NCBI GenBank assembly: GCA_022510785.1
Contig: JAFLSV010000004.1
Location: forward strand, 72,106-136,105
Source: Desulfovibrionaceae bacterium
Lineage (GTDB): Bacteria > Desulfobacterota > Desulfovibrionia > Desulfovibrionales > Desulfovibrionaceae
DNA length: 64,000 bases
Direction of reading: 5' to 3'
Of this stretch, positions 1-64,000 are shown one piece after another; within the stretch, counting starts at the first letter, position 1; each line of letters starts with the position of its first letter. The translations under genes and the position numbers were made by a program. The notes beneath the pieces were generated by a model, which worked only from the letters and a program-made list of their open reading frames with translations, searched no databases and had not been told where the DNA came from.

Positions 1-137
1 TGGTCAAAGTGGTTCCACCACAGCGCGCCCGTAATGGCAAAAAGGCCCAGCATCAGAGCCCAGCGCACGGGCAGGGGCCGCATGACCTCAGCCGTTGCCC
101 GTTCCACGGCCCGGTTGCGTTTTCTCCAGAATGCCAT
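1..137 (-). CDS. N-terminal fragment of a membrane protein, truncated by the window edge
   Basis: Minus strand reads MAFWRKRNRAVERATAEVMRPLPVRWALMLGLFAITGALWWNHFD with no stop to the edge; hydrophobic segment. Start may instead be at 83. Not in the supplied ORF track. Confidence 0.5.
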   Translation of the reverse strand, partial: MAFWRKRNRAVERATAEVMRPLPVRWALMLGLFAITGALWWNHFD

Positions 138-476
138 GAAACGGGTATAGCATCCGCGCCCCTGTCTTGACCAGAGTCTGAAACCCGCGAAACATTCGCC
201 CTGTCAATGAAGGTCAGCTTCTTAATTCTTTGAAATTCAAGGAAAATTTTTCTTGAAATCATCAAAAAAGTGAATCTTTCAAACCCGCCGGATTGGTATG
301 GACATTTCGGCGGACGGGGACGCTGCCGCATCAGCGAAGGGCGATCACGTCCCTATGCGCATTGCGGAATCTGACGCATTGCGCCTGTGGCGGCCTGCCG
401 GGCCGGGGCAATCGCGCGCAGGCGGCCTGTGGCCGGCGGGGCAGACGGGGAAAGAGGGAAAAGTCCGCGGCAGAAA

Positions 477-812
477 CTAAACCTTCAGATCGACGAGAAC
501 ACCAAGCAGCTCGTCGCCGGTGCGGATGACCGCGGTGTTGGCTTCAAAGGAACGCTGGTTGATAATAAGATTGGTCATTTCCCGCGCGACATCCACATGG
601 GAAAAGGGGGCGGCCTGTTCGCCGGAAACGATGTCCGGCGCGGGCCGGGTGACAATGGGGTTCACCCCCAGATCGGCCGGGCGCCCGCTCTGATAGCGCA
701 CCGAAACCGGCTGAAAGCTGGCGGTGTTGACGTTGGCGATATTGTAGGCCGTGCCCTGCACACCCGTGGCAAAGGCGTTCAGAGCGCTCAGGCTGGGTTC
801 AAATGACACCAT
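477..812 (-). CDS. Short flagellar rod/hook family protein (rod C-terminal domain)
   Basis: C-terminus DVAREMTNLIINQRSFEANTAVIRTGDELLGVLVDLKV matches the FlgC/FlgG-type rod C-terminal helix; N-terminal helix ALNAFATGVQGTAYNIANVNT. Start set at MVSFEPS. Confidence 0.8.
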   Translation of the reverse strand: MVSFEPSLSALNAFATGVQGTAYNIANVNTASFQPVSVRYQSGRPADLGVNPIVTRPAPDIVSGEQAAPFSHVDVAREMTNLIINQRSFEANTAVIRTGDELLGVLVDLKV

Positions 813-1008
813 GCGCGTTCTCCCCTGTGTCCACACTACCCAAAAAAGCAAACCTTGTCACCTGGCGGATCGGTTCGCCGGCGAAAAAGTTGACGCCTGC
901 GTTCCGTTGGGCGGGGAAGGCGTGCTTCATCACGCGCCGGTTCAGGGTTGCGGAACCGGCCCGCGAGAGGGCCGTGCGCGCCATCCGGAGCCGCCGGTCT
1001 GAACGGAA

Positions 1009-2562
1009 TCAGGCCTGGCGCGCGCGTTCAGCCCGCATAGCCGGATGGAACAGGCGGATGCCCGTGATCAGCGCGGCGAGAACCAGCACGGCGGAGCCAA
1101 GGCTCAGGCCCAGGCTGCCGCCGGTGAACCCGGCCACGACATAGCCCGTGATGCAGGCGGTGGCCACCAGCAGGGCATAGGGCAGCTGGGTGGAGATATG
1201 ATCCACATGATTGCAGCCCGCGCCGGCGCTGGACAGGATGGTGGTGTCGGAAATGGGCGAGCAGTGATCGCCGAACACGCTGCCCGCCAGGGTGGCCGAC
1301 AGGGAGACCACCAGCAGCTGAGGGTCAAGTGCCTGGGCCACGGGCACCACAATGGGAATGAGTATGCCGAAGGTTCCCCAGGCCGTACCGGTGGCAAAAC
1401 TCAGAAAGCCCGCCACAACAAAGACGATGGCGGGCAGCAGGGCGCCGGAAGCCTGTCCTCCGGCCACGACGGATTCCACAAATTGAGGAGTCTGGAGCAA
1501 ATCCCGGCACACGCCGCTGATAGTCCAGGCCAGCACCAGAATGACGTTGGCGGTGAGCATGGTCTTCATGCCTTCCACGATGCCGTTCATGAAGTTGTGG
1601 AAGGAAACAAGACCCCGCGGCACAAAAAGTAGCATGGCCGTTGCCAGAGCCGCGCACGATCCCCAGACCAGCGCCTGGGAGGCGCTGGTATTGCCGAAGG
1701 CGGCAGCCAGGGTGTGATAGGCCGGGTCTTCGCCCCAGTAGCCGCCGCTGTACAGCAGGCCCAGCACGGAAAACACAATGAGACTGGCAATGGGCAGCAC
1801 CATGTCGAGGATGCCTCCGTGCCGCACCCTGCCGCTGTCGGCGTTGGCCGCAGGCACGGCCAGCGCGCCCAGTTCGCCGCGTTCCGCCAGTTTTTCCGCC
1901 GTGCGCATGGGGCCGAAGTCAAAGCGGCTCAGGCTGACCACCCCGATCATGACCAGGGAAAGCAGGGCGTAAAAATTGTAGGGAATAGTGGACGCAAAGG
2001 CGGCGAAATCACTCTCGAACGCGCCGGTGGCCTTCAGGTTGCTGCCCACGGCCGCCGCCCAGCTGGAAACGGGCGCGATAATGCAGACGGGGGCGGCCGT
2101 GGCGTCGATGATATAGGCCAGTTTGGCGCGGGAAATGTGGTGACTGTCGGTGACAGGTTTCATGACCGTTCCCACGGTCAGGCAGTTGAAATAATCGTCG
2201 ATGAAGAAGACGGCGCCCAGGGCGCTGGTGGACAGCAGGGCGGAGCGCCGGTTTTTAATTTTGCCCGCGGCCCATTTTCCGTAAGCGGCAGTGCCGCCGG
2301 CCATGGAAATGACGTAGACCAGGGCGCCCAAGAGCGAGCAGAACATGATGATATTCATGTCGATTTTGTTCACCATCACGGTGAACGCTATTTCCACCGG
2401 CCCCATCAGCAGCGAGACCCCCGGCATGTTGGCCGCGTAAATGATGGTGCCGGTCAGGATGCCGATAAGCAGCGAGGACAGCACCTCCTTGGTGAGCAGG
2501 GCAAGGGTGATGGCTATGACGGGTGGAAGAATGGAAAGCCAGCCGGCATAATACGGATCCAC
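1009..2562 (-). CDS. NhaC-family Na+/H+ antiporter
   Basis: 517 aa polytopic protein; motifs FFIDDYFNCLTVGTVMKPVTD and FGDHCSPISDTTILSSAGAGCNHVDH typical of the family. GTG start with ggag upstream. Confidence 0.9.
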   Translation of the reverse strand: MDPYYAGWLSILPPVIAITLALLTKEVLSSLLIGILTGTIIYAANMPGVSLLMGPVEIAFTVMVNKIDMNIIMFCSLLGALVYVISMAGGTAAYGKWAAGKIKNRRSALLSTSALGAVFFIDDYFNCLTVGTVMKPVTDSHHISRAKLAYIIDATAAPVCIIAPVSSWAAAVGSNLKATGAFESDFAAFASTIPYNFYALLSLVMIGVVSLSRFDFGPMRTAEKLAERGELGALAVPAANADSGRVRHGGILDMVLPIASLIVFSVLGLLYSGGYWGEDPAYHTLAAAFGNTSASQALVWGSCAALATAMLLFVPRGLVSFHNFMNGIVEGMKTMLTANVILVLAWTISGVCRDLLQTPQFVESVVAGGQASGALLPAIVFVVAGFLSFATGTAWGTFGILIPIVVPVAQALDPQLLVVSLSATLAGSVFGDHCSPISDTTILSSAGAGCNHVDHISTQLPYALLVATACITGYVVAGFTGGSLGLSLGSAVLVLAALITGIRLFHPAMRAERARQA

Positions 2563-2595
2563 GATACAGTCTCCGGGTAAAGGGGGGATGGCCGG

Positions 2596-2648
2596 GCCGT
2601 CCGCAGGGCGTGAACGCCCTGAAGCTGCCGTCCGCCGGGTGGAAACCC
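2596..2648 (-). promoter_or_regulatory. Structured leader upstream of the NhaC gene
   Basis: Perfect hairpin cagggcg-tgaa-cgccctg (2604-2621) flanked by two copies of gccgtccgc (2596-2604, 2627-2635) and a gggt-ggaa-accc hairpin (2637-2648). Confidence 0.4.
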
Positions 2649-3111
2649 TGATGCGGCTTCATTCAGTCAAATCACAAATCTATACGGGAATGGTCAAGAT
2701 ATATACCGTTTTTTTGCCGCTGAAAAGCGTTTCGACGGCAGGGGCGGAAAGAGCTTTTTCCCGTGCCGGCGCGGCAGCCCGCGCGGGTTTGCCGGTGTTT
2801 CCGCGCCGTGCCGGCGCGGAGGGGGAACCCCGCGGGAACAGCGGCGGCTTGTCCCCGCTTTGAGTGTGCCGGCTTTGATGATATCCTGCCGGAGCGGCGC
2901 CGGACAGGCCAAAACCCGGGCCGCCGTCCATCATGCCTGCGCGGTCTGGAGCTCCGACGGAAACCGGACGGCGGGAGAAATCCCCGGGCGGCGTGAACGG
3001 ACTTGCGGGAATAGGCAAAAAGATGCGCGAATTGGCGCTGGTTCGCGCGGCAAAACAGACTTAAAAGAAGAGGTCAGGCTCACGCAGATACCAGGGTGAG
3101 CCGCGGGAGCA

Positions 3112-3957
3112 ATGATGGAACTCATAAAAAATCACAGCTATGACGAGGAACGGGCCTTGTATGGCGTTCGTCATGTTCATCTTGTGAACTGCGCTTTTTC
3201 CGGGCCGGCGGATGGAGAAAGCGCCGTCAAGGAAGCCTCGGATGTTGTGGCCGAAGGCTGTTTTTTTGACCTGCGCTATCCCTTCTGGCATGTGCAGCGG
3301 CTGAGTATCCGGCAGTGCCGCATGTCCGAGGGGTGCCGGGCGGCGTTGTGGTATTCTGGGCAGATCACCGCTGCGGAAAGTGAACTGCATGGAATTAAGG
3401 TATTTCGTGAATGCCGGGATGTGACCGTCCGTGACTGTGATATCAAATCCCATGAGGCCGGCTGGTTTTCCCGCGGGTTTGTGATGGAAAAATGCGTGGT
3501 GGAAAGTGATTATTTTATGTTAAATAGCAAAAATCTTAAATTGAGCGATGTGAGATTCAAGGGAAAATATGCCTTGCAATATCTGCAAGATTCTGTTTTT
3601 GAAAATTGCGATATCACCAGCCGGGATGCTTTTTGGCATGCTCGGAATGTTACCGTCAAAAACAGCGTGCTCCGCGGGGAATTCCTTGGCTGGTATTCCG
3701 ACAATCTTATTCTTGAAAATTGCCGGATACTCAGCTCTCAACCCTTATGTTACTGCACAAACCTGAAGCTTATGAATTGCGAAATTATTGATTCGGATCT
3801 TTGCTTTGAGAAGTCGGATGTGGACGCGGTTATCACAACTTCTGTTGACAGTATTAAAAATCCCCGATCAGGACGAATTGTGGCTCCATTTGTGGAAGAA
3901 ATTATCCGTGATGATGAAAATTCCAAGGCTGAAATTTTTGTGACAGGTCAGCAATGA
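3112..3957 (+). CDS. DUF3737-like right-handed beta-helix protein
   Basis: 281 aa with repeated ~20-residue turns (VTVRDCDI.., FVMEKCVV.., SVFENCDI.., VTVKNSVL.., LILENCRI.., LKLMNCEI..). Confidence 0.75.
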   Translation: MMELIKNHSYDEERALYGVRHVHLVNCAFSGPADGESAVKEASDVVAEGCFFDLRYPFWHVQRLSIRQCRMSEGCRAALWYSGQITAAESELHGIKVFRECRDVTVRDCDIKSHEAGWFSRGFVMEKCVVESDYFMLNSKNLKLSDVRFKGKYALQYLQDSVFENCDITSRDAFWHARNVTVKNSVLRGEFLGWYSDNLILENCRILSSQPLCYCTNLKLMNCEIIDSDLCFEKSDVDAVITTSVDSIKNPRSGRIVAPFVEEIIRDDENSKAEIFVTGQQ

Positions 3958-4032
3958 GTCGCCATGTGATTTGTCCAAACATTTGCTCCATGAACAGGCA
4001 TTCAATGCACCTTAACAGAAACGAAGAGGACT

Positions 4033-4908
4033 ATGCACATGTTTCACAAAAGTATCATATGTTGTCTGGGATTTGTGTTTGTTTTCTTATTGATTAATGT
4101 AGCCTGTGCTGAGCCGCAGGCCGCAGGAGACAATTTGGAAAGGATTGCCATAATGGAAAAGAATATGCAGAAATTTCTGGGCAGCGCGGAATCTTCACTT
4201 TCATCCACTGATGATCCTGATTTTGCCGCCATACGGGACAGGCTGATCTATGGTGAAATTGCGGATCGGGGATCATTGAGTGACACGCAGCGCGGGCTTA
4301 TTACCCTGGTTGTGCTGACAGCCAGCCAGACTCTGGATGATTTGAAAACGCATGTCAATGCTGCCTTGCGTGTTGGCGTAACTCCTGTGGAAATTAAGGA
4401 AGCGATATATCAGTGCGCTCCATACATTGGCTTCCCCAAAACGGAAGCTGCGCTGAAAAAAGTTAATGAGGTTTTTAACGAAAATAATATTCCTCTCCCG
4501 CTGGAAAGTCAGAGTACGGTTACGGAATCTTCCCGTTACGCGGATGGATTGAGTGTGCAAAAATCCATTTTTGGCGATGTCATAGACACTATGCATAAGG
4601 CGACGCCGGCGGGGCAGCTGCCCATTGTTCAAAATTATCTTTCCGCGTTTTGCTTTGGCGATATCTATACCAGAAAGGGTCTGGACCTGAAGACCCGGGA
4701 GCTTTTGACATTTTCCATCATTTCCGCCCTCGGTGGCTGCGAAAGTCAGGTTCGTTCCCATGTGCAGGCCAATGTGGCCGTGGGAAATTCCAAGCAAAAT
4801 CTGGTTGACGCGCTGGCGCAAAGTCTTCCCTGCATCGGTTTTCCCCGGACTCTCAATGCGCTGGCCTGCGTCAACAGCGTCATCCCCGAGCCTGATCAGG
4901 CAAAGTAA
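4033..4908 (+). CDS. Carboxymuconolactone decarboxylase family protein, two tandem domains, with signal peptide
   Basis: N-terminal hydrophobic signal MFHKSIICCLGFVFVFLLINVACA; two copies of the core (LITLVVLTASQTLDDLKTHVNAALRVGVTPVEIKEAIYQCAPYIGFPKTEAAL and LLTFSIISALGGCESQVRSHVQANVAVGNSKQNLVDALAQSLPCIGFPRTLNAL). Confidence 0.88.
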   Translation: MHMFHKSIICCLGFVFVFLLINVACAEPQAAGDNLERIAIMEKNMQKFLGSAESSLSSTDDPDFAAIRDRLIYGEIADRGSLSDTQRGLITLVVLTASQTLDDLKTHVNAALRVGVTPVEIKEAIYQCAPYIGFPKTEAALKKVNEVFNENNIPLPLESQSTVTESSRYADGLSVQKSIFGDVIDTMHKATPAGQLPIVQNYLSAFCFGDIYTRKGLDLKTRELLTFSIISALGGCESQVRSHVQANVAVGNSKQNLVDALAQSLPCIGFPRTLNALACVNSVIPEPDQAK

Positions 4909-5041
4909 GCTTTGATGATGCAAACGATACGCCATTTTTCCGAAAAAATTTGAACCCCCATGCGCATGATGGCCTGGCGCGTGCGGAATGCGGAGCATGG
5001 CGGATGCGTGTGGCTTTTCGGTGACCCATGGGGCATGAGGG

Positions 5042-5072
5042 ACGACGAGCGCCCGTCACGGGCGCTCGTCGT
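5042..5072. terminator. Hairpin between convergent genes (possible bidirectional terminator, no T-tract)
   Basis: Perfect 13-bp inverted repeat acgacgagcgccc-gtcac-gggcgctcgtcgt between genes ending at 4908 (+) and 5106 (-). Confidence 0.55.
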
Positions 5073-5105
5073 ATGTGCCGGCCTGGGGCTTTGTGCCGGG
5101 CAGGC

Positions 5106-6017
5106 TCACGTTCCCGGCGAGCGGCGGCGTTTTCTGTCCCGCAGGGGAGGTTCGCCGAATATTCGCTTATATTCTCTGGTGAACTGGGTAACGCTGCCAT
5201 ATCCCACGCTTAAAGCCGCGCTGGAAGCCCGTTCGTTTTCCACCAGCATAAGGCGCTGCGCTTCATGCAGGCGCAATTGCTTTTGATATTGCAAGGGGCT
5301 GAGCCCTGTGAGCATTTTAAAACGCCGGTGCAGGTTTGCCGTTGACATATTGACCTGCCTGGCCAGCTCGTCGATGCGCATGGGGATTTTATAGTTTTTT
5401 CGTATCCAGCGTATGGCCTGGACAATCTGATGGTTTTGAGTGCCTGGCATGTTCAGTTGCCGCAAAATATTTCCATGGGGGCTTATAAGCAGAAGATAAT
5501 GAAGCTCATGCAGCATCATGGGTGCGCGAAGCGCTATTTGTTTGGATTTTTCAAGCAGTTCTAACATACGGAGGAACATTTCCAGAATATCTTCATTGGT
5601 ATCAGTGATTGAAATACTTGTATCTGATTGTATATTTTCAGGAAAATCTTGTTTTATTTCCATGGATAAAGAGGAAAGATATTGAGTATCAAGATAAAGA
5701 TAAAGAAAAAGAAAAGGTTTTTCCGGTGTGGCATGCATGACATAGGACGATATAGGCATATCCACACCGGCGACAATGCTCTGATTTTCCGTATAGATAT
5801 ACTCCCTGCCTCCCATGAGGGAATGCTTGGTTCCCTGAATGACAAGCCCGACCATGGGCTTTTCAAAGCAGCTTTCCGGCGCTCCTGTCTGGTCACGCCG
5901 GGCGAGGTGAAAACCTGGAATGGCTGTGGGGCAGATGCAGGGGCGCTTCAGATGCCGCAGCAGTTTATGCTTGAGTTCGTCATGAAGGTACGCGATTCGC
6001 GGCGCATGTTCCGTCAT
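5106..6017 (-). CDS. AraC-family transcriptional regulator with AraC N-terminal ligand domain
   Basis: C-terminal double HTH (RIDELARQVNMSTANLHRRFKMLTGLSPLQYQKQLRLHEAQRLM ... VGYGSVTQFTREYKRIFGEPP). Confidence 0.92.
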   Translation of the reverse strand: MTEHAPRIAYLHDELKHKLLRHLKRPCICPTAIPGFHLARRDQTGAPESCFEKPMVGLVIQGTKHSLMGGREYIYTENQSIVAGVDMPISSYVMHATPEKPFLFLYLYLDTQYLSSLSMEIKQDFPENIQSDTSISITDTNEDILEMFLRMLELLEKSKQIALRAPMMLHELHYLLLISPHGNILRQLNMPGTQNHQIVQAIRWIRKNYKIPMRIDELARQVNMSTANLHRRFKMLTGLSPLQYQKQLRLHEAQRLMLVENERASSAALSVGYGSVTQFTREYKRIFGEPPLRDRKRRRSPGT

Positions 6018-6086
6018 GGTATCTCCGTGTGCATGGTCAGGACCAGACGTATCCTGTGGTGCGCTTTAGGGTGACAGCATGAACCT

Positions 6087-7235
6087 TTATAGCGGGTTTT
6101 GGGGAAATGACAAGGCTGGCGACTCCCACCAGCGGGGATACTCAGGAATGGGATCAGTGAGATTCACCATTTCCCCTATAATTGGGGTCAGCAGGCGAAA
6201 ACGTGCATTCCGGCTGGCGCTTGCCATGCGTCTGAACGGTTCATCCCATGGATGACGGGCCAGGGCGAACTTGCCGATATGGGCGGGCAGCAGGTGTCTG
6301 GCTTCCATATCGTCCGCCGCCCGGGCCGCTTCTTCCGGTGTCATATGGATAAAGCGCCAGTCTTCATTGTACTGGCCGCAATCCAGAAGGGCGAGGTCAA
6401 CAGGCCCGAAGCGTTTGCCCAGCTCGGCAAAATGCGGGCCATAGCCGCTGTCTCCGCTGAAAAAGATGCGTCGCGCGGGCGATTCCAGCAAAAAGCCTGC
6501 CCACAGGGCCTTGTTCCGGGTCAGGGAACGCCCGGAGTAATGGCGGGCGGTCGTCACATGAACCCGGACGCCTGCGCCAAGGGCGAATGTGTCGCCCCAG
6601 TCCGCTTCGTGGATGACGTTGCCGGAAAATCCCCAGCGCTGGAAGTGCGCCCCCGTACCGAGCCCGCACAGAATGTTCCGTATTTTGGGTTTCAGGGCCA
6701 TCATGGAGGGGTAGTCCAGATGATCCCAGTGGTCATGCGAGATCAGCGCACAGTCGATATCCGGCATGTCGTCGGGCGAGTAGGGCGTGGCGCCGGCAAA
6801 GGCCCGCGTGCTGAAGGACACCGGGGCCGCATAGGGGCTGAATACCGGATCAATGAGCATGCGCTGGCCCGCAAGCTGGATGAAAAACGACGAGTGCCCA
6901 AGCCACACAACAGCATCCTGAGCGCGATCCGGGGAAAAAAGGGACGCCCGTTGCGAAGGAAGGGGGCCGGGAGGAACGGGGTTGACCCGTTTGGTCACGA
7001 GGGAGCGCACCAGGGCGACACCAAAACTGCTGTTGTCGGTCAAAATTGGCGTGGGAAGCTCATTGTGGAAGACTCCGTCGGCATAATGGGGCGAGGCCAG
7101 AATACGCCGGAGAGCCTCGCCTTCGGGAAGCGCCCCGAATTTTGTCTGGCGGAGAAATGCCCATATCCCGCCGGCACTTGCGCCGCCAAGCACAGCGCCG
7201 GCGCTCAGGGCTTTGAGGAAGCTTCTTCGGGTCAT
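6087..7235 (-). CDS. Tat-exported MBL-fold (UlaG/NAPE-PLD-like) metallo-hydrolase
   Basis: Twin-arginine signal MTRRSFLKALSAGAVLGG; metal motif ISHDHWDHLDY; GHSSFFIQ and FFSGDSGYGPHF motifs. Confidence 0.88.
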   Translation of the reverse strand: MTRRSFLKALSAGAVLGGASAGGIWAFLRQTKFGALPEGEALRRILASPHYADGVFHNELPTPILTDNSSFGVALVRSLVTKRVNPVPPGPLPSQRASLFSPDRAQDAVVWLGHSSFFIQLAGQRMLIDPVFSPYAAPVSFSTRAFAGATPYSPDDMPDIDCALISHDHWDHLDYPSMMALKPKIRNILCGLGTGAHFQRWGFSGNVIHEADWGDTFALGAGVRVHVTTARHYSGRSLTRNKALWAGFLLESPARRIFFSGDSGYGPHFAELGKRFGPVDLALLDCGQYNEDWRFIHMTPEEAARAADDMEARHLLPAHIGKFALARHPWDEPFRRMASASRNARFRLLTPIIGEMVNLTDPIPEYPRWWESPALSFPQNPL

Positions 7236-7414
7236 GGCGACTCCTTGCGAGTGTGCGGCAGAACCTTGACGGGGCGGGACAGAGCCTTGCTGAAATGAGC
7301 GTCCCCGGTGAGAGTCTGGCAGCTTTCACCGGGGCGCGGCATCCATTTTTTTCAAGAGGCGGGGGCCTTGCTGCCCCCGAAGGCGCACAAGGCCCTGTGA
7401 GCGTGAATGGCCCT

Positions 7415-8953
7415 TCAGTTTTGGCCCGCCGCCGTCCCGGCCTTTCGTGTCGGCACGGGAACGGGCATGGCCGTCGGCGTGCCCGGCGTGTCCACCCAGC
7501 CGCCGCCCAGGGCCATGCACACCTGCACGATGGACGAAAGGTGGCTGGTGCGCACGTTGGCCAGCTGCACTTCCGCGTCAAACAGCGAGCGCTCGGCATC
7601 CAGCACATCCAGATAGGACGCATAGCCGTTTTCGTAGCGCAGGCGAGCCAGATCGACAGCCTTGCGCAGGTTGTCCACGGCAATGGCCAGGGTATCGGTG
7701 ATGGCCGTGGTGCGCTGCTGGATGACCAGGGCGTTCCTGATGTCGCGGAAGGCCTGCTGGACGGTCAGGGCGTAGTTGGCTGCGGCTTCGCGCATGGCGG
7801 CCTCGCTGATCCTCACATTGCTGGAAATGCGGCCGAAGGTCAGCAGCGGCACGGAAACGTTGCCTCCAAAGGCCCACATGTCGGATGCGCCGGTAAAGAG
7901 CGTATCCAGGCTGTTGCTCTGGGTGCCGAGCTGCCCGGTCAGGGAGATGGACGGAAACCATGCGGCCCTGGCCACGCCTATTTTATAGTTGGCGGCCCGC
8001 AGCTGGGCTTCGGCGGCCACAATGTCGGGGCGGCGTTCCAAAAGTTCCGACGGCAGGCCGGCGGGCAGCTGGGGCGCGGCGGGCAGCTCGTCAATGGACA
8101 GCCCGCGTTCCGGAACCTCTTCAAAAATGGCCCGCGGCGAGCGGCCTGTCAGCACCATGAGGGCGCTTTCCGCCGTGGCCACCTGATATTCGGCGGTGTA
8201 CACCTTGGCCCGCATGGTGTCGGTTTCGGTTTTGGCCCGCAAAAAGTCCAGTTCGCTGATGAGGCCCTCGTCGTAGCGGGCCTGATAGATTTTCAGGGCT
8301 TCTTCACGGGTTTCCAGGGTGCGTTTGGCAATGCTCAGCTGGGCATCGTAGTTGCGCAGATCAAAATAGGCGATGCTGGTCTGCCCCGCCAGGCTGAGCA
8401 GCGCGCCCCGCAGGCCCGCTTCCGAGGCCAGCAGCTGTTCGCGGGCCGCGGCGGTGCCGTTGCGGTATTTGCCCCACAAATCCATTTCCCACACGGCCTG
8501 AAGCGAAGCGGACCAGGCTTCGCCTTCGCGTGGGGGCGGGGTGGAACCGGGCACCGCCGGATGTATGCGGTGGATGGCGTCCTGCAGCACGCCAAGGCCC
8601 TTGGCCAGACCATAGGTGCCCGATCCTTCGGTGCTGATGCGGCTTTTGCCGCCACTGCCCGCTCCCGCCAGGGTGGGGAACTGTTCTGCCCTGGCATAGC
8701 CCAGGTAGGCACGCGCCTGCTCCACGCGGGTCATGGCTATGACCATGTTCTGGTTATAGGCCAGCGCCTCGTTGACCAGCCTGTTCAGAATGGGGTCTTC
8801 AAAACGTTTCCACCACTGGACTTCCAGTCCCTGTCCGGCCTCCGGCCCGTTCCAGGCGGCGGGCAGTTCCAGGGCCGGACGCGAATAGTCCGGCGCGAGG
8901 GAGCAGCCCGCCAGCGCCAGCGATGCCAGGGCGCCTATGATGAGTCGTTTCAT
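7415..8953 (-). CDS. Efflux outer membrane factor lipoprotein (OprM/NodT family)
   Basis: Lipobox LALAGCSLAPDYSRP; RRPDIVAAEAQLRAANYKIGVARAAWFPSISLTG; third gene of an RND operon. Confidence 0.95.
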   Translation of the reverse strand: MKRLIIGALASLALAGCSLAPDYSRPALELPAAWNGPEAGQGLEVQWWKRFEDPILNRLVNEALAYNQNMVIAMTRVEQARAYLGYARAEQFPTLAGAGSGGKSRISTEGSGTYGLAKGLGVLQDAIHRIHPAVPGSTPPPREGEAWSASLQAVWEMDLWGKYRNGTAAAREQLLASEAGLRGALLSLAGQTSIAYFDLRNYDAQLSIAKRTLETREEALKIYQARYDEGLISELDFLRAKTETDTMRAKVYTAEYQVATAESALMVLTGRSPRAIFEEVPERGLSIDELPAAPQLPAGLPSELLERRPDIVAAEAQLRAANYKIGVARAAWFPSISLTGQLGTQSNSLDTLFTGASDMWAFGGNVSVPLLTFGRISSNVRISEAAMREAAANYALTVQQAFRDIRNALVIQQRTTAITDTLAIAVDNLRKAVDLARLRYENGYASYLDVLDAERSLFDAEVQLANVRTSHLSSIVQVCMALGGGWVDTPGTPTAMPVPVPTRKAGTAAGQN

Positions 8954-8962
8954 ATGGTTTCC

Positions 8963-11900
8963 TTAGTCTTCTCTGTCTTTCTCGTCCGAGGACGAGGCGG
9001 CGCGTGCGCCGCGCACTTTTTGGGCCGCCTGCATGACGATGCGGTAGAAGTACGGCACCATGAGAGGGGCCAGAATGGTGGCCGCCAGCATCCCCGCGAC
9101 CACGCTGACCCCAATGGCCCGGCGGCTGCCCGCGCCCGCGCCGGTGCTGACGGCCAGGGGCAGGGTGCCGAGAATGAAGGCGATGGAGGTCATGATAATG
9201 GGACGGAAGCGCAGGCGGGCCGCCTCAAGGGCCGAGGGCACGATGTCCATGCCCTGCTTGTGCAGATCGGCGGCGAACTCCACGATTAAAATGGCGTTTT
9301 TGCACGCCAGGCCGAGCAGGGTAATCATGGCCACCTGGGTATAGACATCGTTGCTGAGCCCCAGCAGCCAGTTGCCGAGTATGGCCCCGAATACGGCGAA
9401 GGGCACGGCTGACAGCACGGCGAGCGGCAGAGTCCAGCGCTCATACTGGGCGGCCAGGATGAGGAAGACCATAAGCAGCGACAGGCCCAGAACGCCGAAG
9501 TCGGTACCGCCGGTCTGCACTTCCTGATAACTCGAACCTGACCAGGCTATGGCGTAGCCTTGGGGCAGAACCTGCCGGGCCACATCCTGCAGGGCGGCTA
9601 TGGCCTGGCCGGAACTGTGGCCCGCGGCCGGGCTGCCCGTCACCTTGGCGGCCGTGAGGCCGTTGAAGTGGTTGACAATCTGCGGCCCGCTGTCGGTTCG
9701 CACGGAGACCAGCGAAACCATGGGAATCTGCTTGCCGTCCATGCTGCGCACATAGATGTTCTTGATGTCGTCCGGCAGGCTGCGATAGGCGGCGTCGGCC
9801 TGCATGAACACGCGGAAGGTGCGGCCTTCCCTGTTGAAATCGTTGATGTAGGTGGCGCCCAGGGTGGCGCCCAGGGTATTGAACACATCGCTGACATTGA
9901 CGTTGAGCAGGCGCGCCTTTTCGCGGTCAAGGTCGACGAACAGGCGCGGGGCGTTGACGCTGTATGAACTGCTGACGCCGCTCAGTTCCGGGCGCTGGGC
10001 GGCCGCGGCCAGGAAGGCGCGGGTGACGTCCGACAGCTCCTTGTCGTTGCCGCTGGAGCTTTCGATCATCATTTCAAAGCCGCCGGTATTGGACAGGCCC
10101 ACGATGGGCGGCGGATTGAAGGGCAGAACCAGGCCCTTGGTTTCACTCAGGCCGATGACGTAGGCCTGCTTCAGGATATCATCCACGCCGATGCCCATGT
10201 CCGCCCGCTTGCCCCAGTCGTCAAGGGACAGGAAGATGGTTCCGCTGTTGGGGTTGAGCACACCGTTCATCATGTCGAAGCCGGTCAGGCTGATGGTGTA
10301 TTTGACGCCGTTGATCCTGGCCAGCTGATCGGCAACGCGGTTCATCAGATCCTGCGTCTGGGGCAGGGCCGTGCCGTCGGGCAGGATGACCATGACCATC
10401 AGCGTCCCCTGGTCTTCCTCGGGAACCAGCGCCGTGGGCACCCGGGTGAACAGCCCCCAGGTGGCGAACAGCAGGACGCCCATGACGCTCAGCGTCAGCA
10501 GGCTGGAGCGCAGAAAGAGCTTGACGCCGGACGTGAAGCCGTCGGTGATTTTGGCGAAGAAGGCATTGAACCACTTGAAAAATCCCCGTGGCTCGCGGCT
10601 GGATTTGCGGATGAGCAGCACGCACAGGGCCGGGGTAAGGGTCAGGGCCACAATGCCCGAAATGATGACCGAAATGGCGATGGTGATGGCGAACTGCCGG
10701 TACATTACGCCCGCCAGGCCGCCCAGAAAGCCCACGGGTACGAACACGGCGCACAGCACCAGCACAATGGCGATGACCGGGGCCGTCACTTCGTTCATGG
10801 CCTTGGCTGTGGCCTGACGGGGGCTGAGGTCTTCCGTTTCCAGCACGCGGCTCATGTTTTCCATGACCACGATGGCGTCGTCCACCACAATGCCGATGGC
10901 CAGCACCAGGGCAAACAGCGTCAGGGTGTTGATGGTGAACCCCAAAGCGTAAATGCCCGCAAAGGTGCCGATGAGGGCGATGGGCACAGCCAGGCAGGGG
11001 ATGAGCGTGGCCTGCCATTTTTGCAGGAAGAGGAAAACCACAAGGAAGACCAGCACGATGGCCTCGATGAGGGTCCGGACAACCTCTTTGATGGAGATGC
11101 GCACAAAGGTCGTGGTGTCGTAGGGCACTTCATATCTGAGCCCTATGGGGAAGTTCTGGGATATGGCGCGCATGTATTCATTCACGCGGTCGGCGGTGTC
11201 CAGGGCGTTGGCCCCCGGCGCCAGATAGATGGCCAGGGGCACGGCGTTGACGCCGTTGACCCTGGCGTCCAGATCGTAGCTGGCCGCGCCCAGTTCCACC
11301 CTGGCCACGTCTTTTAAGCGCAGAACGCCTCCGCCGCCGGGCTGGGTGCGGATGATGATATTGCCGAATTCCTCGGCTGTGAGCAGCCGTCCCACGCCGC
11401 TGACCTGCCAGGTCATCATGATGTCGGAACCGCCGGGCTGAGCGCCGATGGTGCCGGCGGAATACTGGTTGTTCTGGTCGCGGACGGCCTGGGCTATGTC
11501 GGCGGTGGACAGGTTCAGCTCGGCCAGGCGCAGGGGATTGAGCCAGATTCGCATGGCCCAGTCCTTGGAGCCCAGCACTTCGGCGTTGCCCACGCCGGGC
11601 AGGCGCTTGAGGCCGTCCAGGATGTTGAGCGTGGCGTAGTTGTTGAGGTAGATGGTGTCGTACATGTCGTCGTCGGCGGTCAGGGTGACGAATTGCAGAA
11701 TGGCCGACGAACGCTTCGAGACCGTCACGCCGTACTGGCGGACAATTTCGGGCAGGCCCGCCAGGGCCGCCTGAACCCGGTTGCTGACGTTGACCGTGGC
11801 CATGTCCGGGTCGGTGCCCACCTGAAAAGAGACGGTGAGCATCAGTACGCCGCTGACGGAACTCACCGAATTCATGTAAATCATATCGTCCACGCCGTTG

Positions 11901-12142
11901 ATTTGCTGTTCCAGCGGCGTGGCCACGGTTTCGGCTATGGTCTCGGGGCTGGCCCCGGGGTACTGCGCCCTGACCATGATCGTGGGCGGGACAAGATCGG
12001 GATACTGCGATATGGGCAGAACCCGCAGGGCCATGAGCCCCATGAGAACCATAAAGATGGACAGCACGGTGGAGAAGACCGGCCGGCGCAGAAAAAAGCC
12101 TTCCCGGACGGGCGATGGAGTCGGGGTGGAGGGTGTGGGCAT
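8963..12142 (-). CDS. RND multidrug efflux permease (HAE1/AcrB family)
   Basis: 1059 aa; GIVVDDAIVVMENMSRV and the repeated RND architecture. Confidence 0.97.
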   Translation of the reverse strand: MPTPSTPTPSPVREGFFLRRPVFSTVLSIFMVLMGLMALRVLPISQYPDLVPPTIMVRAQYPGASPETIAETVATPLEQQINGVDDMIYMNSVSSVSGVLMLTVSFQVGTDPDMATVNVSNRVQAALAGLPEIVRQYGVTVSKRSSAILQFVTLTADDDMYDTIYLNNYATLNILDGLKRLPGVGNAEVLGSKDWAMRIWLNPLRLAELNLSTADIAQAVRDQNNQYSAGTIGAQPGGSDIMMTWQVSGVGRLLTAEEFGNIIIRTQPGGGGVLRLKDVARVELGAASYDLDARVNGVNAVPLAIYLAPGANALDTADRVNEYMRAISQNFPIGLRYEVPYDTTTFVRISIKEVVRTLIEAIVLVFLVVFLFLQKWQATLIPCLAVPIALIGTFAGIYALGFTINTLTLFALVLAIGIVVDDAIVVMENMSRVLETEDLSPRQATAKAMNEVTAPVIAIVLVLCAVFVPVGFLGGLAGVMYRQFAITIAISVIISGIVALTLTPALCVLLIRKSSREPRGFFKWFNAFFAKITDGFTSGVKLFLRSSLLTLSVMGVLLFATWGLFTRVPTALVPEEDQGTLMVMVILPDGTALPQTQDLMNRVADQLARINGVKYTISLTGFDMMNGVLNPNSGTIFLSLDDWGKRADMGIGVDDILKQAYVIGLSETKGLVLPFNPPPIVGLSNTGGFEMMIESSSGNDKELSDVTRAFLAAAAQRPELSGVSSSYSVNAPRLFVDLDREKARLLNVNVSDVFNTLGATLGATYINDFNREGRTFRVFMQADAAYRSLPDDIKNIYVRSMDGKQIPMVSLVSVRTDSGPQIVNHFNGLTAAKVTGSPAAGHSSGQAIAALQDVARQVLPQGYAIAWSGSSYQEVQTGGTDFGVLGLSLLMVFLILAAQYERWTLPLAVLSAVPFAVFGAILGNWLLGLSNDVYTQVAMITLLGLACKNAILIVEFAADLHKQGMDIVPSALEAARLRFRPIIMTSIAFILGTLPLAVSTGAGAGSRRAIGVSVVAGMLAATILAPLMVPYFYRIVMQAAQKVRGARAASSSDEKDRED

Positions 12143-12156
12143 GGGAATCCTCCACC

Positions 12157-13458
12157 TTACCGGGCCGCGCCGGAAGTGGCCGGAGCGGCCGGAGCGGACT
12201 GGCCGGCCGCCGCGGCAGCGGCTTTTTCATCAGCCGGCAGCGCCGGCGAGGGAGCGTCCGGCTGGCCTGCCTCAGGCTTGCTGATGGAAGCAGGCGCGGA
12301 CAGCGGCGTTTCCCTGGAGGGGTGGGGCAAGGGCCTGGGCGTGATCGGACTGCCGGGCCGCACCTTGTTGATGCCTTCCACCACAATGGTGGCGCCCGGC
12401 TCCAGGCCGCCGTTCAGCATAAATTCGTTGCCGAAGATTTGTCCCAACCGGATGGGGGTGAGCTGTGCCTTGTTTTCCTTGTCCACCACATACACCATGG
12501 TGCCCTGGGCGGTTTGCAGCACGGCGTTCTGCGGCACCATCATGGCATCGGTCAGGGTAAGGCCGCTGATGGTGACCGCGGCGTACTGGCCGGGCATCAG
12601 GCCGCCCTCCGGGTTGGGGAACCAGGCGCGGGCGTGGACGGCGCTGGTGCCGGGATCCACCTTGGTATCCACAAAGGAGACCTTGCCGATAAACAGCTGT
12701 TCGCCTTCCAGCAGCTGCATGATGGCATACGCTTCATCCATGGTCGCCGTGGCCCGCCTTTCGGCCACCAGGCGTTTTGTCATGCGCATTTCCGAGCTGG
12801 GGATGGAAAAGTTGACGTACATGGGATCCGTCTGATTGATGGTGGTCAGCGGAGTGCCGGGGGCGATCAGATTGCCCTCGGTCACGGATTCGCTGGACGT
12901 GTACCCGGAAATGGGGGCCGCCACCTTGGTGTAGCCCAGCTGAATCCGGGCCTGATCCACCGCGGCCCTGGCCGTTTCCACCTGGGCCCGGGCGCTGTCA
13001 TAAGCGGCCTGGGCGTTGTCGCGGTCGCGCTGGCTGACGGCGTTGCGGGAATACAGGGGCAGGATGCGGTCATATTCGCGCTTGGCGTTGTTGTACTGGG
13101 TCTGGGCCATGGTCAGTTGCCCCTGAGCCTGATCCAGGGCCGCCTGATAGGAGGCCGGGTCGATTTCAAACAGAACCTGACCCTTGGTGACGTAGTCGCC
13201 TTCCCTGTAGGTGCGCTGCTTGAGAATGCCGCCCACCTGGGCGCTGACCGTGGCGGACAGGTAACCCGCGGTCTGCCCCATATAGGTGGCTTGCACGGGC
13301 ACGTTTTCCGGCGCTATTTCCATGGTGGCGACCAGTGGCGGCGGCATCTGCGCGGAGGAGTCCGCCGCTTTCCTGTCGTCCGAACACGCGCTCGCGGCGA
13401 TGGCGAGGGCAAGGCAAAGCGGGAGCTGGAAAATGCCGCGAGCAGACTGTGTGGTCAT
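12157..13458 (-). CDS. RND efflux periplasmic adaptor (MexA/AcrA family)
   Basis: Lipobox AIAASACSDD; barrel-sandwich, coiled-coil and adaptor motifs (QVGGILKQRTYREGDYVTKGQVLFEIDPASY). Start set at MTTQSARG, with aaggag upstream. Confidence 0.95.
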   Translation of the reverse strand: MTTQSARGIFQLPLCLALAIAASACSDDRKAADSSAQMPPPLVATMEIAPENVPVQATYMGQTAGYLSATVSAQVGGILKQRTYREGDYVTKGQVLFEIDPASYQAALDQAQGQLTMAQTQYNNAKREYDRILPLYSRNAVSQRDRDNAQAAYDSARAQVETARAAVDQARIQLGYTKVAAPISGYTSSESVTEGNLIAPGTPLTTINQTDPMYVNFSIPSSEMRMTKRLVAERRATATMDEAYAIMQLLEGEQLFIGKVSFVDTKVDPGTSAVHARAWFPNPEGGLMPGQYAAVTISGLTLTDAMMVPQNAVLQTAQGTMVYVVDKENKAQLTPIRLGQIFGNEFMLNGGLEPGATIVVEGINKVRPGSPITPRPLPHPSRETPLSAPASISKPEAGQPDAPSPALPADEKAAAAAAGQSAPAAPATSGAAR

Positions 13459-13531
13459 AATACACTCCTTCTTCAGGCGGAAGATAGCTCGTGCCACCGC
13501 CCGGACTGTGCGGTGTCCGGCCAAGCGTACA

Positions 13532-13557
13532 TTGACAAAAAAATGACAACCCGTCAA
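13532..13557. promoter_or_regulatory. Candidate operator/promoter element upstream of the RND operon
   Basis: ttgacaaaaaaatgacaacccgtcaa: direct repeat TGACAA with 11-bp period plus inverted ttgac...gtcaa. Confidence 0.35.
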
Positions 13558-13615
13558 ACTTGTCCAGGAATATAGTGTGCTTTTTAACATACGCTCCGGT
13601 GAGCGTCCATTAGGG

Positions 13616-13795
13616 ATGACTATGAGTCCTTTTATAACGCGGGGGCTTTTAATGGGAAGTTCCCTGGGGGTCTTCGCGGCGTTATCGGGCCTTGTGGACA
13701 ACATGGCGCGGGCGTTTATCCTGGGCATGATCGCGGGCGGCCTTGCCGGGTTTACCCTGGCCCGTCTGCGCCGCGGCAGGCCGCCGCTGGATTGA
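13616..13795 (+). CDS. Small membrane protein, unknown function
   Basis: MTMSPFITRGLLMGSSLGVFAALSGLVDNMARAFILGMIAGGLAGFTLARLRRGRPPLD; two hydrophobic segments. Confidence 0.5.
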   Translation: MTMSPFITRGLLMGSSLGVFAALSGLVDNMARAFILGMIAGGLAGFTLARLRRGRPPLD

Positions 13796-13846
13796 GTCCC
13801 CCTGTCCCGGCGCATGGGGCGGGATGCCTCTGCGCGCGCTCCTGTC

Positions 13847-13874
13847 GGCGCTGTTTCCGGCGCCCTTTTTTTTT
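13847..13874 (+). terminator. Intrinsic terminator-like hairpin with T9 tract upstream of waaA
   Basis: ggcgc-tgtttccg-gcgcc followed by c and nine T. Confidence 0.5.
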
Positions 13875-13892
13875 GTGTGTGGTGAAGGAACC

Positions 13893-15290
13893 ATGGTTCG
13901 CAACGCTGTTTTTTCCTCCGTGTTTTTTCGTCTCTACGCGGGGCTGTGGCGTATGGCGCGTCCCTTGCTGAAGCGCCGCGCGCGGCTGGCCGACGGCTGG
14001 GCCGAGCGCTGCGTGCCCGCTGACTGGATGGCCGGCGAGGCTCCGGTGGATCTGTGGGTGCAGGCGGCCTCGGGCGGCGAGGCCCACCTGGCCGTGGCCC
14101 TGCTGAAAGCCATGCCGGAACGGCCCGGCCTGCGCGTCCTGGTGAGCACCTGGACCCGTCAGGGGCGGCAGGTGATCGAAGGGGCCATGCCCGGCCTGCG
14201 GGCGGATAAGCCCTGGCTGTCGGTGCTGGTGCGCTATGCGCCTCTGGATGAGCCCGCTGTGGCGCGGCGGGCTGTGAAACTGGCCGCGCCCCGGGCTCTG
14301 GTTCTTCTGGAAACGGAGTTGTGGCCGGGCCTTATGGGCGCCTGTGCCGAGGCGGGTGTGCCGCTGTATGTGGTGAACGGCCGCATGACCAAAACCAGTT
14401 ATGAGTGTTACCGGGTTATAGCGTCCGTCCTGCGCCGGCTGCCCGTGCGGGCTGTGTACGCCGTGTCCCCGGGGGATGCGGATCGCTTCGCCCGGGTGTT
14501 TGATGCGGGCTTCCGGCATGGAGAAGCCTCAGCAGGTCACCCGGTCACCGTGGAGCTTATGCCCAATATCAAGCTTGACAGGGCTGTGGAGACTCTGGGC
14601 GCGCCGCCCTGCCTGAACCTGGCCCCGCTGTTTCGCAAGGTGTCTCATCTGGTTTTGCTGGCATCGGTGCGCAAGGAGGAAGAAAGGCTCCTGGGCCCCT
14701 GGGCGGGACGTTTGCTGCGCGCCTGGCCTGATGGCGCGGTGGTGGTGGCGCCGCGGCATATGCACCGCGTGAAGGCCTGGATGAGCCGGCTCTATGATTT
14801 GGGCCTGCGGCCCATGGCCGCCACAGAGCTTGGCGGGGGCGCGGTTCTCCCCGGGTCAGTGCTGGTGTGGGATCGCTTTGGCGAATTGCCCGGCCTGTAT
14901 GCCGTGGCAAATTCAGCCTTTGTGGGTGGCAGCTTTGGGCTGGGCGGCCAGAATTTTCTGGAGGCTCTGGCCGCCGGGCTTGTGCCCTGCGTGGGGCCGT
15001 CTCTGGACAATTTTCGCTGGGCTCTGGGCCTGGAGCCCCTGCCGGACGGGCCTGCCCTGCCGTCACTGGAGGAGGCCGGCCTGCTGCGGATTTGTTCCTC
15101 GCCGCGCGCGGCGTGCGAATGGCTGCTCAAGACCGATTCCGCTCCGGCAAGGGAGGATGTGCGCGCGCGCTTTCTGGCCTGGCTGAGGCCCCGCTCCGGC
15201 GGGGCGGCTTACGCCGCCCGGCTTCTTGACGCCGCGCTGACCGGCGCGGAAGGAATGCCCGGAGGCGCGGGCTCTCAGCTTTCCAGATAG
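13893..15290 (+). CDS. waaA: 3-deoxy-D-manno-octulosonic acid transferase (Kdo transferase)
   Basis: WVQAASGGEAHLAVALLKAMPER, LLETELWPGLM, VVAPRHMHRVK, FVGGSFGLGGQNFLEALAAGLVPCVGPSLDNFRWA; Kdo transferase family pattern. Start set at MVRNAV. Confidence 0.9.
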   Translation: MVRNAVFSSVFFRLYAGLWRMARPLLKRRARLADGWAERCVPADWMAGEAPVDLWVQAASGGEAHLAVALLKAMPERPGLRVLVSTWTRQGRQVIEGAMPGLRADKPWLSVLVRYAPLDEPAVARRAVKLAAPRALVLLETELWPGLMGACAEAGVPLYVVNGRMTKTSYECYRVIASVLRRLPVRAVYAVSPGDADRFARVFDAGFRHGEASAGHPVTVELMPNIKLDRAVETLGAPPCLNLAPLFRKVSHLVLLASVRKEEERLLGPWAGRLLRAWPDGAVVVAPRHMHRVKAWMSRLYDLGLRPMAATELGGGAVLPGSVLVWDRFGELPGLYAVANSAFVGGSFGLGGQNFLEALAAGLVPCVGPSLDNFRWALGLEPLPDGPALPSLEEAGLLRICSSPRAACEWLLKTDSAPAREDVRARFLAWLRPRSGGAAYAARLLDAALTGAEGMPGGAGSQLSR

Positions 15291-16252
15291 GGATTGGGGG
15301 CGCAGAGGTACTGGCGCACATAGTCGTTCACGCCTTCTTCCAGGCTGTGGAACCGGAAGTCGCAGCCCACGCGCTTCATCCAGCCCATGTCGGCCTGGGT
15401 GAAATACTGGTATTTGCCCCTGAGGGTGTCGGGCATGTCCGTGTATTCGATGCGCGTTTCCCGATCCATGGCCGAGAAGACGGCGCGGGCCAGGTCATTC
15501 CAGGTGCGGGCCTGGCCTGTGCCCACGTTGAATATGCCGTTGACGCGCGGGTTCGTTGCAAACCACAGGATGAGCCGGGCGCAGTCCTTGACGTACACGA
15601 AGTCGCGCTTCTGGCCGCCGTCTTCATAGTCCGGGCGTTCGGATCGGAACAATGTGAGCGTGCCGCTTTCCTCAATCTGGGGAACGGCCTTGCACACGAC
15701 GCTGCGCATGGTTCCCTTGTGATATTCGTTGGGGCCGTAAACATTAAAGAATTTCAGGCTGGCCAGGTTCCGGATGGCGCCTTCGCGCACGGCCCACAGG
15801 TCAAAGAGCTTTTTGGAGTAGCCGTACATATTGAGGGGGCGCAGCCGGGGCATGAGATCCAGCGAGTCGGAAAACCCCAGCGCTCCGTCGCCATAAGTGG
15901 CCGCGCTGCTGGCGTTGATGAAGCGCGCCCCCGCGCGCAGGGCCTGCCGGCACAGGTCGCGTGAATAGTGAAAATTGTTGGCCATGAGGAAATCGGCGTC
16001 CCGCTCCGTGGTGGATGAGCAGGCCCCCATGTGGATAACGGCCTCCACATCGTCCGGCCATTCTCCCCGGCGCGTGGCCGCAAGGAAGGCGTCGCGGTGG
16101 ATATAGTCCGCATAGCGCAGGTGGACGAGGTTTTTCCACTTTTCCGTGCAGGCCAGATTGTCCACGATAAGGATGTCGTCCACGCCTCGGCGGTTCAGTT
16201 CCCAGACCACGGCGCTGCCGATCATGCCCGCGCCTCCGGTGACGATATACAT
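15275..16252 (-). CDS. hldD: ADP-L-glycero-D-manno-heptose 6-epimerase
   Basis: MYIVTGGAGMIGSAVVWELNRRGVDDILIVDNL; SDR YGYSK motif; FFNVYGPNEYHKGTM. Confidence 0.93.
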   Translation of the reverse strand: MYIVTGGAGMIGSAVVWELNRRGVDDILIVDNLACTEKWKNLVHLRYADYIHRDAFLAATRRGEWPDDVEAVIHMGACSSTTERDADFLMANNFHYSRDLCRQALRAGARFINASSAATYGDGALGFSDSLDLMPRLRPLNMYGYSKKLFDLWAVREGAIRNLASLKFFNVYGPNEYHKGTMRSVVCKAVPQIEESGTLTLFRSERPDYEDGGQKRDFVYVKDCARLILWFATNPRVNGIFNVGTGQARTWNDLARAVFSAMDRETRIEYTDMPDTLRGKYQYFTQADMGWMKRVGCDFRFHSLEEGVNDYVRQYLCAPNPYLES

Positions 16253-16323
16253 ACGGTGTTCCTTTGTGCGCCGGAAGAAGGGCGCGGTTGGGGTCTCGGG
16301 AGGGGGCTGACGCCTGGCCGGAT

Positions 16324-17013
16324 TTACAGGGCCGCCCCGGTGGTTTGCACCAGGGTGATGCCGCCGTCCGGGGAGGGACGGGCGTCCAGGCCGTACATGA
16401 GCACCGTGCGCACAAGCGGACGCCCGAACAGAAAATCCAGTTCCAGGGGCAGGGCGGCCTTTTTGTCCACGACCAGGTCGCGGAAGGCCCGGTCGTATTC
16501 CACAATTTCCAGAAATTCGCGGCGGGCGTCCTCGTCCGTGTTCAGGGCCGGGGCCAGCCCGGTCAGGCGCGCGTAGTCGCAGCGTTCGTCATGGGCGTCC
16601 ATGAGTTCGCGCCACCAGGCCGGAGCCTTGAGAAGCTCGCACAGGGCACGGCGATCCAGGCGATCCTGCCCGTTCATGGACAACAGGGCCTCCGGCGCCT
16701 GGCAGAACAGCGCCCGGCATTCGGCCGGGTGCGCGCCGTACAGAAAGCATGCGTTGCTTCCCGTGAGAAAGCGGCAGGTCCAGTCGTCCGGGCGGGAACC
16801 GGCCGGGGGCGCGATTTTGACAATTTCCTGGGGCAGGGGAACAATACGGCCTTCGCTTTCGTCGCGCACCAGTTCCCCGGCGCGGAACGCGCACAGATCC
16901 TGGGCCCGCAGCCGCCCTTCGCGGAAAAGGGCTTCGTCCTGGCGGTGCAGGGCGGGGCCGCCTTTGCGGCAGCAGGTGCCGCACTGTTTGCATACGGGTT
17001 TTTCAGACAGCAT
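16324..17013 (-). CDS. YkgJ-family cysteine-cluster protein
   Basis: CKQCGTCCRKGGPALHRQDEALF and later Cys residues (CRFLTGSNACFLYGAHPAECRALFCQAP). Confidence 0.82.
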   Translation of the reverse strand: MLSEKPVCKQCGTCCRKGGPALHRQDEALFREGRLRAQDLCAFRAGELVRDESEGRIVPLPQEIVKIAPPAGSRPDDWTCRFLTGSNACFLYGAHPAECRALFCQAPEALLSMNGQDRLDRRALCELLKAPAWWRELMDAHDERCDYARLTGLAPALNTDEDARREFLEIVEYDRAFRDLVVDKKAALPLELDFLFGRPLVRTVLMYGLDARPSPDGGITLVQTTGAAL

Positions 17014-17080
17014 GACAGGGGAGGTGGTTGAGGGTGGGCGCGTCCGGCGCTGACAGCGCGCGGGCCGCCGGCTGATGGGG

Positions 17081-17377
17081 TCAGCGGCCGCTTTCCTGAA
17101 AGCGCAGTCGCCGGATGCGCACTTTGCGGAACTCCTTGTGCGTTTCCAGCATGTTTTTTTGCTGGTGCAGCTCGTGGATCTCCGCCGGAAAGGCCACGCC
17201 GTGCATGGGATCCTCGCGCGCCATAAGCTCGCGTATGGTTCGCATGCACTGCCCCTGCGTCTCTTCGATCAGCGCGATCTGGTCTTCCAGTTCAGCAATC
17301 GTCTCCGGCAGGGGGCTCTGGAGGAAGCTCACCATAGACTCCCTGAGCGATAATACGGCGTCGTGCGGGTTTGACAT
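17081..17377 (-). CDS. Small helical protein, unknown
   Basis: 98 aa; heptad-like LPETIAELEDQIALIEETQGQCMRTIREL; follows the EPSPS-like gene with out-of-frame overlap. Confidence 0.6.
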   Translation of the reverse strand: MSNPHDAVLSLRESMVSFLQSPLPETIAELEDQIALIEETQGQCMRTIRELMAREDPMHGVAFPAEIHELHQQKNMLETHKEFRKVRIRRLRFQESGR

Positions 17378-19130
17378 CAGGAGGCTCCGCTTTCTTGTGG
17401 GCGAATTCGGGCGAGGGCAGGGTGTTGTACAGGGCCCAGAAGCCCGGGAACAGGCCGGTCAGCACGCCGGGGTTGGCCAGGCGCAGGTTGGGCCGGAGAA
17501 AGGCTCCCAGGGCCAGGGCCACCGCCCATGACGCGCTGGGGGCCAGCCAGGCTGAATCTGGCGCCTCGTCGCGTTCTTCACGGGCCTTGAGTTCGCCCCG
17601 TTCATCCATGAGCAGTCCCAGGCGGGCGAGAAAAGCCTCGCAGTTTTCAATTTCTTCGGTCGGAACCGCGGTCAGTGCCGCTGGCCGTCCGCTGCGGGCG
17701 GCCAGGGCCGTCAGCAGGACGGCCAGCGGCAGCAGGGCCGGGGCTTCGGCGGCCAGGCCGCGCATGATTTCGGCATCCGGGGGGGCGGGCTGTCCCTGCC
17801 GGGTGGAGCGGGTGGACAGGATACCCGTGCGGTCGGCGTGGAGCTCCAGCCCCGCGCATTCCAGCAGGCGCCGGGCCAGGGCCGCGGCCCGCGTTGAGGC
17901 CCACGGGCCTTCCAGCCGCGTCCGGCCGCCGCTCAGGGCTGGCAGGGCCAGAAGGGTTGTCGCCAGCAGGATGTGCATGGGCAGCTCGGGTTTTTCCGGC
18001 AGGCCGGGAAGTCCCGGCAGCACCGTCAGGGAGCGCTCGTTCCATTCCACCGTGACGCCCGCTTCGGCCAGCACGGTCAGGACGGTATCCAGCAGCGGCG
18101 GGCGGGCGGCGGGGCCGCTTTCGGGCAGAATAAAGCGGGCCGGGCGTTCGCGGAAGGGCGCGGCCAGCACCAGGGCGGCCACAAAGTCGGGCGGCAGCCC
18201 GGCGGGCAGACTGACAGTGTCGGGAACCATGCCCGCGCACTCCAGCCGGATGGGCAAACCGTGCTGGCCGGGCACCACCGTGGTCAGGCGCGCGCTGAGT
18301 TCAGGCAGGAAATGGCTCAGGGGCGCGAGGTCAAGAAAGCGCAGGGAGGATGCGCCCGTAATCTTGAAACGGCTGGGAATGTTGAGGCTCAGGGCGATGA
18401 CCAGCCACAGGTTGAAGGCGTCGTCGCCCACATGGAGCACCTTGTCCATGCCCCGTGTCAGGCCCGAACCGCCGCGGCTGAGAATGGTGCCGTCCTCTTC
18501 CCACCACAGCTGGCCGCCCATCTGGTTGAGGACTTTCACGGCGTCCACCACGGCGTCGGTCAGGGGAACGCGGGCCAGGCTGAGGCCGTGCCCGGCCGAG
18601 GCGGCCAGGGCCATCCAGCAGCGCGCGGCGTCCGTATCGGCGGGCGCGGGCAGGCGGATGTCCACCGGCTTGAGAGCGGGGGCAAGGTTGTAGAACAGCT
18701 GTTCCTCCTCGGCGTGGCTCAGGGGCTCCACGGCCTGGAGCAAACGGAAAAGCTCCCGGGCCAGGCGGGCGTCCCGGGTCAGCCGGGCGGCCTTTTCTTC
18801 CCATGAGACGCGCAGGGTCTTTTCCACATCGGGATCCAGCCGGTCGCCCACACGCAGCCTGTCCAGCAGGCGGGCACGGCGCATGACGAGACGCAGCAGC
18901 TCCTCATCCAGATCCTGCACGGCGGCCAGCTCGCGGCCGCGGGGACGGCGTTCAGGGCCCTTGCCGCCGCGTTCCGGCCGGGGGCCGCGTCCATCGGCCC
19001 TGCGTTCAAAGCCAGGTTTCCGGCGGCCTTCGGGGCCGCTTTCGCCTCTGTCGTCCCGCGTTTCGGCAGGGCGCGGCAATTTGGAACGCCCGTCCGTCCG
19101 TTTTCGGTGATCCTCTCCCCGGTTCTCCAT
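17292..19130 (-). CDS. EPSP-synthase-fold protein with chorismate-mutase-like N-terminal helix and Arg/Gly-rich extension
   Basis: Core pattern matches 3-phosphoshikimate 1-carboxyvinyltransferases (LTDAVVDAVKVLNQMGGQLWWEED.., ITGASSLRFLDLAPLSHFLPELSARLTTVVPGQHGLPIRLECAG, LPPDFVAALVLAAPF) but canonical motifs look degenerate. Confidence 0.75.
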   Translation of the reverse strand: MENRGEDHRKRTDGRSKLPRPAETRDDRGESGPEGRRKPGFERRADGRGPRPERGGKGPERRPRGRELAAVQDLDEELLRLVMRRARLLDRLRVGDRLDPDVEKTLRVSWEEKAARLTRDARLARELFRLLQAVEPLSHAEEEQLFYNLAPALKPVDIRLPAPADTDAARCWMALAASAGHGLSLARVPLTDAVVDAVKVLNQMGGQLWWEEDGTILSRGGSGLTRGMDKVLHVGDDAFNLWLVIALSLNIPSRFKITGASSLRFLDLAPLSHFLPELSARLTTVVPGQHGLPIRLECAGMVPDTVSLPAGLPPDFVAALVLAAPFRERPARFILPESGPAARPPLLDTVLTVLAEAGVTVEWNERSLTVLPGLPGLPEKPELPMHILLATTLLALPALSGGRTRLEGPWASTRAAALARRLLECAGLELHADRTGILSTRSTRQGQPAPPDAEIMRGLAAEAPALLPLAVLLTALAARSGRPAALTAVPTEEIENCEAFLARLGLLMDERGELKAREERDEAPDSAWLAPSASWAVALALGAFLRPNLRLANPGVLTGLFPGFWALYNTLPSPEFAHKKAEPPDVKPARRRIIAQGVYGELPPEPPAGDDC

Positions 19131-19379
19131 GTCACATCCCTGCTTGCTCGTGTGCCGTGCGCCTTGCGCGGCTCCGCGGACGCGGGGCTGCTTCGCCGGG
19201 CACTGAAGGCGGCCATTCTAGCCGTCTTTGCCCCCGCCCGCAAGCGAAGCTCCGCGTTCACGCAAAACCCTGCCCGCAAAGCTTTTTTGCGGCATGGCTT
19301 TGCTGCCGGAGGGGGGGCTCTGGCGGCGGGCCGTCCCGAGCGCCGCCGATGCGTCCGGCGCGTGTGACGGCTTTGACCC

Positions 19380-20987
<1,608 letters not shown>

Positions 20988-21158
20988 GTGTCTCCTTGCT
21001 TTAGGGGTATGTAACACCGCGGGCACGGGTCTGACCAGTTATGAAGTGCAACAGCGTCCTGGGCGGAACCTCGTTTCCGCATGGCCGCCGGTTCCGGCCG
21101 CGCGATTGACGGCATCGCGCCGGCCGGATTAGAAATATTCGTGATGGGGGGCCCCATT

Positions 21159-22577
21159 ATGCCGCACGAGCCGCGTTGTTCTTCGTCCGGGCAGTCCCCG
21201 GTTTTTTCGCGCACCTTGCTCGGAGCCCTGTGGACAGGCAATCTGTTCGCTCCGTTTCTCATGTCCGCCGTTGCGGCGCTGCTGCCGGCGCTGGGTCGCG
21301 ATCTGGGCGCCTCGGCGGTGGAACTGTCCCTGATTATCGTGGTCTACACACTGGCTCAGGCTGTCTTCAATCTGGTGGGGGGCCGCCTTGGCGACCTGTG
21401 GGGCCGCCGCAGAATGCTGCTTGCCGGCGTGCTGCTGTTTACCGCCGTGACGGCGGCCATCGGTACGGTGTCGTATCTGCCCGTTCTGCTTGGCCTGCGT
21501 TTTGTGCAGGGAGCGGGCGCGGCCCTGATTTCCAGCTGCACCATGGCCATTGCCATGAGCCTGGCTCCGGCTTCGCGGCGGGGGCGGATTATGGGAATGG
21601 TGACCTCGGCCGTCTATCTGGGCTTGAGCGCGGGGCCTGTGGCGGGCGGGGCCATAGCCGCGCGGGGCGACTGGCGCTGGCTGTTCTGGAGCATGGTTGT
21701 TCCCGGCCTGGCCGTCTGGCTGGTTTTGCGCCGCTTTATCCGGACGGAGTGGCGCCACGCGCGCGGTGAATCCCTGGATGTGCCGGGTTGCCTGATCCTG
21801 CTGGCCGGGCTCAGCGGCATCGCTTTGGGCGCGGGCGGCATGGGCATGGAAGCCTGGCTTGTGTGGCTGGCGCTGCCGGGCTTGTGCCTGCTGGGGCTTT
21901 TTGTGTGGTGGGAAAGCCGGGCGCGGGTTCCCCTGCTTGATGTGCGCGCCTTCCGCGCCATGAAGGGCGTGGGGGCGGGCATGGCGGCCATGTTCGTCAA
22001 TTACGGCTCCACCATGGGGCTGGTGTTTCTGTTTTCCCTGTATCTGCAGCATGTGCGGGGCTTTTCCCCGTATACGGCGGGACTGATGCTGGTGGTTCAG
22101 AGTCTGGCCCAGATGCTTTCATCTCCTCTGGGCGGCCGCCTGGCCGACAATCTGGGGGCCGAGCGGGTGTCCGCCGGGGCCATGGCCCTGTGCGGCGCGG
22201 GTATCCTTGTTATGGCGTTTCTGGGCAAGGACAGTCCGCCGGCTGTTCTCATAGCGTCGCAAGTGGTGCTGGGCGTGGGCATTGGCTGCTTCAGCGCGCC
22301 CAACGTGGTGGCCACGCTGGGACGGGTGCCGCCCCGGCATCTGGCTGTGGCGTCAGGCCTTATCGGCAGCATGCGGACATTGGGCGGCCTGTTCAGTCAG
22401 GTGTTCATCACTCTGGTGCTGGGGCATTATATGGGAGAGGCCGGGCTTGACGCGGACAGCGTGGATTCCTTTCTGACCGCCATGCGTGTTTCTCTGGTGG
22501 GATTGGGGCTTCTCAATCTTGGGGGCATTCTCATCGGAGTGAGCCGGGTGCGCTCTGACGCCGGATCAGCGGCTTAA
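21159..22577 (+). CDS. MFS drug transporter (DHA2-like)
   Basis: 14-TM-like sequence; NLVGGRLGDLWGRRRMLLAGV motif A, PVAGGAIAARGDWRWLFW. Start could be 21144. Confidence 0.9.
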   Translation: MPHEPRCSSSGQSPVFSRTLLGALWTGNLFAPFLMSAVAALLPALGRDLGASAVELSLIIVVYTLAQAVFNLVGGRLGDLWGRRRMLLAGVLLFTAVTAAIGTVSYLPVLLGLRFVQGAGAALISSCTMAIAMSLAPASRRGRIMGMVTSAVYLGLSAGPVAGGAIAARGDWRWLFWSMVVPGLAVWLVLRRFIRTEWRHARGESLDVPGCLILLAGLSGIALGAGGMGMEAWLVWLALPGLCLLGLFVWWESRARVPLLDVRAFRAMKGVGAGMAAMFVNYGSTMGLVFLFSLYLQHVRGFSPYTAGLMLVVQSLAQMLSSPLGGRLADNLGAERVSAGAMALCGAGILVMAFLGKDSPPAVLIASQVVLGVGIGCFSAPNVVATLGRVPPRHLAVASGLIGSMRTLGGLFSQVFITLVLGHYMGEAGLDADSVDSFLTAMRVSLVGLGLLNLGGILIGVSRVRSDAGSAA

Positions 22578-23164
22578 AGTCCCAACGCGCCGTGATCGCA
22601 AAGAATTTTGAAGCCGATGGCGAGCAGCGTCAGGCCTCCGGCCAGCTCGGCCCGGCGGCCCAGCAGGGCGGCGCGCGTCAGGATGGTGCCCAGCCCCAGC
22701 CCGAGGGCGCTGAGGGCGCAGCACACCACGCCAATGACGACGGCGGGAAACCACGGTGCCATGTTCAGCAGGGAAAAGGACAGCCCCACAGCCAGGGCGT
22801 CGATGCTGGTCGCCACGGACAGCATGAGCAGCGACAGGCCGCGCGTGGGATCGGCGGCGGGGCGGGGTTTCGCCTCCCGCCCTTCGCTGTTATGGGACAC
22901 AGCCTCGCGCAGCATATGGACGCCGATGAAGGTCAGCAGGGCGAAGGCCGCCCAGTGATCCCACTCTTCGATGACATCGCGCACGGTCAGGCCCAGAAAC
23001 CAGCCCGCGACGGGCATGAGAGCCTGGAAGAGCCCGAAATGGAAGCACAGGCGAAAGATCTGGCGACCCGTGACCGAGCCGAGGTGGACGCCCGTGGCCA
23101 CGGCCACGGCAAAGGCGTCCATGGCCAGCGCCAGGGCCAGGGCGAAAAGGGACGGCAGGCTCAT
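22574..23164 (-). CDS. mntP: Manganese efflux pump MntP
   Basis: MSLPSLFALALALAMDAFAVAVATG and ATSIDALAVGLSF repeated MntP motifs; overlaps the MFS gene end by 4 nt. Confidence 0.93.
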   Translation of the reverse strand: MSLPSLFALALALAMDAFAVAVATGVHLGSVTGRQIFRLCFHFGLFQALMPVAGWFLGLTVRDVIEEWDHWAAFALLTFIGVHMLREAVSHNSEGREAKPRPAADPTRGLSLLMLSVATSIDALAVGLSFSLLNMAPWFPAVVIGVVCCALSALGLGLGTILTRAALLGRRAELAGGLTLLAIGFKILCDHGALGL

Positions 23165-23299
23165 GCGGAACTCCGGGCTGAACGACGGCTCAGCACTAGC
23201 GCATGAGCCGCCGCCTGACAAGTGGCCCGCCCGCCCTTGTGCCGGGCACGGCATTGCGCTACAAGCAGACAGGGGCCCTGATCAGGGCCTGGAGCGTGC

Positions 23300-24964
23300 A
23301 TGTCGGAATCGTATGTGACCATCACCCCTTTGGGGGGCCTGGGGGAAATAGGCCTCAACTGCCAAAAGTGGGAAACCGGACGAGGCGTCGTTCTGGTGGA
23401 CTGCGGGCTCATGTTTCCGGACGATTATCTGTGGGGCGTGGATGTGGTTATTCCCCGCTTCGAGTCGCTCTTTGCGGATACGGAGCGCATGCTGGACATC
23501 GTCCTCACCCACGGGCACGAGGATCACATCGGCGCCCTGCCCTGGCTTCTCATTCAGTGCAAAAGCCTGCGCGTGCGGCTGTACGGGTCGCCGTTCACCC
23601 TTGCCCTGGTGGAACACAAGCTCGCCGAGCACAACTTGCTGGATCGGGCGGAACTCATCCCGGTCGGCCCCCGGCATTCCCTGACTCTGGGCGATTTGAC
23701 CTTCCATTTCATCCCGGTCTGCCATTCCATTCCCCAGGGCTATGCCCTGGCCGTGGAAACCCCGGTGGGCCGGGTCATCCACACCGGCGACTTCAAGCTG
23801 GATACCGCCCCCCAGGGCGAACCCTGCTCCTTGTGCGACGATTTCGCCGCCTTCGCCGGAAGGGAGGGAGTGCGCCTTTTGCTGGCCGATTCCACCAATG
23901 TGGACATCGAGGGGCATTCCCTGCCGGAGCGTCAGGTGCGCGACACCCTGCATGAAATTTTCGCCGAGGCCGGGGGCCGCATCGTCATCACCCTGTTTTC
24001 CAGCCACATCGATCGCGTCCGTTCCGTGCTTGAGCTGGCCCGCGAGTATGGCCGGGCCGTGCTGGTCAGCGGCCGCAGCCTGGCTGCCAATATTGAAAAG
24101 GCCGTGGCCCTGGGGCTTTTGGAAAAGCCCGATAACCTGCACAGCGATTACGCGGGGCTGCCTTCGCTGCCGCCTGAAAAAACCGTTATCCTGGCCACAG
24201 GCACCCAGGGTGAGCCCATGTCGGCCCTGACCCGCATTGCCAACGGCGAGCACAAGCAGCTTGCGCTGCGGGCCGGGGATACGGTGATCATGTCATCGCG
24301 CGTCATACCGGGCAACGCGCGGGCCGTTTCCAGGGTCATCAATCAGATGTACCGCCAGGGAGCCAAGGTGTACCACGATGCCCGGCGCACCATTCATGCC
24401 ACGGGCCACGCCTGCCGCGACGAGCTGCGGGCCGTGCTCGAGGCGGTGCGGCCGGAATATTTTGTGCCCGTCCATGGCGAATACCGTCATCTCGCCCTTC
24501 ATGCCCGCCTGGCTGAAGAGTGCGGCGTCAAGCCCGGGAACAGCCTGATCCTGGAAGATGGTCAGCCCATCACCCTGAGCCCTGACGGCTGCCGCCGCGA
24601 TGCGCCCGTGCCTGTCGAATCCGTCCTTGTGGACGGCAAGGGCGTGGGCGATGTGGGACGGCTGGTGCTCAAGGAAAGGCGCATTCTCGGCGGGGCGGGA
24701 CTGGTGGTGGTGGTGCTGGTCATTGCCGAGGAAACCGGCGAGGTGCTGCACGGGCCGGAAATGATCTCGCGCGGCTTTGTGTTCGAGCAGCAGTACAGCC
24801 ATCTGCTGGAGGACGCCAAGTGCCTGGTGCTTGATCATCTGGAAACCATGTCTCCCTTTGATTTGCCCAAGCTTCAGGAGAGCATACGATCCAGCCTGCG
24901 CCATTTTTTCCGGGACGTGCTGGATCGCGACCCCATTGTGGTGCCCATCGTGACAGCCGTGTAA
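23300..24964 (+). CDS. rnj: Ribonuclease J family
   Basis: LTHGHEDHIGALPWLL, VIHTGDFKLD, LLADSTNVD, SSRVIPGNA, VHGEYRHLALHARLAEECGV. Confidence 0.95.
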   Translation: MSESYVTITPLGGLGEIGLNCQKWETGRGVVLVDCGLMFPDDYLWGVDVVIPRFESLFADTERMLDIVLTHGHEDHIGALPWLLIQCKSLRVRLYGSPFTLALVEHKLAEHNLLDRAELIPVGPRHSLTLGDLTFHFIPVCHSIPQGYALAVETPVGRVIHTGDFKLDTAPQGEPCSLCDDFAAFAGREGVRLLLADSTNVDIEGHSLPERQVRDTLHEIFAEAGGRIVITLFSSHIDRVRSVLELAREYGRAVLVSGRSLAANIEKAVALGLLEKPDNLHSDYAGLPSLPPEKTVILATGTQGEPMSALTRIANGEHKQLALRAGDTVIMSSRVIPGNARAVSRVINQMYRQGAKVYHDARRTIHATGHACRDELRAVLEAVRPEYFVPVHGEYRHLALHARLAEECGVKPGNSLILEDGQPITLSPDGCRRDAPVPVESVLVDGKGVGDVGRLVLKERRILGGAGLVVVVLVIAEETGEVLHGPEMISRGFVFEQQYSHLLEDAKCLVLDHLETMSPFDLPKLQESIRSSLRHFFRDVLDRDPIVVPIVTAV

Positions 24965-25005
24965 AGGTACGGCACAGACCTGTTTATCCGCCTGCGAGGA
25001 TACCC

Positions 25006-25797
25006 ATGCGCATCATCCGCGTTCGCCACAACGGCCGGGCCTTTTACGCCTCTTTGGGTGAAGACGGCACGCTGACCTGCCTCCAGCGCGACTTGGGCTA
25101 TACGGAGCCTTTGTCCATGGCCGAAGTCAGTCTCATGCCGCTGGTGGCGCCGTCCAAGATTATCTGCGTGGGGCTGAATTTCCGCGATCACGCGGCGGAA
25201 ATCGACATGCCCCTGTCCGCTGAGCCGTCCTTTTTCCTCAAGCCCCCCAGCAGCCTCATTGACAACGGCCAGACCATACTTCTGCCCCGCAATGTGGGAC
25301 GTGTCGATTACGAGGCCGAACTGGCCGTGGTTATAGGGCAGCGCTGCCGGCATGTGACGCCTGAGCAGGCGGCCGGATTCGTGTTCGGCTATACCTGCGC
25401 CAATGATGTGACCGCCCGCGATTTGCAGCGGGGCGAGCGCATGTTCGGCCGCTGCAAGGGTTACGAAACCTTTTGCCCGCTGGGGCCATGGATTGAAACG
25501 ACCATGCCGCCCGAAGATTCGGCCGTGCGCGCGGTGGTCAACGGCGAGGTGCGGCAGCGGGGCGTTCTGCGGGACATGATCGCCGCTCCGCTGGAACTGG
25601 TCAGCTACCTGTCCGGAATCATGAGCCTGAACCCCGGCGACGTCATTCTGACCGGCACGCCCAGGGGCGTGGGACCCATCACGGCCGGAGACACGGTGCG
25701 TATTGAAGTGGAAAATGTGGGCGTCTTGTCCAACACGGTGGAATGGGATAACCCCGGCTTTGCGGAGACAGGGGCATCGGCCTATCGTCTGCAATAG
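25006..25797 (+). CDS. Fumarylacetoacetate hydrolase family protein
   Basis: CVGLNFRDHAAEI, FLKPPSSLI, DYEAELAVVIG, NDVTARDLQ, LNPGDVILTGTPRGVGP. Confidence 0.94.
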   Translation: MRIIRVRHNGRAFYASLGEDGTLTCLQRDLGYTEPLSMAEVSLMPLVAPSKIICVGLNFRDHAAEIDMPLSAEPSFFLKPPSSLIDNGQTILLPRNVGRVDYEAELAVVIGQRCRHVTPEQAAGFVFGYTCANDVTARDLQRGERMFGRCKGYETFCPLGPWIETTMPPEDSAVRAVVNGEVRQRGVLRDMIAAPLELVSYLSGIMSLNPGDVILTGTPRGVGPITAGDTVRIEVENVGVLSNTVEWDNPGFAETGASAYRLQ

Positions 25798-25886
25798 GCA
25801 CGGGCCCGCCCTTTTGCCCCGGGCGCTAAAGTCAGTCGGGCTTTCGGCCGAAAAGCACAATGAACTTAATATGAGGGAGGGCTTCC

Positions 25887-26384
25887 ATGAGTCAGGTCGC
25901 GGCAAATGTGGAACACACCAGAAATGACGCGGAAGAGGCCAACCTGCTGCAACTGGTCACGTTCCGGCTGGGTGAAGAGGTATTTGGCGTCAAAATATCG
26001 GTGGTGAATGATATTATCCGCCTGGTGCAGATCACCGAGGTGCCCAACGCGCCGTCCTTTATCAAAGGGGTCATCAATCTGCGCGGCAGGGTGCTGCCGG
26101 TGGTGTGCCTGCGCAAGCGCTTCAAGATGCCCGAGATACCTCTGGACAGTCAGTCGCGCATCATTGTCATGGAGCTGCACCAGAACGTGGTGGGCTTTCT
26201 GGTGGACGCGGTATCCGAAGTGCTGCGCATTCCCGAGAGTTCTGTGGAGCATGCTCCGCCGGTGGTGGCGGGCATCGGTTCCGAATATATCGAGGGCGTG
26301 GGCAAGCTGGACGACCGTCTGCTCATCCTGCTCGACCTCGAAGCCCTGCTGTCCCATGCCGAAATGGAGGATGCGGGGCGCTAG
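25887..26384 (+). CDS. cheW: Chemotaxis protein CheW
   Basis: FRLGEEVFGVKISVVNDIIRLVQITEVPNAPSFIKGVINLRGRVLPVVCLRKRF. Confidence 0.95.
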   Translation: MSQVAANVEHTRNDAEEANLLQLVTFRLGEEVFGVKISVVNDIIRLVQITEVPNAPSFIKGVINLRGRVLPVVCLRKRFKMPEIPLDSQSRIIVMELHQNVVGFLVDAVSEVLRIPESSVEHAPPVVAGIGSEYIEGVGKLDDRLLILLDLEALLSHAEMEDAGR

Positions 26385-26427
26385 CCCTCAGCGCTTGCGG
26401 CCCGGGCCCGTCAGGCCCGCGCCAGGG

Positions 26428-26466
26428 AGCCGCACACCCCTCTTGGCGGGGCGTGCGGCTTTTTAC
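26428..26466 (+). terminator. Intrinsic terminator of cheW
   Basis: agccgcacacccc-tcttggc-ggggcgtgcggct (one mismatch) followed by tttta. Confidence 0.8.
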
Positions 26467-27440
26467 ATCTGCATTTTGCTCATCACTTCCGACAGGCGCG
26501 CGGCGTGCACGGGATCCATGTAGGACAGAACCTCGCCGGATTCTTTGCTCTTCATGCCAGTCAGAATCTTGACAGCAATGGTTTCGTCCATGTTGGTCAG
26601 GGCCTGGGCCGCCACACGGGGCTTCATGTTGGCGTACATGTCCACCAATTGCTTGAATTTGGAGGCCTGGGCGTCGTCAGCATCCTGCAGCATGCCCTGG
26701 AGCCGGTTTTCCAGGCCGTGCAATTCGCTCATGCGGGTTTCCATCTGCTGCTGCAGGCCCAGCAATTCCTGTTCGCGCCGGTTGATTTCGGCCTGCTTGC
26801 GCGTTGCCGAGTCGGGTGACACATAGGGGCCCACCTTGGGGGCGGGCGGCGCCTGAGGGGTCACTTCATCGGGCCGGATAACGCGTTCCGGAGCCACGGG
26901 CGATGCCATGGGGCGAACCCTGGGGGCCGGGGCCGCCACATCGGGCACGGGAGGCAGATCGGCGGCCTGGGCCACGGAGGCGCCCAGAACATGCGCCACG
27001 GACAGGGCGGAATGGGCCGAGGCCTGAATAAGGGCGGCCTGAAGAGGATCGTCCTGCTGCGCGGAGGCGTGAACCGCGGCCCGGGCTTTTTCGCCGGAGC
27101 TGCTGGCCGGCATGTCGGAAACCCCGTCGTTGCCCACGGGGGTCACGGATGCGGGGGGGGTGGCATTGACCCCGGCTTCCGCCTGCGTCACGGGCTCCGC
27201 CAGGGAGAGCTCTGCCGTCAGGGTCGCTTCCCGGGCGGGCAGGGCTCTGCCGGTCACGGCGACAGGGGCCGTGGCCTGTGGCCCGGGGGCCGCCGTCCAT
27301 GTCCACGCGGCCAGAAAGGCGATTTTGACCGCAGCCAGAACCATAATCAGTCGGCAAATGCGGCTAATGCGAAGCCTTGTAGCGAAGGGACGCTGTTTCG
27401 TCGTATTCGCGCTGTTCGCGGCGTTGTTCTTCCCGTGCAT
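26463..27440 (-). CDS. MotE/MgtE-N-domain-like flagellar-associated protein
   Basis: C-terminus KFKQLVDMYANMKPRVAAQALTNMDETIAVKILTGMKSKESGEVLSYMDPVHAARLSEVMSKMQM matches the MgtE-N/MotE region; coiled coil; single N-terminal TM; follows fliJ. Confidence 0.8.
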   Translation of the reverse strand: MHGKNNAANSANTTKQRPFATRLRISRICRLIMVLAAVKIAFLAAWTWTAAPGPQATAPVAVTGRALPAREATLTAELSLAEPVTQAEAGVNATPPASVTPVGNDGVSDMPASSSGEKARAAVHASAQQDDPLQAALIQASAHSALSVAHVLGASVAQAADLPPVPDVAAPAPRVRPMASPVAPERVIRPDEVTPQAPPAPKVGPYVSPDSATRKQAEINRREQELLGLQQQMETRMSELHGLENRLQGMLQDADDAQASKFKQLVDMYANMKPRVAAQALTNMDETIAVKILTGMKSKESGEVLSYMDPVHAARLSEVMSKMQM

Positions 27441-27801
27441 GGTTTTCCGCCTGTGTGGCTTTAAGTTTTTCCAGCGTTTTCTTGTCCTTGGAGCGATGGA
27501 TCAGCTCCGTCCGGGCGGCTTCGGCCGCCACGGTCCAGTTGCGCACGCGCTGTGCCGTGACGCTGAGATCCGTGCGCAGACCCTTGATAAAGTTCTCGGC
27601 CAGCCATCGCTCGCCCGTCTTATCCGGCGCCAGGGCGGCCAGGCTTCGTTCCTGTTCGTCCAGCATGGCGCGCAGGTTCTCGGCCCGTTGTTCCTCGCGC
27701 AGCCGCTCCTGTTCCACCCTGGCCAGTTCCACCCTGGCCTGCTGCTCCAGCTGGGTGCGGTAGGAAAGCACCTGTTCGAGGGAAAAGCGGAAAGGGGGCA
27801 T
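27364..27801 (-). CDS. fliJ: Flagellar export protein FliJ
   Basis: 145 aa coiled coil MPPFRFSLEQVLSYRTQLEQQARVELARVEQERLREEQ, typical FliJ start. Confidence 0.85.
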   Translation of the reverse strand: MPPFRFSLEQVLSYRTQLEQQARVELARVEQERLREEQRAENLRAMLDEQERSLAALAPDKTGERWLAENFIKGLRTDLSVTAQRVRNWTVAAEAARTELIHRSKDKKTLEKLKATQAENHAREEQRREQREYDETASLRYKASH

Positions 27802-27950
27802 GGTCTAACCTGCGGAGCCTGGCGTCAAAAAACCGAAAGATGAGCCTCGTGCCTGTGGGTATAGCAAAGATCGGGCCAAAATGCACCTGTCCCCAGACAT
27901 CTCCCCGGTATTCTTTCTCCAAGGCCACGGGCGGCCCTGCCCCGCGGAGC

Positions 27951-27980
27951 AAAAAGCCCCGCGCCGGAATGGCGCGGGGC
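27951..27980 (-). terminator. Intrinsic terminator of metK
   Basis: On minus strand gccccgcgcc-attcc-ggcgcggggc-ttttt; perfect 10-bp stem. Confidence 0.9.
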
Positions 27981-28005
27981 CGTGGAGGACATAAAGCCGG
28001 CGGCG

Positions 28006-29181
28006 CTACACTTTGGCGGCCGTCAGCAAATCCTTGACGGCATCGGTCTTTTCCCAGGTGAATTCGGGCAGTTCACGCCCGAAATGCCCATAGCAGGAGG
28101 TCTTACGGTAGATGGGCCGCTTGAGGCCCAGCCTTTTGATGATGTGATAGGGGCGCAGGTCAAAGACCTCGCGCACGGCCCTGGTCAGGACTTCATCCGG
28201 CACGTCGCCGCTGCCCTGGGATGACACCAGCACGGACACGGGTTCGGCCACGCCGATGCAGTAGGCCACCTGCACTTCGCAGTGCGGGGCCAGGCCGGCG
28301 GCCACCACATTCTTGGCCACATAGCGGGCCATGTACGCGGCGGAACGATCCACCTTGGAGGGGTCTTTTCCCGAAAAGGCCCCGCCGCCGTGGCTGCCCA
28401 TGCCTCCGTAGGTATCCTGAATAATCTTGCGGCCGGTCAGGCCGCAGTCGCCCATGGGGCCGCCCACCACAAAGCGTCCGGTGGTATTGATGAAGATATC
28501 GCATTTTTTTTCATCAAACATGCCGGTGGGTTCCAGAACAGGCCGGATGACCTCGCGCTTGACGGCCTCAATAAGATCGCCCTGGCTCACCTGGGGTTCG
28601 TGCTGGGTGGCCACCACCACATTGGAAATGCGCACGGGTTTGCCGTTCACATATTCGAACGACACCTGCGTTTTGCCGTCGGGCCGGAAAAAGTCCACCA
28701 CGCCGTCCTTGCGCACGCGGGCCAGTTGCAGCGAAAGCTGGTGCGCCCAGTACACGGGGGCGGGCATCAGGGTATCGGTTTCATTGCAGGCAAAGCCGAA
28801 CATCATGCCCTGGTCGCCCGCGCCCTGTTCCTCAGGGGCCTGGCGGTTGACGCCCTGCGCGATGTCGGGGGACTGTTTGTCAATGGACGACAGCACGGCG
28901 CAGGTTTGCCAGTCAAAACCCATGTCCGAGCTGTTATAGCCGATGTTGCGGATGGTTTCGCGCACCACCTGGGGCAGGTCGGCATAGCCGTTGGTGGTGA
29001 TTTCACCGGCGACAATGGCCATGCCCGTGGTGACGAGTGTTTCACAGGCCACATGGGAATCCGGATCCTGGGCCAGCAGGGTGTCCAGCACGGCGTCGGA
29101 AATCTGATCGGCCACCTTGTCGGGATGCCCTTCGGTGACGGATTCGGACGTGAAATAATATGTGCCCTTGGGAAGATTCAT
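28006..29181 (-). CDS. metK: S-adenosylmethionine synthase
   Basis: [58 protein letters not shown]. Confidence 0.98.
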
Positions 29182-29217
29182 AGCAGTGTCTCCTTGGCGT
29201 CGGCCACAGCAGCCGGG

Positions 29218-30069
29218 TTACAGGGGAAGCAGGCGCAGGTTGTCGATAAGTCTGGCCCGGCCGAGGCGGACGGCCACGGCCACCAGGGCCGCGTCGTCCA
29301 GCCTGGTCAGGTTTTGCAGGGTGTCGGGATGCACAATGGACAAATAGTCCGGCTCACCGGAGGGAACGTCACGTTTCAGGTCTTCCCTCAGGCCGGCCAG
29401 CAGCGCGGCGGCGTCGCGCTCGCCCTGGCGCACGCGATGGGCCATGGCGAGCAGCCCCCGGTATATGCCGGGGGCCTGGGCCCGTTCCTCAGCGCTCAGG
29501 TAGGCGTTGCGCGAGCTCATGGCCAGCCCGTCGCTCTCGCGCACAATGGGGTGCCCCACAATGTCCACATCCACATTCAGGTCGCGCGCCATGCGGCGGA
29601 TAACGGCCAGCTGCTGCCAGTCCTTTTCTCCGAACACGGCCACATGGGGCCGGGCCAGGTGGAACAGCTTGAGCACCACCGTGCACACACCCCGGAAATG
29701 GGTGGGGCGGCTGACCCCGCACAGCACGGAGGACAGCGCGGGCACGTCCACCCAGGTGGCGTGATCCGGCGCGTACATGGCCTCGGCCGCGGGCTGGAAC
29801 AGGGCGTCCACTCCCTCGGCCCCGGCCAGGGCGATGTCGCGCCCGGCGTCGCGCGGATAGGCGGCCAAATCTTCGGCGGGGCCGAACTGGGTGGGATTGA
29901 TGAAGCGGCTTACCACCACGCGATGGGCCAGAGAGCGGGCATGGCGCATAAGAGCGAGATGTCCTTCGTGAAAATAGCCCATGGTGGGAACCAGCGCGAT
30001 GCGCTGGCCTTCGGTTCGCCACCGTTCGGCCTGGGCGCTGAGATCGGGAAGCGTGGATAGTATCTGCAT
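29218..30069 (-). CDS. panC: Pantoate--beta-alanine ligase
   Basis: VPTMGYFHEGHLALMRHAR, FINPTQFGPAEDL, FGEKDWQQLAVIRRM, MSSRNAYLS. Confidence 0.97.
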   Translation of the reverse strand: MQILSTLPDLSAQAERWRTEGQRIALVPTMGYFHEGHLALMRHARSLAHRVVVSRFINPTQFGPAEDLAAYPRDAGRDIALAGAEGVDALFQPAAEAMYAPDHATWVDVPALSSVLCGVSRPTHFRGVCTVVLKLFHLARPHVAVFGEKDWQQLAVIRRMARDLNVDVDIVGHPIVRESDGLAMSSRNAYLSAEERAQAPGIYRGLLAMAHRVRQGERDAAALLAGLREDLKRDVPSGEPDYLSIVHPDTLQNLTRLDDAALVAVAVRLGRARLIDNLRLLPL

Positions 30070-30195
30070 ATCAAGTTATGGGAATATAGTTAGTGGAGCT
30101 CTATCTATACACGCTCCCCCGGGTTCTGTCCAGCCCCCCTGTGTTTCGTCCCGTCTCCCTGCCCTGCCCGGTTTTCCCGTGTTTTGTCCGATCCC

Positions 30196-30225
30196 TTGAC
30201 GGGGGTGAGAGGCGAAGGCTATTGA
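30196..30225 (+). promoter_or_regulatory. Possible sigma-70 promoter for the 30301 gene
   Basis: ttgacg - N18 - tattga. Confidence 0.3.
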
Positions 30226-30300
30226 ACAGGCGTATCCGTATCATGCGCCGCGTTCCGGCGGCCCTGCTTCCGCGCCCGCCAGGGCGGTGACGAGAGCCTG

Positions 30301-30855
30301 ATGCAGCCGTTTTACCAGGGGAAAATCGATACCTTCTGCGCCGTGTACGCGGTACTCAACGCCCTTCAGATTCTGCACGACATCAGCCCCCGGCAGGGCC
30401 GTGAACTGTTTAATAACGTGCTGCTGCGGGCATCGCGCGATGAGGAGCGTTTTCTGAACATACTGACCCGCCGCACGGATTACCTGGATCTTGTGGATCA
30501 GACGCTGGAGACAGCGCGCTTCCGCTATCCTTTAAAAATACAGGCGCCGTTCGGCCCCGGCGCGCCGCACGGCGAGGTATGGGACGCGCTGCTGGAGTAC
30601 GCCAGGCCCGATCGGCGGCGCGCCGGGGTGTTTCGCTTTCTTCGCTGTGTGCCCCAGCGGCCCCGGCCCGTGACCGATCACTGGACCACCACCCATAGGG
30701 TGGATGAAAGCGGGCTGCATTTTTTCGATTCCAGCCTGGAGCCCGGCGGGGTATACTGCCTGCGGGGCTCGGAACTGGCCGACACGCTCGCGCCGCATCC
30801 CCGGGAATACTTCATGATTCCGCCGGAATCCGTGCGCTTGCTGTCCTTGCCCTGA
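30301..30855 (+). CDS. Putative papain-like/C39-like cysteine peptidase fold protein
   Basis: 184 aa; KIDTFCAVYAVLNALQ (Cys-helix) and DHWTTTHRVDESGLHFFDSS (His ... Asp) spacing typical of papain-like folds. Confidence 0.55.
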   Translation: MQPFYQGKIDTFCAVYAVLNALQILHDISPRQGRELFNNVLLRASRDEERFLNILTRRTDYLDLVDQTLETARFRYPLKIQAPFGPGAPHGEVWDALLEYARPDRRRAGVFRFLRCVPQRPRPVTDHWTTTHRVDESGLHFFDSSLEPGGVYCLRGSELADTLAPHPREYFMIPPESVRLLSLP

Positions 30856-30879
30856 CAAGCCTCAACCCGGTAAGCCGCC

Positions 30880-32475
30880 ATGCCGCTTTTGACGTCCCGG
30901 CAGAAAATGGGCGCGGCCGCCCTGATCATGGCCTTCAGCGTGCTTGTGTCACGGCTTATGGGGCTTGTGCGCGACAAGGTCATTTCATGGCAGTTCGGGG
31001 CCGGGGGCGAGGCGGATATCTATTTTTCCGCCTTTGTGGTGCCCGACTTTCTCAATTATCTGCTGGCGGGCGGCTATATTTCCATCACCCTTATTCCCCT
31101 CCTGGCCGGGTGCTTCGAGCGCGACGAGGAGGAAGGCTGGCGCTTTTTCGGCACGGTGTTCTGCTGGGCCGCGCTGGCCATCGCCGTGCTGACCGCGCTG
31201 GCCTGGATTGGCGCTCCCCGGCTTTCCGAGTGGGTGGCGCCCGGCTTTGAGCCCGGCCGGCGGGAACGTTTGGCGGTCTTTCTGCGCATTGTGCTGCCCG
31301 CGCAGGTATTTTTTCTGCCCGGGGCCTGCCTGTCCGCCGTGTTGTATATCCGGCGGCAGTTCACGGTGCCCGCCCTGACCCCGCTGGTCTACAACGGATG
31401 CATTCTGCTGTGCGGCGCGCTTCTGCCCCGGCTGGGCCTGGCTTCGGGCATGGAGGGCTTTTGCTGGGGGGTGCTGGCGGGGGCGGCCCTGGGCGCTTTT
31501 CTGCTGCCCTGGCTGGCGGTGCGGGCGGGCGGCCTGCGGCTGAGGCCGGGCCTGAGCCATCCGCTTTTGGGGCGCTTTCTGCTGCTGGCCCTGCCCTTCA
31601 TGATCGGGCAGTCCGTGGTGGTGCTGGATGAGCAGTTTGTGCGCGTGTTCGGCAGTCTGGCCGGCGAGGGCGCGGTGAGCCTGCTCAACTATGCCCGGCG
31701 GATCATGATGGTGCCTGTGGGCGTGGTGGCCCAGGCGGCTGGTGTGGCCTCGTTTCCCTTTCTGGCTTCTCTGGCGGCCCGGGGCGACACGCGGGGCTTT
31801 CATCACACGCTGAACACGGCCCTGCGCAACAGCCTCATTGTGGTTATTCCGGTCACAGCCTGGCTTGTCGCGGCGTCCGGCCCCATTTTGGGCTTTATTT
31901 TCGAGGGGGGCAGCTTCCGGGCCGCCGATACCGCGGCCACCACGCCGCTGCTTCAGATTATGCTGCTGGCCGTGCCCTTCTGGGCCCTGCAGCAGGTAAC
32001 GGGACGCGCCTTCTACGCCCGGCAGGACACCCTGACTCCGGCCGTGGCGGGGACTCTGGCCTCGGTGCTGACCGTGCCCGTATACCTGGCGCTGGTTCCG
32101 CGCTGGGGAGCGCCCGGGGTGGCGCTGGTCACCTGCCTGTCCCTGGTGCTGTATGCCTCGGCCTTGCTGATCATCGCCCGCCGCCGCTGGGGCGGTGACG
32201 CCTTTGAGGGACTGGCCCGCACGGCCTGGCGGAATCTGGCTTTGACCGTGCCGGCGCTGGCGCCCGTCTGGATGCTGATCCTCGTGTTGCCTGCCTGGAC
32301 GCCGGGCCTGCCGCCCCTGGCGCGGCAGTTTGTCGCGCTGGCCGTGGGCGGTTCCGTGTTTCTGGCTGTCTATAGCCTGCTGGCCCGGCGCTTTGCTCCG
32401 GATTTTCTGGCCGTGCTGCTTGATCCCGTGCTGCGCCGGCTGCGGCGGCGCGGCGCGGCGGGAGGCTCCGCATGA
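30880..32475 (+). CDS. murJ: Lipid II flippase MurJ
   Basis: LVSRLMGLVRDKVISWQFGAGGEADIYFSAFVVPDFLNYLLAGG; RAFYARQDTLTPAVAGTLASV. Confidence 0.96.
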   Translation: MPLLTSRQKMGAAALIMAFSVLVSRLMGLVRDKVISWQFGAGGEADIYFSAFVVPDFLNYLLAGGYISITLIPLLAGCFERDEEEGWRFFGTVFCWAALAIAVLTALAWIGAPRLSEWVAPGFEPGRRERLAVFLRIVLPAQVFFLPGACLSAVLYIRRQFTVPALTPLVYNGCILLCGALLPRLGLASGMEGFCWGVLAGAALGAFLLPWLAVRAGGLRLRPGLSHPLLGRFLLLALPFMIGQSVVVLDEQFVRVFGSLAGEGAVSLLNYARRIMMVPVGVVAQAAGVASFPFLASLAARGDTRGFHHTLNTALRNSLIVVIPVTAWLVAASGPILGFIFEGGSFRAADTAATTPLLQIMLLAVPFWALQQVTGRAFYARQDTLTPAVAGTLASVLTVPVYLALVPRWGAPGVALVTCLSLVLYASALLIIARRRWGGDAFEGLARTAWRNLALTVPALAPVWMLILVLPAWTPGLPPLARQFVALAVGGSVFLAVYSLLARRFAPDFLAVLLDPVLRRLRRRGAAGGSA

Positions 32476-32520
32476 ACCTTCGAACCCGCGCGCCTCATGC
32501 GCTCTGCCGGATGTGCGGAG

Positions 32521-32548
32521 GCCGGCCCGCGCATGGCCGGCGTTTTTT
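32521..32548 (+). terminator. Intrinsic terminator downstream of murJ
   Basis: gccggcc-cgcgcat-ggccggc-g-tttttt. Confidence 0.75.
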
Positions 32549-32588
32549 CCCCTTCCGGCAAGGAAGGGGCCGCTGAAAGGAACGTGAC

Positions 32589-33449
32589 ATGCGTGTGATA
32601 CGGGGCCGCAACGCGGGCTTCTGCATGGGGGTGGCGCTGGCCCTGCGCAAGCTGGATGAGGCCGTGACCTCTGCCCCCCGCCGGGTGGCCACGCTGGGGG
32701 CCATCATTCACAACCCTCAGGTGCTGGCGGAATACGCCGCCAGGGGAGTGCGCGTTCTGCATTCGCCCGCCGAGGCGGAACCCGGCATGACCGTGGTCAT
32801 ACGGGCCCACGGTGTGCCCCGCGAGGATGAGGCCCGCCTGCTGGCCGTGGGCGCGCGTGTGGTGGACGCCACCTGCCCGCGGGTCAAGAAAGCCCAGATG
32901 TCCATTGCCGAAGCCACGGCCGGCGGCGCGCAGCTGTGGCTGTATGGCGATGCCGAGCATCCCGAGGTGCGCGGCCTTTTATCCTACGCGGCCGGTTCGA
33001 CACGGGTGTTTGCCTCCTGCGCGGAGGCGGCCTGTCTGCCCGCGACCCTGCCGCCGGACGGCACAGCCGTGCTGGCGGCCCAGACCACGCAGGATCGGCC
33101 CGCGTTCGATGCCTTGCGCGCGGATTTGCTTGAAGCTATGGAGAGCAGGTTGCGTGTGCTGGACACCATTTGCGATGCCACCCGGCAGCGGCAGCAGGAA
33201 ACCTTGAACCTGGCGGAGCAGGTGGATGCCCTGGTGGTGGTGGGCGGCCGGGCCAGCGGCAATACCCGGCGCCTGGCCGATATCGCGGCCGGGCGGGGTG
33301 TGCCCGCGCTGCTGGTGGAAACCGCGGATGACCTTGAGTCCGCTTTTTTTTCGTCAGTTTCCGTGGTAGGGCTAACGGCTGGCGCATCTACGCCGAAAAG
33401 CCTCATAGACGCTGTGGAGCAGCGCCTGAAAGAACTGTGTCCCCGTTAG
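32589..33449 (+). CDS. ispH: 4-hydroxy-3-methylbut-2-enyl diphosphate reductase
   Basis: GFCMGVALALRKLDEA, IIHNPQVL, RAHGVPREDE, DATCPRVKKAQ, GGRASGNTRRLADIA, GLTAGASTP. Confidence 0.97.
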   Translation: MRVIRGRNAGFCMGVALALRKLDEAVTSAPRRVATLGAIIHNPQVLAEYAARGVRVLHSPAEAEPGMTVVIRAHGVPREDEARLLAVGARVVDATCPRVKKAQMSIAEATAGGAQLWLYGDAEHPEVRGLLSYAAGSTRVFASCAEAACLPATLPPDGTAVLAAQTTQDRPAFDALRADLLEAMESRLRVLDTICDATRQRQQETLNLAEQVDALVVVGGRASGNTRRLADIAAGRGVPALLVETADDLESAFFSSVSVVGLTAGASTPKSLIDAVEQRLKELCPR

Positions 33450-33515
33450 GCGGCTGAAGCGCCGCGGGCGGGAATATCCTGCGGGTCTGTTCCCGCGTGG
33501 CGAGAAGGACGGAAG

Positions 33516-33570
33516 AGCCCCGGCGGGTCTGAAAGACAGGCCGGATCAGGGCCGGATCGGGGCTTTCTTT
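33516..33570 (+). terminator. Hairpin with T-rich tail between ispH and cheV
   Basis: agccccg ... cggggct followed by ttcttt; nested gtct-gaa-agac. Confidence 0.45.
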
Positions 33571-33581
33571 CCGGAGGCATT

Positions 33582-34559
33582 ATGTCGCAGACCAATATCC
33601 TGCTGGAAGCGGGCACCAACGAACTGGAAGTTGTGGAATTTTTTCTCGACGAAGTCGGCGAGGATGGTGCCCCCTATCGGGGCAGCTACGGCGTCAACGT
33701 CGCGAAAGTTCTGGAAATTATCCAGATGCCCAAAATAACCGCCCTGCCGGAGGTTCAGCACCCGTCGGTGCTGGGCGCGTTTAACCTGCGCTCGCGCATC
33801 ATTCCCATGGTGGATCTGTGCGTGTGGCTGGGCAAGCAGCCGGCGGAGGGTCAGGAAGCGCCCAAGGTGGTGGTCACGGAATTCAACAACGTGACCACGG
33901 CCTTCATGGTTACGGGGGTCAACCGCATCCACCGCATCAGCTGGGAGGCGGTGGAACCTCCCAACAAGTATATGGCCATGGTCTCCAAGGGCAACATCAC
34001 CGGTGTGATCAAGCTGGAAGGGCGCATCGTGTTCCTCCTTGACCTGGAAAAGATTGTGGCCGAGCTGAATCCCGCCCTGGGACTGCGCCTGGATATGGCC
34101 ATCGACTGGGGCAGCGAAGCGTGCTACCGTGCCCTTGTGGCCGATGACTCGGCCACCATTCGCGAAATGCTCAAGGATCTTCTCCAGAAGGCCAATTTTG
34201 AGGTGGAAGCCGTGACCAACGGCCGCGAGGCGTGGGAGCGCCTCAAGGCCCTGCGCGAGCGCGCCATGGAGGAAAAGCGGCCCATCAACGACTATGTGCA
34301 GGTGCTGGTCTCGGATATTGAAATGCCCAGCATGGACGGGCATAATCTCTGCAAGCGGGTTAAAGAGGACAATATCCTCGGCACGCTGCCGGTTATTCTG
34401 TTCTCGTCGCTCATTACCGACAAGCTGCGGCACAAGGGCGAGTCCGTGGGAGCGGACGATCAGATGTCCAAACCCGAGGTGACCCAGCTGGCCCAGCGGG
34501 CCTATGCCCTGATCAAGAACTTCAACGAAAGCCGCCACACGTCCGCTGTCGCCGGATAA
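33582..34559 (+). CDS. cheV: Chemotaxis protein CheV (CheW domain plus receiver)
   Basis: N-terminal CheW-like domain; receiver ALVADDSATIREMLKDLLQKANFEVEAVTNGREAWERLK ... VLVSDIEMPSMDG. Confidence 0.94.
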   Translation: MSQTNILLEAGTNELEVVEFFLDEVGEDGAPYRGSYGVNVAKVLEIIQMPKITALPEVQHPSVLGAFNLRSRIIPMVDLCVWLGKQPAEGQEAPKVVVTEFNNVTTAFMVTGVNRIHRISWEAVEPPNKYMAMVSKGNITGVIKLEGRIVFLLDLEKIVAELNPALGLRLDMAIDWGSEACYRALVADDSATIREMLKDLLQKANFEVEAVTNGREAWERLKALRERAMEEKRPINDYVQVLVSDIEMPSMDGHNLCKRVKEDNILGTLPVILFSSLITDKLRHKGESVGADDQMSKPEVTQLAQRAYALIKNFNESRHTSAVAG

Positions 34560-34560
34560 A

Positions 34561-35301
34561 ATGCCCATGAACGATATCCAGAAGGTCAGCATTGTTGTTC
34601 CGGTCTTCAACGAGGAAGGCAACGTGGAGCCGCTTGTTGGGGAAATTGCCGCCGCCATGAACCCGCTGGATACGGATTGGGAACTGTGGCTGGTGGATGA
34701 CGGCAGCACCGATGCCAGTCTGGATCGCATCCGGGGCCTGTGCGGGCGCGAGCCTCACGCCGGTTTTCTGTCGTTCCACCGCAATCGGGGGCAGTCGGCC
34801 GCGTTTGGCGCGGGCTTCGAGGCCGCCACGGGGGATGTGATTGTCACCCTGGACGCCGACCTTCAGAACGATCCGGCTGATATTCCCACCCTACTGGACG
34901 TCTACCGCCAGGATGCCGACATGGTCATCGGCTGGCGGGTGAATCGCCGGGACGATTCCCGGCGGCGCCTGGCGTCACGGCTGGGCAACGCCGTGCGCAA
35001 TGCCCTCACGGCGGAAACCGTGCACGACACGGGCTGTTCCCTCAAGGTCATGCGGGCCTCTCTGGCCCGGCGGCTGCCCATGTTCCGGGGCATGCACCGT
35101 TTTTTGCCCACCCTGATGAAAATGTACGGGGCCCGGGTGGTGGAAGTGCCCGTGAACCACCGCCCGCGGCACAGCGGGGTTTCCAAGTACGGCGCGTTCA
35201 GCCGGGGGCTGGAGGCTTCGCAGGATTTGCTGGCGGTCAACTGGATGCTGCGGCGCTATCGCCCGGGCGAGGTGTCGGAGCGCCGGGATCCCCATGCCTG
35301 A
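34561..35301 (+). CDS. Family 2 glycosyltransferase (DPM/ArnC-like)
   Basis: SIVVPVFNEEGNVEPL, WLVDDGSTDASLDRI, DVIVTLDADLQNDPADIP. Confidence 0.94.
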   Translation: MPMNDIQKVSIVVPVFNEEGNVEPLVGEIAAAMNPLDTDWELWLVDDGSTDASLDRIRGLCGREPHAGFLSFHRNRGQSAAFGAGFEAATGDVIVTLDADLQNDPADIPTLLDVYRQDADMVIGWRVNRRDDSRRRLASRLGNAVRNALTAETVHDTGCSLKVMRASLARRLPMFRGMHRFLPTLMKMYGARVVEVPVNHRPRHSGVSKYGAFSRGLEASQDLLAVNWMLRRYRPGEVSERRDPHA

Positions 35302-35551
35302 TGTTTCCCCGCTGCTTTTTGTGACCTGTGTCACCGTTCAGGCCCTGTGCTTCGCGCTGGTGTGGCTCGCGCCGCGCCGCGTGCCGCGGGGGCTCCTGCG
35401 GGCGCTGCTTCTGATTTCGGCCACGATCATCGCCCTGTGTGCCTCGCATGACGCGGATTATACCCTGCTGGCCGGAGAGGCGCTGCTGGGCGCGGCGGGC
35501 TGGATTATGACCGGAGCGTATGGATGTGAAAGCGCGGGGAGGCGTGTGTGA
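35294..35551 (+). CDS. Small membrane protein
   Basis: 85 aa, hydrophobic; overlaps the GT2 gene by 8 nt and the next gene by 4 nt (gtga). Confidence 0.65.
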   Translation: MPDVSPLLFVTCVTVQALCFALVWLAPRRVPRGLLRALLLISATIIALCASHDADYTLLAGEALLGAAGWIMTGAYGCESAGRRV

Positions 35552-36234
35552 GCGCCCTGTCCTTCCCCCGCCTGCTCAAGGGGGCAAGCCTGTTCGCGGT
35601 TCTGGCCGCTGCGCTGCTGGTGGCCCGGGCCGTGGAGCCCGGCGCGGAAAGCTGTTCCCGCTTTGTGGACGAGCATATCCGGGCCCACGGTCTGACGGGT
35701 GTGGCCCTGTACCTGGGCCTGACAGCCCTTCTTACCTGCGTGGGCGTGCCGCGCCAGATGCTCAGCCTGGCAGGAGGCTACGCTTTTGGTGCCCTGTGGG
35801 GCACGGCATGGGCCACGGCGGGGGTCACGGCCGGCTGCGTGCTGTCCTTCAGCTACGCGCGTTTTCTGGGGCAGGGTTTTGTGCAGCGGCGTTTTGGGCA
35901 TCGCATTGCCCCTCTGGAAAAATTTCTGGCCCGTTCGCCGCTGCTCATGACCTTCATCATTCGATCCCTGCCGGTGGGCAACAATCTGGTGACCAATATC
36001 CTGGCCGGGGTGAGCCGTATTCCGGCCCTGCCCTTTTTCACGGGCTCCTGTCTGGGCTATATCGCGCAGAATTTCATTTTTGCTTTGCTTGGCAGCGGCG
36101 CGCGCGTCGATCCCTTCTGGCGCACGGCCATCAGCGCGGCCCTGTTCGTGCTCGCCTCGTTGCTCGGGGTCTGGCTGTACCGCCGCTACAGGGCGGATGT
36201 GGAGACTATGGCCCGACCCGGGCGGGGGGAGTGA
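35548..36234 (+). CDS. TVP38/TMEM64 (DedA/VTT) family membrane protein
   Basis: LSLAGGYAFGALWGTAWATAGVTAGCVLSFSYARFLG ... RSLPVGNNLVTNILAGVSRIPALPFFTGSCLGYIAQN. GTG start. Confidence 0.88.
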   Translation: MSALSFPRLLKGASLFAVLAAALLVARAVEPGAESCSRFVDEHIRAHGLTGVALYLGLTALLTCVGVPRQMLSLAGGYAFGALWGTAWATAGVTAGCVLSFSYARFLGQGFVQRRFGHRIAPLEKFLARSPLLMTFIIRSLPVGNNLVTNILAGVSRIPALPFFTGSCLGYIAQNFIFALLGSGARVDPFWRTAISAALFVLASLLGVWLYRRYRADVETMARPGRGE

Positions 36235-36390
36235 CGTCCCCGGGCGGAGCCCGCGTGAGGGGGGGCGTTCGCGCTTAGAGAGGGTGATCGCACCGCTGCG
36301 GACGTCACACACATCCGTCAGGCGGGGGCATCTGTCTTTGGCGGGCGGCCCTGCCGCCCGCCCCTGGCATGCAGACTGAAGGAGACCATC

Positions 36391-36723
36391 ATGCTGCTGG
36401 AAATGGGACTCATCGCGGCGGGTATTCCCGCCGGATACGTCCTGCGCCGGAAGGAAAGGGCCCGGGCCGTGGCGGCGCGGCTTCTGACCCGGGCCGTATG
36501 GGCGCTGCTGTTTGTGCTGGGCCTTGCCGTGGGCTCGGATTCCATGCTTTTGGAGCAACTGAGCCGCCTGGGCGTGCGCGCGGCCGTCATCAGCGCCCTG
36601 TCCGTGGCGGGCTGTCTTGTCGCCGCGCGCCTGGCCGCGCTCTGGCTGAACCTGGATGCGGGGACGCCGTCAGACGCGGAATCCTCCGCCGGCCCGTCGG
36701 CGCACCGGGGGCCATCGGCATGA
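36391..36723 (+). CDS. lysO: LysO-type lysine exporter, N-terminal half
   Basis: DUF340 N-terminal pattern (IAAGIPAGYVLRR..., LLTRAVWALLFVLGLAVGSDSMLLEQLSRLGVRA). Confidence 0.75.
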   Translation: MLLEMGLIAAGIPAGYVLRRKERARAVAARLLTRAVWALLFVLGLAVGSDSMLLEQLSRLGVRAAVISALSVAGCLVAARLAALWLNLDAGTPSDAESSAGPSAHRGPSA

Positions 36724-37337
36724 AGGGCTCGCTGCTGGTTCTCGGCTTTTTTTTCGCCGGGGTCTTCGCCGGGTGGCGGCACTGGCTGCCGCGCGCCGTG
36801 GCCGAAAGCGACGCCGCCCTGTGGATACTGTATATTCTCCTGTTCTGCGCGGGTATGGGGGTGGGTTTTGATCTCAGGGCACTGGCGGTTATCCGGCAGC
36901 TCAAGGCGCGGATTCTGCTCATACCGGCGGGGGTGGCGGCCGGCACGCTTGCGGGCAGCGCCCTGGCCTGGGCGCTGCTCGGGCTTTTTGGCGCGGATCT
37001 GTCCCTGCCGGACAGCCTGGCCGTGGGCGCGGGCTTCGGCTACTACAGCCTGGCCACGGTGATTATCACCCAGCTCGGGGATCCCTCCCTGGGGTCGGTG
37101 GCCCTGCTGTCCAACATGATCCGCGAAATTCTCACCCTCACCCTGTCCCCGCTGTTCGTGCGGGCGTCGGGCCGGCTGGGGCCGGTCATGGCCGGAGGGG
37201 CGGCGGCCATGGACACCTGCCTGCCGGTCATCGCCCGCGTGAGCGGGGAGCGCTGCGCCATTGTGGCCGTATTTTCGGGCATGGCGCTGACCCTGCTGGT
37301 GCCCGTGCTGGTGCCGGCCATCATGGCCTTGCGCTGA
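36720..37337 (+). CDS. lysO: LysO-type lysine exporter, C-terminal half
   Basis: ILYILLFCAGMGVGFDLRALAVIRQL, GFGYYSLATVIITQL, LLSNMIREILTL, GAAAMDTCLPVI; atga overlap with the preceding ORF. Confidence 0.85.
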   Translation: MKGSLLVLGFFFAGVFAGWRHWLPRAVAESDAALWILYILLFCAGMGVGFDLRALAVIRQLKARILLIPAGVAAGTLAGSALAWALLGLFGADLSLPDSLAVGAGFGYYSLATVIITQLGDPSLGSVALLSNMIREILTLTLSPLFVRASGRLGPVMAGGAAAMDTCLPVIARVSGERCAIVAVFSGMALTLLVPVLVPAIMALR

Positions 37338-37366
37338 TATGTGCGTTCATTGTAAGTTAACTATTA

Positions 37367-38470
37367 TTACAGGAAAAAGAAAATAATATTGAAGATAGAG
37401 GCAATAAATTTAAATATAAATTTTATAATATTTAAAATAAAACTGAATATACCAGAAATAAAATTTAATATGCTTGAAATAAAACCAATTATGCCAGAAT
37501 CAAAAAGAAAATTTACAATTCCAATAATAATTACCAGAAGAAAAATAATCATCAGAATGATATCTTTGGTGCTGAGTGGCTCGGTGTCACCTGATGAAGA
37601 TTGTGCCCGCTCGGCACGTGCCCGCTCCCGTGCTTGCTTGCGTGCTTGTTTGGCACGTGAGCAATATACATTATGGTGTGAGCGTATGGAATTTAAAAGT
37701 TCTTCCTCGTCGATATGGTTAGCGTCAAACACAGAATCTGTGAGTTCTTCGGAAATATTGAACCTCTTATACATGATTGACACTTTAAAATGCCCCAAAT
37801 TTTCTTCTTCTTGGTCATATTCATAGGCATATGAGAATTCAATATTTAATAAAACTGTTTCAGCTCTATCCATTTTTTTAGAACTTTTAATCTGTTCGAA
37901 TAATTCTGCGTCTGATATTCCTTTTGAATAATGGGAATGTGACATATAAAAAGAACGTGGAGTTTCCATTTTTTTGCATGAATAATGTGGCATATATTTA
38001 GGTAATCCATCAAGAACACCATGCCCCCATATTTTAAATTTTGCAAATTCGAGATCTTTAAATACACGATGGATATCATCTATAGTGGATATAGACTCAT
38101 TGTCTTTTTTATAAAGCTCAATATATGCTTGAGCAAGATAAATTTGTTGATTGATAATATATTTTTCACATTTACTTTCTATTTTACTAGATATTCCAGA
38201 ACCAAAGATAACTGAAGCTGGTAAGGATACATAGATATTATTTTTGTGACAAGAGCTGTCATCAAATTTCCTGAGATAAAAATTTGGACTCATGATGACC
38301 ATATTAGTTTTTTCAGTTTTGTCATAAAGCTCTTTGACAAATTTTTCTGCAATATATTTCATATAGGTTATTGTTTTATCATAGAAGTCAGAATCAATCT
38401 TGTCCATGTCTTTTTCTTTTTTATGAATTTGGGAGGAATTCACATGAGAAGGGTGCTGGGAGCCTGACAT
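37367..38470 (-). CDS. Orphan accessory protein: soluble domain, A/R/E/K linker, TM and heptad-repeat hydrophobic tail
   Basis: 367 aa intact ORF in strongly AT-rich DNA; aggaga upstream of the ATG; AT-rich codon use; tail DIILMIIFLLVIIIGIVNFLF then FISSILN-FISGIFS-FILNIIK-FIFKFIA-SIFNIIF. Confidence 0.8.
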   Translation of the reverse strand: MSGSQHPSHVNSSQIHKKEKDMDKIDSDFYDKTITYMKYIAEKFVKELYDKTEKTNMVIMSPNFYLRKFDDSSCHKNNIYVSLPASVIFGSGISSKIESKCEKYIINQQIYLAQAYIELYKKDNESISTIDDIHRVFKDLEFAKFKIWGHGVLDGLPKYMPHYSCKKMETPRSFYMSHSHYSKGISDAELFEQIKSSKKMDRAETVLLNIEFSYAYEYDQEEENLGHFKVSIMYKRFNISEELTDSVFDANHIDEEELLNSIRSHHNVYCSRAKQARKQARERARAERAQSSSGDTEPLSTKDIILMIIFLLVIIIGIVNFLFDSGIIGFISSILNFISGIFSFILNIIKFIFKFIASIFNIIFFFL

Positions 38471-38706
38471 GGTTTCTCCTGGAAGGGCGGTTCAAAATTC
38501 TTGTTTGTTTTTCTGAATTAAAACAATATATTCTGTTTCAGAGTATGATAGGATGCCCATAGGAAACGGACTTGTTCCAGGCTGTTATACGTTCCCATAT
38601 GAGCAGAGGCAAGGGAAACCTTCAATGTGCTCCCGTGATGTATGCGCCCTGCGCGCCTTGACCATGTCCGGCCGGGGGACTACAACTTGACACCCAACGG
38701 AAGATC

Positions 38707-38807
38707 CCGGCTGCCGGCATTGCCGGCGGCCGGAATAAGCGGGAAAGCGGGCGGCGGCCTGGCCGCCGCTGGCGGAGCAAGCCCCGGTGCGCGGGGTCTG
38801 CCGCCAG
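38707..38807 (+). promoter_or_regulatory. Three consecutive strong hairpins in the pyrK leader
   Basis: ccggctgccggc-att-gccggcggccgg (38707-38733); gcggcggcc-t-ggccgccgc (38751-38769); ctggcgg-agcaag-ccccg-gtgcg-cgggg-tctg-ccgccag (38769-38807). Confidence 0.5.
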
Positions 38808-38827
38808 TCCGAGAACGGGAGGTTGCC

Positions 38828-39664
38828 ATGATATCCCCAGGCCGCGCCGAACTGACGGTGACGGACAATGTTCCCTTCGGGGAAACCGGCCAGCGCAGCC
38901 TGCATGCGCTTACTCTGGAACATCCCGGCTGGAGCGAATGGCACCCCGGCCAGTTTGTCATGCTGCGCCCAAAGTCGTGGGGGCAGGATATGACCTGGGC
39001 CCGGCCGCTTTCCATCTGCCGGGTCACGCCCCGGGGGCTGGTTCTCTTTTTTCAGGTGGTGGGCCGTGGCACCGAACGCATGGCCCGTTTGCGCGCGGGC
39101 GACAGGGTGATCCTGTGGGGGCCGCTGGGCACCGGCTTCGCCGTGGAGGCGCGCACGCCCACCCTGCTTCTGGCCGGGGGCATCGGCATTGCGCCCTTCG
39201 CGGGCTATACCGATGTCCATCCCGAGCCGGCCCGGCTGTCCATGCTGTTCGGTCACAGCCTGCCGTCCTCATGCTACCCCACCGACGCCCTGGCCCGCCG
39301 TATCGGGCTGGAACGCTTCCGCGAGCGAAGCCCTGAGGATCTGCCCCGCTTTCAGGACATGGTGAAAAAACACATGAAGGACTGCGTGGAACGGAACGGG
39401 CTGGCCCTGGCCTGCGGGCCCATGCCCTTTTTGCGTTTTATCTGGCGCTATGCCCTGGAAATCGGCCTGCGCACCCAGCTTTCCCTGGAACAGCGCATGG
39501 CCTGCGGCGTGGGGGCCTGCCTGGGCTGCGTCAGTGTCACGTCGCGGCATTGGGCTGACCCGGAAAAGGCCGGTCTGCCCGTGCAAACCTGCACCAGCGG
39601 CCCCGTGTTCTGGGCCGCGGATCTTGACCTCGACGCCCGTATCGCGCAAGGGGGCGCAGCATGA
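38828..39664 (+). CDS. pyrK: Dihydroorotate dehydrogenase electron transfer subunit
   Basis: FAD/NAD module (LLLAGGIGIAPF) and C-terminal 2Fe-2S motif MACGVGACLGCVSVTSRHWADPEKAGLPVQTCTSGPVF. Confidence 0.93.
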   Translation: MISPGRAELTVTDNVPFGETGQRSLHALTLEHPGWSEWHPGQFVMLRPKSWGQDMTWARPLSICRVTPRGLVLFFQVVGRGTERMARLRAGDRVILWGPLGTGFAVEARTPTLLLAGGIGIAPFAGYTDVHPEPARLSMLFGHSLPSSCYPTDALARRIGLERFRERSPEDLPRFQDMVKKHMKDCVERNGLALACGPMPFLRFIWRYALEIGLRTQLSLEQRMACGVGACLGCVSVTSRHWADPEKAGLPVQTCTSGPVFWAADLDLDARIAQGGAA

Positions 39665-40587
39665 TGGATCTGAGCGTGACCCTGAGCGGCGGACTGCGTC
39701 CGCTGAAATTGAAAAATCCTGTCCTCAGCGCGTCCGGCACCTTCGGGTACGGTGAGGAATTTGCGCCCTACGGGGATATCACCCGCCTGGGCGCGGTCAT
39801 TGTCAAGGGTCTGTCGCTCAGGCCCCGCATGGGCAACCCCCTGCCGCGCGTGGCGGAAACGCCGTGCGGCATGCTCAATGCCGTGGGCCTGCAAAACGAT
39901 GGGGTGGAAGCCTTTCTGACCCGCAAGCTGCCCCGTTTGCCCTGGCGGGAAGTGCCTGTCATTGCCAACATCTACGCCGCGTCGACCGATGAGTTCGGCG
40001 AGCTGGCGGGCATTTTGTCCCATGAAGAGGGCGTGGCCGCGCTGGAAGTGAACATTTCGTGCCCCAATGTCCACGAGGGCGGCGTGCTGTTCGGCCAGAA
40101 CCCGGTCATGGCCGCCCGTGTGGTGGAGGCCGTCAAGGCGAGGGCGGGCAACAAGCCCGTCATGGTGAAGCTTTCGCCCAATGTGACGGATATCGCGGAA
40201 ATCGCCCGCGCCGCGGAGGACGCCGGAGCGGATGCCCTGTCGTGCATCAACACCGTGACCGGCATGGCCGTTGATCTCGCTTCGCGCCGTCCGCTGCTGG
40301 CCAATGTGGTGGGCGGCCTGTCCGGCCCGGCGATCAAGCCCGTGGCCCTGCGCTGTGTGTGGCAGGTATGCCGGGCCGTGGGCATCCCGGTTATCGGCGT
40401 GGGGGGCGTTGCCTCGGCCCGCGATGCGCTGGAGTTTCTGCTGGTGGGCGCGCACGCCGTGCAGGTGGGCACGGCGGGCTTTTCCGACCCTGCCGCCATT
40501 TTCCGCGTGGTGGACGAATTGCCCGGCCTGTGCGCCGATTTGGGCATCGACAGTCTGGACGGGTTCCGGGGCTCACTGCGCCTGTAA
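39661..40587 (+). CDS. pyrD: Dihydroorotate dehydrogenase (class 1B catalytic subunit)
   Basis: NPVLSASGTFGYGEEFAPYGDITRLGAVIVKGLSLRPRMGNP, NISCPNVHEGG, GVGGVASARDALEFLLVGAHAVQVGT; atga overlap with pyrK. Confidence 0.96.
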   Translation: MMDLSVTLSGGLRPLKLKNPVLSASGTFGYGEEFAPYGDITRLGAVIVKGLSLRPRMGNPLPRVAETPCGMLNAVGLQNDGVEAFLTRKLPRLPWREVPVIANIYAASTDEFGELAGILSHEEGVAALEVNISCPNVHEGGVLFGQNPVMAARVVEAVKARAGNKPVMVKLSPNVTDIAEIARAAEDAGADALSCINTVTGMAVDLASRRPLLANVVGGLSGPAIKPVALRCVWQVCRAVGIPVIGVGGVASARDALEFLLVGAHAVQVGTAGFSDPAAIFRVVDELPGLCADLGIDSLDGFRGSLRL

Positions 40588-40677
40588 AAGCTTTGTGTGA
40601 GCCCGTCTGCCGCTCACAGAACCCTGATCTGGGAACGCTCGTTTCCCCCGGCGCTCCCGCGGCGGCCGGGCGGGTTC

Positions 40678-42945
40678 CTATTGTTTCGGCTCGTTCGCCG
40701 GCTCGCTCAGCTCACGGGTATAGCGGCATTTCGGGTTGGGGCAGGCTATGTGTCTGCCCCGCGCCCTGGTATTTTTCACGACCAGCAGGGGCGAGTCGCA
40801 TTCCGGGCATGTTTCGTGGATGGGCCAGTCCCACAGGGCATAGTCACAGGCCGGGTACTGATCGCAGGAATAGAAAATCTTGCCCCGTTTGGAGCTTTTT
40901 TCCACCAAAGTTCCCTTGCCGCACCTGGGGCAGGGCACCCCGGTGGAAAAGGGCGCGGCGTAGGTGCATTTGGGATAGTTGACGCAGCTGAGGAAGCGGC
41001 TGCCGGTGTGGGATTTTTTGATCACCACGTCGCCTCCGCACTGGGGGCAGGCGCCCACCACCTCGCGCTGCTCCTGCTGCCGCGCCTGCGGCTGTATGGC
41101 GCCCTTTTCGTCGCGTATGAAGTTGGTGGTGTAGCGGCATTCCGGATAGCCGGTACAGGCCAGAAACTCTCCGCTTTTGCCGAATTTGACCACCAGCGGC
41201 TTGCCGCACTGGGGGCACGGCAAATCCGTGCCCAGGCCGTCCTTGAGCCGCACCATATTTTTGGCCGCCGCGCTGAGGGCCGGGTCAAAATCCCTGGTGA
41301 AGTCCCGCAAAAGGCCCACCCAGCCCAGAGCGCCGTCGGCCACCTTGTCCAGGTTGTCTTCCATGCCCGCTGTGAAGCCGACGTCCATCAGCACAGGGAA
41401 GTGTTCGCGCAGCTGCGAGCACACCACCTTGCCCAGATCGGTGGGGGTGAAGTGCTTGTCCTCCAGGCGCACATATTCCCGATCCTGAATGGTGGAAATA
41501 ATGGCGGCGTAGGTGGAGGGGCGGCCTATGCCGCGATCTTCCAGCTCGCGCACCAGGGAAGCTTCCGTATAGCGGGGGGCGGGCTGGGTGAATTTCTGTT
41601 CCTTGCTGAGTTTTTCCAGCTTCAGCTCTTCTCCCGCCCTGAGCGGGGGCAGCGCGTCCTCTTCCTCGTCCGCGGGGCGGGGCATGGCCGCCAGAAAGCC
41701 GGGGAAGAGCAGCCGCTCGCCCCTGGCCCGCCACTGGGCGGGGCCGCAGCTGATGAGGGCCGTGGTGTCGTGGAATGCGGCCGGCGCCATCTGGGACGCC
41801 ACAAAGCGTGACCAGATCAGGCTGTACAGGCGGTATTGCTCGGGCGTGAGATGGTCTTTGACATCCTGCGGAGTCAGGCGCACATCCACGGGGCGGATGG
41901 CTTCGTGGGCATCCTGGGCGCCGCTTTTGCCCTTGAACACCCGGCCCTTGCCGCCGGGGGCCAGGTATTCCCTGCCGAAGCGTTCGCTGATGAATTCCGC
42001 CGCCGCGGCCCGCGCCTCGTCCGCGATGCGCACCGAGTCGGTGCGCATATAGGTGATGAGGGCGGTGGTGCCGCGTTCGCCAAGCTCAATGCCTTCGTAC
42101 AGGCGCTGGGCCGTGGACATGGTGCGTTTTGCGCTGAAGCCCATGCGCTGGTTGGCCGTCTGCTGCAGGGTGGAGGTGGTAAAGGGAGCCGCGGGATTGC
42201 GGCTGCGTTCCTTCTCGTCCACGCTTTCCACCACAAAGGGCTTGCCCCGCATGACGTCTTCCAGGCCCTGGGCCGCGTCGGCGTTGGGCACCACGGCCTT
42301 TTTGCCGTCAACCTTGATCAGGTCGGCCTTGAAGGACGGCGGCTGCGAGGCCGCCAGCAGCGCCTTGAACTGCCAGTATTCCTCCGGGACAAAGGCCAGG
42401 CGCTCTTCCTCGCGTTCCACAATAAGGCGCAGGGCCACGGATTGAACCCGTCCGGCCGAAATGCCGCGCTTGACGGTCTTCCACAGCAGGGGGGAAATTT
42501 TGTACCCCACCAGGCGGTCAAGCACGCGGCGGGCCTGCTGGGCCTCGAACAGGCGCGGATCGATGGCGCGGGGGTGCGCCAGGGCCTCCTTCACCGCGCG
42601 GGCGGTGATTTCGTTGAACTGGATGCGCTTGATATTTTTGGCCTGATTGCGGATAACCTCGCCAATATGCCAGGCGATGGCCTCGCCCTCGCGGTCGGGG
42701 TCGGGCGCCAGATACACGGTGTCGGCCTTGGCGGCGGCCTCGCGCAGGGCGCTGACGATTTTTTCCTTGCCCTTGATGGTTTCGTAGCGGGGCGCGAAGT
42801 CGTGGGCTTCGTCCACGCCTATCTCTTTTGCGGGCAGGTCGCGGATATGACCCACGCTGGCCTGCACCGCGTATTTATTGCCCAGAAATTTTTTTATGGT
42901 CTTTACCTTGGCCGGTGATTCCACGATAATCAGGTCTTTGCCCAT
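40678..42945 (-). CDS. topA: DNA topoisomerase I
   Basis: LIIVESPAKVKTIKKFLG, DPDREGEAIAWHI, SAGRVQSVALRLIVEREEE, TYMRTDSVRI, multiple C-terminal CPxCG zinc ribbons. Confidence 0.98.
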   Translation of the reverse strand: MGKDLIIVESPAKVKTIKKFLGNKYAVQASVGHIRDLPAKEIGVDEAHDFAPRYETIKGKEKIVSALREAAAKADTVYLAPDPDREGEAIAWHIGEVIRNQAKNIKRIQFNEITARAVKEALAHPRAIDPRLFEAQQARRVLDRLVGYKISPLLWKTVKRGISAGRVQSVALRLIVEREEERLAFVPEEYWQFKALLAASQPPSFKADLIKVDGKKAVVPNADAAQGLEDVMRGKPFVVESVDEKERSRNPAAPFTTSTLQQTANQRMGFSAKRTMSTAQRLYEGIELGERGTTALITYMRTDSVRIADEARAAAAEFISERFGREYLAPGGKGRVFKGKSGAQDAHEAIRPVDVRLTPQDVKDHLTPEQYRLYSLIWSRFVASQMAPAAFHDTTALISCGPAQWRARGERLLFPGFLAAMPRPADEEEDALPPLRAGEELKLEKLSKEQKFTQPAPRYTEASLVRELEDRGIGRPSTYAAIISTIQDREYVRLEDKHFTPTDLGKVVCSQLREHFPVLMDVGFTAGMEDNLDKVADGALGWVGLLRDFTRDFDPALSAAAKNMVRLKDGLGTDLPCPQCGKPLVVKFGKSGEFLACTGYPECRYTTNFIRDEKGAIQPQARQQEQREVVGACPQCGGDVVIKKSHTGSRFLSCVNYPKCTYAAPFSTGVPCPRCGKGTLVEKSSKRGKIFYSCDQYPACDYALWDWPIHETCPECDSPLLVVKNTRARGRHIACPNPKCRYTRELSEPANEPKQ

Positions 42946-43159
42946 ACTGGCTCACTGTCGGGTATTTAAAAAATGACCGGGCGGCGGGAAGGGGCCGCGC
43001 GGAAACGGCGATCCGGGCGGAGCCCCGGACACGGCGCCCAAAGAAAAATACGTCAAAAGTCCGCCGCGTCAAGGGCGCGGCCTGAAGCGGGGCGTCCTTT
43101 TTCGTCCACTTTCTTCCTGCGCGCTTTTGTGCTAGACAGAGAAAAATCAGGGGCACGGC

Positions 43160-43933
43160 ATGAGTTTTTTGTCCTGTTATGGCATCATACCCGCGCGCTA
43201 CGCGTCGTCGCGCCTGCCGGGCAAACCCCTGGCGGATATCGGCGGCCGGCCCATGTTCTGGCATGTCTGGCGGCGCGCCCGGCGCTGCCGGGCGCTGAAA
43301 AACGTGTGGGTGGCCACGGACGACGAACGGGTGGCCGAGGCCGCCGCCGCGTGGGAGGTGCCCTGGGTGCTGACCTCGCCCGATCATCCCAGCGGAACGG
43401 ATCGCGTGCGCGAGGCCGCCGTGCGTCTCAATCTGCCCATGGATGCGGTTATCGTCAACATTCAGGGGGACGAGCCCCTGCTTGAACCGTCCATGCTGGA
43501 TGAATTGACAGCGCCCTTCACGGATGAAAGTGTGGGCGCGTGCACTCTGGCCACGCCGCTTGACCCGGCTGATCCCGCGGACGCCGCGCTCATCGCGTCG
43601 CCCCACCAGGTGAAGGTGGTCATGGATGAGGCCGGAGATGCCCTGTATTTTTCCCGCGCGCCCATTCCCTTTGCGCGTGACGGCTCTGTGCCGCCGCGCT
43701 TTGCCGGTCATGTGGGCCTGTATGCGTTTCGGCGCGATGTGCTGGAACGTGTGACGGCGCTGCCGCCGTCGCCGTTGGAACAGACAGAAAAACTGGAACA
43801 GCTGCGCCTTCTGGAACACCGCATCCCTCTGCGCGTGGTTCTGACCCGCTGGCGCACGCGCGGCGTGGACACGCCGGAAGACCTTGAGACCGTGCGCGCT
43901 CTCGTCGCGGCGGAAGAGGCGCGGACGCTGTAG
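43160..43933 (+). CDS. kdsB: 3-deoxy-manno-octulosonate cytidylyltransferase
   Basis: [66 protein letters not shown]. Confidence 0.97.
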
Positions 43934-43953
43934 CCCGCCCGAATGGAAAATCT

Positions 43954-44760
43954 ATGTCCCAGCTTGCCAACTCTCGTCGTCAGGTCTCATCCATCCGTAC
44001 CCTCACGCGCCAGGGCAAATATCTGCCCGCCATTCAGGCTTTGCACGACACGGTGCTCATGATGCTCAAAACTCCGCTGATGAAGGCGGAGCGCGACGAA
44101 TTTGAAAAACTGATCAGCGACGGCGCGTACCATATCATGTCCGATCAGACGGTGCGCAAGGCCGCCGCCCTGGAACTGCGCTATGTTCCCGGCAAGGAGC
44201 GGGAGCTTTTGGACAGTCTGCGCATGCTGCGGGACGTGTTCCAGGAGCATTTTCAGCAGCAGGCCGAGGAAGGCATGCGCCTGGTGCGGGAACGCCGGGA
44301 ACAGGAGCTGAAGCGGGGCCAGGCCCTGCTGGACGCCGGGGATGTCGATGGCGCGCGCGGCGTCTTTGCGGCCCTGTCCCGTGACGCCTCCAATGACGCC
44401 GATTTACGGGCGGACATCGGCGAGCGCTTTCTGAGGGCCGGGGAGTACAAGGACGCCGCCGACTATCTGGGCGACGCCATAGCCCTCAAGCCCGAAGCCG
44501 CGCACCTGTACAACAGCCTGGCCGTGGCCCAGCGCAAGCTGGGCCGTTACGAAGAGGCCGAGCAAAGCTATCTCAAGGCCGCTCAGCGCGGTTCGGGTGA
44601 TCCGCACCTTCTGTTCAACATGGGCCGCCTGTATGTGGACTGGAAAAAGTGGGACAAGGCCCTCAAGGCGGCGCGCGGCGCGCTGGCGCTGGATCCCGGT
44701 TTTGAGCAGGCCGCAAAACTCATGGCGTATGCGGAAAAAATGCTGCATACCAACGCCTGA
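43954..44760 (+). CDS. Tetratricopeptide repeat protein
   Basis: TPR-like AGEYKDAADYLGDAIALKPEAAHLYNSLAVAQRKLGRYEEAEQSYLKAAQRG. Confidence 0.88.
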   Translation: MSQLANSRRQVSSIRTLTRQGKYLPAIQALHDTVLMMLKTPLMKAERDEFEKLISDGAYHIMSDQTVRKAAALELRYVPGKERELLDSLRMLRDVFQEHFQQQAEEGMRLVRERREQELKRGQALLDAGDVDGARGVFAALSRDASNDADLRADIGERFLRAGEYKDAADYLGDAIALKPEAAHLYNSLAVAQRKLGRYEEAEQSYLKAAQRGSGDPHLLFNMGRLYVDWKKWDKALKAARGALALDPGFEQAAKLMAYAEKMLHTNA

Positions 44761-44835
44761 ACCGTTTTGTCTGCCCGTGATCCTTTGTCCGGGCCGGACA
44801 GAAATCCATGGAACGGACACATTGAGGTAAGGGCT

Positions 44836-45309
44836 ATGTATAAGAATATCGCCATTGTCCTTTTGGCCTGCTGCTGCATTTATCTGGTCATCAATCAGCG
44901 CATGGAGCGCGGCGCCTGGGAAGAGCGGCCCCTGGATGCCTCCGCGTACGGAAGCCTGATTGCCCTGCGTGACGTGCTGCCTCCGGCGGAATACCAGAAA
45001 AGGATTGTCCCTTTTCTGGAGCGGGCCGCGTCCGGCGAGCGTGTTTCGTACCGCCAGTTGAAGGAGCTGGAGGCCGCGCTGCCCGATTTGGGCGGTCTGA
45101 CCCTGGAGGCGGCCCGCAGAACACGCCCGCAGGAGGAACTGGCCAGAGCCTGGGAGAACGCCAGACAGGGGGCGTCCAGTCTGGGAGATGAGCTGAATCG
45201 CACCATGCGCGATATGCTGGATCAGTTGAACCGCATGGTGGACAAGTCCGGGCGCTCCGGCGGCTCCGCCCCTGCGCCGCAGGCGAAGGATACGGCGGGC
45301 AGGATTTAA
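44836..45309 (+). CDS. Conserved-looking membrane-anchored protein, unknown
   Basis: N-terminal TM MYKNIAIVLLACCCIYLVINQ; downstream helical region; start preceded by gaggtaaggg. Confidence 0.6.
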   Translation: MYKNIAIVLLACCCIYLVINQRMERGAWEERPLDASAYGSLIALRDVLPPAEYQKRIVPFLERAASGERVSYRQLKELEAALPDLGGLTLEAARRTRPQEELARAWENARQGASSLGDELNRTMRDMLDQLNRMVDKSGRSGGSAPAPQAKDTAGRI

Positions 45310-45340
45310 TCGTGTGCCGTCCATGCGGGGCGTGCGCCCG

Positions 45341-45385
45341 GAATTAAAAGGCGGGGCCGCTTCCGCGCAAGGAGCGGCCCCGCCT
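45341..45385 (-). terminator. Intrinsic terminator of serS
   Basis: Perfect 13-bp stem aggcggggccgct / agcggccccgcct (45349-45385); minus strand continues into tttt. Confidence 0.85.
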
Positions 45386-45403
45386 GTCCTTTGCCGGAGC
45401 GTC

Positions 45404-46681
45404 TTATTCCGGCCGGATGACCCTGACTCCGCCCATATAGGGCTGAAGCGCATCGGGAATGCGGATGGAGCCGTCTTCCCGCTGGAAGTTTTCCAGCACG
45501 GCCACGAAAGAGCGGCCGGTGGGCAGGCCCGAGCCGTTCAGGGTGTGCACAAATTCCGGCTTGCCGCCGCCCTTGGGCCGGAAGCGGATATTGGCGCGTC
45601 TGGCCTGAAAATCCGTGCAGTTGGAGCAGGACGAAATTTCCCGATAGGTATTCTGGCCGGGCAGCCAGACTTCCACGTCGTAGGTTTTGGCTGAGGAAAA
45701 GCCCATATCGCCGGTGCACAGGGTGATGGTTCGGTAGGGCAGCTCCAGGCGTTCCAGCAGGGTTTCGGCATAGCGGCGCATGGTTTCCAGCTGTTCCCAC
45801 GAGCGGGACGGGTGGGCGAAATGCACCATTTCCACCTTGATGAACTGGTGCTGCCGGATAAGACCCCTGGTATCCCTGCCGTAGGAGCCTGCCTCGGAGC
45901 GGAAGCAGGGCGTGCCGGCGGTGTACTGGAGGGGCAGATCCTCCTCATTCAGCACTTCTCCGGCGTGCAGGTTGGTCAGGGGCACTTCGGCGGTGGGGAT
46001 GAGGTAGTGATCCCAGTTTTCGATCTTGAAAAGGTCTTCGGCAAACTTGGGGAGCTGCCCCGTGCCCTGCATGGTGGCCCGGTTGACCATGAAGGGCGGC
46101 AATATTTCGGTGTGGCCGAATTCCGTGGTCTGCACGTCCAGGTAAAAATTCATGAGGGCGCGCTCCAGCCGCGCGGCCCAGCCGCGTGACACGGAAAAAC
46201 GCGCTCCGGCCAGTTTGCCCGCCCGATCAAAGTCCAGGCCGTTCAGCGCCGCCCCAAGCTCCCAGTGCTCCTTTGGCGGAAAGGAAAATTCCGGAGGCTC
46301 ACCCCAGCGGCGAACCTCCACATTGTCCGTTTCGTCCTTGCCCACCGGCACCGAGGCATCGGGAATATTGGGTATGGTGAGCATCCAGGCCGCCACATCA
46401 TCCTTGAGCGCTTCGGCCTCCGCATCCAGGGCCTTGATGCGGTCGGACAGCGCGCCCAGTTCTTCCACCAGGGCCGAGGCGTCCTCCCCCGCTTTTTTGC
46501 GGCGGGCCACTTCGGCCGATTCGGTGTTGCGCCTGCTTTTGAGCGCTTCCACTTCGGCCAGCGCGGCCCGGCGGCGCTGGTCAAGGCTGAGAAATTCATC
46601 CAGCGAAATGGAGGAATGGCGGGCGGCCAGGGCCGCGGCCACCACGTCGGGCTGTTTTTGCAGCAGTTTGAGATCGAGCAT
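45404..46681 (-). CDS. serS: Seryl-tRNA synthetase
   Basis: [32 protein letters not shown]-type class II motifs ([56 protein letters not shown]). Confidence 0.98.
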
Positions 46682-46945
46682 GGGAACCTTCCTTGCGCAA
46701 GGGATGCGGGGAAAATGCGCGTTCAAAGTTCCTGTTGGTGTAGCCTCCGGCGCGCGGGGCGTCAATGCCGTGACAGCCGGAATCCGGGGCTTCTGACCGG
46801 GCCAGGGGCGGCGGAAAGGCCGGTGTGCAGACGCTCGGCCCATGCGCCGTGGCGATCCGGCCGCCTGTTCTTTTGGGCAATTGCGTCTGTCGGCCAAAAC
46901 GTATAGAAGTTCTTTAAAGTTTTTTTAACATTGTCCGGAGGCTTC

Positions 46946-47530
46946 ATGTTCACGTTTCCGCGCCTCTTTTCCGGCCTGTGCGCCGCCCTTGTGTGCGCGC
47001 TGGCTCTGGCGGGCTGCGCGCCCAAGGATACCGTGCGTCTCTTGTATTCGCCCGTCACGCCGTCTGTTTTGCCGGCTCCCACCGCGCCGCGCGTGGTGGT
47101 GGTTCTGTTCGAGGATGGGCGCGGCAAGTCGGAAATTGGCGTGCGATCCGGCGGGGGCGTGTTTTCGGCCGCCAGTTCCGTGCCTGAATGGATCAGCCGC
47201 TCCCTGGCCTCTGAAATCAGCCGCATGGGCCCTCAGGTGTCCTATGCGCCCAGTATTCAGCTTGCCCAGTCCGCCCGGCCCGACTATATCGTCACCGGTA
47301 CGGTGAACAGGGTATGGGTGACGGAGTCCAGGCGAACCACCTATTCCGCCACGGTGTCCATCCGCTTTAATGTGGCGAATCGCCAGGGTTCTGTGTATTC
47401 GCAAAGCCTGTCGTCCAGTCAGGAAAAAATCGCCATGCCCAACGCGGATATCGTGGAGGAACTCTTGACCAGTACCCTGCGTGAAGTGTTGGGGGTAGCG
47501 GCCTCCAAGATCAATGAGGCGGCTCATTAA
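46946..47530 (+). CDS. Lipoprotein, unknown (LPP20/CsgG-like style)
   Basis: Lipobox LALAGCAPKDTV; 195 aa. Confidence 0.7.
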   Translation: MFTFPRLFSGLCAALVCALALAGCAPKDTVRLLYSPVTPSVLPAPTAPRVVVVLFEDGRGKSEIGVRSGGGVFSAASSVPEWISRSLASEISRMGPQVSYAPSIQLAQSARPDYIVTGTVNRVWVTESRRTTYSATVSIRFNVANRQGSVYSQSLSSSQEKIAMPNADIVEELLTSTLREVLGVAASKINEAAH

Positions 47531-48722
47531 ACACCGCTTTTTGAGCGTCGTCCTCCGGCTGGCGGAGGGCGCGCTGCTCTGCCTGGCTCTGACGGCCATG
47601 CCCTGCCTGGCGGGGGGGGAGGTGCGCGCTCTCATGCGGGTCGTGCCTTACGGAAGGGAGCTTGCCCCCGACCGGGCCCGCATGGCGGCGGAGGGCCTGG
47701 CCTGGCTGGCCGGGCTGGAGCGTGCCGCGGCCGCCCTGGCCGCGTTGGAGCCCGTGCGTCTGGCCGGGCTTGACACGCTTCAGCTTCAGGCTTTGGCCGC
47801 CGGGCTGGGCATGGTGGAGGTTGAGGCGGAAGCCTCCGTCCGCGGCGAAAATCCGTCCGCCGGCGAAGGCCGCGCCGTGGCCGTGGCCCGGGTGGCGAAT
47901 GGGGATTTGGGGCAGGTGTCGCGCGTGCTGGGCGCCGGAAATGGGTATGAGCGGTATGAGGATGTCATCGCTGCCCTGACGGGCCTGATCCCCGAACTCA
48001 TGCGCCTGGCGGAGCAGTGCCGCTCCGTGCCGGGCGTGGTCGTGCCCGGCGCCCAGGCCGGGGCGCTGCGCGAGCGCCTGCGCGCGGTGGGTGACGAGGT
48101 GGAAGCCTATACCCTGTACCGCGCCTGGCTGGATGGGACGCGGCGCGAGCCGGAGCTCCCGGAGTTTTCCGAGGATTTCCATGAGTCCGATGCGTCCGGC
48201 GGCGTTCCGGAGAAGGGCGCGCCCGAAGCGGGCACGGAAGACGATGAGGCCCTTCGCGGGCGCAAGGCCCTGGTAGAGAAGGCCTTTGCCCTCGCGCCCG
48301 GCGCCCTGCCCCTGCGTCTGGCCCGGGCGGAGCTTTTGCTGCGGGAGGAACGCTTTCGCGCGGCGGTTCAGATATTGGAAAACCTGCCTCCCGCGCCGGA
48401 ATCCGCGGGATCGGCGGACGCGGCGCCCTCCATGCGGGACAGGGCTGAAGCGCGGCTGATCGCGCGCGCGCTGGAGGCGCGCGCGCTGGCCCAGCTGCGC
48501 TCGGGCCGGCCCGCGCTGGCCGAGCGCGATCTGGATGTGGCCCTGACCCTGACACCGCAACGGGCGTCCCTGTGGCTGGGGCGTGGCGCGGCCCGGCAGA
48601 TGCGGGATCGCTTTGGGCCCATGTGCGACGACTACCGCCAGGCCTGTGTGCGCGGTCTGTGCCGGGGGCTGGCGGCGGCCCATGAGCGCGGACAGTGCCA
48701 GGATGCCGCGAGGGAGCGCTGA
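47514..48722 (+). CDS. Exported TPR-like protein
   Basis: Signal peptide; C-terminal repeats ALEARALAQLRSGRPALAERDLDVALTLTPQRASLWLGRGAARQM; 17-nt overlap with previous ORF. Confidence 0.72.
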   Translation: MRRLIKHRFLSVVLRLAEGALLCLALTAMPCLAGGEVRALMRVVPYGRELAPDRARMAAEGLAWLAGLERAAAALAALEPVRLAGLDTLQLQALAAGLGMVEVEAEASVRGENPSAGEGRAVAVARVANGDLGQVSRVLGAGNGYERYEDVIAALTGLIPELMRLAEQCRSVPGVVVPGAQAGALRERLRAVGDEVEAYTLYRAWLDGTRREPELPEFSEDFHESDASGGVPEKGAPEAGTEDDEALRGRKALVEKAFALAPGALPLRLARAELLLREERFRAAVQILENLPPAPESAGSADAAPSMRDRAEARLIARALEARALAQLRSGRPALAERDLDVALTLTPQRASLWLGRGAARQMRDRFGPMCDDYRQACVRGLCRGLAAAHERGQCQDAARER

Positions 48723-48727
48723 ACGCC

Positions 48728-49057
48728 GTGCGGCCCGTTTTTGTCAAGGTTTACGGTTCCCTGCACCCCGCCGGCCGGGCCGCCCTGGCCGCCGTGTCCT
48801 CCGTGCTGGCGGACTGGTACATTCCCGAGGCCGTGGAACTGAAGGGCGATCTGCTGCGCATCAGTCATGAGGGGGAATATTTTCCCGTCGAGGATGTGGT
48901 GGATGTCCTGCGGCCCTTGCTGAGCGAGACCTGTGAGGGCAAACTGGATTATCTCGATCTTGAGGCGTGGAGCCTGCGCCGCTTTTTCTTCCGCCATGGC
49001 CGGGTGAGCGAGCGCACGGCCTCACTGGATCGCGCGCTGGAGTCATGCGCGAAGTAA
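48728..49057 (+). CDS. Small protein, unknown
   Basis: GTG start candidate; VRPVFVKVYGSLHPAGRAALAAVSSVLADWYIPEAVELKGDLLRISHEGEYFPVEDVVDVLRPLL. Confidence 0.6.
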   Translation: MRPVFVKVYGSLHPAGRAALAAVSSVLADWYIPEAVELKGDLLRISHEGEYFPVEDVVDVLRPLLSETCEGKLDYLDLEAWSLRRFFFRHGRVSERTASLDRALESCAK

Positions 49058-49088
49058 CGCTCTGTTTCCTTAAACTCTGGGACGGCCC

Positions 49089-50015
49089 ATGCGCAACAAC
49101 AAGTCTCCCCGTTGGATCGAAGGCGTCCGCGCCTGGCTGCGCGCGGCGCGCCTGCGCACACTGCCTCTGGCCTGTTCCGCTGTGGCCCTCGGGGGCGGCC
49201 TGGCCGCGGCGGAAGGCTATTTTCGCCCGCCGGTCTTTGTCCTCAGCGTGCTGACCGCGGTTCTGCTTCAGGTCTTGTCCAATTTTGCCAACGATTACGG
49301 CGATGCGGTCAGGGGCGCGGACGGGCCGGGCCGGGTGGGCCCCAGGCGCTCGGTGGCCTCCGGCGAGCTGTCGGCCGCGGCCATGTTCCGGGCCGTCCTG
49401 CTTCTGGCCGGGCTCTGCCTGGCCTTGGGCGCGGCGCTTCTGACCGTCAGTTTCGGCGCCGACCCCGTGCGCTGGTTTGTCTTTCTGGCGCTGGGGCTCG
49501 CAAGCGTCGCGGCCGCCGTGCTGTACACCATGGGCAGGCGTCCCTATGGCTACCGGGGCTATGGCGATTTTTGCGTCTTCGTCTTCTTCGGTCTGGTGGC
49601 GGTGGCGGGCTCCTACGCCCTGTACGGCGCGCCCCTGGTTCGTCTGCCCGGTCTGCCGGCCTGCGCGGCGGGCTTTTTTGCCACAGCGGTGATCAATATC
49701 AACAATATCCGTGACATGGAGAACGATTCCGCCAACGGCAAGGAAACGCTGGCCCTGCGCCTTGGGCCGCGGCGGGCGCGGATGTACCACCTGGCCCTGA
49801 TTGGGCTGGGGCTGGCCTGCTGGGCAATCTGGCTTGCCGCCACCGGCCGCTGGTGGGGGCTGGCGCTGCTGGCGTCGGCTTTTCCGCTGGTTCACAGCGC
49901 ATGGCGGGTATACAGCTCGCTGCGGCCGGATGTCCTCGACGCCCAGCTGCGGGTCACATCAATGTCGGCTGGATTTGTCAACAGCCTCATGGCTCTGGCC
50001 CTGGTCTGGCTGTGA
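49089..50015 (+). CDS. menA: 1,4-dihydroxy-2-naphthoate polyprenyltransferase (UbiA superfamily)
   Basis: NFANDYGDAVRGADGPGRVGPRRSVASGELS, VININNIRDMENDSANGKETLALRLG. Confidence 0.94.
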   Translation: MRNNKSPRWIEGVRAWLRAARLRTLPLACSAVALGGGLAAAEGYFRPPVFVLSVLTAVLLQVLSNFANDYGDAVRGADGPGRVGPRRSVASGELSAAAMFRAVLLLAGLCLALGAALLTVSFGADPVRWFVFLALGLASVAAAVLYTMGRRPYGYRGYGDFCVFVFFGLVAVAGSYALYGAPLVRLPGLPACAAGFFATAVININNIRDMENDSANGKETLALRLGPRRARMYHLALIGLGLACWAIWLAATGRWWGLALLASAFPLVHSAWRVYSSLRPDVLDAQLRVTSMSAGFVNSLMALALVWL

Positions 50016-51350
50016 GTTTCCGGCGGGCGCCCGGCGCGGGCGTGATACCACGATGGCCGCGCGCAGAGACGCGAACAGCGGCGGGCATTTAAGGGCCGCC
50101 GCCGTCAGGTTGGCCGTGAAGCCCGTCAGCAGCGCGCCAGGCAGGCAGGCCGCGGCTCCGGTCATGTCCAGCACCAGCGCGATCCCCGTCAGAGGGGCGC
50201 GCAGCACGGCGGAAAAGAAGCCGGCCATGCCGAAGACCACAAAGGAACCCGCCGTGTCCGCCGCCGTCAGATGCGCGTCCAGCAGGATGCGGGCGGCCAG
50301 GGCGCCCAGCGCGGCTCCGACGCACAGTATGGGCATGAGAACACCGCCGGGCGCGTTGCCCGTTGTGCTGATCAGCGAAAAAAGAGCCTTGACGAGGCAC
50401 AGCCCCAGCAGCAGCGGCAGGGCCAGATCTCCCGCGCCGGCGCCCAGGGAGTGAATCAGGTGATCGCCTCCGCCGAGCGCCGGAGGGCACAGAAAGGCCA
50501 GAGCCCAGGCCAGCATCATCGGGGGCAGGATGCGCCAGCGCTGGGGCAGGGGAGAGTGGCGCGCCTCGCTGTCCTTGAGCCAGAGCAGAGCGCGGTTGTA
50601 CAGGTATCCCAGCCCGCCCAGGAGGACGCCGAAAAGGAGCGCCGTCCACAGGCGGAAGCAGTCCGGTTCCCGCAAGTCCTGGAAGGGAAAGATGCGGCCG
50701 AAGCCGAACACATGGCTGACCACGGCCTGAGCGCTGAAGGCGGCGGCCAGGGTAAGGGCGAAGCCGCCCCAGGTGAAGCGGGTTTTCATTTCCTCGAAAA
50801 CAAACACAAGTCCGGCCAGGGGCGCGCCAAAAGCCGCCGACATGCCGGCGGCCGCCCCGGCGGCGATATGCGCGTGTCCGGCAAAGCTGATGTGTTCCCA
50901 CAAGGCGCCGGTCAGCGAGGCCACAGCCGCGCCCAGCTGGATGCCCGGCCCCCCCATGCCCAAAGACAGGCCGCTCAGGCAAGAAAGGCCGCACCCCGTG
51001 AACCTGGCCGCCAGAACGCGCAGCCAGTCCATGCGGGACAGGTGCAGTCTGCCGGCCACCACCAGTTCGGTCTGCGGGATGCCGCTGCCGGAAATGAGGG
51101 GCACGGCCCGCACCAGCCCGCCCAGAAGCCTCGCCATGCCGACCAGAACAAGCCCCCACAGCGCGGGTATCCACCAGTGTTCCCTGGCCGAGGCAAACCA
51201 GTTCAGCAGCACGGGAAAGGCGGAATCGTGAATCAGACGGAAGGCGCCGACCACAAGAGCCGCGCCCGCTCCGATAACGGCCCCTTCGGCCGCCAGAAGC
51301 AGCCAGTTGCCCAGCCTGAAGAAAGGCTTGTTCCGCCGATGAAGCCGCAC
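49959..51350 (-). CDS. ClC-family chloride channel/transporter with non-canonical gating motif
   Basis: SGSGIPQTE, GMGGPGIQLGAAVA, FGAPLAGLVFVFEEMKTRFTWG, NAPGGVLMPILCVGAALG, LRAPLTGIALVLDMTG. Confidence 0.9.
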   Translation of the reverse strand: MRLHRRNKPFFRLGNWLLLAAEGAVIGAGAALVVGAFRLIHDSAFPVLLNWFASAREHWWIPALWGLVLVGMARLLGGLVRAVPLISGSGIPQTELVVAGRLHLSRMDWLRVLAARFTGCGLSCLSGLSLGMGGPGIQLGAAVASLTGALWEHISFAGHAHIAAGAAAGMSAAFGAPLAGLVFVFEEMKTRFTWGGFALTLAAAFSAQAVVSHVFGFGRIFPFQDLREPDCFRLWTALLFGVLLGGLGYLYNRALLWLKDSEARHSPLPQRWRILPPMMLAWALAFLCPPALGGGDHLIHSLGAGAGDLALPLLLGLCLVKALFSLISTTGNAPGGVLMPILCVGAALGALAARILLDAHLTAADTAGSFVVFGMAGFFSAVLRAPLTGIALVLDMTGAAACLPGALLTGFTANLTAAALKCPPLFASLRAAIVVSRPRRAPAGNSQPDQGQSHEAVDKSSRH

Positions 51351-51441
51351 GCCTCGTCCCCCGTCGTCTGAAGTTGCCCGGAGCCGCCCGGACTGCCGTG
51401 GTCTGAGGCTCCGCCGGCATGTCCCGGGGCGGGCGCGAGGG

Positions 51442-52056
51442 CTATTCCACCTTGTGGCCCAGACGGTTCAGGCGCGGCCGCATGGCCTTGGAATCCCACG
51501 ACCAGTAAATGCGCCAGGCCTTGCCGTGGATGGCCGAGCGCCTGACCGTGCCCCAGGCCCGCGAATCTTCCGAATTGTCGCGATTGTCGCCCATGACGAA
51601 GTATTCGCCGTCGGGCACGGTGACGGGGCCTATGTTGTCCAGACGGCTCATGATGGTGGGATGGATATGCTGCACATAGTCCTCGCGCACCAGCTCGCCG
51701 TTGCGGTACAATTCCTTGTCGCGCACCTCAATGACATCGCCCGGCAGCCCTTCCACGCGCTTGATGTAGTCTATGGACGGATCGCCGGGAAATTCAAACA
51801 CGATGATATCGCCAATCCGCGGGCCGTCGCGTTCTATCAGGTAGGCGCCGGTCAGGGGATTTTTGACTCCGTAGGAGAACTTGTTGACCAGAAGATAATC
51901 CCCAATCTGCACGGTTTCGAGCATGGAGCCGGAGGGGATGGTAAAGGCCTGGAACAAAAAGGTGCGGATGAAAAAGGCCAGCACCAGGGCAATGGCCAGG
52001 GCTTCACCGTATTCACGAAACAGGGATTTTCGCTGGTCGGGATGACGTTTTTTCAT
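51442..52056 (-). CDS. lepB: Signal peptidase I
   Basis: FLFQAFTIPSGSMLETVQIGDYLLVNKFSYG, YIKRVEGLPGD, FVMGDNRDNSEDSRAWGTV. Start set at MKKRHPDQ. Confidence 0.95.
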   Translation of the reverse strand: MKKRHPDQRKSLFREYGEALAIALVLAFFIRTFLFQAFTIPSGSMLETVQIGDYLLVNKFSYGVKNPLTGAYLIERDGPRIGDIIVFEFPGDPSIDYIKRVEGLPGDVIEVRDKELYRNGELVREDYVQHIHPTIMSRLDNIGPVTVPDGEYFVMGDNRDNSEDSRAWGTVRRSAIHGKAWRIYWSWDSKAMRPRLNRLGHKVE

Positions 52057-52283
52057 GATGTGTCCGAAGAGGCCGGTTTGGGGAAGCGGCGGAGCGGGGC
52101 GCCCGGGCCTGTCCGGAGCTGCCGTGGAAGGTGCGCCGCGCTTGTGAGGGAAAATTTTTACCATGCCGCGGGTTCACACGCAAGGTTGGTGCGGCGGGCC
52201 GTGCTTGCCTCGCTTGCGGGCGCCGGGCAAGTGTGGCAAAAAAGCGGCATCAGTCTGTTTTGGCAAGGAAAAGAGGTGCCGTC

Positions 52284-53492
52284 ATGATCACGCTGCCCCA
52301 GGGCTTTCGTCTGGCCGTGGCCACGGCCGATTTTCGCGACAAGCATCAGGATCGCCGCGACCTGGCCCTGGCGCTGAGCGATGTTCCCGCCGTGGCTGCC
52401 GGGGTGTTCACCACCAACCTGTTTCAGGCCGCGCCGGTGCAGGTGGCCCGGGCGGCTCTTGAGGCCGCCGGGGAGGGCGCGCCGTCCTTCTCCTCGCCCC
52501 GCGCCATGCTGATCAATTCCGGCCAGGCCAATGCCTGCACCGGTGAGGCCGGGCTGGAAGACTGCCTGGCCACGCTGGACATGGTGGGGGCCGCCGTGGA
52601 TCTGCCCGCTTCGGCTATTCTGCCCGCGTCCACCGGGGTCATCGGCGCGCGCATGGATCTCGGCAAATGGCGGGTTGCCGTGCCCGCCCTGGCCTTTTCC
52701 CTGGGGCATGCCTCTCTGGAGGATTTTGCGCGGGCCATCATGACCACCGACGCCTTTCCCAAACTGTCCGGCGCGGAAGTACGGCTTGAGGGCGGCCCCG
52801 TGCGCCTGGCCGGGGTAGCCAAGGGCGCGGGCATGATTTGTCCCAACATGGCCACCATGCTGTCTCTGGTGCTGTGCGACGCGGCGGTGGAAGCGGCCGC
52901 CTGGCGGGCCATGTTCCGGCGGGCCGTGGACGCCACCTTCAACCGGGTGAGCGTGGACGGCGACACCTCCACCAACGACACCCTCATCGGCCTGGCCAAC
53001 GGCGCGTCGGGCGTGCGCGCCGAAGGCGGAGATCTGGCCGTGCTGGAAGAAGCGCTTACCGGCGTGCTGGGCGATTTGGCCTATATGCTGGTCAAGGATG
53101 GCGAGGGCGCCACCAAGGTCATGCATATCACGGTGCGCGGGGCGGCCACGGACGCGGATGCCGAGGCCGTGGCCCGCACGGTGGGTCATTCGCAGCTGGT
53201 CAAGACCGCCATGTTCGGCCGCGATGCCAACTGGGGCCGCATTGTGGCCGCGGCGGGCCGGGCCGGCGTGAATTTCCGCCCCGAGGATCTGCGCGTTTCG
53301 TTGTGCGCGGTGGAGCTTTTCCGGGACGGCCGCCCCACGGATCTGGACTTTGACGCCCTGTTGAAGGAGCCCCTGGCCGGCACGGATCTTGCCCTGGAAC
53401 TGGTTTTGGGCAACGGCCCGGGCACGGCGAAGCTGCTTGCCTCGGATTTGTCCCATGCGTATGTCTCGCTCAACGCGGGCTACCGCTCGTAG
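52284..53492 (+). CDS. argJ: Bifunctional glutamate N-acetyltransferase/amino-acid acetyltransferase
   Basis: INSGQANACTG, ILPASTGVIG, GVAKGAGMICPNMATMLSLVLCD, SVDGDTSTNDT, AMFGRDANWGRIVAAAGRAG. Confidence 0.97.
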   Translation: MITLPQGFRLAVATADFRDKHQDRRDLALALSDVPAVAAGVFTTNLFQAAPVQVARAALEAAGEGAPSFSSPRAMLINSGQANACTGEAGLEDCLATLDMVGAAVDLPASAILPASTGVIGARMDLGKWRVAVPALAFSLGHASLEDFARAIMTTDAFPKLSGAEVRLEGGPVRLAGVAKGAGMICPNMATMLSLVLCDAAVEAAAWRAMFRRAVDATFNRVSVDGDTSTNDTLIGLANGASGVRAEGGDLAVLEEALTGVLGDLAYMLVKDGEGATKVMHITVRGAATDADAEAVARTVGHSQLVKTAMFGRDANWGRIVAAAGRAGVNFRPEDLRVSLCAVELFRDGRPTDLDFDALLKEPLAGTDLALELVLGNGPGTAKLLASDLSHAYVSLNAGYRS

Positions 53493-53569
53493 GGCAAGGC
53501 GCGGGGTGAAACCGCAGCTTCCTTCCGGCCCGGTATGGGGGAGGGAACGTTAGTGTCAGGGGAGGCCGC

Positions 53570-53869
53570 ATGGTCATCGGGGTGCTGACGGTGGAATATG
53601 CGCTGCACGGCAACGACTCGCTCAAGGGCAAGCGCCGGGTGGCCAACAGCCTGAAACAGAAGGTGCGCAACACGTTCAACGTGGCCATCGCCGAGGCCGG
53701 CACCGAGGATTCCCTGGTGCGCCTGCGGCTGGCCGTGGTTTCCATCAGCAACAGCCAGCGGCATGTGCAGGCCCGCATGGACAAGTGCCTGGCCATGATG
53801 GAGGCTGTGTGCCACGAGGAAATGACATACAGCGATCTGGAATTTCTGGACGCCGATACCCCGTATTGA
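53570..53869 (+). CDS. DUF503 family protein
   Basis: MVIGVLTVEYALHGNDSLKGKRRVANSLKQKVRNTFNVAIAEAG. Confidence 0.9.
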   Translation: MVIGVLTVEYALHGNDSLKGKRRVANSLKQKVRNTFNVAIAEAGTEDSLVRLRLAVVSISNSQRHVQARMDKCLAMMEAVCHEEMTYSDLEFLDADTPY

Positions 53870-53921
53870 TGTTCCGGGCCTGTCTTTTTAGAACCATGCG
53901 CCCTATGGGAGTGAGGTGAGT

Positions 53922-54968
53922 ATGTCCAACGTTCCGGCTGAAGTGGCCGAACTTCTCAGACGTCACGACCGCATTCTGGTGGCCGCCCATGCCAATCCCG
54001 ACGGCGACGCCGTGGGCGCCTGCGTCGCCCTTGGCTGGGCCTTGCGTGAGCTGGATAAGAATGTGCTGCTCTACAACGCCACGGGCTTTCCCGAATACCT
54101 GAGCTGGCTGCGTCTGCCCAGCCCCCTCCTTGCCTCGCTGGATCGCCTGCCCGCGCCGCCGGATCTGGTGGTGGCCCTGGACTGCGGCGAGGCCAAACGC
54201 CTGGGATCGGACTTGAGTTCCCTGCTGAACAGCGTGCCCAGCATCAACATCGATCACCATCCGGGCAATCCCGCTTACGGCAGTCTGTACAACTGGGTGG
54301 ATCCGGGCATGTCCTCCACCGGCGAAATGGTGGGCATGGTGGCCGGGGCTCTGGGCGTGCCCCTTACCGGCGTTCTGGCTGAAAGCCTCTATGTGGCCCT
54401 GGTGTCGGATACCGGCTCCTTCGCCTACGACAGCACCACGCCCGGCTCGCTGCGCCTGGCGGCCAGCCTGACGGAACAGGGCCTCAATGTGTCCGCCGTG
54501 CGCGCCCGTCTGGATAATTCCTGGAGTGAGCCCAAGCTGCGTCTCTGGGGCCGTCTCATGCAGGAGGCCCGTCTTCTGGAGGACGGACGCCTGGCCGCCG
54601 GTCTGGTGAGCCGCGCGCTGCTGGATGAACTGGGCGCCGCGCGGGAAGACTGCGAGGGCTTTGTGGAGCAGTTGCGGCGCGTGAGCAGCGTGCGCGTGGC
54701 CGTGATGCTGCGCGAGGCCGAGCCAGACGCCGACGGCCGCGCCTGTACGCGGGTCAGCCTGCGTTCCAGCGGCGCCGATGACGTGCGGGCCGTGGCCGCG
54801 CAGTTCGGCGGCGGCGGCCACAAAAACGCGGCCGGGGCCACCCTGCCCCTGGATATGGAGCGCGCCCTGACCGTCATGCTGCCCTATATCCGCCATGTCT
54901 GGAGCCGGGACGACATGCGCGCGGGCCGCATTCCGCCCTGTCCGTCGGCCGCGCCGCGCGTGGTGTAA
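53922..54968 (+). CDS. DHH/DHHA1 phosphoesterase (NrnA-like oligoribonuclease/pAp phosphatase)
   Basis: AAHANPDGDAVGACVALGWAL, ALDCGEAKRLG, NIDHHPGNPAYG, VAAQFGGGGHKNAAGATL. Confidence 0.94.
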   Translation: MSNVPAEVAELLRRHDRILVAAHANPDGDAVGACVALGWALRELDKNVLLYNATGFPEYLSWLRLPSPLLASLDRLPAPPDLVVALDCGEAKRLGSDLSSLLNSVPSINIDHHPGNPAYGSLYNWVDPGMSSTGEMVGMVAGALGVPLTGVLAESLYVALVSDTGSFAYDSTTPGSLRLAASLTEQGLNVSAVRARLDNSWSEPKLRLWGRLMQEARLLEDGRLAAGLVSRALLDELGAAREDCEGFVEQLRRVSSVRVAVMLREAEPDADGRACTRVSLRSSGADDVRAVAAQFGGGGHKNAAGATLPLDMERALTVMLPYIRHVWSRDDMRAGRIPPCPSAAPRVV

Positions 54969-55093
54969 GGTGGGCGGGCCGCTCCGCCGCCCGAGCCCTG
55001 GCTTGACGGAGAACCGGCTCAATGTCACAAGGGCGGATAACCCGGGCGGCGTGAGCGCCGGAGCTTTTCCACACCCAACTTGAGGGGGATCCC

Positions 55094-55969
55094 ATGTTTC
55101 GAGGAGCCATCACCGCGCTTGTCACGCCGTTCAGAAACGGCGCTCTGGACGAAGAAGCCTACCGCGCCCTGATCGAATGGCAGATTGAACAGGGTATCGA
55201 CGGTCTGGTTCCCTGCGGCACCACGGGCGAATCCGCCACCATGTCCCACGACGAGCACGAGGAGGCCGTGCGCATCTGCATCGAGCAGGTCAGGGGCCGC
55301 GTGCCCGTCATGGCCGGGGCCGGATCCAACAACACGGCCGAAGCCATACGCCTGACCGCCTTTGCCAAACAGGCCGGGGCCGACGCCGCCCTGCTCATTT
55401 CGCCGTACTACAACAAGCCCACGCAGGAGGGCGTGTTCCGCCACTTCAAGGCTGTCAACGACGCCGTGGATCTGCCGCTTTTCGTGTACAACGTGCCCGG
55501 CCGCACCGGAAGCAACGTGCTGCCGTCCACCGTGGCCCGCATGGCCCGTGAACTGCCCCATGTGGTGGGCATCAAGGAAGCCACGGGCAATCTGGTTCAG
55601 GTTTCCGAGGTCGTGGAACTGTGCGGCGACGGCTTCACCCTGCTGTCCGGCGATGACCTCACCGCCCTGCCGAGCTTCAGCGTGGGGGGCAAGGGCGTTA
55701 TTTCGGTGACTTCCAACGTGCTGCCCGCCAGGGTGGCCGCCATGTGCGCCGCCTGGAACCGGGGCGATACCGCCGAAGCCCTCCGCCTGCACGGCGGGCT
55801 CATGCCCATGAATCGCGCCCTGTTTCTGGAGAGCAACCCCATTCCGGTCAAAACCGCCCTGCACCTCATGGGCCGCATGAGCGCCGAATTTCGCCTGCCC
55901 CTGTGCCCCCTTGGCGAGGAGAACCTGGTCAGGCTGAGGGAAGTCATGGCCGCCAGCGGTCTCCTTTAG
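55094..55969 (+). CDS. dapA: 4-hydroxy-tetrahydrodipicolinate synthase
   Basis: GAITALVTPFRNGALDEEAY, GTTGESATMSHDEHEE, YYNKPTQEGVFRHFKAV, VVGIKEATGNL. Confidence 0.98.
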   Translation: MFRGAITALVTPFRNGALDEEAYRALIEWQIEQGIDGLVPCGTTGESATMSHDEHEEAVRICIEQVRGRVPVMAGAGSNNTAEAIRLTAFAKQAGADAALLISPYYNKPTQEGVFRHFKAVNDAVDLPLFVYNVPGRTGSNVLPSTVARMARELPHVVGIKEATGNLVQVSEVVELCGDGFTLLSGDDLTALPSFSVGGKGVISVTSNVLPARVAAMCAAWNRGDTAEALRLHGGLMPMNRALFLESNPIPVKTALHLMGRMSAEFRLPLCPLGEENLVRLREVMAASGLL

Positions 55970-55978
55970 GGGGGCGGC

Positions 55979-56329
55979 ATGAGCAGCCATCCTCTCCGGC
56001 CTTTCGCGGGCATGCCCATAGACTGGAATCTGAGTCCGGAGGACGCCGTCACCCTGTACCTGGAATGGGGCAACAACAACTGGCGCGGCGAGCATCTGCC
56101 CGTGCGCTCCCGGGATGACGTGGCCCTGTACTTTGTGGTGGACACCTGGGGCGAAGCGCCGGCGGTGCGTCTGGTGCGCCGCAACTCCGAGGAAGCCGTG
56201 GATCTTGCCACCCTGCGCCTGCCGCCCGACCTGGAGCGGGCCTTTCTGGCGGAATACGGCGGCCTGAAAGGCGTGTTCGAACCCACGCCCGCCATCAAGG
56301 ACTGGCTGCGGCGGGAACTGGACGCCTGA
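55979..56329 (+). CDS. Conserved-looking hypothetical protein
   Basis: 116 aa; DWNLSPEDAVTLYLEWGNNNWRGEHLPVRSRDDVALYFVVDTWGEAPAVRLVRRNSEEAVDLATLRLPPDL. Confidence 0.75.
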   Translation: MSSHPLRPFAGMPIDWNLSPEDAVTLYLEWGNNNWRGEHLPVRSRDDVALYFVVDTWGEAPAVRLVRRNSEEAVDLATLRLPPDLERAFLAEYGGLKGVFEPTPAIKDWLRRELDA

Positions 56330-56365
56330 CGGAATTTTCGGTTCTGGGCGGGCCGGAAGGGGAGC

Positions 56366-57013
56366 ATGATGAGCAGCGCGGAAGAACGAGGCGCGTCCCA
56401 GCCGGGTATCGCTCTGCTGATTATCGACATGCAGCGGGATTTTGTCCTGCCGGGCGGGCCCTTGTGCGTGGCCGGGGCCCTGCCCAGCGTGCCCGTGGTG
56501 CGGCACCTTCTGGATGAGGCGCGGCAGCATGGCTGGCCGGTGTTCCATGTGGTGCGGCGGCACGCGCCGGACGGCAGCGATGCGGAACCCTTCCGCCGCC
56601 ATTGGTTCCAGGCGGGCCGCGGCGTCTGTGTGGCCGGCACGCCGGGGGCGGACGTGGTGGACGAGCTGGCTCCCCTGCCCGGCGAGCGCACCGTGGTCAA
56701 GACCCGCTTCAGCGCCTTTTACCGTACATCGCTGGACGGGCAGCTGCGCGCCCTGGGTGTGCGCACCGTGCTGCTGGCGGGCACCCAGTACCCGAACTGC
56801 GTGCGCGGCACGGCCGTGGACGCCCTGTACCGGGATTTCCATGTCATTGTGGTCAGCGACGCCTGCTCGGCCCAGACGCCGGAGGTGGCCGAGGCCAACA
56901 TCCGGGACATGCGGGCCATGGGCATTGTCTGCGAACCTCTGAACCGGCTGCCCGCCGCGCTGCCGGACATGCCGGCCCGGCGCGACCGGACGGCCGGGGA
57001 AGGCCGGCCGTGA
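56366..57013 (+). CDS. Cysteine hydrolase (isochorismatase-like)
   Basis: ALLIIDMQRDFVLPGGPL, VVKTRFSAFYRTSLDGQLRALGVRTVLLAGTQYPNCVRGTAVDALYRDFHVIVVSDAC. Confidence 0.93.
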   Translation: MMSSAEERGASQPGIALLIIDMQRDFVLPGGPLCVAGALPSVPVVRHLLDEARQHGWPVFHVVRRHAPDGSDAEPFRRHWFQAGRGVCVAGTPGADVVDELAPLPGERTVVKTRFSAFYRTSLDGQLRALGVRTVLLAGTQYPNCVRGTAVDALYRDFHVIVVSDACSAQTPEVAEANIRDMRAMGIVCEPLNRLPAALPDMPARRDRTAGEGRP

Positions 57014-57882
57014 CCCTGCGCCAATGGCTGGAACAGGCCGGCCATGCCCTTCAGGGCACCGAGGCGCCGCGCCGCGCGGCGGAACTTCTGTTGTGCTCGG
57101 TGCTGAATATCACCCGGGTTGCGCTTATGACCCATCCGGAGCGCGAGCTGCCGCCGGATGCCGGCGAGCGGCTGGCCGGACTGCTCAAGCGCCGCCTGGC
57201 CGGCGAACCCGTGGCCTATCTTCTGGGGCGGCGCGAATTTTATGGCCGCTCTTTTGACGTTGATCCTTCCACGCTTATCCCGCGCCCGGAAAGCGAATGT
57301 CTGGTGGATGAGGCCCTCGCCCGCCTGCCGGAGCGCGCCGTGCATTTTGCCGATCTGGGCACGGGCAGCGGCTGCCTGGCTGTCACCCTGGCGGCGGAGC
57401 GCCCCTTATGGCGAGGCGTGGCCGTGGATATTTCGGAACATGCTCTGCACATGGCCCGGCGCAATGCCGAAAGGCTGGGCGCGGCGGATCGGCTGACCTT
57501 TGTCCTCGCGGATTTTACCCTGCCCGCGTTTCTGCCGGATTTTCCGCCCGATTCTCCGGATGCGAACCATGCGGGCCTGGATCTGGTGATCAGCAATCCT
57601 CCCTACGTCAGTGAGGCCGAATACGCCGCCCTGGACCCCGGGGTGCGGGATTACGAACCCAAAACGGCGCTGCTGTCCGGCCCAGCCGGCCTGGAACACG
57701 CCCGCGCCGTGGTGGAGCTCGCCTGGCGGATCCTGCGCCCCGGCGGACTTGTGCTCATGGAGCACGGCGCCGCGCAGGGGGAGGCCGCGCGCGCCCTCTG
57801 CGCGCCGCGGCGCTGGCGGGAAGTGCGAACCCTTCGCGATCTGGCCGGGCTGGATCGCTGTCTGGCGGCGATCCACCGGTAA
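57010..57882 (+). CDS. prmC: Peptide chain release factor N5-glutamine methyltransferase
   Basis: YLLGRREFYGRSFDVDPSTLIPRPESECLVDEAL, DLGTGSGCLAVTLA, LDLVISNPPYVSEAEY; GTG start, gtga overlap. Confidence 0.95.
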   Translation: MTLRQWLEQAGHALQGTEAPRRAAELLLCSVLNITRVALMTHPERELPPDAGERLAGLLKRRLAGEPVAYLLGRREFYGRSFDVDPSTLIPRPESECLVDEALARLPERAVHFADLGTGSGCLAVTLAAERPLWRGVAVDISEHALHMARRNAERLGAADRLTFVLADFTLPAFLPDFPPDSPDANHAGLDLVISNPPYVSEAEYAALDPGVRDYEPKTALLSGPAGLEHARAVVELAWRILRPGGLVLMEHGAAQGEAARALCAPRRWREVRTLRDLAGLDRCLAAIHR

Positions 57883-58145
57883 AAGGCGCATAGCCCGGCA
57901 CGCTGCCTGAATTGCGCCCCGGTGTGCGCCCCGGTGGCGCGCGGAGTCCCCGTAACGGCGCAAGGGCGGCTCACACGCCGTGGATTTTCGGGGCTGCCAT
58001 AAGAAGAGTGCCCACCCGGCCGATAGGAACAACGGGTGTTTTGCCTGTGGGCAAATGGACACACTGTGGTAAAAAAACAACGGATCGGGGCCGGGTGAGG
58101 GCGGGTTGAAGCCCCTGAAATGGGCGCATTCAAGGGAATTTCTCC

Positions 58146-58161
58146 TGGCATGACTTTTGCA
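58146..58161 (+). promoter_or_regulatory. Sigma-54 (-24/-12) promoter candidate upstream of lpxC
   Basis: TGGCATGacttTTGCA; GG-N10-GC spacing exact; 75 nt upstream of the lpxC start. Confidence 0.6.
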
Positions 58162-58235
58162 GGAGCTCAACGCTTGAAAATGCCGCTCCGGCATGTTCAC
58201 AGGTGAAGTCTGGAAAATACGGTGTGGAGGATACA

Positions 58236-59147
58236 ATGCCGCAAACGACCATTGCCCGTGCTGTAAGCCATACCGGCGTGGGTCTGCATTCCGGCCGGGA
58301 TGTGCAGATGCGCCTTCAGCCCGCGCCGGCGGATTCGGGCATAGTCTTTCACGTTCACACTCCGTCGGGTGTGCGCCGCATCGCGCCCTGCCCGTCCGCC
58401 GTCAGCGCCACGGCCCTGGCCACCACGCTGAGCGACGGCGAGGCCCGTGTCTCCACGGTGGAGCATGTGCTGGCCGCTCTGGCGGGCATGGCCGTGGACA
58501 ACGTGCAGATTCATGTGTTTGGCGGCGAAATTCCCATTATGGACGGTTCCGCCGCTCCTGTGCTGGATTTGCTGAAAAAGGCCGGTATCCGCACCCTGGC
58601 CGCCCCGCGCCGCGTGGCCCGTGTACGCCGGTCGCTCTCGGTGGCCGGCGGCGGCAAGGCCATCCATGTCTGGCCCCACAAGGGCTTTTATGTGGATTAT
58701 ACCATTGATTTTCCTCACGCGGCCATCGGCAGGCAGCGGCTGTGCCTGGACATCACACCCGACAGCTTCGCCCGGATTGCCCGGGCCCGCACCTTCGGCT
58801 TTTTGCAGGAAGTGGAATACCTGCACAGCCATGGCCTGGCGCTTGGCGGCTCGCTGAACAACGCCGTGGTTCTGGATGAGCAGGGCGTGGTCAATCCCGA
58901 CGGCCTGCGCTGCCCCGATGAATTTGTGCGCCACAAAATGCTGGACTTTGTGGGAGATATGGCCATGCTGGGCCTGCCTCTCCAAGGCGCGTTCGAGGTT
59001 CACTGTTCGGGGCACCAGCACAACAACGCCTTTTTGCGCCGTCTTTCCGGAGAACGCGAAAACTATCTCGAGATCGTTTCCGAAGAGGACGAATCCGAAC
59101 CCGTGTATGAAGGCGGAACCTTCCCTGCCGTGGCCATGCCCGCGTAG
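58236..59147 (+). CDS. lpxC: UDP-3-O-acyl-N-acetylglucosamine deacetylase
   Basis: TIARAVSHTGVGLHSGRDVQMRLQPAPADSGIVF, STVEHVLAALAGMAVDN, MDGSAAPVLDLL, HKMLDFVGDMAMLG. Confidence 0.97.
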   Translation: MPQTTIARAVSHTGVGLHSGRDVQMRLQPAPADSGIVFHVHTPSGVRRIAPCPSAVSATALATTLSDGEARVSTVEHVLAALAGMAVDNVQIHVFGGEIPIMDGSAAPVLDLLKKAGIRTLAAPRRVARVRRSLSVAGGGKAIHVWPHKGFYVDYTIDFPHAAIGRQRLCLDITPDSFARIARARTFGFLQEVEYLHSHGLALGGSLNNAVVLDEQGVVNPDGLRCPDEFVRHKMLDFVGDMAMLGLPLQGAFEVHCSGHQHNNAFLRRLSGERENYLEIVSEEDESEPVYEGGTFPAVAMPA

Positions 59148-59173
59148 TGCCGGGTTTCGCTCCCCACGCGCCT

Positions 59174-59208
59174 GGCGCCCCGCATTGACGCGGGGCGCCT
59201 CTGTTTTT
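59174..59208 (+). terminator. Intrinsic terminator of lpxC
   Basis: ggcgccccgc-attgac-gcggggcgcc then tctgttttt; perfect 10-bp stem. Confidence 0.88.
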
Positions 59209-59328
59209 AAGAAGGGCGGGGTCAGCGCGGCATGGCCGAAGCGTGTGGGCCGGCAGGGCTCGGCGGGGTTTGGGATTGCCGCGATCGGGTTTTGCCATGT
59301 AGAGTGTTTCCTGACCTGGAGGTACGGC

Positions 59329-61068
59329 ATGGACGGGAAATTCCGGCTTTTTCTGGATCAGGCCGCGGGCCGGGCGCCCGCCGATCTGCGCATTGACAAC
59401 GCGCGGGTGCTGGACGTGTTTGGCGGCGGGGTGCGCGAGTGCCCTGTCTGCGTGGGGCAAGGCCGCATTCTGGGTTTTTCGGCCCTTGAGGCCCGCCAGG
59501 TGTTTGATGCGGGCGGCCGCTGTCTGCTGCCCGGACTCATCGACAGCCATGTGCATATCGAATCATCCATGCTGTGCCCGGCGCGCTTCGCGGAAATTGT
59601 GCTGCCCTTCGGCACCACCACGGTTATTGCCGACCCCCACGAAATTGCCAATGTCCAGGGGGTGGCCGGTGTGCGGTACATGCTGGAGGCTTCGGCCGGC
59701 TTGCCGCTGGATGTGCGCGTGATGCTTTCGTCCTGCGTGCCCGCCCTGCCGGTGGAAGACGCCGGAGCCGTGCTGGAGGCGGCGGATCTGGCCGAGCTTA
59801 TGAGTGATCCCCGGGTGGCGGGCCTGGGCGAAATGATGAATGTGCCCGGCGTGCTGAACGCCGATACCGGCACTTTGGCCAAGATTCGCCTGGCCGCCGC
59901 TCACGGCAAGCGGGTGGACGGTCACAGCCCCGGCCTGGCGGGCCGGGATCTTGACGTCTATGCCGCCGCGGGCGTGAGCACCGATCACGAATGCAGCACG
60001 CCTGAAGAGGCTTTGGAACGCATCCGCCGGGGTATGTACGTCATGCTGCGCGAGGGGTCGGCCGCCCGCGATCTGCTGCGGCTGCTGCCCGCCGTGGATT
60101 CCGTGAACGCCCGCCGTTGTCTGTTCTGTACCGACGACAGGCAGCCGGCGGATATTCTGGAGCGCGGCCATATCAACAGCCATCTGCGCATGGCCGTGGC
60201 CGCCGGGCTTGATCCGGTGGACGCCGTGCGCATGGCCACGCTCAATGCCGCCGAATGTTACGGCCTGCGCGGCAAGGGCGGCATAGCCCCTGGCTGGCTG
60301 GCCGACCTGGTGCTGGTGGATGATTTGCAGGATTTCCGGGTGCGCGCGGTATGGGCGGGCGGACGTCTGGCGGCCGAAAACGGGCGCATGCTGAGCGAGC
60401 TTCCCCAGCGGGATCCCGGCGCCCTGCGCGGCAGCGTCAGGCTGGCCCCGCTGCCCGAAAACCCCTTTGAACTCAGGGTGCCGTCGGGGCGGGCGCGGGT
60501 TATCGGGATCCAGCCCCATTCGCTGGTGACCACCTGCGACATACGCGAGGTGCGCACATCCGCGGAGGGAGTGTTTGACTTCGCCCTTAACCCCGGTCTG
60601 CTCAAGATTGCGGTGCTGGAACGGCATCACGCCACGGGTAAGACAGGCGTGGGCCTGCTGGATGGCCGTTACGGCCTGCGCGGCGGGGCCATAGCCACCA
60701 GCGTGGCCCATGATTCGCACAATATTGTGGTGGCGGGCGACAACGATGCCGATATGCGTCTGGCCGTGGAGGAAACAGCGCGTCTGGGCGGCGGCGTGGT
60801 CATGGCGGCGCGGGGACGGGTGCTGGCCTCCCTTGCCCTGCCCATCGGCGGTCTCATGAGCGATCAGTCCGCCGCCGGGGTGGCGGACACGCTTCGTGAA
60901 CTCCTGCGGCTGGCCCGAACCCATTATCATATATGGGATCAGGCCGACGCCTTCATGACCCTGAGCTTTCTGGCCCTTCCCGTCATTCCGGAGCTCAAGA
61001 TCACGGCCCGTGGCCTGTTTGACGTGTCAGCGTTCCGCTTTGTGGATGTGGACGCGGGCCGGCGGTAA
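59329..61068 (+). CDS. ade: Adenine deaminase
   Basis: GLIDSHVHIESSMLCPARFAEIVLPFGTTTVIADPHEIANVQGVAGVRYML, DGHSPGLAGRDLDVYAAAGVSTDHE, FCTDDRQPADI, VAHDSHNIVVAGDND. Start set at MDGKFRL. Confidence 0.96.
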   Translation: MDGKFRLFLDQAAGRAPADLRIDNARVLDVFGGGVRECPVCVGQGRILGFSALEARQVFDAGGRCLLPGLIDSHVHIESSMLCPARFAEIVLPFGTTTVIADPHEIANVQGVAGVRYMLEASAGLPLDVRVMLSSCVPALPVEDAGAVLEAADLAELMSDPRVAGLGEMMNVPGVLNADTGTLAKIRLAAAHGKRVDGHSPGLAGRDLDVYAAAGVSTDHECSTPEEALERIRRGMYVMLREGSAARDLLRLLPAVDSVNARRCLFCTDDRQPADILERGHINSHLRMAVAAGLDPVDAVRMATLNAAECYGLRGKGGIAPGWLADLVLVDDLQDFRVRAVWAGGRLAAENGRMLSELPQRDPGALRGSVRLAPLPENPFELRVPSGRARVIGIQPHSLVTTCDIREVRTSAEGVFDFALNPGLLKIAVLERHHATGKTGVGLLDGRYGLRGGAIATSVAHDSHNIVVAGDNDADMRLAVEETARLGGGVVMAARGRVLASLALPIGGLMSDQSAAGVADTLRELLRLARTHYHIWDQADAFMTLSFLALPVIPELKITARGLFDVSAFRFVDVDAGRR

Positions 61069-61085
61069 CGCGCGCGGACGCGGCC

Positions 61086-61580
61086 CTAGCCCCGCTGGAG
61101 CTCCTGCATCTGGGATTCCAGTTCGGAAATCTGGGCCTGATAGGCGGCAACGGTGCTTGCCTTGACTTCTTCAGGCAGCGCGCTGGAGGCCACGCTCTGC
61201 ATTTTGGCTTTCAGCTGCTCTATCTGCTTTTTGATGCTTTCCACCTGAGAGGAGCCGTCTCCGCCGCTCTGGGCTCCGCCCGCGCCGCTCGGAGCGTCGG
61301 GCACGGAGCCGGCCCGGGCTTCGCCGTCCTGCCCGGATATTCCGGCTGCGTGGGCGGCCAGGCTGGCGGCGTCTTGATCCGTGTCCTGGAGTTTCAGCGC
61401 TTCGGCCCTGCGGGCCTGCATTTCTTCAGCGAGGCGCCTGCCCTCCTCGGAAATGCTCACCGTGTCGCTGTTCCAGCCCAGGCTGCCAAGCGCGCCTTTG
61501 GACTCGCGCTCACGCCGCAGGCGTTCGATTTCCGTCAAGTCCTGCGAGCCGAACAGTGATCCCAAACCTGAAATATCCAT
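61086..61580 (-). CDS. FlxA-like family protein
   Basis: C-terminal coiled coil SSQVESIKKQIEQLKAKMQSVASSALPEEVKASTVAAYQAQISELESQMQELQRG. Start set at MDISGLG. Confidence 0.75.
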   Translation of the reverse strand: MDISGLGSLFGSQDLTEIERLRRERESKGALGSLGWNSDTVSISEEGRRLAEEMQARRAEALKLQDTDQDAASLAAHAAGISGQDGEARAGSVPDAPSGAGGAQSGGDGSSQVESIKKQIEQLKAKMQSVASSALPEEVKASTVAAYQAQISELESQMQELQRG

Positions 61581-61780
61581 GCATTCCTCCCGGTGCCGGA
61601 GGCTTCGCGCAAAAAGCCCGCACGGCACGTCAAAAACGGCAGAAAGTGCCGCTGATACTGTGTGTGGAGAGGAGGCTGCAAAAAGCGTGCAAGGGCGAAA
61701 AGCGGCAATTTGTGCCGGCTTGCGCCGTGACAGAATTTTCAGGCGGGATTTCGGGCGGGAATGCCGGGGAATGCGGGGAT

Positions 61781-62710
61781 TTATTCCAAAGGCTGCCAGC
61801 GGCGGCGTCGCTCAAGCCGGTGCCCGAGGCCGGCCCATGCGTAGGAGATGATGAGATACAGCGCGGCCGTGGTCAGCCACAGCTCAAAGGTCATGCGGGT
61901 GACGGCCATGATTTCCAGGCTCTGAAAGGTCAGTTCCGGCAGGGAAATGATGGACGCCAGCGTGGTTTCCTTAAACGTGGATATGGTCTGGCTGACCAGG
62001 GGCGGGGTCATGAGGCGGGCGGCCTGGGGCAGGATGACATGCCGGTATTGCTGCCAGGGGCTCATGCCCTGCCCGGCCGAGGCCTCCCATTGGCTTTTGG
62101 GCACGCTTTCCAGGCCCGCGCGCACAATTTCCGCCACATAGGCTCCTTCGTACAGGCCCAGGGTGAGCACGGCGGCCACCATGCGATCCAGCTGATCAGG
62201 CGGGGCCAGCAGGGCGGAAAACAAGCCCTGGGCCGCGGGCGGCAGGGCCCGCGCCATGGCCGAGACGCGCAGCAGGGCGTCATTAAAGAAGGAACCGGCA
62301 AAGAAAAAAACCAGAAAGAGCAGAACCAGCGGCGGGGTATTGCGCAGCGCGTTGACATAGATGACGGCGGGCAGGGCCGCGAAGCCCCGCTGGTGCGCCG
62401 ACAGAATGCCCACCAGTCCGCCGCTGAAAAGGGCCAGCAGCATGGACCACGCGCCCACCCGCAGGGTGGTGAGCAGCCCGCGCGGCAGGGCCCCGGCCTG
62501 CCAGTGGCCCGCCGCGTCGTGGCTGAACAGATAGGGGGTCAGGGCTGCCCAGTCCCAGTGGTGCTGGGTGACAGCCGCGGCCCGGATCAGGAACCACAGG
62601 ACAAAGGCCAGGCCGCAGAGCGCCAGGATTATGTCCAGGGGCTTCAGATGCCGCCAGCTTCTGGCCGGTGATATCCCGGGGATATAGCTCACTGGATGAG
62701 GCTTTCCCAT
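61781..62710 (-). CDS. Amino-acid ABC transporter permease (HisM/GlnP family)
   Basis: LRNTPPLVLLFLVFF, YEGAYVAEIVRAGLESVPKSQWEASAGQGMSPWQQYRHVILPQAARLMTPPLVSQTISTFKETTLASII. Confidence 0.94.
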   Translation of the reverse strand: MGKPHPVSYIPGISPARSWRHLKPLDIILALCGLAFVLWFLIRAAAVTQHHWDWAALTPYLFSHDAAGHWQAGALPRGLLTTLRVGAWSMLLALFSGGLVGILSAHQRGFAALPAVIYVNALRNTPPLVLLFLVFFFAGSFFNDALLRVSAMARALPPAAQGLFSALLAPPDQLDRMVAAVLTLGLYEGAYVAEIVRAGLESVPKSQWEASAGQGMSPWQQYRHVILPQAARLMTPPLVSQTISTFKETTLASIISLPELTFQSLEIMAVTRMTFELWLTTAALYLIISYAWAGLGHRLERRRRWQPLE

Positions 62711-63495
62711 TCGTTGGACTTGAACCAGTAGTCGCGCCGCTTTTGCAGCCAGCCTTCTTCCTCGACCACGCGAATCCAGCCGTCGAACACGTTGAGGGTA
62801 TCCAGATCCCCCTTGCGCACGGCGAAGGCCACGGGCTTGCTGAAGGCCTTGAATTCAAAGTTCTGCGCCAGCAGATCGGGATGCTTCAGGGTTTCCATGG
62901 CCGGCAGGGGCGCGCTGGAGAAAAAGGCCCAGGCCCGGCCGGACAGCACCTCTTCCACGGCCGGGGCCTCGTCGTTGAACATGCGCAGGGTTGCCTTCGG
63001 CAGCAGAATCTGCGCCGCCTGGGCCGCGGTGGTGCCGGTGCGCACGGCGATGATGCTTCCGGGATTGTTGAGTTCTTCCAGGTTGCGGATATGGCCCGCC
63101 TTTTCCTTGTTCAGGGTAAGGTCGATATAGGCCGTGTCATAGGGCACGGAAAAGTTGACCGACAGCGAGCGTTTGGGCGTGATGGCCATGCTGCCGATAA
63201 TGACGTCAAACTTGCCGGACAGCAGGGCCGGGATGATGCCGTCCCAGTTGGTGGGCACCAGTTCCAGCCTGACGCCCAGATCCTCGGCCAGGCGGGTGGC
63301 CACATCGATTTCAAAGCCGATATACTTGCCTTCCTTGTCCTGCATGGCCCAGGGCACAAAGGAGGAAAAGCCCACGCGCAGCGCGCCGCGCTTGATTACG
63401 TTTTCGATGGTGGAGTCCGTATCCCCGGCGGCCGCCGCAAGGGGAGAAAAACACAGCGCGCCGGCCATGAGCAGAAAAGCGAGAAGACGTTTCAT
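62689..63495 (-). CDS. Amino-acid ABC transporter substrate-binding protein
   Basis: Signal peptide MKRLLAFLLMAGALCFSPLAAAAG; ALRVGFSSFVPWAMQDKEGKYIGFEIDVATRLAEDLGVRLELVPTNWDGIIPALLSGKFDVIIGSMAITPKR. Confidence 0.95.
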   Translation of the reverse strand: MKRLLAFLLMAGALCFSPLAAAAGDTDSTIENVIKRGALRVGFSSFVPWAMQDKEGKYIGFEIDVATRLAEDLGVRLELVPTNWDGIIPALLSGKFDVIIGSMAITPKRSLSVNFSVPYDTAYIDLTLNKEKAGHIRNLEELNNPGSIIAVRTGTTAAQAAQILLPKATLRMFNDEAPAVEEVLSGRAWAFFSSAPLPAMETLKHPDLLAQNFEFKAFSKPVAFAVRKGDLDTLNVFDGWIRVVEEEGWLQKRRDYWFKSNEWESLIQ

Positions 63496-64000
63496 GAAGC
63501 ACCTCGGGAAGTTAGAAGTGAATGGCGTTCCAGGCGCCGGGCCGCAAGGCTCACCAGCAGGGTGAGGAACAGATAGACGGCCGCCACCAGCAGCCATATT
63601 TCAAAACTGAGAAAGGTCTCCGTGATAATCACGCGGCCGCGCATGGTGATATCGGCCACGGCTATGGCGCTGACCAGCGAGGTATCCTTGATGAGTGAAA
63701 CCACCTGGCCCGTCAGCGGAGGCAAAACGCGGCGCAGGGCCTGGGGCAGGATGACATGGCGGCAGGCCGCGGCCGTGCCCATGCCCAGACTGAAGGCCGC
63801 CTCCCACTGGGCGCGCGGCAGCCCGGCCACGCCGGCCCGGAATATTTCGGCCAGATAGCTGCCTTCAAAGAGGCCCAGGGCCAGGGTGGCCGAGGCGAAG
63901 GGCCCCAGCCCGAACACCGGGGCCACCACAAAGTAGACCATAAAGAGCTGCATGAGCAGCGGCGTATTGCGCGCCGCGCCGAGAAAGGCGCCCGCCATCA
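63492..64000 (-). CDS. Amino-acid ABC transporter permease, truncated at the window edge
   Basis: GAARNTPLLMQLFMVYF, FEGSYLAEIFRAGVAGLPRAQWEAAFSLGMGTAAACRHVILPQALRRVLPPLTGQVVSLIKDTSLVSAI; 4-nt overlap with the binding-protein gene. Confidence 0.93.
   Translation of the reverse strand, partial: MAGAFLGAARNTPLLMQLFMVYFVVAPVFGLGPFASATLALGLFEGSYLAEIFRAGVAGLPRAQWEAAFSLGMGTAAACRHVILPQALRRVLPPLTGQVVSLIKDTSLVSAIAVADITMRGRVIITETFLSFEIWLLVAAVYLFLTLLVSLAARRLERHSLLTSRGAS

What the first reader, a model, noticed from the sequence alone, without database searches (positions are those of the whole stretch)
37367..38470. AT-rich orphan gene inserted between lysO and pyrK
The ORF is intact, has a good RBS and is far more AT-rich than its neighbours (by eye, 6 G/C in 37381-37440 and 14 G/C in 37441-37500). 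Its product has a Lys/Ser/Tyr-rich N-terminal domain, a basic A/R/E/K linker, a TM segment and a hydrophobic tail. I recognise no family. Soluble sensor plus membrane effector is an architecture seen in defence and toxin proteins, but that function is inference only.
Basis: partly seen in the sequence, partly recalled or inferred. Interest (0 to 1): 0.68.

Follow-up and report, generated by a model that had tools for sequence, protein, structure and literature searches.

The report
Acquired AT-rich membrane-protein ORFan gene
A single AT-rich gene with no detectable relatives, probably picked up from elsewhere, sits between two ordinary metabolic genes of a GC-rich bacterium and encodes a protein with a soluble front half and a greasy, membrane-seeking tail; what it does is not known, so it is a good but fairly ordinary orphan gene.

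Summary
Window 37367-38470 on the minus strand is an intact 367-codon ORF with an AGGAGA ribosome-binding site. Its G+C is 0.32 (third positions 0.27) in a window averaging 0.64, and its codon usage is foreign. LysO and PyrK on either side are confirmed by Pfam.

No relative was found in Pfam, PADLOC, NCBIfam, PHROGs, the PDB, plasmids, phages, pattern scans of IMG/VR and GTDB contigs, or four overlapping whole-genome samples of 99 to 395 genomes, including all 18 held congeners. It is a true ORFan at this sensitivity.

"Inserted between lysO and pyrK" is only partly supported. No congener has lysO next to pyrK. Fourteen of 17 keep rnj-mntP-pyrK-pyrD, and the junction is rearranged in this genome's clade. 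No empty site can be shown, nor a target duplication, tRNA or integrase.

The protein has a soluble domain whose fold AlphaFold could not resolve, a basic linker, one TM helix and a 41-residue amphipathic helix built partly from 21-bp repeats. That geometry is real. Defence or toxin function is an untested guess. Similar AT-rich accessory genes are common elsewhere in the genome. Verdict: a lineage-specific acquired ORFan, modest interest.

The parts
37367..38470 (-). ORFan coding sequence, 367 aa (ATG at 38470, TAA ending at 37367)
   Evidence: composition; no homologue
38474..38479 (-). ribosome-binding site AGGAGA, four bases upstream of the ATG
   Evidence: read from sequence
37727..38407 (-). 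soluble N-terminal domain (residues about 22-248), predicted alpha/beta in two low-confidence runs, fold unresolved
   Evidence: mean pLDDT 49 for the whole protein, 40 for this part
37574..37660 (-). Ala/Arg/Glu/Lys linker (residues about 271-299), locally G+C-rich
37499..37570 (-). predicted transmembrane helix, residues 301-324
   Evidence: hydropathy; helix at 301-324
37370..37492 (-). C-terminal amphipathic hydrophobic helix, residues 327-367
   Evidence: helical moment peak at 101 degrees, 0 of 20000 shuffles as strong at the 3.5-residue period; helix 327-366 with pLDDT about 76-96
37435..37499 (-). 21-bp degenerate tandem repeats (3.1 copies) encoding heptads of the tail
36391..37337 (+). 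left neighbour: two-part lysine exporter LysO (36391-36723 and 36720-37337)
   Evidence: Pfam PF03956
38828..39664 (+). right neighbour: pyrK, followed by pyrD (39661-40587)
   Evidence: Pfam PF10418 and PF01180

Best explanation
The gene is a recently acquired, single-gene accessory element ('AT-rich ORFan') that lodged at a rearranged junction of the chromosome in this lineage. It encodes a protein anchored in the inner membrane. An N-terminal domain of about 230 residues sits in the cytoplasm, which I infer from the basic linker just before the TM helix by the positive-inside rule. One TM helix anchors it. A 41-residue amphipathic helix at the C-terminus then lies in, or inserts into, the bilayer, or packs with copies of itself along its narrow polar face. 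The most likely way it works is that the soluble domain controls the assembly of this membrane tail, and assembly perturbs the membrane, as in known membrane-acting defence or toxin proteins. Shown: coding, foreign composition, absence in relatives, and predicted helix geometry. Inferred: membrane topology, oligomerisation, and any effect on cells.
For: Open frame with chance 3e-13. G+C 0.32 and foreign codon usage. No match in 18 congeners, or in the family, class and phylum samples. TM helix and tail helix predicted from sequence alone at high pLDDT. Strong helical periodicity of the tail, which is partly made of 21-bp repeats. Junction rearranged in this clade. Comparable AT-rich accessory genes occur elsewhere in the same genome.
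Against: No homologue, fold or neighbour supports membrane damage or defence; that step rests on architecture only. AT-rich DNA by itself tends to encode F/I/L/N/K, so a hydrophobic tail could be a by-product of composition, although the periodicity is not expected from composition. No integrase on the contig, no flanking repeats, no empty site.
Confidence: 0.4

Rival explanations
1. Phage-derived 'moron' or superinfection-exclusion protein: a gene left by a phage, anchored in the inner membrane, that blocks DNA entry of related phages. The tail then works like the membrane-inserting hydrophobic stretches of phage proteins.
For: AT-rich ORFans are often of phage origin (general knowledge); membrane-anchored architecture; seven integrase matches elsewhere in the genome show mobile elements are present.
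Against: No match in 50,697 phage records, PHROGs above noise or pattern scans of IMG/VR. No phage genes recognised around it and no integrase on the contig.
Confidence: 0.2
2. A secreted effector or surface protein acting on a eukaryotic host or another bacterium, with a Ser/His-rich disordered N-terminus and a hydrophobic membrane-inserting C-terminus.
For: Polar, probably disordered residues 1-22 and a hydrophobic C-terminus.
Against: No signal peptide seen by eye in the sequence; no secretion-system genes recognised near it in the ORF list; no family match. Secretion systems of the genome were not surveyed.
Confidence: 0.1
3. A neutral passenger: an acquired or de novo AT-rich frame in transit, without a selected function, whose repetitive tail grew by slippage.
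For: Single species, no homologues; degenerate 21-bp repeats; low-complexity tail.
Against: A 367-codon frame kept open with probability about 3e-13 at this composition, with a good RBS; ordered helical periodicity. Selection (dN/dS) could not be tested for lack of any relative.
Confidence: 0.25
4. Assembly artefact: a foreign fragment joined into the contig.
For: The host genome is a 55-contig draft assembly.
Against: The fragment is embedded between G+C-rich flanks on a 136-kb contig, with only about 1.2 kb of low G+C; genes of both flanks have close matches throughout the same genus.
Confidence: 0.05

Closest known systems
Lineage-specific AT-rich ORFans acquired by horizontal transfer
   Same: Low G+C, single gene, no homologues, absent from all relatives searched, intact frame.
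   Different: At 367 aa it is longer than I would expect of such a gene (from memory), and it has a defined membrane architecture.
Soluble-domain plus transmembrane effectors of defence systems (for example Cap1 of type III-A CRISPR-Cas, abstract of PMC12642688)
   Same: Soluble domain joined to membrane helices.
   Different: The paper's abstract lists a pair of TM helices (TM1/2) plus a CARF-like domain; here a single TM is followed by a long amphipathic helix at the C-terminus, no PADLOC or Pfam domain is found, and no signal-producing partner gene is recognised nearby.
Membrane-inserting amphipathic stretches of phage proteins (tape measure proteins, holins), from memory
   Same: Repeated F/I-rich helical units with a polar stripe.
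   Different: No sequence match to PHROGs above noise or to phage records; different context and N-terminal domain.

Membership tests
Horizontally acquired AT-rich ORFan | composition and codon usage foreign to the host | tested here: met
   G+C 0.32, GC3 0.27, codon index 0.35 against 0.54-0.76
Horizontally acquired AT-rich ORFan | absent from close relatives | tested here: met
   0 of 18 congeners and 0 of the other class and phylum genomes sampled at E <= 0.001; in the family, searched to E = 1, only TM or linker noise, best E = 0.003
Horizontally acquired AT-rich ORFan | empty site in colinear relatives or marks of integration | tested here: not met
   No congener has lysO next to pyrK; no direct repeats at the borders, no tRNA in the window, no integrase on the contig
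Known anti-phage defence protein | match to a defence family | tested here: not met
   PADLOC-DB 0 matches up to E = 1
Known anti-phage defence protein | partner or neighbouring defence genes | tested here: not met
   Neighbours are LysO, VTT-domain protein, glycosyltransferase, PyrK, PyrD, TopA; none recognised as a defence gene
Known anti-phage defence protein | protection against phage or conditional toxicity | not testable with these tools
   needs a bench test
Membrane-anchored protein with amphipathic C-terminal helix | TM segment and helical hydrophobic moment | tested here: met
   TM 301-324; moment peak at 101 degrees, 0 of 20000 shuffles at the 3.5-residue period; helix model
Phage-encoded protein | homologue in phages or phage gene context | tested here: not met

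The most novel reading that the evidence does not exclude
The gene founds a new family of stand-alone membrane effectors. An unrecognised cytoplasmic sensor fold triggers a repeat-built amphipathic helix that assembles in the membrane through its narrow polar stripe and kills or protects the cell.
Probability: 0.12. Interest if true: 0.65.

Novelty: new member of a known kind. Interest (0 to 1): 0.28.

Why it matters
If the gene is a membrane-acting defence or toxin protein, it would add a family that current sequence libraries miss entirely. If it is only an acquired ORFan, it is one more case of the pool of AT-rich, relative-less genes that enter and leave G+C-rich genomes. The slippage-prone 21-bp repeats of the tail offer a small, testable case of how a membrane helix can grow by repeat expansion.

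Tried and rejected
Pfam, PADLOC, NCBIfam: no match up to E = 1. PHROGs: two noise matches, E 0.03 and 0.13. PDB by sequence: two unrelated chains (X11/APBA family) at E 0.3-0.5, noise. Plasmids and phages by tblastn: none. Pattern scans of viral and genome contigs with different parts of the protein: none confirmed. Loosened whole-family search to E = 1: matches only to the TM/linker part of unrelated proteins; the leading ones were inspected and rejected. AlphaFold on the whole protein and on the soluble part: only the C-terminal helices are confident, soluble part pLDDT 40. Foldseek against viral and PDB libraries: best E 0.03-0.04 with rmsd above 20 A, meaningless at this confidence. A local inversion of the mntP-lysO segment was considered as the cause of the junction: it fits the gene order of the majority of the genus, but the two congeners closest by PyrK identity (G006, G017) have already lost the mntP-pyrK link, and G006 keeps the mfs-mntP-rnj order of the window, so the rearrangement looks older than this genome and is not tied to the gene. 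Rfam: nothing in 36000-40000. A tail paralogue in the same genome: none. Two paper searches gave only general background.

Full report
Observation. The reading frame at 37367-38470 on the minus strand is intact, ATG to TAA, 367 residues. It is preceded by AGGAGA four bases before the ATG. Its G+C is 0.32 (positions 0.39/0.29/0.27), against 0.59-0.70 for the neighbouring genes. Outside it, 1104-base windows average 0.644 with a minimum of 0.433. The chance of 367 open codons at this composition is about 3e-13, and codon usage is far from that of the other genes of the window (0.35 against 0.54-0.76). The low-G+C stretch runs from about 37350 to 38570; inside it the basic linker (37551-37650) has G+C 0.46-0.66, so the gene is a mosaic in composition. 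It is convergent with lysO, 29 bases between stop codons, and divergent from pyrK. Pfam confirms LysO (in two overlapping genes), PyrK, PyrD and a VTT-domain protein.

Relatives. Nothing related was found in Pfam, PADLOC-DB, NCBIfam, PHROGs above noise, or PDB sequences. Nothing was found in 72,556 plasmid and 50,697 phage records by tblastn, or in pattern scans of IMG/VR and of the GTDB contigs (these scans start from exact 8-residue stretches of the query and so see only close relatives). Whole-genome searches in 99 relatives including all 18 held congeners, 395 genomes across the phylum and 348 of the class found only the gene itself at E <= 0.001 (the samples overlap). In 288 genomes of the family, searched to E = 1, the only other matches were to the TM and linker part, the best at E = 0.003; the leading ones were inspected and are unrelated proteins. 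There is no second copy of the tail in the genome.

The site. pyrK has no lysO beside it in any of the 17 congeners where pyrK was found. In 14 of these 17 rnj lies just upstream of pyrK, with mntP between them where the gene could be read. In this genome and in the two congeners with the highest PyrK identity (G006 and G017, about 71%) that link is broken: a TRAP-transporter cluster precedes pyrK in G006, and an adenine-deaminase-like gene and cytochromes precede it in G017; the rnj-mntP block lies elsewhere (these gene names, and rnj and mntP, are read by eye from the translations). In G006 the left side of the window is preserved as murJ-ispH-cheV-lysO, followed by a different cluster. So the lysO-pyrK junction is peculiar to this lineage, and what follows lysO and what precedes pyrK both vary. 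An empty site cannot be shown, and there are no border repeats, no tRNA in the window and no integrase on the contig. 'Inserted' is therefore an inference from composition and absence. Low-G+C windows with ORFs of similar character occur in about 5% of the 500-base windows sampled from other stretches of the genome (39 of 744; most of these stretches are contig starts, which may enrich for mobile DNA), so the gene is one of a pool of AT-rich accessory genes and not a unique anomaly.

The protein. Residues 1-22 are polar. Residues 22-248 are predicted as mixed helix and strand in both AlphaFold runs, but at pLDDT near 40 without an alignment, so no fold can be read and the Foldseek results are meaningless. 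Residues 271-299 are a basic Ala/Arg/Glu/Lys linker. Residues 301-324 are a TM helix. Residues 327-367 form a hydrophobic helix with small or polar residues (Gly, Ser, Asn, Lys) on a narrow stripe. The hydropathy moment peaks at 101 degrees per residue, as in an alpha helix, and none of 20,000 shuffles reaches its strength at the 3.5-residue period. The heptads SGIIGFI-SSILNFI-SGIFSFI-LNIIKFI coincide with 21-base degenerate tandem repeats in the DNA. AT-rich DNA explains the hydrophobic residues but not this periodicity.

Mechanism. By the positive-inside rule the basic linker should place the N-terminal domain in the cytoplasm, with the TM crossing and the tail in or along the bilayer; a helix of 41 residues is too long for one crossing unless it lies flat or bends. 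The best guess is a regulated membrane-active protein, of which defence and toxin proteins are the usual examples; this part is inference only. A phage exclusion protein, a neutral passenger and an exported effector remain open. The neutral passenger cannot be tested here because no relative was found for dN/dS.

Verdict. It is a clean acquired ORFan with an unusual repeat-built membrane helix, of modest interest.

Noticed in passing
window 3112-6017: A milder low-G+C stretch (0.47-0.49) with a DUF3737 protein, a carboxymuconolactone decarboxylase-family protein and an AraC-type regulator: probably an acquired metabolic cassette.
   Followed up: partly
window 36391-37337: LysO is encoded as two overlapping genes (4-base overlap); separate N- and C-terminal matches also occur in the congeners where it was found.
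   Followed up: partly
L104:15110-15754 and L107:604-1170: Two similar AT-rich proteins (G+C 0.26-0.27) of unknown function on different contigs of the same genome, with a shared C-terminal motif around FREVxxGFYVxxxYNxxYHIxN.
   Followed up: no
L100:6298-9780: A 1160-aa AT-rich ORF near the start of contig C1, which also carries two integrase matches: a likely genomic island.
   Followed up: no
window 34561-36234: Glycosyltransferase, small protein and VTT-domain genes lie between cheV and lysO here; the matching gap in congener G006 is only about 340 bases, so they were gained here or lost there.
   Followed up: partly
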